Shown: positions 1 to 51,124 of the stretch, piece after piece | Position numbering within the stretch: position 1 is the stretch's first letter | How the letters are laid out: the number at the start of each line of letters is the position of its first letter | Program-made: the position numbers and the translations under genes | Source: Deltaproteobacteria bacterium | GTDB lineage: Bacteria > Desulfobacterota > DSM-4660 > Desulfatiglandales > HGW-15 | Length of the DNA: 51,124 nt | Direction of reading: 5' to 3' | Assembly (NCBI GenBank): GCA_016930835.1 | Contig: JAFGGA010000157.1 | Coordinates: 1 to 51,124 of the forward strand | Notes under the pieces: generated by a model | Databases searched by the model: none | Told to the model about the DNA's origin: nothing | The model's input: the letters and a program-made list of their open reading frames with translations, nothing else

Positions 1-1
1 T

Positions 2-262
2 ATTCGGTATTGGCGGACGAGCACCGGGTTTGAGGTGGACTTCATACTCAATGAGATGGCTGTTGCCATTGAAGTAAAGGCTTCCAACAAAATCCATCAT
101 AACCATCTAAAAGGACTGAGGGCGCTTTTGGAAGAACATAAGGTTCAAAGATCAATTGTGGTTTGTCATGAAGAAAGACCCAGACAGGTTGATCCGAATG
201 TAGAGATTCTTCCTTGGAAGAGTTTCCTTGAAGTACTTTGGACAGGAAACCTTTTGATCTGA
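2..262 (+). CDS. C-terminal part of a DUF4143-type AAA ATPase (partial)
   Basis: The reading frame is open from the window edge to a TGA at 260-262, so this is the last ~86 residues of a gene that begins outside the window. The N-terminal visible stretch reads YWRTSTGFEVDFIL, followed by AIEVKAS. This is the restriction-endonuclease-like core (D...E-x-K) found at the C-terminus of DUF4143 ATPases, in which an AAA ATPase precedes a nuclease-fold domain. A GTG at 35 lies inside the conserved motif, so it is not a genuine start. The cellular role of these ATPases is poorly known. Confidence is good for the family and none for function. Confidence 0.8.
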   Translation: MRYWRTSTGFEVDFILNEMAVAIEVKASNKIHHNHLKGLRALLEEHKVQRSIVVCHEERPRQVDPNVEILPWKSFLEVLWTGNLLI

Positions 263-337
263 GCCTTAATGGGGAAATAATGTGAAACGGCCAAGGTCGA
301 AGGTAGTGATTGATTAGGATGAACTGGCTTCCAAGTC

Positions 338-547
338 CTATTTGGTTTTAAGTCTGCACTCCTGATCCCATTCGGGGCAGGCTTCTGCCATAGGGGCAGT
401 GTATTTGAGCATGCATTCACCACATTCCATTTCTATGTTGGGCACGTCGCCGTAACGCTTCTTGATTTCCTCTGCAGTAAGATGGGTAACAGAGTTGCAC
501 CCGCACTGGGGGCATGCGGTTTGAATCCGGTAACGTTTCTAGACCAT
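338..547 (-). pseudogene. small Cys-rich (zinc-ribbon-like) gene interrupted by in-frame TAG at codon 3
   Basis: On the minus strand a strong Shine-Dalgarno (AGGAGGA) precedes ATG GTC TAG; the frame then stays open for 66 codons to a TAG at 338-340. Past the TAG the protein has ACPQCGCN (about residues 11-18), MECGEC (40-45) and two further Cys (57, 64), a four-plus-cysteine metal-binding arrangement. The middle is rich in charged residues (EEIKKRYGDVPN). No ATG, GTG or TTG follows the TAG before the first Cys pair, so translation cannot easily start later. Either the gene carries a recent nonsense mutation, or the TAG is read through (for example as pyrrolysine, known in some Desulfobacterota). 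Other genes in the window use TAG as a normal stop. I do not recognise the family. Confidence 0.55.
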
Positions 548-726
548 GGCTTCCTCCTAGGCGGATCGTTGGGTAAGGTGTTAAAACACTCATTTTTGTA
601 AGGCAAGTCATTAATGTCCAAAATAAATTGAATTCGAGCTTTTTGCTTATTTAAGTGATAGTTTTTCAATGACGTACATAACAGGTTTCATTTGAGGTTT
701 CCCTTTTTATCCGGAGGTAAGAGGCC

Positions 727-1587
727 ATGGAACAAAAAATTGCCAACCTATACGATACTTACAGTGAAGGATGGATAAGCCGAAGGGGGTTTATTTCAAA
801 ATTAGCCGTTTTAGCGGGATGTACCGCTGCTGCCTGCTCTCTAATGCCTTTACTTGAAAATAATCATGCCATCGCGAATGTTGTTCCAGAGGATGATCCT
901 CGTATTCGATCGGAGAATATTCAATACCCGGGTGTAACGGGTGATGTCAACGCGCATCTTGTTTTACCTAAAGGTGAAAACAGGGTCCCCGGTGTCATCG
1001 TCATCCACGAAATCTGGGGACTTCATCCACATATAAAAGATGTTGCCAGACGCTTTGCCGTGGAGGGATTCATGGCCATAGCCCCTGACGCCCTATCCCC
1101 GCTGGGAGGAACTCCTGATGACCCGGACAAGGCACGGCCCATGTTTCAACGGCTCGACAACAAAGAAACCGTGAAAAACTTCGTCGCCGCAGTAAAGTTT
1201 CTGCAGACACACCCCCGGTCCAACGGCAACGTCGGTGTCACCGGTTTCTGCTGGGGAGGAGGCATGGCGAATCAGGTGGCCGTAAATTCAACGGATGTAA
1301 CGGCGGCGGTTCCATACTACGGAGCCCAGCCCTCATCTGGAGATGTCCCCAAGATAAAGGCCTCAATGCTCCTTCACTATGCCGGGGATGATGAACGCAT
1401 CAACAACGGCATTCCCGCGTTTGAGGAGGCCCTCAAAAAAGCGAATACAGATTATAAAATATACATGTATGAGGGTGCAAAGCATGCCTTTAACAATGAT
1501 ACGAATGCTGCGAGGTATCATAAGGAGGCCGCACAGTTAGCCTGGAAGAGGACTATCGAGTTTTTTGCGGAAAAACTGAAAAGGTAG
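727..1587 (+). CDS. Tat-exported dienelactone hydrolase family protein (YghX-like)
   Basis: This 286-residue alpha/beta hydrolase begins with a twin-arginine signal (SRRGF near residue 18, then a hydrophobic stretch ending in a small-residue region), so export as a folded protein is likely. The body matches dienelactone hydrolases: VIHEIWGLHPH near residue 100, the nucleophile in GFCWGGG near 174, the Asp in AGDDERIN near 221 and the His in KHAFNND near 253. This gives the Cys-Asp-His triad typical of the family. The ATG follows GGAGG with good spacing. The substrate is unknown. The gene is monocistronic, followed by a hairpin terminator, and convergent with the Flx operon. Confidence 0.88.
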   Translation: MEQKIANLYDTYSEGWISRRGFISKLAVLAGCTAAACSLMPLLENNHAIANVVPEDDPRIRSENIQYPGVTGDVNAHLVLPKGENRVPGVIVIHEIWGLHPHIKDVARRFAVEGFMAIAPDALSPLGGTPDDPDKARPMFQRLDNKETVKNFVAAVKFLQTHPRSNGNVGVTGFCWGGGMANQVAVNSTDVTAAVPYYGAQPSSGDVPKIKASMLLHYAGDDERINNGIPAFEEALKKANTDYKIYMYEGAKHAFNNDTNAARYHKEAAQLAWKRTIEFFAEKLKR

Positions 1588-1641
1588 ATATCAACGGTTT
1601 GCGAATGTCCTTTACATTTTCACGGACGTTTTTCAAATAAG

Positions 1642-1675
1642 ACAGGCAAGGGGTTGGACCTTCTTGCCTGTTTCA
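1642..1675 (+). terminator. Hairpin terminator after the hydrolase gene
   Basis: ACAGGCAAG at 1642-1650 pairs perfectly with CTTGCCTGT at 1663-1671 around a 12-nt loop and is followed by TTC. It lies 55 bp after the stop codon of the plus-strand hydrolase. Confidence 0.7.
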
Positions 1676-1750
1676 AAATCGATCGTATGCATAATGTCGA
1701 ATATCATTTCATGTGGTTGATATTGGCGTTAAAAGTTCGTGAAAAAGTTA

Positions 1751-1811
1751 CTCCGGTGAAAGCCGGGGTCCAGAGGTGCTCGGGATAACTGGATTCCGGT
1801 TTTCACCGGAG
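1751..1811. repeat. Palindromic intergenic repeat (short copy), likely bidirectional terminator
   Basis: CTCCGGTGAAAgCCGG at 1751-1766 is matched by an inverted copy ending at 1811. The arms carry a GTCCAG/CTGGAT core shared with the larger palindromic elements near 40.3 kb and 46.4 kb. The repeat lies between two convergent genes (hydrolase and flxA-like), where it could terminate both transcripts. Confidence 0.65.
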
Positions 1812-1831
1812 TGCCATAAAAACCGCTATGA

Positions 1832-2671
1832 TTAATACTCCGCCGGCAGTTTATCCAGTTGCGCCTTGGTAAAGACCGGACCATCTTTGCACACATATTC
1901 GGGGCCCACATTGCATCGGCCGCATATGCCGATACCGCATTTCATGCGGTTTTCCAAGCTCATGACGATCTGTTCAGGCTGCCAGCCCAACTTATCAAAC
2001 ACCGGTTGGGTAAAACGGATCATCACCGGCGGGCCGCAAATCAGGGCTACGGCATTATCCGGTTTTGGGGCCACCTGCTCACAGATGGTGGGGACAAACC
2101 CCACCAACCCGTTCCATCCGTCCACCGCCCTGTCTATGGTGACATGACAATCAATGTCATCGCGTTTTTGCCACTCCGACCATTGATCTTCGTATAGCAA
2201 AAGACCGGGGGTTCGTGCCCCATAGATAAAATCAATCTTACCATACTTATCACGATTGTCAGGATGCAATATCCAGGTCACGGTGGCACGCAGGGTCGTG
2301 ACCGCAAAACCGCCGGCCACAATCACCACATTTTTCCCTTCCATTTCTTTAAGGGGATAAGAGTTTCCCAAAGGACCCCGCACGCCCATGATATCGCCTT
2401 CTGCCATATTGTGCAGCTTCCTGGTGACGTGGCCCACCTTATTGACGGTAAACAGCAAGGTATCACCCTCGGTAGGGGATGAAGCAATACCGATAGGGAC
2501 CTCTCCGAAGCCGCATACGGAAAGTTCGGCAAATTGGCCGGGCGTGTATTCAAAGCCCTTGGCATCATCCGGATTGATAAAATCCAACCAAAATGATTTG
2601 AGTTGTTTATCCTCGGTCTCCACCAATGTCTTGGAGATACGGACCGGATAAGGAATGTAAGGATTTTTCAT
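1832..2671 (-). CDS. FlxA/AsrB-like FAD/NAD(P)H-binding oxidoreductase subunit
   Basis: This 279-residue flavoprotein belongs to the ferredoxin-NADP reductase fold group that includes anaerobic sulfite reductase subunit B and the FlxA subunit of Flx-Hdr complexes. The FAD-binding segment is PGQFAELSV with the following IGIASSP. The nucleotide-binding domain starts at NVVIVAGGFAVTTLR, and the C-terminal Cys cluster (C245, C250, C253 and C261 in CGIGICGRCNVG...C) should bind a [2Fe-2S] centre. It is the last gene of the hdrA operon and the probable NAD(P)H entry point that feeds electrons to HdrA through the partner Fe-S proteins. The start has only a weak ribosome site. An AsrB role is possible but no sulfite reductase C subunit is present. 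Confidence 0.82.
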   Translation of the reverse strand: MKNPYIPYPVRISKTLVETEDKQLKSFWLDFINPDDAKGFEYTPGQFAELSVCGFGEVPIGIASSPTEGDTLLFTVNKVGHVTRKLHNMAEGDIMGVRGPLGNSYPLKEMEGKNVVIVAGGFAVTTLRATVTWILHPDNRDKYGKIDFIYGARTPGLLLYEDQWSEWQKRDDIDCHVTIDRAVDGWNGLVGFVPTICEQVAPKPDNAVALICGPPVMIRFTQPVFDKLGWQPEQIVMSLENRMKCGIGICGRCNVGPEYVCKDGPVFTKAQLDKLPAEY

Positions 2672-2689
2672 GGTTCATTACCTAAATTT

Positions 2690-3718
2690 TCAAGCATTCA
2701 TCTGATTGACGACCTCACGGACGTCGATATTGACCGGACATAATTGAACGCATCGGCCGCAACCCACACAACCGATCTCACCCTCACGTTTTTCCGGAAT
2801 ATATTTGAACTTATGCATAAATCGCTGCCGCACGCGTTCTTTTTTAGTCGGCCTGGGATTGTGGCCCGTTCCGTGAACCGTAAACAGCCAGCTCATGCAG
2901 GTATCCCAATTACGGACCCGCCGACCATCCGTTCCTTTGACTTCGTCTTGGATATCAAAGCAATGGCATGTGGGACAGCAAAAGGTACAGGTGCCGCAGT
3001 TGAGACAGGACTCACTCACACGATCCCAATACGGCAAATCGAAAAGTTCCAGGACCGTGCGCTTGTTCACATTGTCCATGGTCACGCCGCTGGTAATGGA
3101 AGCCTCGGAGGTCTTTTTTAGTTGAGCGGCCTTATCCTTATCAACCTTTTTGGCATCTGGGAGATCATCGATGAGGGCCTTGCCCTTATCACTGATAGGC
3201 TTGACTAGAAGGGAATCCCCTAGATCCACGAGCAATATATCTAATCCCGCTTCATGATGGGGCCCGCAACCGACGGAAGTGCAAAAACAAGTTGGGCATG
3301 GATTATTGCATGCCAGGCCCACAAGAATGGCCTTGTCTCGCTTATCGCGCCAATACACATCATTGGTCACCTCATCCTGGATGAAAATCCTGTCCAATAA
3401 TTGAAATGCCTTGGCATCACAGGGCCGGATGTTCATCAATACCCTGGACCGTTCCAATTCCGGCTCAGGATGCATGATCATGCCGCCCTCGGCCTTAGGG
3501 TCATTCTTAAAACGGGCCATGCATTCGCTCTGAGGGAAAAAGAAATCCTTGGGAGACATGGTCGTATTGGAAAACTCCCATAAAAGACCATCGGCACTGT
3601 TCGCTTCCGCCCAAATAATCTTTCCATTTTCTTCCGTTGGAGCAAAAACTTGGTATTCCTTTTTTAACGAATCAATAAAGGCGGCGACCTGGTCCTTGGA
3701 TAATATCTTGTCTGTCAT
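2690..3718 (-). CDS. FlxB/AsrA-like 4Fe-4S dicluster protein
   Basis: This 342-residue protein resembles anaerobic sulfite reductase subunit A and the Fe-S subunits of Flx complexes. The C-terminal half carries two ferredoxin-type clusters, CLNCGTCTFCCPTC and CVGCGRCVQLCP. A Cys-rich stretch near residue 125-155 (CNNPCPTCFC) suggests a further metal site. I chose the ATG at 3718 because AGGAGGTG lies 8 nt upstream; a GTG nine bases earlier sits inside that ribosome site. It should relay electrons between the flavin subunit and the MvhD/HdrA core. It lies between the flxC-like and flxA-like genes with short gaps, so co-transcription is likely. Confidence 0.82.
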   Translation of the reverse strand: MTDKILSKDQVAAFIDSLKKEYQVFAPTEENGKIIWAEANSADGLLWEFSNTTMSPKDFFFPQSECMARFKNDPKAEGGMIMHPEPELERSRVLMNIRPCDAKAFQLLDRIFIQDEVTNDVYWRDKRDKAILVGLACNNPCPTCFCTSVGCGPHHEAGLDILLVDLGDSLLVKPISDKGKALIDDLPDAKKVDKDKAAQLKKTSEASITSGVTMDNVNKRTVLELFDLPYWDRVSESCLNCGTCTFCCPTCHCFDIQDEVKGTDGRRVRNWDTCMSWLFTVHGTGHNPRPTKKERVRQRFMHKFKYIPEKREGEIGCVGCGRCVQLCPVNIDVREVVNQMNA

Positions 3719-3730
3719 ATTCGCCACCTC

Positions 3731-4702
3731 CTACTTGATAAATTCCTGAGGATCATCCGGTTTAAAAACACTCATGGGGGGTATGGATTCCAGGTCCATC
3801 CCGGGTGTGTAATCGTACATTCGGCGAATGTCCTTTTCTATTTTACTGGTTAGTCTTCGCACTTTAATGTCCATGGGACAGGCACTTTCACACGCCCCGC
3901 AATCCGTACATCGGCCCGCACAGTGAAAAGCCCTCAATATATGATATGTCGCCACATCGGCCTCATCCTGGGTCTTTCCGCACCATTGGGGCATGGTCTC
4001 ATCAACAAAGCAGACATGACAATAGCACAGCGGGCAGGCATCGCGACAGGCATAACAGCGGATACAATCCTTGTAATTATCAGCAAAGGCCTCCCAACTT
4101 TTATCGATGGAAAGCTTTTCCCAGGGCGCGGCGACATTATCGATATTACCGCCGTGGGTGGGGGCGGTTTCTTCACCGATCAGCTCATCCACGATGACCG
4201 GATTGCGCTGCACGCAAGTATAGCAATTGTTTCGCATGACCTTTTTTCTAGGGATGCGCTCCTCAAGGTCCCTTCCTTTGACCACCAGCTCAGCGCCGTC
4301 TTCCATCACTTCCGTAATAACCTTGTTAGCGCCGATCATTTGCTGGATCTTATTACGATCCAGCATGCCCGGGCTGGGAACGCCGATCACAAAGACCTGT
4401 TCACGAGTAATCTGGTTCTCTTTGATCAAACCGACAATATTGCGGCTGACGCATCCTTGTGCCACGATGGCAATTTTACCGGCCTCACCCAAGTCTCGCC
4501 TTATGAGAAAATTGGCCAGGTTATTACAGCAAAAGCTCGTCCAAATGAGTTTGTCGGCCTCTTCAGGGGTATAGGCGAAATAAGGGCGCTCACGCATAGG
4601 CACGGTCCCTTTCTCAAAACCGATCACACAACTCACCTTCCCATCAGACAACAACCTTTTGGCGACCTCTCGAATCCTTTCCGTTACAGCTTGATTTTCC
4701 AT
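3731..4702 (-). CDS. FlxC-like iron-sulfur protein (FrhB/FdhB-like N-terminus plus two ferredoxin motifs)
   Basis: The 323-residue product has an N-terminal domain with Cys residues (SFCCNNLANF, AQGCVSRN) that recalls the F420-hydrogenase/formate dehydrogenase beta-subunit fold. Further on it has NNCYTCVQRNP and two ferredoxin motifs (CIRCYACRDACPLCYC and CTDCGACESACP). Its ATG overlaps the stop of mvhD as TAATG, which implies translational coupling. In Flx-Hdr operons this position is held by a second Fe-S electron-transfer subunit. It has no CCG motif, so it is not an HdrB-type disulfide reductase. Assignment to FlxC is by context; the exact fold of the N-terminus is uncertain. Confidence 0.75.
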   Translation of the reverse strand: MENQAVTERIREVAKRLLSDGKVSCVIGFEKGTVPMRERPYFAYTPEEADKLIWTSFCCNNLANFLIRRDLGEAGKIAIVAQGCVSRNIVGLIKENQITREQVFVIGVPSPGMLDRNKIQQMIGANKVITEVMEDGAELVVKGRDLEERIPRKKVMRNNCYTCVQRNPVIVDELIGEETAPTHGGNIDNVAAPWEKLSIDKSWEAFADNYKDCIRCYACRDACPLCYCHVCFVDETMPQWCGKTQDEADVATYHILRAFHCAGRCTDCGACESACPMDIKVRRLTSKIEKDIRRMYDYTPGMDLESIPPMSVFKPDDPQEFIK

Positions 4703-5139
4703 TAGGCCACCTTCCCGATTTCCTTGATCATATGCTTGGCCGGACCCAAGGCCGTGACTGCTTCACAGACCTTAATGGCGGTTTTTTGAAATTTCTCGGC
4801 CTCGGCCGAAGAGATCCATGAAAAATGCAACCGCCCGGGCTCAATACCAATATATTCCAGGAGATTTTTTAAGACGGCGAACCGCCGTCGGGCGAACATA
4901 TTGCCTGCAATATAATGGCAATCGCCCGGGTGTCAGCCGCTGACCCAGACACCGTCCACGCCCCGCCGGAATGCCTGTAAAATAAATTTGGGGCTCATGC
5001 GACCGGTGCAGGGGATACGAATTGTCTGGATCAAAGCCGGGTACTGAAGCCGACTCACGCCGGCCAGGTCCGCCGCTCCATAAGAGCACCAATTGCAAAG
5101 AAAGGCCGCGATACGCGGTTGAAAAGTTGTTTCATTCAT
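4702..5139 (-). CDS. mvhD: MvhD/FlxD-like electron-transfer subunit, selenoprotein
   Basis: The gene is one 145-codon frame if the TGA at 4935-4933 is read as selenocysteine. The protein has CNWC (15-18), Cys44, then GVWVSG-Sec69-HPGDCHY with Cys74. In the MvhD family this motif normally reads G-C-HPGDCHY, and Sec-containing versions are known. The sequence continues without a shift into FARRRFAVLKNLLEYIGIEPGR, the conserved C-terminal part. MvhD binds a [2Fe-2S] cluster and passes electrons to HdrA. A ribosome site (AAGGA) precedes the ATG. A strong stem-loop starts 4 nt after the TGA. Annotation pipelines would split this gene into two fragments. Confidence 0.9.
4889..4928 (-). promoter_or_regulatory. 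Putative bacterial SECIS hairpin in mvhD
   Basis: Directly after the UGA the minus-strand RNA can form CGGGCGA/UCGCCCG (7 bp), continued inside by UUGCC/GGCAA, with an apical loop of about 11 nt. A stem-loop just 3-prime of the UGA, within the coding region, is the expected site for SelB binding in bacteria. The position and strength are seen in the sequence; SelB recognition is inferred. Confidence 0.6.
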
Positions 5140-5168
5140 GAGAATTCCTTATGCTAAAATAGGCTTTT

Positions 5169-8100
5169 TTACATCATGGCTTCAATCTGCGCCATCACAT
5201 CACGGGTGGTAAAACCTCTTAAATTTGGAGCCCCCGAACGACAAGACGCCACACATGTTCCGCAACCTTTGCACAGCGCCTCATTGACCACGGCTAAACC
5301 TTTTTCATTTTGATCAATGGCCTGGTAGGGACATACCGTCCAACAGACACCGCAGCCCACACACTTATTCTGATCAATAAAGGCGACCGTACCGCTGAGC
5401 CACATCTCATCTCGTGATAGGATGGTCACGGCTCGGCTTACAGCGGCCTGAGCCTGGGCGATAGATTCTTCAATGGGTTTAGGGTAATGGGCCAACCCGC
5501 ACATAAATACACCATCCGTGGCAAAATCCACCGGTCGCAATTTTTGGTGGGCTTCCAGAAACCAACCGTCATCATCCATGGACACCTTAAACATCTGGGC
5601 CAGATCCTCCGCTCTATTGCTAACCACGGCGCTGGCAAGGCCGACCACATCCGCGCTAATAAGCAAGTCACGTTTCAATATCTGATCATAGACTGTTACC
5701 TTGAGTCCGTCACCATCCACTTCTACAATGGGTTTATGATCAAGCGAAAAACGTATGAATAACACCCCTTTGGACCGGGCCTCCTTGTAAAGCAACTCCC
5801 GTTCCCCGTAGGTGCGGATATCGCGGTAAAGGATAACCACCTGACAATCAGGATTTTCCTCCTTGAAATGTATGGCCGTCTCCACGGAATGGGTGCAGCA
5901 GACCTTGGAACAGTATGGCCGTTCCGGTTCGCGGCTTCCCACACACTGGATAAATACCACGCTATTGGTGGATTTGGGATCCACCTGGCCCGTGGTAAGG
6001 GCCGCGTCCAACTCGAGATGGGTCAAAACCTTGGGATGCTGGCCATAGGCATACTCTCGGGGTTTGTACTCACTTGCGCCGGTGGCGATGATTGTCACGC
6101 CATGTTCTACACTATCTTCTTTTTCTTTTGTGGATAGGGTGGTCTTAAAATTTCCCACAAAACCATCCACATCCTTGATGGTCGTTTCCATATGAAGCTT
6201 AATAAGGGGCTCGGCTTCCACTTTGGCAATCAGTTGCTCTAGGTACGGCCCCACTGCCTCACCCTGGGCCGTAACCCTCAGTTGGCGAGCTGTGCCGCCC
6301 AAATGACTTTCTCTCTCTACCAAATGGGTCTCATAACCTTGTTTGGCCAGGGATAGGGCCGCATTCATTCCGGCCAAGCCACCGCCGATAACCATGGCTC
6401 CTGGATTGACGGACAATTGTATTTCCTGGAGCGGCTCTAAAAGTGAGACCTTGGCCACCGCCATGCGCACCAGGTCCATGGCCTTATTGGTTGCCTTCTC
6501 CGGGTTATCCGTATGGACCCAGGAGTCCTGATTGCGGATATTGGCCATCTCAAAGAGGTATTTGTTCAAGCCTGCGTTCTGCAAGGTCTCTTGAAATAAA
6601 GGTTCATGGGTACGGGGGGTACAAGCGGCCACGACGATACGGTTCAACCCCTGTGCGCGAATCACCTCGGTCAGATTATCTTGGGCATCCTGAGAGCAAG
6701 AAAATAAATTATTCTGAACATAGGTCACATAAGGTAGGCCCTTGGCATATTCAGCAACGGCCTTTACATCCACGACACCAGCAATGTTGATGCCGCAGGA
6801 GCAAACAAATACACCGACCCTGGGTATATCCCCTGTTACATCCATGGGTTTGGGTATCTCTTTTTCCTGAACCAGGGTACCTCGTGCCTCCGACAGGTTA
6901 CCCGCTGCCGCGCATGCCGCTGCGGAGGCCTCCATAACGGAAATGGGGATATCTTTTGGGCCGTTCAAGGCCCCGCACACATAGATACCCGAACGGCTGG
7001 TTGCTACAGGGGTAAATGAGCCGCTCCGGATGAATTGGTGATCACCGAGTTCCACATCCAACCTTCGGGCCAATTCCACCGTGCTATCCGATACCTCTAG
7101 CCCATGGCTGAGTACAAGCATGTCGAACTCATCGGTTTTTCTATCGCCTTGTTCCGTGGCATATTGAATCCGAATTGAGTCATCCGGGAGTAGGTCCACG
7201 GTATGGACGCGGCTACGGATAAAATGAATGCCCAGCTTCTTGGCCTTTTCATAATATCTCTCAAAATCCTTACCGAAAGTCCGCATATCCATATAATAAA
7301 TAGATACATCCAGATCATCATGGGAGTGCTCTTTGGCAATGATGGCTTCCTTGATGGCATACATACAGCATACACTTGAACAGTAAGGATGGTCACAAAT
7401 ATTCATATCGCGTGATCCCACGCACTGCAGAAACGCGATCTTCCTAGGCTCCATTTCATCCGAGGGCCTTACCAGATGGCCCATCCAGGGGCCACTGGCC
7501 GCCAAGATCCGCTCGAATTCAAGGGCAGTGACCACATTGGGGGAATTGGCATACGAATAGGTGCTATAGATGGAGGGATCAAAGGGCTGAAAACCCGCGG
7601 ACAGGATGACTGATCCGACCTTTATTTCCCGTTGGGTCTCTGATTGCTCATAGTTAATGGCGCCGGCAGGGCAAAACTTCTCACAGGCCCTGCACTTGCC
7701 TTTTAGAAAATAAAGGCAATTATCCTTATCCAAACAGTATTTTAAGGGCACCGCCTGGGCATACTGCACATGAGCAGCCTTGCGTTTATCAAGACCTTCA
7801 TTGTACTCGTTCAATACCTTTTGCGGACATTTATCAGAGCAAGCCCCACAAGCGATACATTTGTCCATATCAACGAAACGCGGATGGCTGACGACTCTGA
7901 CCGTAAAATCCCCTTCAACACCTTTAATGTCAATAACTTCCGAAAGGGTTAATAGCTCAATATTGATGTGCCGGCCGACCTCGACCAGTTTGGGAGAGAT
8001 GATTCACATTGCACAATCATTGGTGGGAAAGGTCTTGTCCAACTGGGACATGACACCACCAATGGCAGGATTTTTTTCCACCAAATAAACATAAAACCCG

Positions 8101-8189
8101 GAATCAGCCAGATCCAAAGAGGCTTGCATACCCGCAATCCCACCTCCAACAACCATAACCGCACCTGTAACCTTTTTCTTCGCTGTCAT
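5169..8189 (-). CDS. hdrA: HdrA-type FAD/iron-sulfur protein, fused double module, selenoprotein
   Basis: Read through the TGA at 8006-8004 as selenocysteine (residue 62), this is a continuous 1006-residue protein. The N-terminal half has a FAD Rossmann motif ([17 protein letters not shown]), the site TFPTNDCAM-Sec, and two Fe-S motifs ([11 protein letters not shown] near 111, CRACEKFCP near 166). The second half starts at [12 protein letters not shown] near 462, has another FAD motif ([17 protein letters not shown]) near 598 and ends with [12 protein letters not shown] near 941 and [11 protein letters not shown] near 971. So an incomplete HdrA is fused to a complete one. HdrA bifurcates or confurcates electrons between ferredoxin, NADH-linked flavoproteins and a disulfide. 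The ATG follows AGAGGAAG. It is the first gene of a Rex-site operon; no hdrB or hdrC follows. Confidence 0.92.
7971..7988 (-). promoter_or_regulatory. Putative bacterial SECIS hairpin in hdrA
   Basis: Starting 15 nt after the UGA, CUGGUC pairs with GGCCGG (two G-U pairs) around the loop GAGGUC, which contains the GGU typical of bacterial SECIS apical loops. Distance and loop fit the known pattern; binding is inferred. Confidence 0.5.
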
Positions 8190-8222
8190 GTATCTTCCTC
8201 TTAGGGTGTAATCGATGTAACT

Positions 8223-8240
8223 TTGTGAGCATTTTCACAA
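8223..8240. promoter_or_regulatory. Rex-type operator upstream of hdrA operon
   Basis: TTGTGA-GCATTT-TCACAA is a perfect 18-bp inverted repeat matching the Rex consensus TTGTGA-N6-TCACAA. It lies between the -10 hexamer of the hdrA promoter and the start codon, about +2 to +19, a typical repression site. Rex senses the NADH/NAD+ ratio, which fits an operon whose last gene encodes an NAD(P)H-binding subunit. Confidence 0.8.
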
Positions 8241-8248
8241 ATCATGAA

Positions 8249-8277
8249 ATTTTATATGCCAGTCACGGATATGTCAA
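8249..8277 (-). promoter_or_regulatory. Sigma-70 type promoter of the hdrA-mvhD-flx operon
   Basis: On the minus strand, TTGACA (8277-8272) and TAAAAT (8254-8249) are separated by 17 bp. The -35 is a perfect match. It is 60 bp before the hdrA start and abuts the Rex-like palindrome. Confidence 0.7.
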
Positions 8278-8329
8278 GAGGAGTCTTGGAAATCTTTTAT
8301 CAAAATCTGATTTCATCAGTCCGACCATC

Positions 8330-8500
8330 TACCACTGAACTGTCCCGGAACAGGAGCAGAAGCTATGACGTTCCGGAAGGATTATACGATTGGACCCCTT
8401 CCTTCGGATGATCATTAGGGACCTTTCCTAATGATCAAAAAAAGCGGTATTGATCAAAAAAGCCTACCGCAGGGGGGCTCTTGCTACCGCGCCTAAAATG
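8330..8500. other. Structured intergenic region between hdrA and groES
   Basis: No open gene is seen in the roughly 590 bp between the divergent hdrA and groES genes. This segment is dense in inverted repeats: a CCGGAAC/GTTCCGG pair near 8345-8382, TGATCATTAGG with CCTAATGATCA near 8409-8440 followed by a run of A, and GCGGTA near 8447 that can pair with either of two TACCGC copies (near 8463 and 8484). On the minus strand the structures precede the hdrA promoter. On the plus strand they precede the groES promoter. It may be a terminator cluster, a small RNA or a mobile palindrome; I cannot tell. Confidence 0.4.
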
Positions 8501-8590
8501 CCAAATCTTACAGCAAGGTCTGGCCTTCTGCATTCTGATAAAATGATCAGGCCTGTGCTAAGTATTCAAAAAGAAAAAAGAAATTATGGA

Positions 8591-8630
8591 TTGACAATCC
8601 TCTTGACAATTCTCTTGAGATGATTATATT
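8591..8630 (+). promoter_or_regulatory. Promoter region of groES-groEL
   Basis: TTGACA at 8603-8608 and TATATT at 8625-8630 are 16 bp apart on the plus strand, about 145 bp before groES. The -35 sits in a near-tandem 12-bp repeat: TTGACAATCCTC, TTGACAATTCTC, TTGAGATGATTA. No CIRCE operator and no clear sigma-32 element was found. Confidence 0.55.
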
Positions 8631-8775
8631 CCCCGGCAATTATGCATCTAAAAAAGTATCTGTCAGTTACAGCCATATTTCATGGTTGATTTTTTTCCTT
8701 TTTCCACGGTCTATTCATTTCGCATAAACGCGAACCATCATATTACATAACATTTTAAAAAGGAGGTTTTTGCAA

Positions 8776-9066
8776 ATGAAGATTAAGCCTTTGAACGACA
8801 GAGTACTGGTTTTGAGGATTGAAGAGGAGGAAAAGACATCTGGGGGAATTATTATTCCGGATACGGCCAAGGAAAAACCCCAAGAAGGAAAAATCATCGC
8901 AGTGGGACCCGGAAAAATGGATGAGGCCGGCAATCGCACACCCATGGACGTAAAAAAGGGTGACCGTGTGCTTTTCGGGAAATATGCAGGCAATGAGATC
9001 AAGATTGACGGTGTTGAACATCTTATCATGCGCGAGGATGATATCCTCGGCGTTATTGAGAAGTAA
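8776..9066 (+). CDS. groES: Co-chaperonin GroES
   Basis: The 96-residue product is a full-length GroES. It begins [12 protein letters not shown], contains the mobile-loop segment [16 protein letters not shown], and continues with GKIIAVGPG and VLFGKYAG to a normal C-terminus. GroES caps the GroEL ring and helps fold proteins in the cytosol. I chose the ATG at 8776, nine bases after AGGAGG; an in-frame TTG six bases earlier is too close to that site. groEL follows after 18 bp with its own GGAGG, so the two form the usual operon. Confidence 0.97.
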
Positions 9067-9084
9067 TGGAGGAGGTATCAAACC

Positions 9085-10707
9085 ATGGCAAAAAAAGTAA
9101 TTAAATACAGCGCCCAAGCGCGAGAAAAGATGATGAGAGGGGTGGATACCCTGGCCAATGCCGTAAAGGTCACACTGGGCCCGAAAGGCCGTAATGTCCT
9201 AATAGAAAAATCATGGGGCTCTCCCACCACCACCAAAGATGGTGTAACGGTGGCCAAAGAGATCGAGCTGGAGGACAAATTTGAAAACATGGGTGCTCAA
9301 ATGGTCAAGGAGGTGGCTTCAAAGACCTCCGATGTGGCTGGAGACGGAACCACCACAGCCACGATCCTGGCCCAGGCTATTTATCGTGAAGGCTCCAAGC
9401 TGGTGGCTGCCGGCGCCAACCCCATGACCATCAAACGTGGTGTGGACAAGGCTGTCAACAAAGTTGTGGAAGAATTGAAAAAGATATCCAAACCCACCAA
9501 AGACAAAACCGAAATCGCCCAGGTGGGAACGGTTTCCGCGAACAATGACCGCACTATTGGTGATATCATTGCGGAGGCCATGGAAAAGGTTGGAAAAGAA
9601 GGTGTCATCACGGTTGAAGAGGCTAAGAGCATGGAGACCTCCCTGGATATCGTGGAAGGTATGCAATTCGACCGAGGTTACCTGAGTCCTTATTTTGTGA
9701 CTGACGCTGAAAAGATGGAAGTCCACCTGGATGATCCTTTTATCCTGCTCCATGAAAAAAAGATCAGTAACATGAAGGACATGGTTCCGATCCTGGAGCA
9801 GATCGCAAAATCCGGAAGACCTTTCCTGCTTGTTGCCGAGGACGTGGAAGGAGAGGCCTTGGCCACATTGGTGGTGAACAAGATTCGGGGCACGCTGAAA
9901 TGTGCCGCCGTCAAGGCGCCAGGTTTTGGTGACCGGCGTAAGGCCATGCTTGAAGACATTGCCGTACTAACAGGCGGGCAGGTCATTAGTGAAGACCTGG
10001 GACTCAAACTCGAAAATTTAACCCTTAAAGATCTGGGAACCGCCAAGAAGATCTCCATCGATAAGGATAACACCACCATTGTGGAAGGGAGTGGTACCAG
10101 AAGTGCCTTGGAAGGACGAGTCAAGCAGATCAGGGCCCAAATTGACGAAACCACAAGCGATTATGACCGCGAAAAACTTCAGGAACGCCTGGCCAAGCTT
10201 ATCGGCGGTGTGGCGGTGATTAATGTGGGTGCTGCTACTGAAGCGGAAATGAAGGAAAAGAAAGCCAGGGTGGAAGATGCGTTGAACGCAACCCGTGCGG
10301 CAGTGGAAGAAGGAATCGTTGCAGGTGGCGGTGTTGCCTTGACGCGTACGATCAAGGCCCTTGAAAAACTCCAATTAGAGGGTGAAGAGCAATTGGGTGT
10401 TAACCTGATTAAGCGTGCCCTGGAAGAACCGATTCGTCAAATCGCTAATAATGCGGGTTTTGAAGGATCGGTTGTGGTTCAACGGGTCTTGGAAGGGAAA
10501 GATAATTTCGGGTTTAACGCCGAGACCGGTGAGTATGAAGATCTCGTTAAAGCCGGCATCATCGACCCGACCAAGGTCACACGATTTGCGTTACAAAATG
10601 CCGCATCCGTGGCCGGTCTTTTGATGACAACCGAGGCTATGGTGGCTGAAAAGCCGGAAGAAAAGAAACCGGCCATGCCGCCGATGCCTGCCGATGATAT
10701 GTATTAA
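9085..10707 (+). CDS. groEL: Chaperonin GroEL
   Basis: This 540-residue chaperonin is full length. It shows the ATP-binding segment (TLGPKGRNV), the hallmark [12 protein letters not shown], apical-domain sequence ([10 protein letters not shown]) and [12 protein letters not shown] near the C-terminal equatorial domain. The tail ends in [10 protein letters not shown] rather than the long GGM repeats of enterobacterial GroEL. It forms the double-ring folding chamber together with GroES, encoded just upstream. Co-transcription is very likely, and a strong hairpin follows the stop. Nothing looks unusual in the coding sequence. Confidence 0.98.
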
Positions 10708-10717
10708 TCATAATCAA

Positions 10718-10752
10718 AAGGCCCGGATGGAGGAAAGACCGATCCGGGCCTT
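10718..10752 (+). terminator. Terminator after groEL
   Basis: AAGGCCCGGAT at 10718-10728 is perfectly complementary to ATCCGGGCCTT at 10742-10752 with a 13-nt loop. The downstream run is mixed (AACCCTTT), so termination may be imperfect. Confidence 0.75.
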
Positions 10753-10861
10753 AACCCTTTACAATTTATTTGCACTTTTTGATCCTCTTACTGGCTCATT
10801 CAGCCAAAATAAGACTCCATGCAAACCATCATAACTTACATTTATCCCGTGAGAAAAAATA

Positions 10862-11227
10862 ATGCCCTTGCAAAATAAAGAATATTTCAAACGACTTTTG
10901 AACGGCCAGCTCCAGGAACTCCTGGAAAAGCGATCGAGCAGCCCCGTCAGTAAAATGGTTGAAATCGCCGGACAAGCGCCTGATTTTGTGGACCAGGCGA
11001 CCATTGAATCGGATCTGGATATCAACATCCACATGAGGGAAAGGGACAGCAAATTAATCCTTAAGATCAAAGAAGCACTGGAGCGCTTAGAAGACGGCAC
11101 TTACGGTATTTGCGAGGAGTGTGGTGAAGAAATATCATTGCAAAGATTAAAGGCCAGACCCGTCACCACAGTTTGTATCAACTGCAAGAAACGGCAAGAG
11201 GCCGGTGAAAGGCAAAGGGGGCTTTAG
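10862..11227 (+). CDS. DksA/TraR family zinc-finger regulator
   Basis: The 121-residue protein has a coiled-coil N-terminal half with DFVDQATIESD, the acidic tip region. It ends in a zinc finger with CEECG and CINCK separated by 17 residues, the DksA/TraR C4 pattern. Such proteins bind the RNA polymerase secondary channel and adjust transcription with ppGpp. The ribosome site is weak. Its stop codon overlaps the end of the convergent PPDK-like gene by 4 bp, so the two transcripts must overlap. It could be DksA itself or one of several paralogues. Confidence 0.88.
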   Translation: MPLQNKEYFKRLLNGQLQELLEKRSSSPVSKMVEIAGQAPDFVDQATIESDLDINIHMRERDSKLILKIKEALERLEDGTYGICEECGEEISLQRLKARPVTTVCINCKKRQEAGERQRGL

Positions 11228-13830
11228 GATGGATAGATTTCTGTCAATCGGGCAAGCGCTTCACGGATCTTTTCCCTATAATACCGCACTCGAGAATCCG
11301 AGGCCATGATCATATCCAATTGCCGGGTATGGATGGTAAGATAGCCCAGGATCTTAAGACGGGTTTTCATGTAATCCTCTTCATACCCCTCCAAACGAGC
11401 AATCAGATTATCCTCAGAAATATCCACACGAAATCCATATGCTTCTAATATCTCCTTGATGAAAGCCACCCTTTTGATCCTTCGGTTTTCATCAGCGGCC
11501 CCGCCCTTAAATTGAAAACTGATATAATTCTCGCTGGATCGATCACTGACCAGTGTTTCAATGGTGGAAAAATGAAAACCGAGCCTGGAGCTCAGGCTGC
11601 AATAATTTTTCGAGATCATAAAATAATTTCGATCACCATATTTTGATCGAACACCATTGACCAGCGCGGGGTTGGTGGTTGCCTGAAACATGACCGACAT
11701 GAATCCCTTACCGTCAACCGGAGGTGGACCTTCCCAAGGAAAAGCGACAATACCTTCCCATAGGGCCAGCATGGGGATTGATGCGATATCTTCCAGATGC
11801 ACGAATTTGCCTTCAATCTCTTTGTTAAATCCATCATCCAGATTTAAAACCCACCATTGCATGGGCACCTTGACAAAAAGCTGTTTACTGGAACGTTCGG
11901 GAAAATGATGTTCCTTGCCGAATTGAAACATCTCATCCACCACTTTTTCATGACAAAAACGCGTAATATCATGAAAAGTCCGGCATCCATTCACCTTAAA
12001 TTCAGGAGAAGCCGGATCGATCAAATTCAAGGGAACAATATATCGGGACACCCCCCGAAGGGCCTCAAAGATAGGGCTTCCTTCCATTAAGTTGGCGAGC
12101 CTGGGCTTCTTTTCCAATAAGTCCTCTCGGCGTCCTTCGTAGACACAAAGCCTATCCGCATCCACGGTTATGATATGGTCATTTTCCAGTCGATCAAAGA
12201 TCTTATTCATCCCAAAAATGGCCGGAACGCCAAACTCCCTTGCCACATTTGCAAGATGTCCCGTAATGCTTCCCTGGCTGGTCACCACTGCTCCTGCTCG
12301 ATTCAAAACAGCGGCCCACCGAGGAAGGGCCTGAGCGGTTACCATAATGGCCCCTTTCGGAAATTGGAGGAGATCCATATCTTTTTGTACCTTATAGACA
12401 GGGCCAGCCGCCACACCCGAACTGGCTGTAAAACCACCTTGTAAGAGGATCCCTTTTAAGTCTGGCTCGACCATTCGATCTTTCATCCTTTTGGCCCGGC
12501 TTTTCGCCTGTTGCAACGGTCGACATTGAAGGACGACGATGGAACCATCCCGTTTAAGAGCCCATTCCACATCCTGCGGTGTGCCGTAGTATCCTTCCAA
12601 ACGCAAGGCCAATTGAGCCAATGACAAAGCCTGCTCATCCGTCAACGAGGGGAGATCACTGATATCTCCGGTCATATCCATTCTGCAAACACCCTCATTT
12701 GCATAACAGACAAATTTTTGATCCTTGAATGCAATATCCTTCTGAATGATGGTGATGGGATCTTTACGGGAAAGAATATATAGGTCCACGGCTGAACTGC
12801 CGTCCACTACCGGCTTGGGTAGACCCCAGACGGAACTGATGACAATGGTCTTTTCTTGAAACTCAAGCGGGTTTTCGGAATAGACAACGCCTCCGCTTAC
12901 GGCATCCACCATACTGAGACATCCCACGCACATGGCGATACTCTCATCGCGCATACCGCGATTGAGCCGATATGTCATGGCCGTGGGGCTATATTTGCTG
13001 GCAACAATCTCCTTGTAAACATAAAGAATGTGTTCGTTACTGACATTCAATACAGACCGATATTGCCCGGCAAAGGAGGCCCCGGACATATCCTCTCCCA
13101 AGGCGCTGCTGCGCAATGCGACCTTCATTCCCTTCCCTTCCAGTTGTTCGAGCCATTTATATTGTTCCCAAATGGCGGTTTCAAGATCAGGCGGAAGAGA
13201 TGCTTGCATAATTCGCTGTTGGATGGCAGCGCTGATCCGGTAAAGCTGGTCGGGATTTTCCATCTCAGCCGTTTGAAGAAGCCGATTGATCTCGGGCTGG
13301 AGATCATTATGTTCCATAAAACGCCAATAGGCCTGAGCTGTTATGGCAAAACCGTTAGAGACCGCAAGATTCATCCGGGTAGCGATCTCGCCCAGGCTGG
13401 CCATCTTGCTCCCCACCTGATCCAACATATCTTTGTTAACCGAATCAAGAGGGATGACCAATGGTCCGGATGGTGTTGATATATGGTATTTCAGAAACGG
13501 ATTGATTTGTGTTTGAATCGTTTTAAACCGTTCATAAAGGGCCTCATATTTCCCCTGGGCCAGCTCATTGAGATGTTTAACGATTTGCCAGACATTGGTG
13601 GAAACACTTGTGCACCGCGATCGGACAAAGGTCATCCCAAAAGGTTGAGTTCCTTTTAGGGCATCTTCCATCTCAGACATGATCTCCAATGCCTTATTGT
13701 TGGCATTTAACAGAAGCTTGAAATGGTGGTACCGGGATTGAAAATCATTTCGCAAAGCCTCAATCTCGGTGGCATCGAGTTGCTGCTTTTCTGAAAAAAA
13801 ATCCTTGAGACGACGGATAATCCGATTCAT
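11224..13830 (-). CDS. PPDK/PEP-synthase-like protein with non-canonical C-terminal domain
   Basis: This ~868-residue protein starts with a helical N-terminus. A PPDK-type ATP-grasp domain follows (VGSKMASLGE near 140, ALRSSALGEDMSGASFAGQY near 240, VEWALKRDGSIVVLQCRP near 430). Next comes a phosphohistidine swivelling domain (SQGSITGHLANVAREFGVP, His near 524). The last ~300 residues do not show the PEP/pyruvate TIM-barrel motifs; they contain VKVPMQWWVLNLDDG and KNYCSLSSRLGFHFS instead. It may therefore phosphorylate something other than pyruvate, or act as a regulator. I took the ATG at 13830; a TTG at 13845 is the alternative. It is convergent with the DksA-like gene. Confidence 0.8.
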   Translation of the reverse strand: MNRIIRRLKDFFSEKQQLDATEIEALRNDFQSRYHHFKLLLNANNKALEIMSEMEDALKGTQPFGMTFVRSRCTSVSTNVWQIVKHLNELAQGKYEALYERFKTIQTQINPFLKYHISTPSGPLVIPLDSVNKDMLDQVGSKMASLGEIATRMNLAVSNGFAITAQAYWRFMEHNDLQPEINRLLQTAEMENPDQLYRISAAIQQRIMQASLPPDLETAIWEQYKWLEQLEGKGMKVALRSSALGEDMSGASFAGQYRSVLNVSNEHILYVYKEIVASKYSPTAMTYRLNRGMRDESIAMCVGCLSMVDAVSGGVVYSENPLEFQEKTIVISSVWGLPKPVVDGSSAVDLYILSRKDPITIIQKDIAFKDQKFVCYANEGVCRMDMTGDISDLPSLTDEQALSLAQLALRLEGYYGTPQDVEWALKRDGSIVVLQCRPLQQAKSRAKRMKDRMVEPDLKGILLQGGFTASSGVAAGPVYKVQKDMDLLQFPKGAIMVTAQALPRWAAVLNRAGAVVTSQGSITGHLANVAREFGVPAIFGMNKIFDRLENDHIITVDADRLCVYEGRREDLLEKKPRLANLMEGSPIFEALRGVSRYIVPLNLIDPASPEFKVNGCRTFHDITRFCHEKVVDEMFQFGKEHHFPERSSKQLFVKVPMQWWVLNLDDGFNKEIEGKFVHLEDIASIPMLALWEGIVAFPWEGPPPVDGKGFMSVMFQATTNPALVNGVRSKYGDRNYFMISKNYCSLSSRLGFHFSTIETLVSDRSSENYISFQFKGGAADENRRIKRVAFIKEILEAYGFRVDISEDNLIARLEGYEEDYMKTRLKILGYLTIHTRQLDMIMASDSRVRYYREKIREALARLTEIYPS

Positions 13831-13906
13831 AAACTTTATTGGCAATAGGTTGCTATGTCCGAAGCATCAACATATTGGATTATAACAAGGCGGGCGGAAA
13901 AAGGAT

Positions 13907-14002
13907 AGGGTTTAAGGTATATGGTCTAAGGTTTAGGGTTTGGGCCATCTCGAATTCATCAATCATCTGCCTTATACCGTAAACCCTTTACCTTATACCG
14001 AA
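13907..14002. repeat. Degenerate GGTTTAGG-type heptad repeats
   Basis: The gap between the PPDK-like gene and the two-TM gene contains short degenerate repeats of TTTAAGG/TTTAGGG type in one direction (13907-13948) and of CCTTATACC/AAACCC type in the other (13971-14002). Together they could form an imperfect stem. A similar run occurs at 44966-45000. Confidence 0.55.
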
Positions 14003-14004
14003 CC

Positions 14005-14691
14005 TTAATGCTCCAGCCTCATACCCCACCCTTCAAACATAAACAAAAAGGCAAAACCGTACCAAACCGTATAGATCACATAAAAAATTAATGAAAATGT
14101 AACTACCTCCATACGATCGGAGATTTTCTGGGCTTCAATCTGATAATAATTATAGGCCATTTCGACCGCCTTCTTATTGACATGGAGTATAAAATCGGCC
14201 TCTTTAAAGAGCTTTTGCTTTTTGAGGTCTTTGTCCATCTCTTTTAATGCAGTCCACCAATTAAAAAGGACCTGTTTTTCATCATATCCGTATTTTTCGG
14301 TTATACGATTCCCCTGATTGTGATACATGATATCAGAATCATCAAGGCAATTGGCGATAATTAGCCCTAGATCACCTTTGATCCTGAGCTGTGCACCTGT
14401 ATTCGATGTTTCCGCGAAAGCGGCCTTCAGAAGAATGGCTGTCTGTCTGGTCTGCTTCTCGTCCTTCATACCTATCATCACGCCAATCGTGTGACCCGAA
14501 AAGGCTTTGGCCTCTTCCTGAACCTTGGGGATATAATAGGCAGAGCCCTTGGAAATAGAGTTGTACAAATTATCCAGGTATGCCAGACCGTTTTTGCCAT
14601 GAAAAACTGGCATGAAAAAGACAATGAGGACAATGGCAAAAAGAATCATCATGATGAAACCGATAGAAAATCGTTTTTTATCCGCGATCAT
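14005..14691 (-). CDS. Two-TM membrane protein of unknown function linked to TauE/SafE permease
   Basis: The 228-residue protein has one N-terminal transmembrane helix (IGFIMMILFAIVLIVFFMP), a ~150-residue extracytoplasmic region rich in Lys and Glu, and a C-terminal helix (VVTFSLIFYVIYTVWYGFAFLFMF). The middle carries YIPKVQEEAKAFSGHTIGV and repeated aromatic residues. I recognise no family. Its ATG overlaps the stop of the TauE/SafE gene (ATGA) and has a strong GGAGG, so it is translationally coupled to that transporter. It is the last gene of the signalling-transport block. It could be an accessory subunit or a periplasmic ligand sensor for the permease; this is inference from position. 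Confidence 0.7.
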   Translation of the reverse strand: MIADKKRFSIGFIMMILFAIVLIVFFMPVFHGKNGLAYLDNLYNSISKGSAYYIPKVQEEAKAFSGHTIGVMIGMKDEKQTRQTAILLKAAFAETSNTGAQLRIKGDLGLIIANCLDDSDIMYHNQGNRITEKYGYDEKQVLFNWWTALKEMDKDLKKQKLFKEADFILHVNKKAVEMAYNYYQIEAQKISDRMEVVTFSLIFYVIYTVWYGFAFLFMFEGWGMRLEH

Positions 14692-15995
14692 GCCCTCACC
14701 TCCTCTCCTTTAAGCCTGCCGACATTCTTGAGAAACGTTCCGATAACCCAGACACCGAATCCGGCTATGATGATAAAGAAGACATACATCCCGATGGTTT
14801 CAATGACATGGCCCAGTTGTTTCGGGACGGGTATGATCTCCATATCCCCCAATTTCATTGGAAGGGCTGTGATGCGATTCACAAAACCCGCTAAAACCGC
14901 CATGGCATAAAAGCCCCGGATGGTAATCCCCGGCACGACCTTTGTGACCATGGCGCCAATCTGAACTCCCAGCAGTGAACCCAATAGCATCCCCATGGCC
15001 AGTGTGTAAAAGATAAAGCCATAAATGGCATACTGGCTGATGGCCCCATAACCCGCGCCGAAGATAATCTGAAAAATATCCGTTCCGACCGTCGTGGCGG
15101 ACGACACACCCAATACATAGACAAATATGGGAAAGGTCAGGAACCCACCGCCTACGCCCATTATGCCTGCCGCAATTCCGACCACGGCACCGCTCAAAAC
15201 TAGAAACACCCAAGATATGCCGCGACCGCCCGGTGTAAAATCATAATCAAATCGAATAAGCGGTGGGATCCTTATGGACTGAAGCTTTTTGGGCAGGTTT
15301 CCCATTTCCACCCCTTCATCCCGTCCGGAATGAGCTTCTTCGCCGGCTCCTTGAAATTCCTTATTGGGCCTGGTTTTTCTGGCATTTAAATAATCGAGCA
15401 TAGCGTAGATGCCTAAAAAACCCAACATCAGGGCGTAAATGGTCGTAATGAACGTGTCGCTTAACACCGGATTCAATTGGTAAAGTCCTCGATTAATCAG
15501 ACCTCCTGCGGTCATTCCCAAGACCATCCCGATGGTAAAGACGATCGCAAGGGGTACGGAGACATTTCCCATTTTTCTGTGCATGACGCTTCCCATAATG
15601 GCCTTGGCAAATATATGGAACAGATCGGTACCGACGGCCAATATGCCCTTTACGCCCACACTCATCAAGGCCGGCGCTATGATAAAACCTCCACCCGCGC
15701 CGATGCACCCTGTGATAAGACCGGCGCCAAGCCCGATGAGTATGGATACCAAAAAGATACTTGTTGAATAAAACGCTGGGCTATAGGCATGCTCACCTCC
15801 TAAGATATTCGGTAACGCCCCACTGATCTCGTCAGCAAAGGCGATACCGCCTAAAATGCAAGGGATCGTGAGCATCCCCAGTATGATCATTCGTCTTTTA
15901 TCACCCCATATGGTGCTCGACACACTAAGCTCCCATTTGGCATGGGCCCTCGCACCCATTAACATGAATTTGCCCCATTTTCTAAAATGATTCAT
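14688..15995 (-). CDS. TauE/SafE family permease (sulfite/organosulfonate exporter-like)
   Basis: This 435-residue membrane protein has an extra N-terminal helix (MIILGMLTIPCILGG) followed by two homologous halves. Each half carries the TauE/SafE glycine-rich signature: GAGLITGCIGAGGGFIIAPAL near 95 and GIAAGIMGVGGGFLTFPIF near 275. A hydrophilic loop of ~50 residues separates the halves, which makes it longer than the usual ~250-residue family member. TauE/SafE proteins move sulfite, sulfonates or related small anions. It overlaps both neighbours by 4 bp (ATGA), after three receiver genes and before the two-TM gene. Substrate unknown; the tight link to a phosphorelay suggests signal-controlled transport. 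Confidence 0.87.
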   Translation of the reverse strand: MNHFRKWGKFMLMGARAHAKWELSVSSTIWGDKRRMIILGMLTIPCILGGIAFADEISGALPNILGGEHAYSPAFYSTSIFLVSILIGLGAGLITGCIGAGGGFIIAPALMSVGVKGILAVGTDLFHIFAKAIMGSVMHRKMGNVSVPLAIVFTIGMVLGMTAGGLINRGLYQLNPVLSDTFITTIYALMLGFLGIYAMLDYLNARKTRPNKEFQGAGEEAHSGRDEGVEMGNLPKKLQSIRIPPLIRFDYDFTPGGRGISWVFLVLSGAVVGIAAGIMGVGGGFLTFPIFVYVLGVSSATTVGTDIFQIIFGAGYGAISQYAIYGFIFYTLAMGMLLGSLLGVQIGAMVTKVVPGITIRGFYAMAVLAGFVNRITALPMKLGDMEIIPVPKQLGHVIETIGMYVFFIIIAGFGVWVIGTFLKNVGRLKGEEVRA

Positions 15996-16420
15996 CCTGA
16001 AAATTTACCTCCTTGATTCTCCATGTAGTCTATTTTTTTCTTATGTATCACCTTCTTTTTATAAGCATCCTGGATTTTGTATAAAAGCTCGTCGATCTCC
16101 ATGGGTTTCATTAAGTAATCAAAGGCCCCCAGTTCCATCCCTTCAATGGCCACCTCTATATTGGCATGGCCTGTGAGCATAATGACTTCCACCAATGGAT
16201 ATCGTTTCTTAATCTCCCTGAGCGTCTGGATGCCGTCCATGCCAGGCATCTTTACGTCTAAAACCACCACATCCGCCACACCTCGGGCCAACCACTCCAG
16301 GGCGGCTTCGCCACTCTGTACACCTGTAATATCCACATTGCGCTTCCTCATTCGTTTCACAAGGGTATCAAGGTAATCCGTTTCATCATCCGCAATAAGG
16401 ACCTTGAGTATCTCCGTCAT
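15992..16420 (-). CDS. Single-domain response regulator (receiver 3 of 3)
   Basis: The 142-residue product is a receiver domain with little else. It has the acidic pair (ADDE), the phospho-acceptor Asp in VVLDVKMPGMDG, the LTG switch residue and the Lys in LMKPMEIDEL. About 20 Lys-rich residues follow (KKKVIHKKKIDYMENQ). No DNA-binding output is present, so it probably acts by protein contact or as a phosphate relay. The start has GGAGGAG and overlaps the previous gene (ATGA); the stop overlaps the TauE/SafE start. It is closely related to the two receivers before it, consistent with tandem duplication. Confidence 0.9.
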   Translation of the reverse strand: MTEILKVLIADDETDYLDTLVKRMRKRNVDITGVQSGEAALEWLARGVADVVVLDVKMPGMDGIQTLREIKKRYPLVEVIMLTGHANIEVAIEGMELGAFDYLMKPMEIDELLYKIQDAYKKKVIHKKKIDYMENQGGKFSG

Positions 16421-16815
16421 GATCTCCTCCGCTGCTTTACAGCTTCATGAATCTTTTGCAGTAATTCCTCCAGCTCACAAGGCTTGGTCAGATAATCAAA
16501 GGCCCCGAACTGGATACCTTCTCTGGCGGCCTTTTCTGACCCGTGGCCAGTAAGCATAATGACCTCCATTCGGGGATACATCTTTTTAAATATCTTAAGG
16601 ACCTCGATTCCATCCATGTCTTCCATCTTAAGATCTAAGATGGCCACATCAAAATCATGATTACGTAATGCCTGGATCCCGTCCGAACCGCTGTAAGCCT
16701 TGGTGACTTCAATATTCCTCTTGGCGAATCGATTGGACAAAACATCCACATACGCCCTCTCGTCATCCACAAAAAGAAGCTTGATGCGATCCGCTTTGGA
16801 CGGTGTATCCGTCAT
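16417..16815 (-). CDS. Single-domain response regulator (receiver 2 of 3)
   Basis: From the ATG at 16815, preceded by GGGGAGGG, the product is 132 residues (an in-frame TTG at 16848 lacks a ribosome site). It is a receiver with FVDDE, the phospho-acceptor in AILDLKMEDMDG, LTG and TKPCELEEL. Glu-Asp replaces the usual Pro-Gly after the phospho-Asp motif, a small departure from its neighbours. No output domain follows. It lies between two other stand-alone receivers, all downstream of a Cache-type histidine kinase. Its role may be phosphate sink or adaptor. Confidence 0.9.
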   Translation of the reverse strand: MTDTPSKADRIKLLFVDDERAYVDVLSNRFAKRNIEVTKAYSGSDGIQALRNHDFDVAILDLKMEDMDGIEVLKIFKKMYPRMEVIMLTGHGSEKAAREGIQFGAFDYLTKPCELEELLQKIHEAVKQRRRS

Positions 16816-16848
16816 GACCCTCCCCGAATGGATTGGCGAAAACAGCAA

Positions 16849-17286
16849 TTAGCCGAGACCGTGTTCAGCCAATGCCTCCCTGACCTTGGCCTCACGGATC
16901 TTATCCTCATGTTCTCTTTTTTTGTTTACAGCAGCTTCAACCTTGGCCATCAATTGATCAATATCGCAGGGCTTCATAAGGTAATCATAGGCCCCTAGTT
17001 TCATCCCCTCTATGGCTGATTCCACCGTCGCGTGGGCTGTGAGCATAATCACCTCTGTCAGGGGATATCTTTTCTTGATCTCACCCAAAGTCCCTATCCC
17101 ATCCATACCCGGCATCTTCACATCCAATATGACCACATCCAAATTCTGATTCTTTTTCAAGATTTCCAATGCCTCTTGACCGCTATAGGCTGGAATAACA
17201 TTTAAGTTTCGTTTGCCAAGACGTTTGAGCATGGTCTCAACAAACGGTTTTTCATCGTCCACCAACATGACCAATGTCGCAAGCAT
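16849..17286 (-). CDS. Single-domain response regulator (receiver 1 of 3)
   Basis: The 145-residue product is a complete receiver: VDDE, the phospho-acceptor in VILDVKMPGMDG, LTAHA and the Lys in LMKPCDIDQL. A short charged helix (REHEDKIREAKVREALAEHG) forms the C-terminus. A clear AGGAG precedes the ATG. It is the first gene after the 561-residue histidine kinase, with a 48-bp gap, and so is the best candidate for that kinase's direct partner. Like receivers 2 and 3, it has no effector domain. Confidence 0.9.
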   Translation of the reverse strand: MLATLVMLVDDEKPFVETMLKRLGKRNLNVIPAYSGQEALEILKKNQNLDVVILDVKMPGMDGIGTLGEIKKRYPLTEVIMLTAHATVESAIEGMKLGAYDYLMKPCDIDQLMAKVEAAVNKKREHEDKIREAKVREALAEHGLG

Positions 17287-17334
17287 ATATTTCTCCTTTC
17301 AAACGAGTGAAAATAATCGTCTTGGGATGGACTT

Positions 17335-19020
17335 TCATTTTTCATTCACATCTATCGGGATCTTTACATAAAAGGTGGTCCCCACATCCACGGTGCTCTG
17401 AACCGATATCTCGCCACCCAGGGTCTTGATGATCCCATAACAGATGGCCAGACCCAGCCCTGTTCCTTTACCAACCGGTTTGGTGGTGAAAAAGGGGTCG
17501 AATATCCGTCCCAAATTCGCTCGCGGGATGCCCGGGCCGTTATCCGCAAATGTTAAAACGATATGGCCGTCTTCCACCTGACTGGATATATCCAGCACAC
17601 CCCCTTTTTTTTCCATAGCATCCAGAGCATTATTGATCAGATTTAAAAACACCTGCTGCATCTCCGTTTGCGATATCTTGACCGTCGGGATATCATGAAG
17701 GTCCATATTCAGGGTTACATTGCTGTATTTCGCCCGCTGCGAGGATATGGCAACCACTTCCTCCATCACGTCATTGATCTGAACATCTTGAATGCGGGAA
17801 TCGGTCTTTCTGGCAAAGCTTAATAATTTCTGTGTAATCTCCTTGCAACGATGTCCTTGGGTTCTTATCTGTTTTAAGGCCCTGACAAATTCATCCAGAT
17901 TTTTTATCTGGGATCGTTCTTCCTCTTCCAGCAAATCCTCCATCCAACCTGCTTCCTCAACCATAATGGCGACCGGATTATTAATTTCATGAGCGATCCC
18001 GGCCGCGAGTTCACCAACCGACGCCAGTTTTCCGGTCTGAATGATCTGTTCATTCATCAATTGTTTTTCCTTCTCCGCCTTTTCCACATTGATGGTCATA
18101 TTCTTAAATCGGATAAACGCCATCATAAAGGTGGCAACACTTCCCAGTAAGATAATAACCAATGTGATCTGAAGGGCTTCATAAAAATCAGAGAAGGCAT
18201 CGGATGCATTTTGTTGAAAAATCAGGAGCCAATCGCCCTGCTTGAGGGAAGTTGAGACATAAAGGTTTTTCCGCAAAAAGCTATTGGATTTTGTTACCAC
18301 TTGTATGTCATTAATACCTTTATTTTTTAAAAAATCAATATAAGGAGTTTCCTTGGGTTCAATATTATAAAGGGGTTTTGTCTGGAACTCACCGCTTCGG
18401 TTAACGATAAAAGCAAATCCGGTCTCCCCAATCCGGATATTTTCAACAAGATCATTAAAGGCCATGAAGTCGATGGTGGCCCTTAAAATCCAAGGTTGAC
18501 CATTCCATTTTACCTTAACGGATATAATAAAGTGGGGTAGTCCTCTTAGACCTAAAAAAACATCACTGATAAAGTATTGGCTCTCCAAAGCCCTTTTTAA
18601 CCAATCCGCTTCGGAATAATCCGCCTTTCTCAGCTTGAAGGGGCCGGCATAGGCGACCTGAATTCCGTTTTCATTAATAACTCCCAGATCCACAAAAACG
18701 GAATTATATTCTTCCTGAAGCAATGTCAGTTGGCGATCCAATAAGGCTTGATTACTCAACTCCCCAATAGAATGGTTTTCAGCCAAAAAACGGATATTTC
18801 CCAACCTTTCATGTAAAAAGGTATCGATATTTAATTTGTGCTTATTGACCAGGGTCTCAAGATGAGCACGGACTTTTTCATGGTAAGATGTATAAAATTG
18901 AAAAAGAATGATGACGCTTACAAGGATAAGGGGCGTGATAGAGGTCAGCAGAACACTTAAAAACCGACTTCTAATAAACATCCCGAGGTAATCTTTTTTT
19001 GTTTTTTCTTGTTGACTCAT
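17335..19020 (-). CDS. Membrane sensor histidine kinase with extracytoplasmic Cache-like domain
   Basis: The 561-residue kinase has a first TM helix near residues 18-42 ([19 protein letters not shown]), a ~240-residue extracytoplasmic sensor of dCache type ([21 protein letters not shown] region) and a second TM near 285-305. The cytoplasmic part holds the HisKA box [14 protein letters not shown] (His near 344), [18 protein letters not shown] and [11 protein letters not shown]. All catalytic motifs are intact. dCache domains usually bind small organic acids or amino acids. The gene follows an atypical receiver and precedes three single receivers and a TauE/SafE permease, so it probably controls that permease. 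Confidence 0.92.
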
Positions 19021-19053
19021 CTTAGACCTGTAGTGTCCAATCAGCCAAGATCT

Positions 19054-19458
19054 TTATATTTTATCAATCAAGGGCGATATCTCACCGAAATGATTAAGCA
19101 ATTCTGAAACAGCCTTTTTTAGATGTTCGATACTCCGACCTTCCTTTTCAACATAATTCACGGGGCCCCATACATCAATATCTTGAACATCCTCCCTAGA
19201 AAATGAATGAAAAATAACCGGCAGTGTGGGAAGCCTATTATTGATCTTCTCAATGAGATGGATCTTATCTGAATCCGGCAGCTCCGGATCCAGGATAACC
19301 AGGTCAACGGGTTCAAAGTGGTAAATGCAATCGAGGACCTCGCAGGCGTTTTTGGCCACTCTCACATGATAGCCCTCTGAAGCCATCTCCCGCCTCAAAT
19401 ATTCCCTTACATTTCTATTTTTATCCGAGATGAGAATCGTGAATTCTTTCACTATCAA
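19054..19458 (-). CDS. Atypical receiver-domain protein
   Basis: This 134-residue protein has the receiver fold but a changed active site. The N-terminal acidic pair is reduced to ISDKN, the phospho-acceptor position is kept in DLVILDPELPDSD, the switch residue lies in FHSFSRED, and a Lys is present in NYVEKEG. Loss of one acidic residue would weaken Mg2+ binding, so normal phosphorylation is doubtful. The start is a TTG at 19458 or a GTG six bases later. It sits between the truncated GAF kinase and the Cache kinase and may be a pseudo-receiver that regulates one of them. Confidence 0.75.
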   Translation of the reverse strand: MIVKEFTILISDKNRNVREYLRREMASEGYHVRVAKNACEVLDCIYHFEPVDLVILDPELPDSDKIHLIEKINNRLPTLPVIFHSFSREDVQDIDVWGPVNYVEKEGRSIEHLKKAVSELLNHFGEISPLIDKI

Positions 19459-19493
19459 TGATCCCCATTCATATACAATTCATTAAACATGGT

Positions 19494-20423
19494 TTACACA
19501 GACTTTAAAAACTTGGAAACCGAGAAATAAAATGTTACCCATTTATCCATTCCATTTTCCATCCAGACTCGCCCTCCATGTCTTTCGGCGATCTCTTTTA
19601 CGATAGACAGACCCAAACCGATCCCGGCAGTCTCCTTTGATGTGTGCATCCGTCTAAAACGGTCAAATATTATTTCGCTGTTTGCTTTTTGGATCCCCAA
19701 GCCATCATCGCTGAAGGTAAATATATGAAAATCTTTGTTTTCATTATATCCGACGCCTATCTCGGTCATACCATCTCCGCCGTACTTAAGGGCATTATCG
19801 ATAAAATTCCGGAAAACCCTAACAATAGCTGATCTATCCGCTACTATCTCCGGCAAGACAACCATATCCTTCCACGTTATATTCCGTGCCATCAGCCTCG
19901 AGGAAAATTCGAACTTAAGCGCCTCGATCACCTCCTCCATTTTCATTTTTTGAAGAACCAAAGGCGCCTCCTTCGCGACGACATAAGCATTCACCTTTTC
20001 AACCATTTCCACAATATGTTCAGATGCTTTCATGATTTGATCACAATATTTATTGCCTTTTTCTTCCAAAACCGGACCGTATTTGTCTTTTAGATTTTTG
20101 GTAAGCCCATAAATCCCGATAGCCGGACTTCTAAGATCATGGAGAAAGGAATAGGCGAATAGTCTGAAAGTCTCATTTTTCTCCTGAAGGCTTTCAATCC
20201 GTTTACCGAAATCTTCATAAGACGGCACATGATGAACAGCCATATCAATCTGATTTGCATTGGCAGTGGGTAGATCCACCCGCCACTGATCAATATCGTA
20301 GGCTTTTTCTGTTGCCAAGTTCATGATACCTTCGCATTTGTCACTGATGATTAAGGGGACGCATAAAACGGTTCTCAATCTCTCGCACATAAAAGCTGCC
20401 CGTTCACCGACCACTAGGCCCAA
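19494..20423 (-). CDS. Histidine kinase with truncated N-terminal GAF domain
   Basis: The ~309-residue frame opens with the second half of a GAF domain (LRTVLCVPLIISDKCEGIMNLA), then a HisKA region with FLHDLRSPAIGIYGL, FIDNALKYGGDG, DDGLGIQ and GIGLGLSIVKEIA. The kinase core looks intact and soluble. The start is doubtful: a TTG at 20423 has no ribosome site and the first ATG (20390) falls inside the GAF domain. A GAF-like signature (GEGFSGKG) appears just upstream in a different frame, which suggests a frameshift removed the N-terminus. It may be a decaying gene or one starting at an unusual codon. Confidence 0.7.
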   Translation of the reverse strand: MGLVVGERAAFMCERLRTVLCVPLIISDKCEGIMNLATEKAYDIDQWRVDLPTANANQIDMAVHHVPSYEDFGKRIESLQEKNETFRLFAYSFLHDLRSPAIGIYGLTKNLKDKYGPVLEEKGNKYCDQIMKASEHIVEMVEKVNAYVVAKEAPLVLQKMKMEEVIEALKFEFSSRLMARNITWKDMVVLPEIVADRSAIVRVFRNFIDNALKYGGDGMTEIGVGYNENKDFHIFTFSDDGLGIQKANSEIIFDRFRRMHTSKETAGIGLGLSIVKEIAERHGGRVWMENGMDKWVTFYFSVSKFLKSV

Positions 20424-20454
20424 GACACCTGGGCAATACGTAACTGGGTTCGCA

Positions 20455-20600
20455 TCCCTTTCCCAGAAAATCCCTCACCAAAATAAAGCTTTTCCATTTG
20501 TCTCCAATGAGGCCTTTTTGATGATTCAATATAAGTTTGGACTTCAACATAAATGAGCAACGGATGTGCCAAAAAACTCCTTCGAAAGAATGTAGACTAA
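20455..20600 (-). pseudogene. Probable out-of-frame 5-prime part of the GAF histidine kinase
   Basis: Directly upstream of the truncated kinase, a different minus-strand frame reads MEKLYFGEGFSGKGMRTQLR and stops at a TAG just where the kinase frame begins. GEGFSGKG followed by a Leu-Arg-Ile stretch matches the middle of GAF domains. A single-base shift would join it to the kinase frame. No further clear gene is seen up to 20722. Confidence 0.4.
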
Positions 20601-20722
20601 CCAATTGAAAATATGGAAATTATGCCTTCCAACCCGATTATGTCGGGAAAAGCTTTTAGATGTGGTCGTGTCGATAATTTTTCCAGCTTGTAAAGAGTCA
20701 GAGGGGATTTTCTTTTGTGGAA

Positions 20723-22153
20723 TTATTCTTCCTTAACAGATGTCTCGATCTGAATGTTGTATTTCTCGATCTTGGAATGAAGCGTAGGTCTGGAAAGGCC
20801 CAAGAGCTTTGCAGCCCGGGAGCGATTCCCGGCCGTCAGGTTAAGGGCCTCACTGATAAGAATGCCGGTAAAGTGGTCCATGCAAAAGTCAAAAAGGTTA
20901 TTCTGAGGTTTTAATGACAGTATCTCTTGAATCCAATGCCGAATCTCTTGGTTTCCAACACCCTTATTACCGCTTTTTATAGGTAAATCCCCCCTCAAGG
21001 CACCGGTAATATCCTCAGGCCCTATGGGGGCGCCCCGGTTGAATATCAGGGTCTTCTGGAGAACATTGGCCAATTCTCTCACATTCCCGGGCCATGGATA
21101 ATTCATCAATATCCCTTTGGCCCTGTTGTCAATCGTCGGGTTATCGATACCCATTTCAAGGGCAAACCGCGCTAGAAAATACTCCATAAGAAGAGGAATA
21201 TCATCCTGACGCTGAAACAAGGGGGGTAATGTTATGGTCACGACTTTCAATCGAAAATAGAGATCCTCTCTAAACCGGCCTTCGGCAAGTGCGGTCTCCA
21301 AATCTCTATTGGTAGCAGCGATAATCCTAACATCTACTGGAATGGTCTCCCTGCCGCCCAGCCGTTCAATACTCTTTTCCTGGAGCAGCCGAAGAATTTT
21401 GGCTTGGATACTGGCTGGCATATCTCCGATTTCATCCAGAAAGACCGTCCCGTGATGGGCTTGTTCGATTTTGCCAACCCTTCGATGAGCAGCTCCTGTA
21501 AAGGCCCCCTTCTCATAACCAAAAAGCTCGCTTTCCAGCAGGTTTTCAGGAATCGCCACGCAATTGATCACTAAAAAAGGCTTTTTTGAACGGGCACTAT
21601 GTTGATAAATGGCCCTGGCCACCAGTTCCTTGCCGGTTCCGGATTCACCCCTGATAAGTACGGTTGCATCGGTAGGGGCGACTCGCCCAATGGCCTTATA
21701 TACATCCTGCATGGGTTTGCTTCGCCCAATCAATGCCTCTTTAGATGCTGTTTCAGGGATGGCATTCATATCCACCGGGGATTTCATAAACCGGCCGGCT
21801 TCAACGGCCTGTTGAATGGTGGCCAGCATATCCGGAATCTCAAAGGGCTTGAGGATATAATCAAAGGCCCCCATTTTGGTCGCTTCTATGGCGGTCTCAG
21901 TCGTTCCAAAGGCCGTCATCATGATGACGGGGAGCTTGGAATCCATATCATGGATAGAATGAAAAACTTCAAGCCCATTCATGCCGGGCAGCCGCATGTC
22001 CAAGATAACCACATCAGGGGGATCGGTTTGGATGATTTTTAGGCCCGCTTCACCGGACGCCGCCCCTTCAACAAAATAATCTTCTTGGATCAAAAGCTTC
22101 TCAAAGCTTCGCCTTAACTGATCATCATCATCAATGATGAGGATTTTACTCAA
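20723..22153 (-). CDS. NtrC-family sigma-54-dependent response regulator
   Basis: This 476-residue protein has three domains: a receiver (IDDDD, VVILDMRLPGMNG, LKPFEIPDM), an AAA+ domain (GESGTGKE near 169, ELFGYEKGAFTGA near 240, VFLDEIGDMP) and a Fis-type HTH (NRSRAAKLLGLSRPTLHSKI) at the C-terminus. The intact GAFTGA loop means it can contact sigma-54. The start is a TTG at 22153 behind AGGAGAG. It lies 10 bp after the sensor kinase gene, its likely partner, and downstream of the DASS permease. A sigma-54-like site with an upstream palindrome occurs before the CBS-DASS genes and is a plausible target. Confidence 0.94.
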   Translation of the reverse strand: MSKILIIDDDDQLRRSFEKLLIQEDYFVEGAASGEAGLKIIQTDPPDVVILDMRLPGMNGLEVFHSIHDMDSKLPVIMMTAFGTTETAIEATKMGAFDYILKPFEIPDMLATIQQAVEAGRFMKSPVDMNAIPETASKEALIGRSKPMQDVYKAIGRVAPTDATVLIRGESGTGKELVARAIYQHSARSKKPFLVINCVAIPENLLESELFGYEKGAFTGAAHRRVGKIEQAHHGTVFLDEIGDMPASIQAKILRLLQEKSIERLGGRETIPVDVRIIAATNRDLETALAEGRFREDLYFRLKVVTITLPPLFQRQDDIPLLMEYFLARFALEMGIDNPTIDNRAKGILMNYPWPGNVRELANVLQKTLIFNRGAPIGPEDITGALRGDLPIKSGNKGVGNQEIRHWIQEILSLKPQNNLFDFCMDHFTGILISEALNLTAGNRSRAAKLLGLSRPTLHSKIEKYNIQIETSVKEE

Positions 22154-22163
22154 TGCTACTCTC

Positions 22164-23636
22164 CTAAGTGATTTTTGATGATAAGGGAAGTGATATTATG
22201 AATGTCGTCCCGGTCTCTTCATTTGAGGAAATCTCCACCCTTCCATGGTGATTTTCAATAATCCGTTGAACGATACTCAGGCCTAAACCCGTCCCTTCTT
22301 CCTTTGAAGTATAAAAAGGCTGAAACATCTTTTCCTTTATCGATTCAGGAACACCAGATCCGTTATCTTTTATACGAATAATCACCATGCTGCCCATGGC
22401 TTGAGAAAAGGCTTCCTCCTCTTGGATCTCAATCACCCCATCCGTGTCCATCGCTTCACAGGCATTCACAATCAGGTTCACAAAGACCTCCTTTATCTGC
22501 TCCGGATCGAGTTGGATCTCGGGAAGTCTCGCTCGACGCAGAAGCTTGACCTCGACGTTGCTTGATTCCAAACGATGTCGCAATAATTGAAGAACCAAAT
22601 CCATCACATCCGATGGGCTGACCTGTTGAAGTTTAAGTTTCGGCGGCCGGGAAAATTCCAGGAAGTTTTGAACAATGGTCTCGATATGGTTTATCTCTTC
22701 TGAAATGACATCAAAATCTTCTTTTTGATCAACAGGCAGATTCAGCGTTCGACCCAATGAAAAAAGGCGCATCTTGACGGAAGTCAATGGATTTCTAATG
22801 CTGTGTGCCACGCCGGCAGCCAATTTTCCCACCACGGCCATCTTTTCCGACTGGAGGAGGCTTTCACGGCTTTTCTCAAGTTCCAAATGGGTTTGATCAA
22901 TATCTTCGATAAGACCACGAACGCTTTGATGAAGTGCCTTGACTTCATTTCCTGATGGTTTGGGGATCCTTTCACGATCTGCTTCAGTGATCAACCTACG
23001 AACCGGCTCTAAAATCTGTCTGATCAAAATAAAAGCTAATATGACGCTCAGTAATAAAACCGCCACTATGGCCGAACCCGCAATGATCCTTAATTGCCTG
23101 GCCTGTATAAGGCTTTGTTCTCTTATTTGAGAGATCCTTTGAGCATAAAGATCTCGATATGCTTCACACTGCTCCAGGGTTTGAAAAAAATGGATACGTG
23201 CCCCTTTATGGAGTTCCGCACCTAAAGTGCGTTCTCCAATCTGGTAATAATGAATAACTTGGTCCTTTAAAGCAATATATTGATTATATTCCCCTTCAAG
23301 ACGTTGAAGGGCTTCTTTTTGAGTACCATCTTCCAAAAGGGCATAGGCTTCTTTTAGTCTCTCTCGAAAAATCTGGCGATATTCACCCAATTGCCTGAGC
23401 CAATCCGGATTCCCATCCAGGAAAAAATAACTTACAAACCCTTTTTGGTTCACAAGTGCGGTCTCCAATGCCTGGGAAACTTGGAAAGCGGCTAGATTTT
23501 TATCAATGAGATAGGTAAGCAGTTTTTCGCTTTGGTATGTGTACCACACCAATACCAGACCGCCAGAGGATGTGATGAAAATAAGGGCGGCCAAGATGAA
23601 ATATATTCGAAGACGGAGGCTGATCCGTTTCCACAT
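22164..23636 (-). CDS. Membrane sensor histidine kinase (partner of the sigma-54 regulator)
   Basis: From the ATG at 23636, which has GAGG six bases upstream, the product is about 490 residues (longer TTG/ATG starts at 23681 and 23663 have no ribosome site). It has TM1 (IYFILAALIFITSSGGLVLV), a ~140-residue helical extracytoplasmic domain of four-helix-bundle type, TM2 (AIVAVLLLSVILAFILI), a linker, HisKA (GVAHSIRNPLTSVKM, His near 279), NLIVNACEAM, DNGSGVP and GTGLGLSIVQRI. This layout resembles NtrB/DctB-like kinases that pair with sigma-54 regulators. A hairpin separates it from the DASS gene. Confidence 0.92.
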   Translation of the reverse strand: MWKRISLRLRIYFILAALIFITSSGGLVLVWYTYQSEKLLTYLIDKNLAAFQVSQALETALVNQKGFVSYFFLDGNPDWLRQLGEYRQIFRERLKEAYALLEDGTQKEALQRLEGEYNQYIALKDQVIHYYQIGERTLGAELHKGARIHFFQTLEQCEAYRDLYAQRISQIREQSLIQARQLRIIAGSAIVAVLLLSVILAFILIRQILEPVRRLITEADRERIPKPSGNEVKALHQSVRGLIEDIDQTHLELEKSRESLLQSEKMAVVGKLAAGVAHSIRNPLTSVKMRLFSLGRTLNLPVDQKEDFDVISEEINHIETIVQNFLEFSRPPKLKLQQVSPSDVMDLVLQLLRHRLESSNVEVKLLRRARLPEIQLDPEQIKEVFVNLIVNACEAMDTDGVIEIQEEEAFSQAMGSMVIIRIKDNGSGVPESIKEKMFQPFYTSKEEGTGLGLSIVQRIIENHHGRVEISSNEETGTTFIISLPLSSKIT

Positions 23637-23713
23637 ATGAAGCCTCGCACGTGTGGAAGTCATCTGTGCGGATAGTACCAATTAAAGGTTCTAACCACGG
23701 AATGATTTTAAAT

Positions 23714-23744
23714 GAGGCTTGATGCACCAGGAACATCAAGCCTC
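23714..23744 (-). terminator. Hairpin between DASS permease and kinase-regulator genes
   Basis: GAGGCTTGATG and CATCAAGCCTC form a perfect 11-bp stem with a 9-nt loop. On the minus strand it follows the permease stop by 8 bp and precedes the kinase, so it may terminate or reduce read-through. The U-run on that strand is weak (ATTTAAAAT). Confidence 0.65.
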
Positions 23745-23751
23745 GGCATTT

Positions 23752-25362
23752 TTACTTGATTCCACTGGCCATTACACCTCGGGCGGTCTCCAGGATACCT
23801 TCCGGAAATCCGACAATATTATAGACGACCAAAAACCCGACTACCCAGACGATTAACATGGAAAGAATAAAGAGAATAAAACCATATTTCAGGAAATCCA
23901 TGGGGTGGATCATCTTTTCACCGGTATCCGGGTACACGCCCAAGCCATACACAATGGCGTTATTCGGTGTGCCCACGATCAGGAAATGGGCAAACGACGT
24001 GGCAAAGGCCACGCCCAGGCCCACGGCCCATGGTTCGCCAGGTACCCCGGTCATGATCCCCATGGGGATTACTATAGGCCCCAAAAGGGCTGTGGTCCCG
24101 GCATCGGACATAAAATTCGTTATCAGGCCCGAGAGACCGGAAAGTCCCACCCATAGGCCGAAACCGGAACTTATACCCACGGCGTTCAGGATTTTTAAAA
24201 AACTCTGCGCCAACCAAAGCGCGGCCCCGCTCTCCTTAAGAAGGGCGCCGAGGGTTAAGGCCCCGCAATACATGAACCACGCATCCCATGATATGCCTCC
24301 CAAAATCTTTTTCCAATCCGTGGTTCGAAAAAGCACCGGGATCAATAGTGCCAAGAGCGAGGGGCCACCCAAACCAAGTTCTTCACCCCCGATGATCCAA
24401 AGCACCAGGATAAGAAGAAGCATGCCGAATGTGACATACTCCGGATAGGTCATTCGCCCCATCCTTTTGGTTTCTTCTTTAATGGCCAAAAGGCCCGGCG
24501 TAAGATCTTTGGTCTTAATCTTTCGTCCAAACAGGACCAGCATGTAAACCGCCACCACAACCCCTAATATGGGTACCAGGGGTAGGCCGTATTTCATCCA
24601 GGTGAAAAAATCCATGGGCACCTTGTATTCGCTCCAGAACCCCATCATGATCACATTGCGTCCCCCTGCTGCCGGAGACCCCACCCCCCCCACGTTCAGG
24701 GCGAAACAAAGGGAAAAAAGCAAAAACTTGGCTAGGGCCGGATCATGCTCCAACCTACCGCCTCTGCTGTTGGCGGCCACAGCCCCGTAATAGACCGCGG
24801 CCATGACAGGCGTCATGAATGCACACATGGCATGGGCCGATATAAAAGAGCCGATTACGGCCATACTGATACATAAGACAAAAATGGGCACGAAAAAGCC
24901 TTTTGTCCAACCAAGTATCCAACTGGCTAACCGTTTATGCATCCCCACATCCACCACGGCCACACCCATGGCCAATACTCCGAGCAAGAACAGAGGAGCA
25001 TCTCCTGCCATGGACTGTCCAATCATCTTCTGGGGTAGGAGGTGAAGGAAGTAGGCCAAAAGAGGCATCAAAAGTCCTGTTAATCCAATGGGTATGGCCT
25101 CGGTCGCGAAAAAGATAACGGCCATTGGGATGAGTCCCAGTACGATCATGGTCTTTCGCGCCGCACTGACCGGATCGTGTGCGATCTCCCATTCGCCCAT
25201 TTTCTCCGCGAATCCGTATTGTTCAACAACTTCGATCACACTCTGTGGTGTCGGCAGGATGAAACCGACCAAAATAAAAATACAGACCCCGATACAGACC
25301 CATAAAATTTTATTCGCTAAAATGCCGCCAGTGGAGGTACCATGTTCCATCTCATGACTCAT
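23752..25362 (-). CDS. DASS/SLC13-type anion:sodium symporter
   Basis: The ~536-residue protein has about 12 hydrophobic segments and the duplicated DASS arrangement: NVGGVGSPAAGGRNVIMMGF in the first half and LITNFMSDAGTTALLGPIVIP in the second. In typical family members these read close to GGxxTPxGTPPN and TNFMSNTAT, so the anion-binding loops here are altered, which makes substrate prediction unsafe (sulfate, dicarboxylate or another anion). I prefer the ATG at 25362; a TTG at 25371 lies almost inside the GGAGG site. It follows a CBS protein and precedes the NtrB/NtrC-like pair, which suggests regulated uptake. Confidence 0.87.
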   Translation of the reverse strand: MSHEMEHGTSTGGILANKILWVCIGVCIFILVGFILPTPQSVIEVVEQYGFAEKMGEWEIAHDPVSAARKTMIVLGLIPMAVIFFATEAIPIGLTGLLMPLLAYFLHLLPQKMIGQSMAGDAPLFLLGVLAMGVAVVDVGMHKRLASWILGWTKGFFVPIFVLCISMAVIGSFISAHAMCAFMTPVMAAVYYGAVAANSRGGRLEHDPALAKFLLFSLCFALNVGGVGSPAAGGRNVIMMGFWSEYKVPMDFFTWMKYGLPLVPILGVVVAVYMLVLFGRKIKTKDLTPGLLAIKEETKRMGRMTYPEYVTFGMLLLILVLWIIGGEELGLGGPSLLALLIPVLFRTTDWKKILGGISWDAWFMYCGALTLGALLKESGAALWLAQSFLKILNAVGISSGFGLWVGLSGLSGLITNFMSDAGTTALLGPIVIPMGIMTGVPGEPWAVGLGVAFATSFAHFLIVGTPNNAIVYGLGVYPDTGEKMIHPMDFLKYGFILFILSMLIVWVVGFLVVYNIVGFPEGILETARGVMASGIK

Positions 25363-25420
25363 AACGTTCAATCCTCCTCTTTGTGTTCCTATACCTCAAG
25401 GGGAAAAAGAGCTATGCCAA

Positions 25421-25984
25421 TTATATTGAGCAAGTGGTTTTCATGGTTTGAAATACATGTTTAAACACATCCGTAAGCCGCAATACGCCGACAATCGTTT
25501 CTCCTCTTTTCACAAGAAGGGATTGATGGCGCCCCATCACAAACTGATTGATGGCTTCTTTCAAGGTGGCGTTTTCTTCCAGGTATTCACCCTCGGAAAG
25601 CGTATACATGAATGTTTTTACCTTTACCTGAGCGGCCTTTCGACATATCTCCCCAAAAGGTTCCGATAAAAGGGAGTATTGTTCCAACATGGATTTTAAA
25701 AAGTTCGGACTAAAACCGGCCAGGGATAAAGATCTGGGTTCCCCTATCTGATTATATTTTGGCTCCAAAGCCCTTAATGCATCCAATTGACTGACCTTCC
25801 CGACAATCTTTTTGTTTTCATCAAAGACCAATACGGCACGATGAAGGTATGAATATCTTGTTCTGTCAATTTCCTCTTGTGCCTTTTCCAGGGCCAGTAC
25901 GGCATCATATAAGGTCGCTTCATGAGAAACGGATGCGTATTCATCAAGAGGCACCATCAAATCTTTGACTAATATTTTATCCAT
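25421..25984 (-). CDS. CBS-domain protein
   Basis: The 187-residue protein contains two CBS motifs. The first is near residues 8-75 (VKDLMVPLDEYASVS, AVLVFDENKKIVGKVSQLDALRAL), the second near 120-185 (VKTFMYTLSEGEYLEENATL, LLVKRGETIVGVLRLTDVFKHV). CBS pairs bind adenosine nucleotides and tune partner proteins. An AAAGGAGG precedes the ATG. It is the first gene before the DASS permease (49-bp gap) and probably senses energy state for that transporter. No other domain is attached. Confidence 0.88.
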   Translation of the reverse strand: MDKILVKDLMVPLDEYASVSHEATLYDAVLALEKAQEEIDRTRYSYLHRAVLVFDENKKIVGKVSQLDALRALEPKYNQIGEPRSLSLAGFSPNFLKSMLEQYSLLSEPFGEICRKAAQVKVKTFMYTLSEGEYLEENATLKEAINQFVMGRHQSLLVKRGETIVGVLRLTDVFKHVFQTMKTTCSI

Positions 25985-26085
25985 AATGTCCTCCTTTTTT
26001 CTAACTACTAGTCACCTTCATTTGTGCAAACCTTTAAAGACAAAGGTTGGAAAATGACCGCGATAGATAACCAGCCCCCAGATGG

Positions 26086-26102
26086 TGAAATGAAGTTGCC
26101 AA
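26086..26102 (-). promoter_or_regulatory. Weak sigma-54-like promoter before the CBS-DASS genes
   Basis: The minus strand reads TTGGCAACTTCATTTCA, about 100 bp before the CBS gene. The -24 half (TTGGCA) matches the sigma-54 consensus. The -12 half has TTTC instead of TTGC, so one invariant base is off. Its plausibility rests on the sigma-54 regulator gene in the same cluster. Confidence 0.35.
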
Positions 26103-26168
26103 GGGGGGCATGGTATGACTAGTAGCACTATTGAAAATAATGATAGACCTCTCGATCGGCTGATTTTC

Positions 26169-26184
26169 TGTGAAAAAATTCACA
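26169..26184. promoter_or_regulatory. Palindrome TGTGAA-AAAA-TTCACA, possible activator or Rex-type site
   Basis: This is a perfect 16-bp inverted repeat in the gap between the aldolase gene and the CBS gene. It also fits the inner part of the Rex consensus (TGTGA-N6-TCACA). It lies about 75 bp upstream of the sigma-54-like site, a usual distance for an enhancer-type activator. Confidence 0.5.
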
Positions 26185-26244
26185 TAGCAAATCGACGGAT
26201 ACTACAAATTTTCGGTTTATAAATCAAGCCATTATTAAAAGGCC

Positions 26245-27255
26245 CTATCCAAAAATTTCTTTGCCTTTGCCCGCGGAGCCGAGAACGTTTTTATTCTTTT
26301 CAATAATCATCTGTTTGAGTTCTTCACGGGCAGGCCCTAGATACTTCCGTGGATCAAATTCGGCGGGATTTTCCGCTAGTGTCTTGCGTACCATGGCCGT
26401 AACCACCAACCGACCGTCTGAATCAATATTAACCTTACAAACCGCGGACCTGGCGGCCTGTCTGATCTGTTCTTCAGGGATGCCGACTGCCGCTTTCAGG
26501 CTGCCTCCATGATGATTGATGATCTCCACATATTTGGGGAGCACAGAAGACGCCCCGTGCAGGACAATGGGAAAGCCGGGGATGCGTTTCTCGATCTCCT
26601 TAAGGATATCAAAACGCAGGGGTGGAGGCACCAACACACCTTGCTCATTACGTGTACATTGTTCGGGTTTGAATTTATAGGCGCCGTGGGAGGTACCGAT
26701 CGAGATGGCCAATGAATCCACACCCGTCTTACCCACAAACTCCTCCACATCATCCGGTTGGGTATAAATGGATTTAGCAGCCTCCACATCATCTTCGATC
26801 CCGGCCAAAACCCCTAACTCTCCCTCCACGGTCACATCATATGGATGGGCATATTCCACAACCTTTTTGGTCAAGGTGATGTTATCATCAAACCGGAGAT
26901 GGGAACCATCGATCATCACCGATGAGAAACCCGCCTCCACACATGATTGACATAATTCAAAGGTGTCACCATGATCCAGATGGAGGGTAAATCTGAGGTG
27001 GGGATTCAATTCCTTGAGCAACTCGGCTGCCCCTTGGGCCATATAGCGCAATAGCGTCTGGTTGGCGTATTTACGGGCCCCGGATGAGACCTGAAGGATA
27101 AACGGAGAATCCGACTCCGCACAACCAAGGATAATGGCTTGGAGTTGCTCCAGATTGTTAAAGTTATATGCCGGAATGGCGTATTGGCCGGCCATGGCCT
27201 TTTTGAACATCCCTTTCGTGTTCACCAAACCCAATTCTTTATAACTGGTCATCAT
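26245..27255 (-). CDS. fba: Class II fructose-bisphosphate aldolase family protein
   Basis: The 336-residue protein is a zinc-dependent class II aldolase. It starts ELGLVNTKGMFKKAM and shows YNFNNLEQLQAI, the catalytic and metal-binding HLDHGDTFELCQ, GFSSVMIDGSHLRFDDN, VEGELGVLAGIED and the phosphate-binding LHGASSVLPKYV with NIDSDGRL. It cleaves or forms fructose-1,6-bisphosphate. Two adjacent ATG codons follow GAGGTG. It lies 155 bp downstream of a phosphofructokinase gene on the same strand, giving two consecutive glycolytic steps. Tagatose-bisphosphate aldolase is the main alternative. Confidence 0.9.
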   Translation of the reverse strand: MMTSYKELGLVNTKGMFKKAMAGQYAIPAYNFNNLEQLQAIILGCAESDSPFILQVSSGARKYANQTLLRYMAQGAAELLKELNPHLRFTLHLDHGDTFELCQSCVEAGFSSVMIDGSHLRFDDNITLTKKVVEYAHPYDVTVEGELGVLAGIEDDVEAAKSIYTQPDDVEEFVGKTGVDSLAISIGTSHGAYKFKPEQCTRNEQGVLVPPPLRFDILKEIEKRIPGFPIVLHGASSVLPKYVEIINHHGGSLKAAVGIPEEQIRQAARSAVCKVNIDSDGRLVVTAMVRKTLAENPAEFDPRKYLGPAREELKQMIIEKNKNVLGSAGKGKEIFG

Positions 27256-27410
27256 AGGGCACCTCTCAATCTAAATGGTTTGAATATCCAATATCGAATA
27301 AAAAATCGCTGAATGATCAAGAAATTCATTCATCATTCAAAATTCCTTATTCAATATTCTGCGGTTCAATTTATCCAAGCTGACTGCTATCAATCGTTTC
27401 AATCGCATCA
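27256..27410. repeat. AT-rich imperfect repeat segment between pfk and fba
   Basis: The gap contains repeated words of the type CAATATC/GAATA and ATTCATTCATCATTCAAAATTC that partly pair with each other. Similar AT-rich degenerate stretches are common between genes in this bacterial group. No gene is seen. Confidence 0.35.
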
Positions 27411-28637
27411 TCAACCTTGAACAATCTTATGCACCTTTGGGGCGGCAATATGGTCGATAGGGTTTAGATTCCCGATCAATGGGCCGGCATAACTTTTAAA
27501 GGCCTCTGTCACCCCATTACCCTGCTCATTAATAAATTCATCCGGCATGGTCTTGGTCTTGGCAGCCACATCGGTTAAGGGGATCAGATCATATTGAACA
27601 GCATAGTCCCCCACACGCACGATGGCCACCGACCCGTCCACATCATGCCACACCGAGAACTGCACGGCCTTTTCACCTACTTCACGTGCCTCATGAAAAT
27701 CCGTTTCGCTGACACAATCGAAAAAAGACCGCTGAAGATACCCGAATGTATCCGCCCGTACCCTCTTGATGGTCGTGTTCTTCCTTACCAGATCGGCCAA
27801 TAAATCACCCAACACCCCCGTGCCCGAGAGCTGGATATTCCCGTGGGAATCCTTTTCAATATCACCATCACCGGATTTAAGAGTGGCAATGATGGGTTTA
27901 CCCTCTTCATTGCCGATCCCTTCTGAAACGGCGATTACCACATAACCATATTGATCATAGGCATCCTGTATATCCTTAACGAATTGTTCGGGGTTGAATA
28001 CTCGTTCGGGGAGATAGATCAAATGCGGGCCGTCATCGGGAAACCGCTTGGCAAAAACCGAGGCTGCCGTCAAAAAACCGGCATGTCGCCCCATGACCAC
28101 CCCGATATAGACGCCGGGTATGGCGCGAACATCCAGGTTAACGCCGGTATAGGCATGGGCCACAAACTTTGCGGCCGAACCATATCCCGGGCAATGGTCC
28201 GTACCCACCAGATCGTTATCAATGGTCTTGGGGATATGAATACACCTGAGTTCATAGCTGGCGGCCTTGGCCTGCTCATCCACGATCCGGCATGTATCGG
28301 CTGAATCATTGCCGCCGATATAAAAGAAATACCTGACCTCGTGAGCAAGCATGATCCGAAACATGTTCCTGCAATAGTCTTCATCGGGTTTATCACGCGT
28401 GGACCCAAGCCCTGAGCCTGGTGTGAAGGCCACCCTTTCTAGATTATGGGTGGTGGCCTGGGTAAGGTCAATAAAATCCTCTTCCAGTATGCCTCTTACC
28501 CCGTGCCGGGCACCATATATCTTAGTGATTTCAGGAAATTTCCGGGCCTCCAAAATCGCCCCCACCAGGCTCTGATTAATAACTGCGGTGGGACCGCCCC
28601 CTTGCGCAATAACCGCCTTTCCAGTCAGTTTTGCCAT
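27411..28637 (-). CDS. pfp: 6-phosphofructokinase, predicted PPi-dependent
   Basis: From the ATG at 28637, six bases after GGAGGTG, the product is 408 residues. It has the PFK signatures AQGGGPTAVINQSL, YIGGNDSADT and PKTIDNDLVGTDHCPGYGS. In this family Asp in GGxDS together with Lys in PKTIDND marks pyrophosphate-dependent enzymes; ATP-PFKs carry Gly at both places. The enzyme would therefore interconvert fructose-6-phosphate and fructose-1,6-bisphosphate reversibly with PPi, saving ATP in an energy-limited anaerobe. Aldolase is encoded next. Confidence 0.88.
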   Translation of the reverse strand: MAKLTGKAVIAQGGGPTAVINQSLVGAILEARKFPEITKIYGARHGVRGILEEDFIDLTQATTHNLERVAFTPGSGLGSTRDKPDEDYCRNMFRIMLAHEVRYFFYIGGNDSADTCRIVDEQAKAASYELRCIHIPKTIDNDLVGTDHCPGYGSAAKFVAHAYTGVNLDVRAIPGVYIGVVMGRHAGFLTAASVFAKRFPDDGPHLIYLPERVFNPEQFVKDIQDAYDQYGYVVIAVSEGIGNEEGKPIIATLKSGDGDIEKDSHGNIQLSGTGVLGDLLADLVRKNTTIKRVRADTFGYLQRSFFDCVSETDFHEAREVGEKAVQFSVWHDVDGSVAIVRVGDYAVQYDLIPLTDVAAKTKTMPDEFINEQGNGVTEAFKSYAGPLIGNLNPIDHIAAPKVHKIVQG

Positions 28638-28884
28638 TGTACACCTCCATTGGTATGAAACTGTATCCGTCAATGAAATGTATCAGCAAGATATCAAAAC
28701 AGACGCAAGAAAACAACCGAAAACCCCATATCCCATATACCCTGAGTTCATCCTTTCTTTTTTTGATAGAAATTTCCATTTCTACTAAAGATTTTTTCCC
28801 AAATGCCGAAAAATACCTCTGGGGACGTTTGATAGCTATACCCGCCTGTTTTATTGAAAATGGTATCGCCAAGCATTGTGAAAT

Positions 28885-29448
28885 ATGAAGACCAAGATTT
28901 CAGGACATCAAATACAAATTGCTATCGGTTTAATGGCCCTTTTTATGGGGCTATTCATATATATCCTTTATCGACCTCCAGGGTCTTCTTACCTGGGGTC
29001 TAGGATTCATCAGCTTATGGGCGTTATCCCATTTAAGATCTCCGTTCATGAAATGATTGGTGGATGTCTACCCGATTTCTTACATCCTTTTGCCTTTACC
29101 TTGATCTGTATGGCCCTGTTTCCGAACAGCACCCAAAGGCAAAGGGGGGCCATATGCTTATTTTGGTTTTTGACTGATCTACTTTTTGAAATCGGTCAAT
29201 TTTTTGGGGATCAGATAGGCCGGTTGATGTCTTTTTCAGACATATTTAGCAATTACTTCATGGGTGGAACCTATGATGTATTGGATATTATCGCCATCGG
29301 GCTGGGTGCAGGTTCGGCCTTTTTAATCGGCGAAATAACAAATCATTCAGGGGGTAAGAAAAAAAATGAAACAAAAAAGCATGAAAAAAGGGAGAATGCG
29401 GAATCAGGGCGTCAACGCCTGGGGGCCGTACTGGGGATCAGCGTTTAA
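28885..29448 (+). CDS. VanZ-like small membrane protein
   Basis: The 187-residue protein has about four TM helices: IQIAIGLMALFMGLFIYILY, the HPFAFTLICMALFP region, a segment around CLFWFLTDLLFEIGQF, and VLDIIAIGLGAGSAFLIG. The TYDVLDIIAIGLGA motif near the C-terminus resembles the D-x-x-D/N-x-x-G pattern of VanZ-like proteins. The function of that family outside glycopeptide resistance is unclear. No good ribosome site is visible. Its last ~80 bp overlap the start of the 903-residue secreted protein in another frame, so the two are probably coupled. Confidence 0.6.
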   Translation: MKTKISGHQIQIAIGLMALFMGLFIYILYRPPGSSYLGSRIHQLMGVIPFKISVHEMIGGCLPDFLHPFAFTLICMALFPNSTQRQRGAICLFWFLTDLLFEIGQFFGDQIGRLMSFSDIFSNYFMGGTYDVLDIIAIGLGAGSAFLIGEITNHSGGKKKNETKKHEKRENAESGRQRLGAVLGISV

Positions 29449-32077
29449 ATCACTGGCCTTGGTACTTGTTGTTGTTTTTGGACTTTTTAGCCTTTTTGCA
29501 TCCGGAGGAAGCAGTAGTAACAGCGGAAGCAGTTCGAGTAGCAGCTCAAGCAACGATAGCAGCTCCGAAGTAGCCAGTTATGAGATGCCTACGGAGATAT
29601 CATCGGTCCCCGTCAAGGCAGATGCGGAGGATAACTCGGCCTCTCTAAACACGATTCGAGCCTTACGTTCCATTGCCAGGGCAGCCACGGACTCAGGGAC
29701 GGATTATTCCAATGCCGTGACTAGAAAATATGTGGAAGAGCATTCCTTGGAACAGTTTTCTTCTCTTGAGACAGTATTAAAGGCCTTGGCCCAAACCAAT
29801 TACGCCAATGAAGTTGGTAACGGTCCATACAAGACCATGGTGGCCTGGGAGGAAAAAAATAATGGTGTGGATCAAAAAACCCTGGAGTGCTGGGTAGTCC
29901 AATCAGATGCCATCACTGTGGATGGCGAACCGGCCCTTCGCGTCCGCGCCTGGATCGAAGAGGCGACTGAAGAAGGCACACAACTGGTCAAGGGCGAGTT
30001 TAAGATATATGAGCCACCCACACGAAACGATGACGGCTCATATGCCGACTATGGCGAATGGGATCTAAACGTCAGCTTTAATGATGACCCGGAAAATGAC
30101 TTTTTTGCCGCATCTTGTACGGTCAATGATGACGGGCTTGCGGTCATCAAGGTCCATGAAAAATTTGTAGAATCGGGTCCTGGCAGCGAGGTAGGGCTCC
30201 CCGTGGAGATGGCAGGCATTATGTACAGATCCGAAACAGAAGGGTATGGAAAGGTCTCATTCCCGGATTGGGAAGCGGTGTATGGACCTGATGCCGAAGA
30301 GGACATCACCGAATTTCCAATGATTTCAGCATATTATTCTTACAATGAAGATTACTTGGCCGTAAAAGAAGGGGATAATGATACAGTTTACAAAGACCGA
30401 AACGAGATCGTGGAGATGACCCATCGGTACGGTGTGTTTGATGCCGAAACCGGAGAAAATATCATGAAATCCAAGTCCTTTGGATTCCCCATCATGTGGA
30501 CGGACAATGGGATCACCAAACGGGCCTATTATGGGGCCTGGCAAGGGCGCCATCAACTCTGGACCCAAAGCGGGGGGACCGTTGAGGAGGGCACTGAAGT
30601 GACCCGTGAGGACTTTGATCCAAATGCCGAACCCGAAACCTATATTGTGGGACCTACGTTTAATGGAACCCTGACCAAACGAACCTATGTGGATGCATCC
30701 CTGGATGATATCAAGGACATCCCGGTGGAGATCTGGATCGATAATAGCTATAACCTGACCTATGATGCAGCGACGGAAAAATGGTATCACTGCCCGCGGA
30801 TGAATTGGGAGACCTTTCCGCCGGAATGCGCCGAGACACCGATTGATTTCGATGCGGAAATCGGCCTCAATTCATTGGTGGTAGGAGCCAACGACACCAG
30901 GAAACAGGTTCACATTAATGGGTGGGATAATGAACTCATGCAGAATAAGACCTATGTTTATGAGCAAGCCAGTGACGAAAACAGCGGGGCCGGTTTTTAT
31001 GAGGCCACAGAGGAATTTGGCGATTTCGGCCCGATCATAATCGTGAACACCCCAAGGGTCAAATTGGAGCCGGAAAATGGCGATCAGCTCTGGGTATGGA
31101 TGGGCGGGCAGATCTATGTCGCCTATACCGGGACCGGTGCCACCGGTTGGGTGGAAAAAGAGCTTATCAACTTTAATCAGATGACCTGGACACCTGAATT
31201 CGGCGAAAATGACATTGATTTTATTTTACCGGAAAACAGGGAACTTTACATCAACATGCAGGGCGCCAACTTTGTGGTCCGGAAAAACACAGGCGAAGAG
31301 ACAACATGTCAAATTGAACTTCAAACCGCCTTAAATCCCAATAATATAACCGAGATCTTGGGTGATAGCCCGGATGACCTTACATTCCAAGATCCATGGA
31401 ATCCGGATAGCAGTTCTACTTATCAGTTTATCACAGACCCGGATAACGAGAACTATATGATGCTGGTATATAAAACCATAGGTGATAATGATAAAGACCA
31501 GAATGGCGATCCTAACGAAGGTGTGGAAGTCGGCGGTATTGTGAGCAATGTATGGGGCGTTGAAGCAGTGATCAGCGGCGTCACCACCGCTTTTAACTGG
31601 GAATATAATGCAGAAGGCGGATGGGGTGCTGTCACTTATCTGATGGAAGAGGATGGAGAGACCTACAAGCTCCTGGATGACCCGGTCAGGTTCGATTCCA
31701 TCGTCGCACTAAATGCCGCGGAAGAGGAAAAAACACTTTCACTCCAATTTGATGGATGGCTCTTTGGTATGCCAGAGATGTATGAGGAACTGGAAAAGAA
31801 TGACTGGACCATGAATGAAACCATCGCAAATAAGATCATTAATCTAGCGGCCGGAACGGAATTGGTGGATGCCGTTGAAGGAACCGAATACCTGCTCAAG
31901 CCCTTGGAGATCAGCCAGTTCTTGATGGTGACCGACGAGACAGAAGGGTTACCGGATATTTCATTGGCAGATGATGTTGATCTTTCAACGGTTCCCGATT
32001 TTGCGGACCATGGCATGGGTGATATGCCCATGGATGTAGACCTATTATACAGCGAAGGTGAACCCGTGGACGAATAA
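29366..32077 (+). CDS. Large secreted or membrane-anchored acidic protein with Ser-rich linker
   Basis: The 903-residue protein has a basic N-terminus, a hydrophobic signal or anchor (LALVLVVVFGLFSLFAS), then a Gly/Ser linker (SSSNSGSSSSSSSS) and a long acidic, Trp/Tyr-rich body. The LFAS-GG junction looks like a lipoprotein box in which Ser replaces the lipid-bearing Cys. The body has an Asp/Asn-rich segment (DNDKDQNGDPNEG) that could bind Ca2+. I see no known domain. Starts at 29366, 29381 or 29396 are all possible; GGGGG precedes the first. It overlaps the VanZ-like gene and ends at a clear terminator, after which an outer-membrane barrel is encoded. Confidence 0.65.
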   Translation: MKQKSMKKGRMRNQGVNAWGPYWGSAFKSLALVLVVVFGLFSLFASGGSSSNSGSSSSSSSSNDSSSEVASYEMPTEISSVPVKADAEDNSASLNTIRALRSIARAATDSGTDYSNAVTRKYVEEHSLEQFSSLETVLKALAQTNYANEVGNGPYKTMVAWEEKNNGVDQKTLECWVVQSDAITVDGEPALRVRAWIEEATEEGTQLVKGEFKIYEPPTRNDDGSYADYGEWDLNVSFNDDPENDFFAASCTVNDDGLAVIKVHEKFVESGPGSEVGLPVEMAGIMYRSETEGYGKVSFPDWEAVYGPDAEEDITEFPMISAYYSYNEDYLAVKEGDNDTVYKDRNEIVEMTHRYGVFDAETGENIMKSKSFGFPIMWTDNGITKRAYYGAWQGRHQLWTQSGGTVEEGTEVTREDFDPNAEPETYIVGPTFNGTLTKRTYVDASLDDIKDIPVEIWIDNSYNLTYDAATEKWYHCPRMNWETFPPECAETPIDFDAEIGLNSLVVGANDTRKQVHINGWDNELMQNKTYVYEQASDENSGAGFYEATEEFGDFGPIIIVNTPRVKLEPENGDQLWVWMGGQIYVAYTGTGATGWVEKELINFNQMTWTPEFGENDIDFILPENRELYINMQGANFVVRKNTGEETTCQIELQTALNPNNITEILGDSPDDLTFQDPWNPDSSSTYQFITDPDNENYMMLVYKTIGDNDKDQNGDPNEGVEVGGIVSNVWGVEAVISGVTTAFNWEYNAEGGWGAVTYLMEEDGETYKLLDDPVRFDSIVALNAAEEEKTLSLQFDGWLFGMPEMYEELEKNDWTMNETIANKIINLAAGTELVDAVEGTEYLLKPLEISQFLMVTDETEGLPDISLADDVDLSTVPDFADHGMGDMPMDVDLLYSEGEPVDE

Positions 32078-32123
32078 CACCCTACGTCTATAAATTGACA
32101 CATCCATCCCCTTTATTTCCCTT

Positions 32124-32152
32124 CCCTCCCCCTTAGCGGGGGGGGAGGGTAA
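32124..32152. repeat. CCCTCCCCC hairpin repeat
   Basis: CCCTCCCCC, a five-base loop and GGGGGGAGGG form a very GC-rich stem 50 bp after the secreted-protein gene. C-rich/G-rich hairpin sequences of this sort are scattered between genes in many proteobacteria; a fragment of similar composition lies near 40455-40490. Confidence 0.55.
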
Positions 32153-32222
32153 GGTTGGGGGTGAAAACGCCATTTAAGTGTCACTACATTATTCAAACTA
32201 TTTGATGTTAATTGCTATCTAT

Positions 32223-32275
32223 CCCCTTTGATCCTTCTGCGGTAAAACCAAGGGTTCAAAGGGGCTTTTTCTTTG
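32223..32275 (+). terminator. Terminator after the 903-residue protein gene
   Basis: CCCCTTTGA at 32223-32231 pairs perfectly with TCAAAGGGG at 32256-32264, and CTTTTTCTTT follows. The ~390-bp gap between the stop at 32077 and the next start at 32472 otherwise holds only the C/G-rich hairpin and no gene I can support. Confidence 0.8.
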
Positions 32276-32471
32276 TCAAAAAAGGCCTCTCCCCAAACGT
32301 GCTGGTTGGTTTCCGGCTCATAGAGCCTATACCTCAGAGAGATCGGTCCTTTTATACTGACGATTCTTTTAATGTCATCCACTATGACATGACCCATGGA
32401 ATAAAATTTGCAGTTTCTTTGAATCACCCCTGAAAGCCATGTATTATTGAAGTTCCGACAGAAGTTCATTC

Positions 32472-33422
32472 ATGAAAATAAAATCTTCACCATTAAAGAC
32501 ATTAGCAATCATCTTTCTAACTTTTCTCTTACTTGATTTCCATTATTGCCATGCCTTGGATTTTCATGGCGAGAATGACCGGTTCAATGTGGATATCAAG
32601 ATGCGTCCTGCTATCGGATATCGCCGAGATAATCTGGTCTGGAACATTGCAGGTGATTTGAATGGTGAGAACCCGAATATCCTCTCGGAGCTTGAATATA
32701 ACAATCTGGTCATATACCAGGCCGGAATAAACGCGCAAATCTTTGTGAACCAAATATATCTAAAGGGTTCCGTTTTTTATGGTGATATTATTCGTGGTGA
32801 ATGTATCGATTCGGATTATCATGAAGACAATAGAAATGATATGTTCTCGGAGTCCAAATCAGAGGCCCATGATGACAACACCTTTGATCTGAGCATGGGG
32901 ATGGGATATGTCTTCAGTTTTTTCAAAAAACGCTTACATATCGCCCCGCTTGTGGGCCTGGCTTATCATGAACAAAACCTACGTATCACCAACGGGACCC
33001 AGACTTACGGAATCGCGGACCTCAGTGGCTTAAACAGCACTTATCAGACCGAATGGCAAAGTATGTTTGCTGGTATTGATATTATCATTGGTGTTACGCA
33101 TACCACTACCTTTACATTATCCGGAGAATATCATGACGCGGATTATAGCGCAGAGGCGGATTGGAACCTCAGGCAAGACTTTCAACACCCTGTAAGCTTT
33201 ATGCATGATGCGGACGGACAAGGCACCACACTAAAGGCCGGGTTTGAAAAGGCATTGAATAAACGCTGGACCATCGGGCTGAATTATGTCAGGCACGACT
33301 GGTCGACAGAGCCGGGAACAGACAGGGTCTTTTTTTCCAATGAGACCACCAGCGAGACCAGACTGAATGAAGTGAAATGGGAAAGCGAAGCGGTCAATTT
33401 GTCGATGGGATATCGATTTTGA
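32472..33422 (+). CDS. Outer-membrane beta-barrel protein
   Basis: The 316-residue protein has a signal peptide (LAIIFLTFLLLDFHYCHA) and then alternating amphipathic strands such as FNVDIKMRPAIGYRRD, TLKAGFEKALNKRWTIGLNYV and AVNLSMGYRF. The terminal Phe is the usual signal for outer-membrane barrel assembly. The size and rhythm suggest 10-12 strands, and the overall look recalls omptin-like barrels, but I see no catalytic motif. It comes after the secreted acidic protein on the same strand and ends at a bidirectional hairpin facing the lipoprotein island. Confidence 0.75.
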   Translation: MKIKSSPLKTLAIIFLTFLLLDFHYCHALDFHGENDRFNVDIKMRPAIGYRRDNLVWNIAGDLNGENPNILSELEYNNLVIYQAGINAQIFVNQIYLKGSVFYGDIIRGECIDSDYHEDNRNDMFSESKSEAHDDNTFDLSMGMGYVFSFFKKRLHIAPLVGLAYHEQNLRITNGTQTYGIADLSGLNSTYQTEWQSMFAGIDIIIGVTHTTTFTLSGEYHDADYSAEADWNLRQDFQHPVSFMHDADGQGTTLKAGFEKALNKRWTIGLNYVRHDWSTEPGTDRVFFSNETTSETRLNEVKWESEAVNLSMGYRF

Positions 33423-33451
33423 TATGGACCACCATATTGGTGGCCCATATC
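33421..33451. terminator. Bidirectional hairpin between convergent genes
   Basis: GATATGG-a-CCACC at 33421-33433 pairs with GGTGG-c-CCATATC ending at 33451, with an A/C mismatch in the middle and a five-base loop. It overlaps the barrel gene's stop and faces the lipoprotein gene ending at 33459. A second small palindrome, AAACGCTAGCGTTT, follows at 33454-33467. Confidence 0.65.
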
Positions 33452-33458
33452 GTAAACG

Positions 33459-34028
33459 CTAGCGTTTCATTTCTTCTTCTTCGAGTTGCTCATGCATCTT
33501 TTCGGCATTTCTTCTCACGTAATCCCTTACCTTGGCATCCAATTCTTTATGCTTTTCCAAGGCGTCTGAAAAGGATACCAAATCCAGCTCACAAAGCGCA
33601 AAATATGAACCGTCTGATGGATCCATCCAATGGTCGATGATCTGGGCTCCGTGAAGAGTGGTCTTGGAAAAGGTTTTTAACGCTTGTTCCACGTGTTGCT
33701 CTTCAGACGTTGCGGACATATCTCCCGCTGTAGTCGAAGCCATGTAATCCTTGGCCAGGACCGCCACGTAGGTTTCCATGATCTTCGCGATCTCCGCCCG
33801 GGCTCGATTATCTGCCGTGGATATGAGCAGGGCTCGATTTTTGATCCCGGATGCGACACCCACGCCATAAAAGACCTTACCTTTATCCGTATCAAAAGCA
33901 CCGCTTCCTTTCATAACCCAAGCCGGTCCAGTGGCTACCGGAGCTGCTTCCTTTCCACCACATCCAATAAAAAACAACAACCCAATACCCAATACTACTG
34001 CTAATACTTTCCAACCTTTTCCTTTCAT
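33459..34028 (-). CDS. LPP20-family lipoprotein (copy a)
   Basis: The 189-residue protein has a lipoprotein signal ending in LLFFIGCGG, so Cys23 should be lipidated. The mature part carries the LPP20-like pattern: GPAWVMKGSGAF, VFYGVGVASGI and a helix rich in Ala/Arg (ADNRARAEIAKIMETYVA). It ends in a charged coiled coil (EKMHEQLEEEEMKR). AGGAGG precedes the ATG. LPP20 domains are found in outer-membrane lipoproteins of mostly unknown role. Together with two similar proteins at 35.2-36.4 and 38.6-39.0 kb it forms a family within this island. It is the last gene of the island. Confidence 0.85.
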   Translation of the reverse strand: MKGKGWKVLAVVLGIGLLFFIGCGGKEAAPVATGPAWVMKGSGAFDTDKGKVFYGVGVASGIKNRALLISTADNRARAEIAKIMETYVAVLAKDYMASTTAGDMSATSEEQHVEQALKTFSKTTLHGAQIIDHWMDPSDGSYFALCELDLVSFSDALEKHKELDAKVRDYVRRNAEKMHEQLEEEEMKR

Positions 34029-34030
34029 TT

Positions 34031-35125
34031 TTACCTCCTATTTTTAAATTGGTTGATCCTACCTCTCATTTCATCCATCATATCTTCCATTTCTTTCATC
34101 CCTGCGATGAGTTCATCCATGTTATAAGGTTTCTTTTCCGTCAATATCTTTCCGTTATCCTGCTCAGGCGTCTGTTTCGGCTCCGGCTCATCTGGTTTTG
34201 AATCCTCCTTTGGAGGCGTTGTCGGTGTCGCTATTTTGGGTTCAGATTTAGGTTCTGGTTCAGATTTCGGCTCCGGGGGTGAAGGCTCATCTTTCGGCTG
34301 AACCGGTTCGGCCTTCATAGGAGGTTGCTCTTGAGCCTCTTTAGTATCCATCCGCTCCGGGGGCGGTGGCGCAGGTCTTAAAGCCGAAATACGGTATCCT
34401 AAACCATTCAGCCATCTAATCGCCACATTGGATTTGATGGAAAAATTCACATCAGTAATGGTCAAACCATCAGCCGCCTTCCGGGCGATCAATGAGTTAA
34501 TACCGATCATGAGTCCCTCTTCATTGAGAAGCGGGCCACCGGAGTTGCCCCTGTTGATACTGGCCTCCGTCTGAAACAGGTCCTTCCCGGGGACACCGGC
34601 ATAATCGGCCTTAACGGCACTCACCACACCAGTTGTCAGACTCCATAAACCGCCTTGCTCCGGGTGACCAATAGCATAAGCTTGATCACCTATTTCCACG
34701 ATATCCGAGTCTCCAAAATTGACTAGATCCACAGGAAGATCAAAATCAATGATCTTTAAAAGGGCCAGATCCAAAGGAATATCATACGCTACGATTTTGG
34801 CTTTATAACCCCTCACAAGGTCTTCCCGAGGATTTCCGGTAATCCTTTCCGGTTTTAGAAAAACCTGGATATTTGAGACCAATTCTCTTGATCCTTCCTG
34901 GGTAAAAATATGGGCATTGGTAATCACATAACCGTCTTGACTGATAATGGACCCTGTCCCGGCACTGCCCCCTTCGGAACTCTGTGCCGCATATATAAAG
35001 ACCACCCCGGGGCTTATTTTCTGATAAAGCACCTTAGGTGTTAAAGGGGTGGCATAAACATGCGATATGATACAAAGGACGATAAACATCAATGAAAAAG
35101 CAAAGATAACTTTTCTCCCTCTCAT
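34031..35125 (-). CDS. Trypsin-like serine protease with Pro/Glu-rich tail
   Basis: From the ATG at 35125, preceded by GGGAGA, the product is 364 residues with a signal peptide (FAFSLMFIVLCIISHVYA). The protease domain is DegP-like: ITNAHIF (His), PLDLALLKI (Asp) and NRGNSGGPLLNEEG (Ser). No PDZ domain follows; instead there is a ~70-residue Pro/Glu/Lys-rich stretch (PEPKSEPEPKSEPK) and a short Met/Glu-rich coiled coil. It should act in the periplasm or on the cell surface. It lies between two LPP20 lipoprotein genes, only 2 bp from the last one, so it is co-transcribed with them and may process or guard envelope proteins. Confidence 0.88.
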   Translation of the reverse strand: MRGRKVIFAFSLMFIVLCIISHVYATPLTPKVLYQKISPGVVFIYAAQSSEGGSAGTGSIISQDGYVITNAHIFTQEGSRELVSNIQVFLKPERITGNPREDLVRGYKAKIVAYDIPLDLALLKIIDFDLPVDLVNFGDSDIVEIGDQAYAIGHPEQGGLWSLTTGVVSAVKADYAGVPGKDLFQTEASINRGNSGGPLLNEEGLMIGINSLIARKAADGLTITDVNFSIKSNVAIRWLNGLGYRISALRPAPPPPERMDTKEAQEQPPMKAEPVQPKDEPSPPEPKSEPEPKSEPKIATPTTPPKEDSKPDEPEPKQTPEQDNGKILTEKKPYNMDELIAGMKEMEDMMDEMRGRINQFKNRR

Positions 35126-35154
35126 ACTTTTCTCCCTATTTTTTGTCGATTGAT

Positions 35155-35195
35155 ATAAAATATGTTTTATTCCAATGAAATAAAACATATTTTAT
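35155..35195. repeat. Perfect 17-bp AT-rich inverted repeat
   Basis: ATAAAATATGTTTTATT at 35155-35171 and its exact reverse complement at 35179-35195 flank a 7-nt loop (CCAATGA). The outer end touches the stop codon of the LPP20-family copy b gene, and the element lies before the protease gene. It may be a terminator, an RNA stabiliser or a protein-binding site. Confidence 0.75.
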
Positions 35196-36403
35196 TATTG
35201 GAAAAATATATATTGCCTCACGTCCCTGGCGATTTCCTCAGTCAACGCCTTGCGGATGGTTCCAACCGCTCGGTTTTCCGCCTGTTGGAGGGTGATATGG
35301 CCCTGACGCCCGTTTTTATTGATACTTCCAAACACGGCTTCCCCTCCTTTCTTATCCACCAACTCAAAATGGGTGCGCCATTCAACGTATTTCCATTCCG
35401 GTGTTCCTTTATCCAAAGGTTTTATGGCGACGTTGCCCTTGATCAGCACATTAGCCCTGCTAAGATCATCCGAAACGGCAAATCCTTCTTGATTGAGACC
35501 TTCAACCAGGGCATCTCTAATATCTTTGGATCGATCACCAGAGACCGATACGCCTACAAAAAAACCCCTGAATAGGATCGATTCCAACTGGTTTTTGATA
35601 TCCGAAAAATAAATAGGTGATGGAATGCCTTGCCCGGCCAGATTCACAATGCGAAACTCGGAATCATGGGCTTCCCGAAGCACAAATTGCTGAATAGCTT
35701 GCTTTAGATACTTGATCTTTGAAAGATTATCACTTGACCCCTCGGCCTTATCAATAAGTCTTTGGATCCCCCGATCCAATTCCCGAATCTTGTCTTCGAG
35801 GATTTTCGCGGATTGCTCGCGCTCCAAAACAGCCAGTGCATAAAAGATCGGCTCCGAACCCTCTTCCTCATAAACAGCAGCGATCCTTACACCGGAAAGG
35901 ACCTTTTGAGTGGAAACCTCCGTGATCTCTTCCATGCTAAGGGTCTGTTCGGTGCTGGACTTTCCTTGCACGTCGGTTTGGATATATCCCTGATAGGTAC
36001 GAGTACGCGAATCAATGGTGCTAGAAAAAATTTTGGCGATCTCAGCATGGGCATTCCCCTCCGCCGATTTCCGCGCGGGACCATACCCCACACCGGTCAG
36101 GTATTGTGATATGGGAAATTGCGTGTTGGGCTGATCAATCCAGGCCGGCCGCTTTCCCTTCTGGACCTCAAGTTTGGGATTATTTTGTTCGGGTGAAGGC
36201 TTGGAGGGTCTTGGGGGGGTTGGTTCACTGGGCCGCAAAGATGATTTTCCGCTGCCTTCTTCATCGCTAATATCATCAAAGGCCTTATCCGCCCGTTCGC
36301 GAATAGCGTCTCTAGGTACGTCAGGCCGACTTGCGCAAGCGGTTCCAATAACGGTGATTAAAAGGAACACGAAAAAAAAGGATCTAAATATCCTCATTTC
36401 CAT
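35195..36403 (-). CDS. LPP20-family lipoprotein with Pro-rich linker (copy b)
   Basis: The 402-residue lipoprotein has a signal ending in VIGTACAS, then a Pro/Ser-rich linker (PTPPRPSKPSPEQ). An LPP20-like domain follows: KRPAWIDQPNTQFPISQYLT, GVGYGPARKSAEGNAHAEIA. A second domain of ~150 residues after residue 250 (FRGFFVGVSVSGDRSKDIRD) resembles the C-terminal part of FlgT-like or related envelope proteins. GGGGAAG precedes the ATG. It lies downstream of the TPR lipoprotein and upstream of the protease. Envelope or outer-membrane assembly is a reasonable guess, without direct evidence. Confidence 0.8.
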   Translation of the reverse strand: MEMRIFRSFFFVFLLITVIGTACASRPDVPRDAIRERADKAFDDISDEEGSGKSSLRPSEPTPPRPSKPSPEQNNPKLEVQKGKRPAWIDQPNTQFPISQYLTGVGYGPARKSAEGNAHAEIAKIFSSTIDSRTRTYQGYIQTDVQGKSSTEQTLSMEEITEVSTQKVLSGVRIAAVYEEEGSEPIFYALAVLEREQSAKILEDKIRELDRGIQRLIDKAEGSSDNLSKIKYLKQAIQQFVLREAHDSEFRIVNLAGQGIPSPIYFSDIKNQLESILFRGFFVGVSVSGDRSKDIRDALVEGLNQEGFAVSDDLSRANVLIKGNVAIKPLDKGTPEWKYVEWRTHFELVDKKGGEAVFGSINKNGRQGHITLQQAENRAVGTIRKALTEEIARDVRQYIFFQ

Positions 36404-36472
36404 AATCTTCCCCGACAGGTCATCACAAAGAATGTATAGAGCATAATATATAAAACAAATATTTTAAAAAAT

Positions 36473-37855
36473 CTATTGCAATGTTCTGAATATCAAAAAA
36501 TGTTTCTGTTGACCCTTTACGTCGAACGGTTGAATCTCGCTGGTCTGAATGGTAGATCCGCTTGCACTCACAAATCGAATGTTGCCATGATACGTGCCTG
36601 GTGGAACCATCACCCTGGCTACCCTGATTTCGGCGGGAAGCAGCCGCCAGTGTCTCAGATCAGCCTGCTCCGTAGCGATACTTGCCACATTAGCGACCGT
36701 CCGGGTCACCAAACCGGCCAAGAGGCCGCCTCTTTTTTCCGCCTCATTCTCCGCCGCCTTGGTGGCCAGATATTTGGCTGTAGCCCTTGCAACGGCCTTT
36801 GCCTTCACTCTGCCGATTCGGTTTTCGAGATTTTTTACGGCAAGGGATGAAATATCTTCCATCATAACCGTGGAAGATGCATAGATAGGTTCAGCCGCCT
36901 GGTTTTGAAGAAAAACATTTCCCTGGGCAATCTGATACCCCGTTTTTTGAAATGCGGGGTAGGCAAACTTCATGATATACGCATCTGGCATAGGAATAAG
37001 AAAATATTTTTCAATCTTTTCCGGGCCGAGCCCATTATAATGGATGATGTAAATCTCAGCGTTTTTCTGTTTTTCGGACAGATCCACCACCTTGACCTGT
37101 GGATATTTTTCTCGTAATTCAATTAATTCTGAATAATACCCCAAGGCCTTTGTTAAAGACATTAGATTTTCAATCACAAGAACCGGGGGAGAAATGCCGT
37201 AATTGGGCAGATAGTCGGTTTCATAGATATCCCGCGATTTTTTATATGAAATATAGGCGTCATTCCACTCAGCCTCGGCCTCATACAGCACCCCCATTAT
37301 GAAACGAATAAATGCATCCTCTTTATAGACATTTTTTTCATCTTCTCCATAGTAGCTGTTGATGACATTGAGGACATTATCGACCCTGCGCGCTTCAACA
37401 AGAGCATCCTCCCAATATCCCATCCCAACATAATTCAAGGCCATAAAGAGGTTCACCAAAGCCCTTTCAAAATCTTCTCCTCGATACGGGACGGTATTAT
37501 CGCTGATCATGAAGGCTGCCGCCTCTTTCGATATTGATTTGGTATATAGTTCTTCCATCATGCTCTCACTCTTTGAGAGACTCCGGTTGCTCACATCGTA
37601 GTGGCCTCCATAATGGGAAATAATCCCTTCATCCAAATAATAAAGAACAGCATTTCGCTCGGCGTAAGTCTTCTTGCTTTCCTGAACGATCTTGTATGCA
37701 CCGTCATAATCTTGCTTAATAAGATGCTGATTGATATTCGGATAATGCTTTAGGCTTGGAGCACATGAAACAATCAATAGACACGACAAAATAAGAGCCG
37801 GAAAAGAAAACCGTTTCATAAGATTGTTCTTTTTTTCCTTATAGAGATGATTCAT
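36473..37855 (-). CDS. TPR-containing lipoprotein (COG3014-like)
   Basis: The ~460-residue protein has a lipoprotein signal (ALILSCLLIVSCAPS). The first half has TPR-like helical repeats (YDGAYKIVQESKKTYAERN, YWEDALVEARRVDNVLN, EAEWNDAYISYKKSRDIY). The second half has a beta-rich segment (AEIYIIHYNGLGPEKI) and an Ala-rich helix (VKAKAVARATAKYLATKAA). It ends with a strand-rich region (VPPGTYHGNIRFV). It matches the layout of COG3014 proteins that occur next to LpoB. The ATG at 37855 lies one base after the LpoB-like stop; 37819 (MKRFSFPAL) is the alternative and gives a more normal signal peptide. Confidence 0.78.
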   Translation of the reverse strand: MNHLYKEKKNNLMKRFSFPALILSCLLIVSCAPSLKHYPNINQHLIKQDYDGAYKIVQESKKTYAERNAVLYYLDEGIISHYGGHYDVSNRSLSKSESMMEELYTKSISKEAAAFMISDNTVPYRGEDFERALVNLFMALNYVGMGYWEDALVEARRVDNVLNVINSYYGEDEKNVYKEDAFIRFIMGVLYEAEAEWNDAYISYKKSRDIYETDYLPNYGISPPVLVIENLMSLTKALGYYSELIELREKYPQVKVVDLSEKQKNAEIYIIHYNGLGPEKIEKYFLIPMPDAYIMKFAYPAFQKTGYQIAQGNVFLQNQAAEPIYASSTVMMEDISSLAVKNLENRIGRVKAKAVARATAKYLATKAAENEAEKRGGLLAGLVTRTVANVASIATEQADLRHWRLLPAEIRVARVMVPPGTYHGNIRFVSASGSTIQTSEIQPFDVKGQQKHFLIFRTLQ

Positions 37856-37856
37856 C

Positions 37857-38480
37857 CTACCATTTCAATTTCGATCGTTGAATCACTTTTTTGATCTTTT
37901 TTTGTCCGATCCATGCCTTGATATTATTGGCCATATTGATGAGTTCAAGATCAACCTGATAGTACATGACCGCCGTACCGCCGGCCTCATCTCGAATGGT
38001 ATTGATGGAGCCGATCAACATAAAATCGGCGCCAACCTCTTCACCCGGTCCCTTCATGGTATCCTCTGAGGCATGCTTGGCCATATCCAGCCTCTCATCA
38101 CGGATACTGCCACGCTCTCCCTTGGATGCAACGAACTGAACTCTCCCGGAATTAATCAGGGCTCGCTCAAGGTCTTTCATAAAGGTCTCGACATTGATAT
38201 GCTCATGACTCTTATTGCGCACCATGCCTACGACAATGGTAGGTGGTTTTCCTTTGTTACTGGTTCTGAAACGCTCCAGCCATGGATTATCAAGACAATC
38301 TTGGATCATTTCATCCGAGACCATCCTTGAATCGGCATCGTTCCATCGCCCGCTCACATCAATGGTTGTGTCCGTATCCACGCGGCTGACTTTTGGGGTT
38401 GACGAGCACCCTATAAACAAGGCTACTATGCCAAACATAACAATCCACCAGGTGATTCGACGAAGACCTCTGTTCTTCAT
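37857..38480 (-). CDS. LpoB-like lipoprotein (penicillin-binding protein activator family)
   Basis: From the ATG at 38480, which has GGAGGAA just upstream, the product is 207 residues with a lipobox (ALFIGCSS). The mature domain is LpoB-like: VSGRWNDADSRMVSDEMI, CLDNPWLERF, PTIVVGMVRNKSHEHIN, VETFMKDLERALINSGRVQFV, GADFMLIGSINTI and YYQVDLELINM. In enterobacteria LpoB reaches from the outer membrane to activate PBP1b. In this setting the domain marks a conserved LpoB-COG3014-LPP20 gene group whose role is not established. The TPR lipoprotein follows immediately. Confidence 0.85.
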   Translation of the reverse strand: MKNRGLRRITWWIVMFGIVALFIGCSSTPKVSRVDTDTTIDVSGRWNDADSRMVSDEMIQDCLDNPWLERFRTSNKGKPPTIVVGMVRNKSHEHINVETFMKDLERALINSGRVQFVASKGERGSIRDERLDMAKHASEDTMKGPGEEVGADFMLIGSINTIRDEAGGTAVMYYQVDLELINMANNIKAWIGQKKIKKVIQRSKLKW

Positions 38481-38577
38481 TACTTCCTCCATAATAAAGA
38501 TGAAACATTAAGGTAATTATAACCTTTTTGTAAAGAGAATTGTAGTAAAAAGCTAGGTCATGGCATCGGGATTGGGA

Positions 38578-39036
38578 CTACTTAACACTCCTTAGTATAG
38601 ACTCTGCCTTTTTCTTTTCCAAGCGGACCAAAACATAACAGTGTTCCGGAAATCCGTAGGAACCTTGTTGATCAAACCAGCGCTCAATCACTTCCGTGTA
38701 ATTCAATTCAGCATCAGAAAGGATTTCAACAATTTGCTGGACATATTCGCCTCTCGTGGAGGCTATGATGGAATCACTGCTCCTTACATGAGTAAAAATT
38801 AATCGCCCCAACTCCGCCCGTGCGCGTTTGATAGCCTGATCCCATGCATCGTTTATCCGTGGCATTGGACCTGAAACACCCAAGGCATAGTAATAAGCAT
38901 CATCTTCCGGCATGGACTCGATCCATTCAGGGACGGGTTCCTTGACCGGCTCGGGTGTGGAGCTACAGCCTAAGCCCCATAAGATGAATACGAAAATGCC
39001 CAGACTCAAAAAAAGGTATTGTTTTTTCTCTTGCAT
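38578..39036 (-). CDS. LPP20-family lipoprotein (copy c)
   Basis: From the ATG at 39036 the product is 152 residues with a lipobox (LWGLGCSS) and the LPP20-like pattern VPEWIESMPEDDAYYYALGV, then AIKRARAELGRLIF and a helix up to residue 120. The C-terminal strand (GFPEHCYVLVRLEKKKAE) is also typical. GGTGGAGG lies ~12 bp upstream, slightly far. It is the first gene of the island, 97 bp before the LpoB-like gene. It is the shortest of the three LPP20 copies. Confidence 0.82.
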   Translation of the reverse strand: MQEKKQYLFLSLGIFVFILWGLGCSSTPEPVKEPVPEWIESMPEDDAYYYALGVSGPMPRINDAWDQAIKRARAELGRLIFTHVRSSDSIIASTRGEYVQQIVEILSDAELNYTEVIERWFDQQGSYGFPEHCYVLVRLEKKKAESILRSVK

Positions 39037-39440
39037 ATTAACGTACTGCCTCCACCTTATATTTAATCTTTTCGACACCCACCCTTCTAATCCGTTCACC
39101 TTCCATAACCTTTTCGAGGGTGCTTATCTCCATTTTCTCTCGGGATTTTCCTGCGTTATTCTTTCATGCCGAAAGCTGTAGAATGGGCATATGGGCTGCT
39201 TAAATGCCTTGAAGAATGATGAAAATGATCGGAAGGCATTTTAGCAACATTAAACGGAAATAGCAAATTTTAGAAGACCATTTTCGATAAAAATTCAAGC
39301 ATCCTTTTTCACTTGACTGATTTTAATCCTTCTTTTACAGTTATTTTATAGCTAAAATGTAATTAAAAGAGAATCATAAAATCCAATTTTTCAATCACTC
39401 TGATACTTTATTTAAAAACCGCTTGTAATCAAAAAAAGGC
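39037..39440. other. Divergent AT-rich intergenic region
   Basis: About 400 bp between the lipoprotein island (minus) and the DUF2080 gene (plus). I see no gene, no clear promoter pair and no strong hairpin, only AT-rich sequence with scattered T and A runs. Confidence 0.4.
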
Positions 39441-39683
39441 TTGGATACTCAACCTCTTTATCCAACTCAGGAAGTCCATAACGGGGTAAATGACGTGGAT
39501 AACCAGAATAAAACAAAAGATGAAAAAGACTCTACCCTTGAATCAAACCAAGGAAGGGTAAAGTTTGAAGTATACGGTGAAGAGATGATCGAAAAAGAGG
39601 TCAAATTGAGCGGCAATAGCGGGCGAGTCTATCTCCCACCGGATTGGGTTGGTCACCAGGTTAAAATCATTCGCATTGACTAA
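39441..39683 (+). CDS. DUF2080-type transposon-associated small protein
   Basis: The C-terminal half (YGEEMIEKEVKLSGNSGR then VYLPPDWVGHQVKIIRID) matches DUF2080, a small domain often called putative transposon-encoded protein and resembling AbrB-like DNA-binding folds. The N-terminal ~35 residues are hydrophilic and look unstructured. The start is uncertain: a TTG at 39441 gives 80 residues; a GTG at 39495, with GGGG upstream, gives 62. No transposase is next to it, so it is either a relic of a mobile element or a domesticated regulator. A GNAT gene follows after 24 bp. Confidence 0.7.
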   Translation: MDTQPLYPTQEVHNGVNDVDNQNKTKDEKDSTLESNQGRVKFEVYGEEMIEKEVKLSGNSGRVYLPPDWVGHQVKIIRID

Positions 39684-39707
39684 TACCTAATTGAAAGGAC
39701 CGGACCA

Positions 39708-40145
39708 ATGGATAATCTCATAATAAGAGAAATGAAGGAAGAAGATGCCGGGATAGTTGATAGAATCTACAAATCCATTGTCAAAACCCCGACGCCAATC
39801 AATTTTCAACGCATTTGCGAAGAAGCATCCCAGGGAAGGGGTGCGGTCAGTTTTGTGGCTGAATACGATGGCAATGTCGTTGGATATATGATCAGTTATA
39901 TTCTTTCAGGTGGTTTTGGCATTGATAAAGGTGCATGGATAGCCATGCTTGGCGTAGACCCCAAATACATGGGGCAAGGAATCGGCAAAAGCCTTGCTAC
40001 TGAGATTTTTCGCTTTTGCAAGGAAAAAGGTATCCAAAACATATTCACATCCGTTAGATGGGATTCGGTCGACTTGCTATCTTTTTTTAAGGCCATGGAT
40101 TTTGATCGAAGCCATTTTATCAATCTGCGAAAGGTGTTGGAATAA
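39708..40145 (+). CDS. GNAT family N-acetyltransferase
   Basis: The 145-residue protein has the GNAT fold: an N-terminal strand (LIIREMKEEDAGIVDRIY), a central strand FVAEYDGNVVGYMISYI, the acetyl-CoA-binding loop GVDPKYMGQGIGKSLATEI (Q/R-x-x-G-x-G/A type) and a C-terminal SVRWDSVDLLSFFKAMDF. Such enzymes acetylate small molecules or protein N-termini; the RimI-like layout makes protein acetylation possible. It follows the DUF2080 gene closely and is ended by a hairpin. Confidence 0.9.
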   Translation: MDNLIIREMKEEDAGIVDRIYKSIVKTPTPINFQRICEEASQGRGAVSFVAEYDGNVVGYMISYILSGGFGIDKGAWIAMLGVDPKYMGQGIGKSLATEIFRFCKEKGIQNIFTSVRWDSVDLLSFFKAMDFDRSHFINLRKVLE

Positions 40146-40242
40146 TTTTCAATTTATATGTCCTCCAACGAAGAATATCTTCTTAGTAAAATATCCTTAC
40201 CCTTTTTAAAAACCGGACGTACTACCTCTGTCTGATAACCTA

Positions 40243-40275
40243 AATCTCCTCCTCCTTGGGGAGGAGAGATTATTT
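40243..40275 (+). terminator. Hairpin terminator after the GNAT gene
   Basis: AATCTCCTCCTC and GGAGGAGAGATT pair almost perfectly around a short CTTGG loop, followed by ATTTG. It also borders the MITE-like element that begins at 40277. Confidence 0.6.
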
Positions 40276-40276
40276 G

Positions 40277-40420
40277 CAATGCTGTTGACTTAAGCTCCTA
40301 ATTGAGACGCGTCAGTCCCTGATGTCATTCCGGCGCCAGGTTTTCCGAAGTCTTCTGGACCCCGGCCTCTGCTGGGGTGACGGCAGGACCGATAAGATTT
40401 TGCCTAAGTCAGCCACATTG
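40277..40420. mobile_element. MITE-like palindromic element (copy 1)
   Basis: The ~144-bp unit has imperfect 18-bp terminal inverted repeats (CAATGCTGTTGACTTAAG at the left; the right end matches it at 14 of 18 positions) and an internal stem built on TGATGTCATTCCGGCGCCAG and its inverted partner. It shares ends and core with the unit at 46393-46548. It encodes no protein. No target duplication is obvious. Confidence 0.6.
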
Positions 40421-40549
40421 GAGGTTAGATGAGAGGGTTTAAATTCAAGGACTTACACCTTCACCCCAGCCCTCTCCCCCAAGAGAGAACGAGTTGTTGG
40501 ACGGCTTCGTAAGCCCGGTTTTTCATTTTATCTCTTTCTTTTCTTTATT

Positions 40550-40570
40550 ATAGTGTAATGATGACACTAT
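40550..40570. promoter_or_regulatory. NrtR-type operator before the Nudix regulator
   Basis: ATAGTGT-AATGATG-ACACTAT is a perfect 7-7-7 palindrome of 21 bp, 41 bp before the NrtR-like start. NrtR repressors bind ~21-bp palindromes and often control their own operon. The left arm overlaps a possible -10 (TATAGT), as expected for repression. Confidence 0.7.
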
Positions 40571-40611
40571 GCTAAATTTAAACAATACGCTCAGAAAGGA
40601 CCTCTTTTCCC

Positions 40612-41301
40612 ATGGCCTTCGCCTATAAATATCCCAGGCCCGCATTGACGGCCGATTGTGTGGTTTTTGGCCTGGATGATGAAAACCTGAAAGTCTTGTT
40701 GATTCAACGGGACAATGAACCCTTTGCAGGGCAATGGGCATTGCCTGGGGGGTTTGCCCAAGTAGGTGAACCCCTGGAAAAGACCGCCATGCGTGAACTG
40801 GAAGAAGAAACCAATCTGAAAAATGTCTTTTTAGAACAACTCTATACATTTAGCGACCCGAATCGTGATCCGCGGGAACATGTGGTAACCGTGGCCTATT
40901 TTGCCTTGGTGAACCTAGCGGAACATAAGGTACACGCATCTACGGATGCACGAAGGGCCGCTTGGTTTGATATCGACAATATACCTCCCTTGGCCTTTGA
41001 TCATAAAAAAATCCTAAGTGTCGCCTATGACCGCCTGCAAGGGAAGATCCGGCATCAACCCATCGGGTTTGAATTACTCCCCCCCAGATTTACTTTGCGA
41101 CAGCTTCAACGGATGTATGAAAAGATCCTGAATCGTAAACTGGATAAGCAGAATTTTAGGAAAAAGATGTTAAAAATGGGGATACTGGATGAACTGGATG
41201 AGATTGAAACCGATGTGGCCCATCGAGCGGCCCGGCTTTATCGGTTTAATGATTACAAGTATCGCAATAGGGTAAAGAAGGGATTTATCTTCGAGATGTG
41301 A
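40612..41301 (+). CDS. nrtR: NrtR-like regulator (Nudix domain plus winged helix)
   Basis: The 229-residue protein has an N-terminal Nudix domain ([39 protein letters not shown]) and a C-terminal winged-helix region ([30 protein letters not shown]). This two-domain layout is that of NrtR, a repressor of NAD metabolism that responds to ADP-ribose. The Nudix box is nearly complete (only the last Gly is Asn), so hydrolase activity may be kept. It is followed after 26 bp by a nicotinamidase gene and preceded by a perfect palindrome. The context strongly supports NAD salvage control. Confidence 0.9.
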
Positions 41302-41327
41302 ACAAAATATAGAAGAGGGAGGTCATT

Positions 41328-41936
41328 ATGAAAGAAGCATTAATACTCGTTGACATACAAAAGGATTTTTTGCCGGGTGGGGCATTGGTTGTTCCAGAGG
41401 GGGATGCCATTATCCCTGTTGTAAATGAATTGATTCCCCAGTTTGGTCTGGTCCTGGCATGCAAAGACTGGCACCCTCATGATCATGGCTCCTTCGCCAG
41501 TCAGCATCCCGGGAAAAAACCGGGTGATATCATCATACTCAATGGTCTCGAACAGATTCTCTGGCCGGACCATTGTGTGATGGAAACACCCGGAGCGGAG
41601 TTCGCCCAAGGGCTGAATACCAATGGAATCCATAAAATATTTCCCAAAGGGACAGATCCTGCGATTGATAGCTATAGTGCATTTTTTGACAACGGGCATC
41701 AACAGGATACAGGCCTTGGCCCCTATTTGAAAGAGGAGGGGGTGGAGAAGGTGTTCATCGTTGGGCTGGCGACGGACTATTGTGTAAAATTTACGGCACT
41801 GGATGCCCAGGGACTTGGGTTCAAAACAACCGTCATCAAACAAGGCGTGCGAGGCGTAGAATTGAATCCGGGCGATTGTGACAAGGCCTTTCAAGATATG
41901 ATCCATGCGGGAATAGATATCATCAGCAATAGATAA
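41328..41936 (+). CDS. pncA: Nicotinamidase
   Basis: The 202-residue protein is a PncA-type isochorismatase-fold amidohydrolase. It shows the catalytic Asp in LVDIQKDFLPGGAL, the metal-binding CKDWHPHDHGSF, the catalytic Lys in FPKGTD and the nucleophile in GLATDYCVKFTA. It converts nicotinamide to nicotinate for NAD salvage. GGGAGGTC precedes the ATG. It forms an operon with the NrtR-like regulator upstream. A very short frame follows at 41951, but no pncB is seen. Confidence 0.95.
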   Translation: MKEALILVDIQKDFLPGGALVVPEGDAIIPVVNELIPQFGLVLACKDWHPHDHGSFASQHPGKKPGDIIILNGLEQILWPDHCVMETPGAEFAQGLNTNGIHKIFPKGTDPAIDSYSAFFDNGHQQDTGLGPYLKEEGVEKVFIVGLATDYCVKFTALDAQGLGFKTTVIKQGVRGVELNPGDCDKAFQDMIHAGIDIISNR

Positions 41937-41950
41937 TCAAGGAAACAAGA

Positions 41951-42022
41951 ATGAAAAAGTATTTCGATTATGGGAAAAAGAACGCCCAGCGGATTAAGAG
42001 GCTGTTGGAACCGGAAATCTGA
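41951..42022 (+). pseudogene. Tiny frame after pncA, possible gene remnant
   Basis: A 23-codon frame (MKKYFDYGKKNAQRIKRLLE then PEI) starts 14 bp after pncA, with AAGGAAAC as ribosome site. The sequence after its stop is non-coding. It could be the start of a lost NAD-salvage gene or a small peptide. I do not recognise it. Confidence 0.25.
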
Positions 42023-42373
42023 CCCCTTCCCCTTATCTTTATTGACCAACTTATTTCCTGCCTAACTTCAATTTTTTCAGAACCATCCATCGCTTTTCGC
42101 AACCGGCAACCTTTTTGAATCCATGCGCATCTTGACATCTAAAAAGCAGGGAAATTTTGTGGGATGATTGGCTGCGGCAGATTCAAAAGCACCGTTGTGT
42201 GGACCAAGAGGCCTCGACCGTTTGAGGCTTTTGCCTCCATTCATCCCCATAATCTGCCGTTCATCCCTTGATCATGCGTTTCATCGGATTCCCATAGCGG
42301 GCCTTTTCCCCATTCTTTATCATCCTATCCAATTCAGCAATCAAACCATTTACATCATCAAAGGAGGAAACGA
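42023..42373. other. Intergenic region before the Lol-like cluster
   Basis: About 350 bp without a credible gene. It has a TTGACA at 42132 with no good -10, and GCCTC/GAGGC inverted words near 42211-42227 followed by TTTT, a weak terminator candidate. A good AAGGAGG sits just before the next start. Confidence 0.4.
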
Positions 42374-43036
42374 ATGGAAAAACAAAATGATTTTCGCCTT
42401 CTTGGAAAAATGGGAATCATTTTCGTAGCAACCATTTTATTTATGACCGTTTCAATGGCCAAAGACTGGTCGGAATTCAATAAAATGAGTGAATCAAAGT
42501 TAACAGCAAAGATTAATGAATTCGAGAAAAGGCTTAATCAAAAACCGGATGATTTTGAGGCACTCAAGGCACTCGGTATCGCCTATGGCGTCAAAGCAAG
42601 GGATGATGCGAAAAAATTTGCTCCTCAATCAGTTGATACGCTCTCCCGGGCCTATAAAATGAATCAAAACGATTTCGAGGTCTTATGCTATTTGGGTAAT
42701 TCTACGACCATGATGGCCAACACCACATGGAACCCGATGAAAAAGATGTCTTACGCCAATAAGGGTATCGCCTTGATGGATAAGGCCATAAAAAAAGACC
42801 CGGATAATATCACTGTTCGATTAACAAGGGCCAATAACTCCAAAAGATTGCCCGAGTTCCTCAATAGAGGAGATGTGGCCATTGAAGACTACGAGCATTT
42901 GGCTGAGATGATCAAGCGAGACCCTCAGACATTAGGCCACCTGGAAAAAGAAGTGAATGCCAGCCTAACGGAACTATACGAAAAAAAACAAAAGAAGGCC
43001 CATGAAAAAAGGGGGCAGGAACAAAATGGGAGGTAA
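42374..43036 (+). CDS. Periplasmic TPR-type protein
   Basis: The 220-residue protein has a signal or anchor helix (GIIFVATILFMTVSMA) and TPR-like helices: LTAKINEFEKRLNQKPDDFE, ALKALGIAYGVKARDDAKKF, MNQNDFEVLCYLGNSTTMMA and DKAIKKDPDNITVRLTRANN. It ends in a Lys/Glu-rich tail. AAAGGAGG precedes the ATG. Its stop overlaps the start of the LolD-like gene, so it belongs to that operon. It may be an adaptor between the transporter and its cargo; that is inference from position. Confidence 0.75.
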   Translation: MEKQNDFRLLGKMGIIFVATILFMTVSMAKDWSEFNKMSESKLTAKINEFEKRLNQKPDDFEALKALGIAYGVKARDDAKKFAPQSVDTLSRAYKMNQNDFEVLCYLGNSTTMMANTTWNPMKKMSYANKGIALMDKAIKKDPDNITVRLTRANNSKRLPEFLNRGDVAIEDYEHLAEMIKRDPQTLGHLEKEVNASLTELYEKKQKKAHEKRGQEQNGR

Positions 43037-43038
43037 TG

Positions 43039-43728
43039 ATGGCGCTTATTGCAATGCAAAATATCCAAAAGGATTATCACCTGGGTGAAACTGTGGTCCA
43101 TGCCCTAACGGGAGTTGATTTGACCATTGAAAAAGGGGAATTCGTGGCTGTCTGGGGTCCTTCCGGCTCCGGTAAGACGACCCTGATGAATCTCATGGGA
43201 ACGGTTGATGAGCCGTCTGCCGGGCAAATTTTGATCAATGGTCAGGATGTTTTATCTTTATCCGATAATCAGCGGACCGAGCTGCGTAATCAAACCATCG
43301 GTTTTGTATTTCAGGGATTCAATCTTTTACCGGTCCTCTCCGCCCTTGAAAATGTGATGCTGCCTCTGCAGATAAAAGGTGATCCCGCTTCCAAGGTCAA
43401 GGAAAAAGCCCGTCTTCGTCTGGATGAAGTCGGTCTCTCTGGATTTTCCCATCATAGACCAGGCAAGTTATCCGGCGGACAACAACAACGGGTGGCCATT
43501 GCTCGTGCCCTGGTGACCGACCCATCCCTGGTGATCGCGGATGAACCGACTGCGAACCTGGACTCGGATACATCACGAAAAATTATCGGCCTTATGAGAA
43601 ACCTAAATAATAAAAATGGTGCCACATTTATCTTTTCCACCCATGATCAACGTCTTCTCGATCAATGTGACCGCTTGATCAAACTGGAGGATGGAAAGAT
43701 TATTAATGGAGGAAATGGAAAATGTTAA
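43039..43728 (+). CDS. LolD-like ABC transporter ATP-binding protein
   Basis: The 229-residue ATPase is of the MacB/LolD type: Walker [16 protein letters not shown], the Q-loop in [10 protein letters not shown], signature [15 protein letters not shown], Walker [15 protein letters not shown] and the switch His in FSTHDQ. I chose the ATG at 43039, five bases after GGGAGG; an ATG three bases earlier is also possible. It drives the FtsX-type permease encoded next, whose start overlaps its end. Such pairs work as mechanotransmitters for lipoprotein or other envelope cargo rather than as pumps. Confidence 0.93.
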
Positions 43729-44960
43729 AATGGATAAAAATGGCCTTTAGAAATATTCTTAAGAATAAACGCCGATCTTTGACGACCCTTTTGGCCATTG
43801 CCGTTGGGTTTACAGCCATTAGTCTATTTCGAGGTTATGCAGACAGGACCTATTGGGGCCTCCGGATGATGGCCATCTGTGGTGAAGGTCTGGGGCACCT
43901 GACTGTGTTTAAAAAAGGGTGGCATGAAAACGGAAAGATTAAACCGAATGCATATATGTTTTCCCAAAATGAAACCCAAAGAGTCATTGATCAGGTTGAA
44001 GACAATGACAATGTTCTTTTGGCGACCCCGCAGCTGAGTATCTCTGGTTTGGTGTCCAATGGACGAACTTCAACCATATTTCTGGCCAATGGTGTAGTCC
44101 CCAGTGATGAAAAAACCATTAGAGGATCTTGGACTGCTTTTAGTCCCGTGAATGGTCAAGCCTTGAATGACAATAAGCCTTATAACGTTGAAATGGCTGA
44201 GGGACTTGCGAATTTGCTGGAGTTAAGGCCCGGAAGCGATGCCGTTGTCATGGCCCCAACCCTGGACGGGCAGATGAATGCCTTGGACATTGTGGTTTCC
44301 GGCGTTTATGACACAGGGACCGAAGCGACCAATGACAAATTTATTCGGGTGCCATTTGATTTTGCTCAATCCTTGTATAATACGGAAAAGGCCGACCGCA
44401 TCGTTGTCTTATTGGATGATTGGGAAAAAACCGAGTCTGTTCGTAAGGAATTATTAACTCAGTTAACAAAGGCCGGATTGCCTTCTGAAATAATGACATG
44501 GGATGAACTTTCTCTATTCTATTCCAGGGTCAAGGGGATGTTTGACATGATCTTTATGTTTTTATTCATCATTGTGTTGACGATTGTCGTCATGAGTGTG
44601 GTGAACACCATGGGTATGGCCGTTATCGAGCGGACACGAGAGATCGGAACCCTTAGGGCGCTTGGACTGAAAAGGCGCGGAATCGGGTTTCTTTTTGCCA
44701 TTGAAGGTGGAATGATTGGGTTTTTGGGGTGTATAGCCGGAATTTTTTTTAATATTTTTGTGTGGGCAGCGATTCTTTACATTCGACCCATGTACATCCC
44801 TCCCGGTAATTCATCTCCCGTGCCTTTGGAAATCGGTTTAGTCCCGGAGGCCATGGCCGTGTTCGCTGTCTTCCTTATCATATTATCATTGCTGGCGGCT
44901 ATCCTGCCCGCACAAAGGGCCGCCAGGCAGAATATGGTGGAGGCATTGGGGCATGTTTGA
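43722..44960 (+). CDS. LolE/FtsX-like ABC transporter permease
   Basis: The 412-residue permease has the MacB/LolC-E topology: TM1 after an amphipathic helix (AFRNILKNKRRSLTTLLAIA), a ~220-residue periplasmic domain, then three TM helices (MIFMFLFIIVLTIVVMSVVN, FLGCIAGIFFNIFVWAAILY, AVFAVFLIILSLLAAIL). The coupling helix ERTREIGTLRALGLKRR is well conserved. Only one permease gene is present, so a homodimer is likely. It overlaps the ATPase gene by 7 bp. With the LolA-like gene downstream it forms a Lol-like export set. Confidence 0.9.
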   Translation: MLKWIKMAFRNILKNKRRSLTTLLAIAVGFTAISLFRGYADRTYWGLRMMAICGEGLGHLTVFKKGWHENGKIKPNAYMFSQNETQRVIDQVEDNDNVLLATPQLSISGLVSNGRTSTIFLANGVVPSDEKTIRGSWTAFSPVNGQALNDNKPYNVEMAEGLANLLELRPGSDAVVMAPTLDGQMNALDIVVSGVYDTGTEATNDKFIRVPFDFAQSLYNTEKADRIVVLLDDWEKTESVRKELLTQLTKAGLPSEIMTWDELSLFYSRVKGMFDMIFMFLFIIVLTIVVMSVVNTMGMAVIERTREIGTLRALGLKRRGIGFLFAIEGGMIGFLGCIAGIFFNIFVWAAILYIRPMYIPPGNSSPVPLEIGLVPEAMAVFAVFLIILSLLAAILPAQRAARQNMVEALGHV

Positions 44961-44965
44961 AAAGA

Positions 44966-45000
44966 CGGTTTAGGGTTTACGGTTCAAGGTTTAGGATCTG
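44966..45000. repeat. GGTTTAGGGTTTACGG heptad-like run
   Basis: Directly after the permease gene is a short degenerate run of GGTTTA-type words, the same kind as at 13907-14002. It sits inside an operon gap of about 120 bp. Confidence 0.5.
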
Positions 45001-45080
45001 GAAACTGGGCGTATCGCGCTCGAATGGCGAGATTTTTGTCAAGCTCAAGGCCTCAGAGAAAAACAAATAGGAGACAGAAG

Positions 45081-45824
45081 ATGAAAAGGTTGATTGAAGT
45101 TTTGGGAATAATATTCTTACTCACTGCCTTCCATACACCCCTATTGGCAGAGATATCACCTCAAGAGATCCTGGCACATGCGGATAGGGCGAGGGGAAAT
45201 GTGGCAGGGATTGAATGGATTATTGAGATGGAGTCCATTGAAGCAGACCGCAGGCAGGAAAGGACCCTTATGGTGAAGGCCAGGGGAGAAAATAGCCTTG
45301 CGGAATTTATCACACCGCCCAAGGTCAAGGGACAAAAACTTTTAATGATTGATCGAAATATGTGGTTCGTCAAACCAGGCCTGAGTAAACCCGTCCCTAT
45401 CTCTCCCAGACAAAAACTCATGGGAGGGGCGGCCAATGGGGATATCGCGTCCACCAACTATGCCGGAGATTACGAATCCACTTCTATTACAGGGGATATG
45501 GTCAACGGTGAGCCTTGCTATGTGCTGGATCTAAAGGCCATCAATAAAAAAGCCACATATGACCGCATCAAATATTGGGTCTCAAAAAAAAGGTTGGTGG
45601 GTGTACAGGCCGACTTTTTTACTGTTTCCGGTAAGAAATTTAAATCCGCAACCTTTGAATATCACAACAACATCTGCATTCATGACTATACGCGTCCTTT
45701 TGTCTCAAAAATGATCATCAAGGATGCAGTTATAAAAAATAACGTGACCACCATGTCTTATGGAAAAGTAACTATCAAAGAAATCCCGGATTCGACCTTT
45801 AACCTCAATCTGTTAATGCGATGA
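45081..45824 (+). CDS. LolA-like outer-membrane lipoprotein-sorting protein (COG2834)
   Basis: From the ATG at 45081, after AGGAGACAG, the product is 247 residues with a signal peptide (VLGIIFLLTAFHTPLLA). The mature part fits the LolA/LolB-like half-barrel: RARGNVAGIEWIIEMES, SLAEFITPPKVKGQKLLMID, MWFVKPGLSKPVPISPRQK, YDRIKYWVSKKRLVGVQADF. Proteins of this family occur beside LolDE-like transporters and outer-membrane barrels and probably carry a lipidic or lipoprotein cargo. It comes after the permease and before an ICMT-like methyltransferase gene. Confidence 0.88.
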   Translation: MKRLIEVLGIIFLLTAFHTPLLAEISPQEILAHADRARGNVAGIEWIIEMESIEADRRQERTLMVKARGENSLAEFITPPKVKGQKLLMIDRNMWFVKPGLSKPVPISPRQKLMGGAANGDIASTNYAGDYESTSITGDMVNGEPCYVLDLKAINKKATYDRIKYWVSKKRLVGVQADFFTVSGKKFKSATFEYHNNICIHDYTRPFVSKMIIKDAVIKNNVTTMSYGKVTIKEIPDSTFNLNLLMR

Positions 45825-45864
45825 AAGATTGAAATGTCGGACTTCATTGGTAAGGAGGAGCTAG

Positions 45865-46356
45865 ATGAAAGAAAAAATGAGTCGATGGGGGGTTGGACCC
45901 ACCTTTGCTTTTTGGTCAATTACCTACGGGATAATCATGCTGGTGATCACTCGTTATTTCCACCCCGTTTTTGAGATTCCAATCGTGCCACCCCGGCTTT
46001 TAAGCATTTTGGGTATTGCATTGATGCTGATAGGCATATCCTTTTTCATTATTTCCGTTAAGACCGTTATGAAGGCATATAATGCCGATCTACTCGTCAC
46101 TCAAGGCATTTTCAGGTGCTGTCGTCATCCATTGTATTGCTCATGGGTGGTGTTCATTGTGCCGGGCATCGTTCTGACAGTCAATAGCTGGATAGGACTT
46201 ACGACTCCTGTATTTATGTACATTTTATTGTCGAGATTGGTAATAAGAGAAGAAATATATCTGGAACAGGCATTTGGTTCAGAATATGTCAATTATCAAA
46301 AAACGGTTCCATGCATTTGGCCTGTTGGCTGGTTAAAACCATCGAATAATTCTTGA
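45865..46356 (+). CDS. ICMT/PEMT-like membrane methyltransferase
   Basis: The 163-residue protein has four to five hydrophobic helices and the isoprenylcysteine carboxyl methyltransferase signature near the C-terminus: GIFRCCRHPLYCSW, then REEIYLEQAFGSEYVNYQK. These proteins use S-adenosylmethionine within the membrane; bacterial versions methylate lipids or unknown substrates. AAGGAGGAG precedes the ATG. Its place between a LolA-like protein and an outer-membrane barrel is unusual and may mean the exported cargo is methylated. Confidence 0.85.
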   Translation: MKEKMSRWGVGPTFAFWSITYGIIMLVITRYFHPVFEIPIVPPRLLSILGIALMLIGISFFIISVKTVMKAYNADLLVTQGIFRCCRHPLYCSWVVFIVPGIVLTVNSWIGLTTPVFMYILLSRLVIREEIYLEQAFGSEYVNYQKTVPCIWPVGWLKPSNNS

Positions 46357-46392
46357 GTCACACGCATCAGGTGAAGTGCAGGACATGAACCC

Positions 46393-46548
46393 CAATGTTG
46401 TCAAACTAAGCCCCTAACCGGGACACAGAAGCCTCTGACGTCATTCCAGCGAAGGCCGGAATCCAGGTTTTCCAAAGTCTCCTGGACCCCCGGCCTTCGC
46501 CGGGGTGACGGCAGGGCCGACAAAATTTTCCTTATGTCAACAGCATTG
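46393..46548. mobile_element. MITE-like palindromic element (copy 2)
   Basis: The ~156-bp unit has imperfect terminal inverted repeats (CAATGTTGTCAAACTAAG at the left; CTTATGTCAACAGCATTG at the right, which almost matches the reverse complement of the left end of copy 1). The core, TGACGTCATTCCAGCGAAGG then CCGGAATCCAGG, is followed by its inverted form. It fills most of the 330-bp gap between the ICMT-like gene and the barrel gene. Confidence 0.65.
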
Positions 46549-46684
46549 AACATGAATCTTCCCTGTCGAGAGACTGATCACAATCCTTTGACCCGACATG
46601 CGACTTCGACTGAAGGGAGAAATCTTTAAGCATCAATTTCTAACAAACTAGATTTAACAGTTCTGATAAGAACACGGAGACATA

Positions 46685-48037
46685 ATGCTTAGGTTTATTA
46701 TCTTGCTCATCACGATCATTACATTAAATATCCTAATATGGCCGATGCAGCCCATTTGTTTTGGGCAGACCCCAAACGCTGATCCGGAAAATCCCTCAAA
46801 AGGGTCTGATCTTTGGAATGAGCTATCCGATGGCCTTAACCTTAGCTTGCGGTTCTTGACGTTCGGCACCTATCAAGATATTGCGGATTCGACCCAAAAC
46901 CCTGAGAATGATTTTTTAAAGGTCCCTCGTTACCTGGCTGATCTTGATCTCCGACCGGATGCAGGGCTTCATTTCAGGCGATGGGATCTCAATATCAAAC
47001 CTCGCATGAACCTGCAATACAAGGCATGGGAGGATGGGACCCAAAAAGGAGAAGATGATCGGGAAGACGACTGGTTCATCAATGAATGGTTATGCAGGTT
47101 AAGGGTTATGGACAACTTTTTTACATCATACGGCAGGGAAAATCTTCAATGGGGGCCATCTTTTCTTTTTTCACCTTCAAACCCCTTCTTCTCGGATAAC
47201 GGCCGGACCAATCCCAAAAAGGAGCTCCCTGGAATGGATTTTGCCCGTTTGGTCTGGCTTCCCAATATGGAGTGGACCATCTCGCTGATTATGAATATGG
47301 ATGAAGGCCGGCAGGAATTCACGGCATGGGATTTTCAAAAAACATATGCCCTCAAGCTTGACCATATGGCACCATCGGGACACGCAGGTCTCATCCTGGC
47401 ACACCAAGAGGAAGGAAGAGAGAAGATCGGCGTCTTTGGGGGTTGGACCACGTCTGATGCGCTCCTGCTATATGGCGATGCCGGATTCTCCGAAGGCAGC
47501 CATGCCCTTTATCCGGTTGAAGACAATAACACACTCTTCGGTGTCTCCATGCAGGCAAAAGATCAGGAAAGCAAGGCCTGGAAAGGCAGTGCCGTCTTGG
47601 GTGGCGCTTATACTTTTTTGGCGGGACCGACCCTGACGGTTGAGTACCTTTATAACGGCCTGGGGTATAATGATGAACAGGCAAACCGGTATTTTCAATT
47701 AAGACAAAATGCCTTTGACGCTTATGTGAGCCATTTATGGGGCCTATCTAGGATGACGCTAAGTCAGACTGCAGACCCAGGGCTTCGATTTCTGAGACAA
47801 AATTATGCCATGCTCCAATATAGGCAGAATAATATCCGGGATAAGATCAATCTATCCTTAAGTTGGATCCAAAACTTGGATGATGACTCCGCTCGATTCA
47901 TTGCGAACGTGGATTGCTATACAGGCGATCACATCGAGGTTTTTACCATCGGCAGTGTGAATACCGGGGACAAGGACACGGAATTTAGAACTATTCTTGA
48001 TTCTTTTTTAATGATAGGGTTGGAATACACGTTCTGA
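46685..48037 (+). CDS. Outer-membrane beta-barrel protein of the Lol-like cluster
   Basis: The 450-residue protein has a signal peptide (FIILLITIITLNILIWPMQ region) and then many amphipathic strands, for example LHFRRWDLNIKPRMNLQYK, WTISLIMNMDEGRQEF, PTLTVEYLYNGLGYNDEQ and SFLMIGLEYTF. The terminal Phe fits recognition by the BAM machinery. Size and rhythm suggest 14-18 strands. Barrels of this kind often accompany a LolA-like protein and an FtsX-type ABC transporter. A MITE-like element separates it from the upstream genes, so it may have its own promoter. Confidence 0.8.
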   Translation: MLRFIILLITIITLNILIWPMQPICFGQTPNADPENPSKGSDLWNELSDGLNLSLRFLTFGTYQDIADSTQNPENDFLKVPRYLADLDLRPDAGLHFRRWDLNIKPRMNLQYKAWEDGTQKGEDDREDDWFINEWLCRLRVMDNFFTSYGRENLQWGPSFLFSPSNPFFSDNGRTNPKKELPGMDFARLVWLPNMEWTISLIMNMDEGRQEFTAWDFQKTYALKLDHMAPSGHAGLILAHQEEGREKIGVFGGWTTSDALLLYGDAGFSEGSHALYPVEDNNTLFGVSMQAKDQESKAWKGSAVLGGAYTFLAGPTLTVEYLYNGLGYNDEQANRYFQLRQNAFDAYVSHLWGLSRMTLSQTADPGLRFLRQNYAMLQYRQNNIRDKINLSLSWIQNLDDDSARFIANVDCYTGDHIEVFTIGSVNTGDKDTEFRTILDSFLMIGLEYTF

Positions 48038-48091
48038 TGACTCCGTTTGTAAATATAACCTTAAAACACATCATATTTAATAAGGAATATC

Positions 48092-49144
48092 ATGAACGAT
48101 TATTTTAAATCCATGGATCAAAAGCCATTCCTGCCCCACCTTTTCCATCATCTTTTTTACACGTTTATATTTGCCGTCATCATTGCCCTGTTCTTTAAGT
48201 TTATAGTCAATCGAACTTTTTGGGACAGTCTGATCGTAGCCACGAGTATCGGTTTTTCGGCGTGTATTTGTGTAATGATGGGTATCCATGGTTTAAAACC
48301 CAATAGCCGATTCAAAATGATTCTTATCAGCATTATTGGAGAGGTCCTTGGGGTTGGTTTCGGCTTTTATCTGGGTTTCAGGATTATCGATGTTGATCTA
48401 TCCATATTCCTGAACAGCAGACAACTGATGCAATTGGCTCTTATCAGTTTCACGATCGGATTGGCAATCACTTACTTTTTTATCTCACGAAATATCATCG
48501 CTGATAAAGAGACATTACTTCAAGAGGAGAAAATAAACCGGCTTGATATGGAAAAAAAGGCAGTGGAGACCAATCTTCGATTGCTCCAGGCCCAGATTGA
48601 ACCCCACTTTCTCTTCAATACGCTCTCAAATATCCTAGGCCTCTTGGATTCAGATCTTGAGAATGGCAAAACCATGCTAAAGGATCTGATACAATATCTG
48701 AGAACAACCCTTTCGAAAACCAGAGACAATGCAACCACGGTCGGCGGAGAGATGGAAATGATTCGAGCTTATCTCAGTATTTTTAAGGTCCGAATGGGGG
48801 ATAGACTTCAATACAATATTGATATCCCCGATAACATCAAGGATATCTCTTTCCATCCCATGTTGATTCAACCTTTAGTTGAAAACGCGGTTAAGCATGG
48901 TCTAGAACCAGAAATTAAAGGAGGAGAAATTCGAATCCTTGGGGCATTGGATAAAGACACCTTGCGAATTGAAATTACAGATACGGGTGCTGGACTTTAT
49001 GAAAACAGCAATCCTGGCATGGGCATTGAAAATATTAGGGAACGCCTAAAATCATTATATGGAGACAAAGGGCGACTGACTTTAAAGGAGAACAAACCTT
49101 CTGGGGTCAGGGCGATTATCGAGGTGCCTTATGCGTCCAATTAA
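48092..49144 (+). CDS. LytS/YehU-type sensor histidine kinase
   Basis: The 350-residue kinase has four N-terminal hydrophobic segments (TFIFAVIIALFFKFIV; ATSIGFSACICVMMGI; LISIIGEVLGVGFGFYLGF; LALISFTIGLAITYFFI) and a coiled-coil linker. The His_kinase domain has IEPHFLFNTLSNILGL (His near 172), the N box IQPLVENAVKHGLEPE, DTGAGL and GMGIENIRERL. It has no HAMP or Cache domain, so signals are probably sensed in the membrane. Its 3-prime end overlaps the start of the LytTR regulator by 14 bp. It lies 54 bp after the outer-membrane barrel gene. Confidence 0.92.
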   Translation: MNDYFKSMDQKPFLPHLFHHLFYTFIFAVIIALFFKFIVNRTFWDSLIVATSIGFSACICVMMGIHGLKPNSRFKMILISIIGEVLGVGFGFYLGFRIIDVDLSIFLNSRQLMQLALISFTIGLAITYFFISRNIIADKETLLQEEKINRLDMEKKAVETNLRLLQAQIEPHFLFNTLSNILGLLDSDLENGKTMLKDLIQYLRTTLSKTRDNATTVGGEMEMIRAYLSIFKVRMGDRLQYNIDIPDNIKDISFHPMLIQPLVENAVKHGLEPEIKGGEIRILGALDKDTLRIEITDTGAGLYENSNPGMGIENIRERLKSLYGDKGRLTLKENKPSGVRAIIEVPYASN

Positions 49145-49898
49145 AGCCATCATCGCCGATGACGAAGAACAACTCAGGATCTACCTGAAGACACGGTTAA
49201 CTTTACTCTGGCCAGAACTGGAGATCTGCGCTGAAGCGGCAAATGGCCCGGAGGCATTGGACATTTTTGATCAGCACCAACCGGATATCGCGTTTCTGGA
49301 TATCCGTATGCCGGGTTTTTCAGGCATTAAGGTTGCGGAAAAGATCGCAGGAAAGTGTTGGGTGGTCTTTATCAGTGCTTATGATCATTACGCACTTAAG
49401 GCATTCGAGAATGAGGCTATCGACTATATTATCAAGCCCGTGACCGATGAAAGGCTCACAAAAACCATCAAAAGATTACAAAAACAAATTGCCGCTACCA
49501 CCTCCCCCCCATCGGACCTGAGAAAGATTATCGAGACCGTCCTCACGAAAATAGAGAATCGCAAGGATATGGATTACCTGAACTGGATTAAGGCCCCTTA
49601 CGGAGATGAGGTCCGATTGATTCCGGTTAAAGACGTATATTATTTTAAGGCCGGCGATAAATATACCATCGTCATGACGAGTGATGGGGAGTCCTTAATA
49701 CGAAAGAGTATCAAGACATTGGTCGAAGAGCTTGATCCTCAACTATTTTGGCAGATCCACCGAGGAACCATTGTCAACGTCAACCAGATCGCCAATGTCA
49801 CCCGATCTTTTTCCGGCAATCTCATGATTCGTCTTAAAAACCATCCTGAAACCCTCTCCGTAAGCAGAGCCTACAGTCACTTATTTAAACAAATGTAG
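49131..49898 (+). CDS. LytTR-family response regulator
   Basis: The 255-residue protein has an N-terminal receiver (IADDEEQLR, DIAFLDIRMPGFSG, AIDYIIKPVTDERL) and a C-terminal LytTR DNA-binding domain (DEVRLIPVKDVYYFKAGDKY, SIKTLVEELDPQLFWQIHRG, NVNQIANVTRSFSGN). It partners with the kinase encoded just upstream. LytTR regulators bind direct repeats at promoters; a target could be the envelope-export genes before it. The gene ends the cluster; a region with a promoter and a vapB remnant follows. Confidence 0.93.
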   Translation: MRPIKAIIADDEEQLRIYLKTRLTLLWPELEICAEAANGPEALDIFDQHQPDIAFLDIRMPGFSGIKVAEKIAGKCWVVFISAYDHYALKAFENEAIDYIIKPVTDERLTKTIKRLQKQIAATTSPPSDLRKIIETVLTKIENRKDMDYLNWIKAPYGDEVRLIPVKDVYYFKAGDKYTIVMTSDGESLIRKSIKTLVEELDPQLFWQIHRGTIVNVNQIANVTRSFSGNLMIRLKNHPETLSVSRAYSHLFKQM

Positions 49899-50008
49899 TA
49901 AGAAGGAGTTGGGGTCCAAGGCATCCCCGATGAGCGGAATCTTTGACAAGTTATAAAGGAACGACCATCCTATCTATATCAGTTCCGACGGTATGGGGAT
50001 CTATTGGA

Positions 50009-50038
50009 TTGACAGTTTCGCTACATAAAATATATAAT
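50009..50038 (+). promoter_or_regulatory. Sigma-70 promoter upstream of vapB remnant and nitrilase gene
   Basis: TTGACA at 50009-50014 and TATAAT at 50033-50038, both perfect, are 18 bp apart. The promoter probably belonged to a vapBC-type operon and may now drive the downstream amidohydrolase gene. Confidence 0.7.
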
Positions 50039-50070
50039 TTCGGATGTTTTTGTTACACAAAGTGGCTATC

Positions 50071-50160
50071 ATGGCATTAGGGATAAGAAATCCGCATGCT
50101 GAAAAACTAGCAAAAGATATCGCGGCTACTGACCTTCTCTTTCTTTCTTCCATTGAATAA
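50071..50160 (+). pseudogene. Truncated vapB-type antitoxin remnant
   Basis: A 29-codon frame begins MALGIRNPHAEKLAKDIAAT, the typical N-terminus of Rv0623-type VapB antitoxins, then diverges (DLLFLSSIE) and stops at 50160. Only the first ~20 codons, the swapped DNA-binding part, remain. No vapC toxin gene follows; the nitrilase gene starts 20 bp later. The intact upstream promoter supports this as the left edge of a deleted toxin-antitoxin locus. Confidence 0.6.
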
Positions 50161-50179
50161 GGACTTTAGGGGGGCTAGC

Positions 50180-50986
50180 ATGAAAATCGGTGTCTACCAG
50201 AATGACCCTGAATTTGGTCAAGTTGACAAAAATATCCGACGAGCAATCGCAGACCTGGATACCATAGAGGCAGATCTCATGGTCCTGCCTGAACTCTTTA
50301 ATACCGGTTATCAATTTATCTCAAAAGAAGAAGTCTTTGGGTTGGCCGAGGAGATACCCTCCGGCAAAACATGTCGCGCCATGATCGAATACGCAGCGGC
50401 AAAAAACATATTCCTGGTGTTCGGCCTAGCGGAGAGGGTCCGCGATAAAGCCTTTAATTCCGCGGTCATTGTGGGGCCCAAAGGCTATATCGGGAGATAC
50501 CGGAAGTCCCATCTCTTTTTGGAGGAAACCTTTTTCTTCCAACCCGGTGATACCGGATTTCGTGTCTTTGATATCGGATGGGCCAATGTCGGCATCATGA
50601 TCTGCTTTGATTGGTGGTTTCCCGAGTCCGCCAGGGTGCTGGCCTTAAAAGGTGCTGATATCATATGCCACCCCGCCAACCTGGTTCTTCCCAGTTGCCA
50701 GCAGGCGATGGCCATACGATCATTGGAGAATGGGGTATTTTCCGCAACGGCCAATCGCGTCGGCACGGAAGCCAGGGGCGGAAAAGAACCCTTGATCTTT
50801 ACAGGTGAAAGTCAAATTCTCAATCATAGAGGGGATATGCTAACATGCCTGGAAAAAAATAAGACCGGCATATGCGTGGTGGATGTAGATGTAAAAACAG
50901 CGCGAGACAAATCCATTACGCCGCTCAATGACCGTTTTCAAGACAGACGGCCTGAACTTTATAAACGACTCATTGATACAACATAG
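50180..50986 (+). CDS. Carbon-nitrogen hydrolase (nitrilase superfamily amidohydrolase)
   Basis: The 268-residue enzyme has the nitrilase-fold catalytic triad: Glu in VLPELFNTGY (residue 38), Lys in GRYRKSHLF and Cys in GIMICFDWWFPE. It also has HPANLVLPSC and the extra Glu-side loop NRVGTEARGGKEP. Such enzymes hydrolyse amides, often omega-amides or N-carbamoyl compounds; the substrate cannot be told from sequence. I chose the ATG at 50180, after AGGGGGG; an in-frame TTG at 50153 lies within the vapB remnant. It is transcribed alone. Confidence 0.92.
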   Translation: MKIGVYQNDPEFGQVDKNIRRAIADLDTIEADLMVLPELFNTGYQFISKEEVFGLAEEIPSGKTCRAMIEYAAAKNIFLVFGLAERVRDKAFNSAVIVGPKGYIGRYRKSHLFLEETFFFQPGDTGFRVFDIGWANVGIMICFDWWFPESARVLALKGADIICHPANLVLPSCQQAMAIRSLENGVFSATANRVGTEARGGKEPLIFTGESQILNHRGDMLTCLEKNKTGICVVDVDVKTARDKSITPLNDRFQDRRPELYKRLIDTT

Positions 50987-51066
50987 ATTCAATTCGACCT
51001 TTTTCATTATTTATTAACGGTCTCACTATTGTCCTCACCCCGATAAAATGAGAAAGACGGTCTCCT

Positions 51067-51083
51067 TTGAGGCAAAGCCTCAA
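51067..51083. terminator. Small hairpin after the nitrilase gene
   Basis: TTGAGGC-AAA-GCCTCAA is a perfect 7-bp stem with a 3-nt loop, 80 bp after the stop. No T-run follows, so a terminator role is uncertain. Confidence 0.4.
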
Positions 51084-51124
51084 TTGTGTTAATTAGCGAT
51101 TAGAACAAAAAACAATTAACGCAA

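Follow-up and report, generated by a model that had tools for sequence, protein, structure and literature searches.

An early in-frame TAG in a small cysteine-rich gene from a Desulfobacterota genome is probably a recent nonsense substitution at codon 3

Does a TAG that stands two codons behind a well-placed start codon mark a broken gene, or is it read as an amino acid? The question is raised by a small gene near one end of contig JAFGGA010000157.1 of a Deltaproteobacteria bacterium (assembly GCA_016930835.1), the 51,124 nt of which were analysed as a whole and are called the window here. A sequence-only reading of the locus, which named no strand, had reported ATG GTC TAG behind a strong ribosome site, followed by 66 codons with a multi-cysteine pattern. 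Both observations hold on the minus strand (547-539 and 547-338), where AGGAGG at 558-553 is followed by ATG at 547-545, TAG at 541-539, 66 open codons with seven cysteines and a terminal TAG. The plus strand at 338-547 reads differently. The translation of 547-338 on the minus strand is MV*KRYRIQTACPQCGCNSVTHLTAEEIKKRYGDVPNIEMECGECMLKYTAPMAEACPEWDQECRLKTK*, and its cysteines form a CPQCGC cluster (CPxCGC) and a CGEC cluster (CxxC), with further cysteines at positions 53 and 60. The features of the locus are:

727-1587, divergent: dienelactone-hydrolase-family gene, 5' of the small cysteine-rich gene
553..558, minus strand: Shine-Dalgarno-like AGGAGG, five bases 5' of the ATG, read from the sequence
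545..547, minus strand: ATG start, at the place homologous to the start in most related loci
539..541, minus strand: in-frame TAG, codon 3, a sense codon in all readable homologues
338..538, minus strand: 66 open codons and the terminal TAG (340-338), encoding a small zinc-ribbon-like protein
2-262: frame cut by the contig end, 3' of the cysteine-rich gene, weakly matching the end of DUF4143 (22.4 bits, below the cut-off of 28.1)

The codon-3 TAG lies about 540 bases from a contig end, and the window has 337 bases on the 3' side of the gene. GGAG-type sites were also seen by eye, uncounted, ahead of the ATG in many homologous loci. If the TAG at codon 3 terminates translation, the cysteine-rich part is untranslated. 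The sequence-only reading erred in stating that no later start codon follows, as the frame holds a GTG at 445-443 (the first ATG, GTG or TTG after the stop) and ATGs from 430 onwards. These codons sit past the first cysteine cluster (CPxCGC) and so cannot yield the whole domain; as expected of a gene broken by a nonsense codon, no ATG, GTG or TTG lies in frame early enough for a restart that would do so.

The frame belongs to a real gene: a profile of four close sequences retrieved 61 related loci at 57-78% identity from a genome collection, which is far beyond chance. This number is a lower bound, as the scan seeks two short peptide patterns and so misses other homologues, and it may also pass over the genome that holds the window and its nearest relatives. 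The loci come from organisms labelled as Desulfobacterales-type, Deltaproteobacteria or Proteobacteria, and the two nearest homologues, both at 78%, are labelled uncultured Desulfatitalea sp. and Deltaproteobacteria bacterium. As a by-product, the loci (L105-L165) outline a patchily distributed family of small cysteine-rich proteins in Desulfobacterota-type genomes. A separate search of the own genome and 60 relatives, all from outside the window's genus, had hits at E 0.001 in 22 of the 61 genomes. Besides the window's own copy, these comprise close homologues in three genomes (65-71%) and remote ones in 18 (29-37%). A close homologue was absent from all 16 same-family genomes searched, several of them incomplete, so the gene is patchy; it may have been acquired and may be dispensable. 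Across a sample of the phylum, 34 of 395 genomes matched at E 1e-7 or better, a count that includes the own genome and both close and remote homologues.

No second copy was found in the own genome at E 0.001, and a remote relative used as query recovered nothing but the known locus and a weak match at E 0.04. None of the 18 neighbour families most widespread among the homologous loci lies beside the window copy. The commonest of them, which lies upstream of the gene in 30 of 60 loci, resembles class II fumarase; one of its members matches Pfam Lyase_1, and the finer name was given by eye. No Pfam or NCBIfam model reaches its cut-off on the window frame, and a structure prediction was of low confidence (mean pLDDT 62). 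The description as zinc-ribbon-like comes from weak matches to the Lar, Elf1 and ZPR1 models. The CPxCGC and CxxC clusters are common to these small proteins and the window frame; the likeness is weak, however, and the window frame stays under all cut-offs and has extra cysteines at 53 and 60.

The claim that the rest of the gene is under selection holds for the past. All 24 alignment columns with at least 90% agreement among the other 57 rows are kept in the window copy (58 rows in total; L118, L134, L158 and L161 of the 61 loci omitted), and nothing except the stop is therefore amiss. Against its homologue L106, the window frame has a dN of 0.106 and a dS of 1.49; dS was not computable for six of the 12 best pairs listed. 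These sequence comparisons show that purifying selection acted on the frame in the past, and are not evidence for the time since the stop arose, because the ratio averages over a long divergence (dS about 1.5). Mean identity to 18 more distant alignment rows was 0.676 for the window row, within the 0.624-0.713 of its five nearest relatives. The terminal branch of the window (0.18 against a median of 0.085) is the 11th longest of 58, which says little, as the window row has no very close relative.

The codon that the homologues carry at position 3 bears directly on the question. Position 3 was defined as the codon two before the residue that matches R5, and it was readable in 60 of the 61 loci; the other, L134, begins at a contig edge. 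The alignment that the sequence-only reading had proposed as a check gave a sense codon in 60 of 60: lysine in 29, glutamate in seven, arginine in five, glycine and asparagine in four each, aspartate, serine, alanine and threonine in two each, and glutamine, histidine and phenylalanine in one each. In 46 of these loci the ATG lies four codons before the match to R5, as in the window, and in the other 14 the nearest start is three, five, six or seven codons ahead of that match; for these, position 3 was counted from the conserved domain rather than from the start codon. No stop was found at position 3 in 21 further loci (three from genomes among the 61) or in 25 loci of another set (at least three repeated from the 21). 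Four of the 34 matching genomes of the phylum sample yielded no locus for this reading. The five neighbours of the window in the tree (L105, L106, L108, L109 and L116; support 0.71) carry GAA, GAC, CAA, GAA and GAA. One of the 60, L158, a draft genome, has a damaged N-terminus (about 4980-5040), with GPQCGC for CPQCGC and no ATG at the usual place. A homologue from an Olavius Delta 1 symbiont (L145), whose lineage we take to be a pyrrolysine user, has a plain AAA. The sense codon in relatives that a gene broken by nonsense should show is thus present throughout, and the TAG that relatives of a pyrrolysine protein should share occurs in 0/60, 0/21 and 0/25 homologous loci.

Recoding would also call for a machinery that reads UAG. 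The own genome (4.70 Mb in 224 contigs, 95.5% complete, 3.8% contamination) gave no convincing PylS, PylC, PylD or tRNA-Pyl in searches for these four of the five pyl components that the sequence-only reading had named as a check. Its best PylS match reached 37.5 bits against a cut-off of 178 for the PylS C-domain. This candidate was rejected: it is a class II synthetase of the D/K/N type, most likely EpmA, and its gene directly follows an EF-P-like gene. A second, weaker PylS-like match (22.7 bits) lies on contig C130. The PylC N-domain had no match in the own genome, in a search that also covered 14 control genomes, and the best PylD match was 22.0 bits against a cut-off of 150, like that in most other genomes searched. 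The few per cent of the genome that are missing form the main gap in this negative result, and a small one, as pyl genes often lie together.

The tRNA-Pyl with anticodon CUA, found in a relative described below, was absent from the own genome in a BLAST search with the relative's sequence (nothing up to E 1) and in a search with a gapped pattern built on the D and anticodon arms. The pattern did pick up the relative's tRNA-Pyl, and it also matched once in another genome (G046), at a place where ARAGORN finds no tRNA. An earlier pattern that allowed three mismatches was discarded as too loose, with 85 matches in the own genome and 83 in the backward control. In a tRNA census with the general Rfam model, ARAGORN read 41 of the 43 tRNA places and gave no CUA anticodon; the remaining two, at contig edges, carry GGG and CGA by eye. 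The census scored 150 of 224 candidates and is no fair test for tRNA-Pyl, because the same model missed the tRNA-Pyl of the relative. The own genome also holds two MttB-family genes (L083 and L084, both on contig C158), neither with an internal TAG; as a guess, they are perhaps glycine-betaine-type methyltransferases. One of the two seemed at first to contain a TAG, but this TAG is the stop of a 404-aa ORF, and the next ORF starts ten bases further on.

The taxonomic family of the window does hold a pyrrolysine user, the genome G005 of another genus, which served as a positive control; the window's own genome shows no such system. The relevant features of G005 are:

L199 (G005:C324), 3-437, 3373-4872 and 4973-5620 (-): PylS piece, MttB gene and corrinoid-protein gene, on one contig
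L199:3373-4872 (-): MttB gene with internal TAG, its frame open only if the TAG is read
L091:1469-1542 (-): tRNA-Pyl, anticodon CUA, found by ARAGORN, on the same contig as the PylS piece
L075 (G005:C363): PylD piece, at the end of another contig

The PylS piece, at a contig end, matched the first 53 of 242 positions with 33.5 bits, and the PylD piece matched 53 of 266 positions with 50 bits; both scores are below the whole-protein cut-offs because both are pieces. The MttB protein reached 777 bits against the pyrrolysine-type trimethylamine methyltransferase model (cut-off 525), and its frame crosses a second TAG near the end, probably the real stop. The corrinoid-protein gene reached 228 bits against a cut-off of 215. 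The tRNA-Pyl supplied the BLAST query used above, and was the sole match below E 0.1 in the 61 genomes. The detection of PylS and PylD pieces and tRNA-Pyl in G005 indicates that searches of the same kind can find a pyl system. The general Rfam tRNA model missed this tRNA-Pyl at E up to 1, and ARAGORN reported it; a tRNA census resting solely on that model would miss it.

Within the window, TAG serves as an ordinary stop. After largely overlapping ORFs were dropped, the 44 ORFs of at least 120 aa ended in TAA (21), TGA (12) and TAG (11), and the small cysteine-rich gene itself ends in TAG. Elsewhere in the window (2690-4702, minus strand), two iron-sulphur protein genes lie in one frame with a single TAG between them, and this TAG overlaps a ribosome site (AAGTAGGAGGTGGCGAATATG); if it were read as sense, the two genes would appear as a false fusion.

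We favour, with a probability of about 0.7, a recent single-base nonsense substitution at codon 3 of this small conserved gene. The sequence-only reading had judged a nonsense mutation simpler than recoding, and the sense codon in every readable homologue, together with searches of the own genome that detected no PylS, PylC, PylD or tRNA-Pyl, bears this out. Codon 3 would have been, for example, AAG, GAG or CAG, each of which is one base away from TAG. Initiation at the ATG, aided by the strong ribosome site, would be followed by one further residue and then termination; translation would end after two residues, and the cysteine-rich protein would be not or hardly made. The change would be recent, as the remainder of the gene is undamaged. 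This account takes the base to be real, to have arisen by one substitution and to terminate efficiently, with loss of the protein. However, a frame free of other damage would also fit a consensus error or read-through.

The TAG could be absent from the living organism, either as a wrong consensus base in the draft assembly or as the allele of a minority strain, which we consider unlikely. The genome is in 224 contigs, the gene lies near a contig start, its remainder is intact, and L158 is another draft genome in which the N-terminus of the gene is damaged; yet no positive sign of an error was seen. The tetranucleotide composition of the contig agrees with that of 133 kb of other pieces of the genome, some of them overlapping (correlation 0.979), and the contig is thus not plainly misbinned, although its first 8 kb, which hold the gene, agree less (0.895, with a GC content of 0.495 against 0.449). 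There is a slimmer chance that the UAG is decoded at low frequency by ordinary near-cognate tRNAs, giving a little full-length protein, and that selection keeps the frame. Such read-through would suit the strong ribosome site and the frame that is intact past the stop. In-frame stops in otherwise intact frames are described as widespread in bacteria, with low dN/dS and possibly lowered expression, in PMC7918605; the same paper describes many of them as short-lived and assumes that most are without functional recoding. The low dN/dS of the window frame is uninformative here for the reason given above, and since none of the 60 homologues has the stop, there is no sign of its being maintained. 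By the rule given in PMC1914089, conservation of an in-frame stop between species separates recoding from pseudogenes and sequencing errors; the unshared stop of the window fails this rule, which by its authors' account misses species-specific read-through. A variant in which the UAG is a kept leaky gate, read through rarely and adjusted through release-factor activity or a suppressor tRNA missing from the draft, seems to us very unlikely.

Insertion of pyrrolysine or another amino acid at the UAG, which would give a small cysteine-rich protein with a special residue 3, is highly improbable. The trait exists nearby, as G005 carries tRNA-Pyl (CUA), a TAG-containing MttB, and PylS and PylD pieces, and lysine is the commonest residue at position 3. 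Against this, the searches of the own genome for PylS, the PylC N-domain, PylD and tRNA-Pyl were negative, its MttB-family genes have no internal TAG, and no CUA anticodon was read in the tRNA census, a weak point given the model used. With 12 residue types in 60 loci, conservation at position 3 is weak, so a special residue there would have no evident role, and the presumed pyrrolysine lineage of the Olavius symbiont has AAA at this position. An in-frame TAG in a genome with a pyrrolysine user in its taxonomic family is therefore to be read with caution, as it resembles recoding, yet here the homologues and the absence of any detected pyl gene indicate a plain nonsense change.

Known pyrrolysine proteins have a TAG that is common to species and lies in the protein core, in genomes with pylTSBCD. 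The MttB, MtbB and MtmB methyltransferases, such as the MttB of G005, share with the window gene an in-frame TAG followed by conserved coding sequence; in contrast, the window TAG is unique, stands at codon 3 and is accompanied by no detected pyl gene. The marine cases in PMC8318568 agree with the pattern of known pyrrolysine proteins; that paper links the pyrrolysine of marine Deltaproteobacteria to trimethylamine methyltransferase and also describes a member of this protein family that lacks pyrrolysine. The window copy differs from known premature-stop pseudogenes in the position of its stop, at codon 3, and in the absence of a second lesion. PMC1914089 and PMC7918605 discuss how such species-specific premature-stop genes are distinguished from recoding; the window copy resembles these genes in having a stop in one genome, a sense codon in relatives and an intact remainder.
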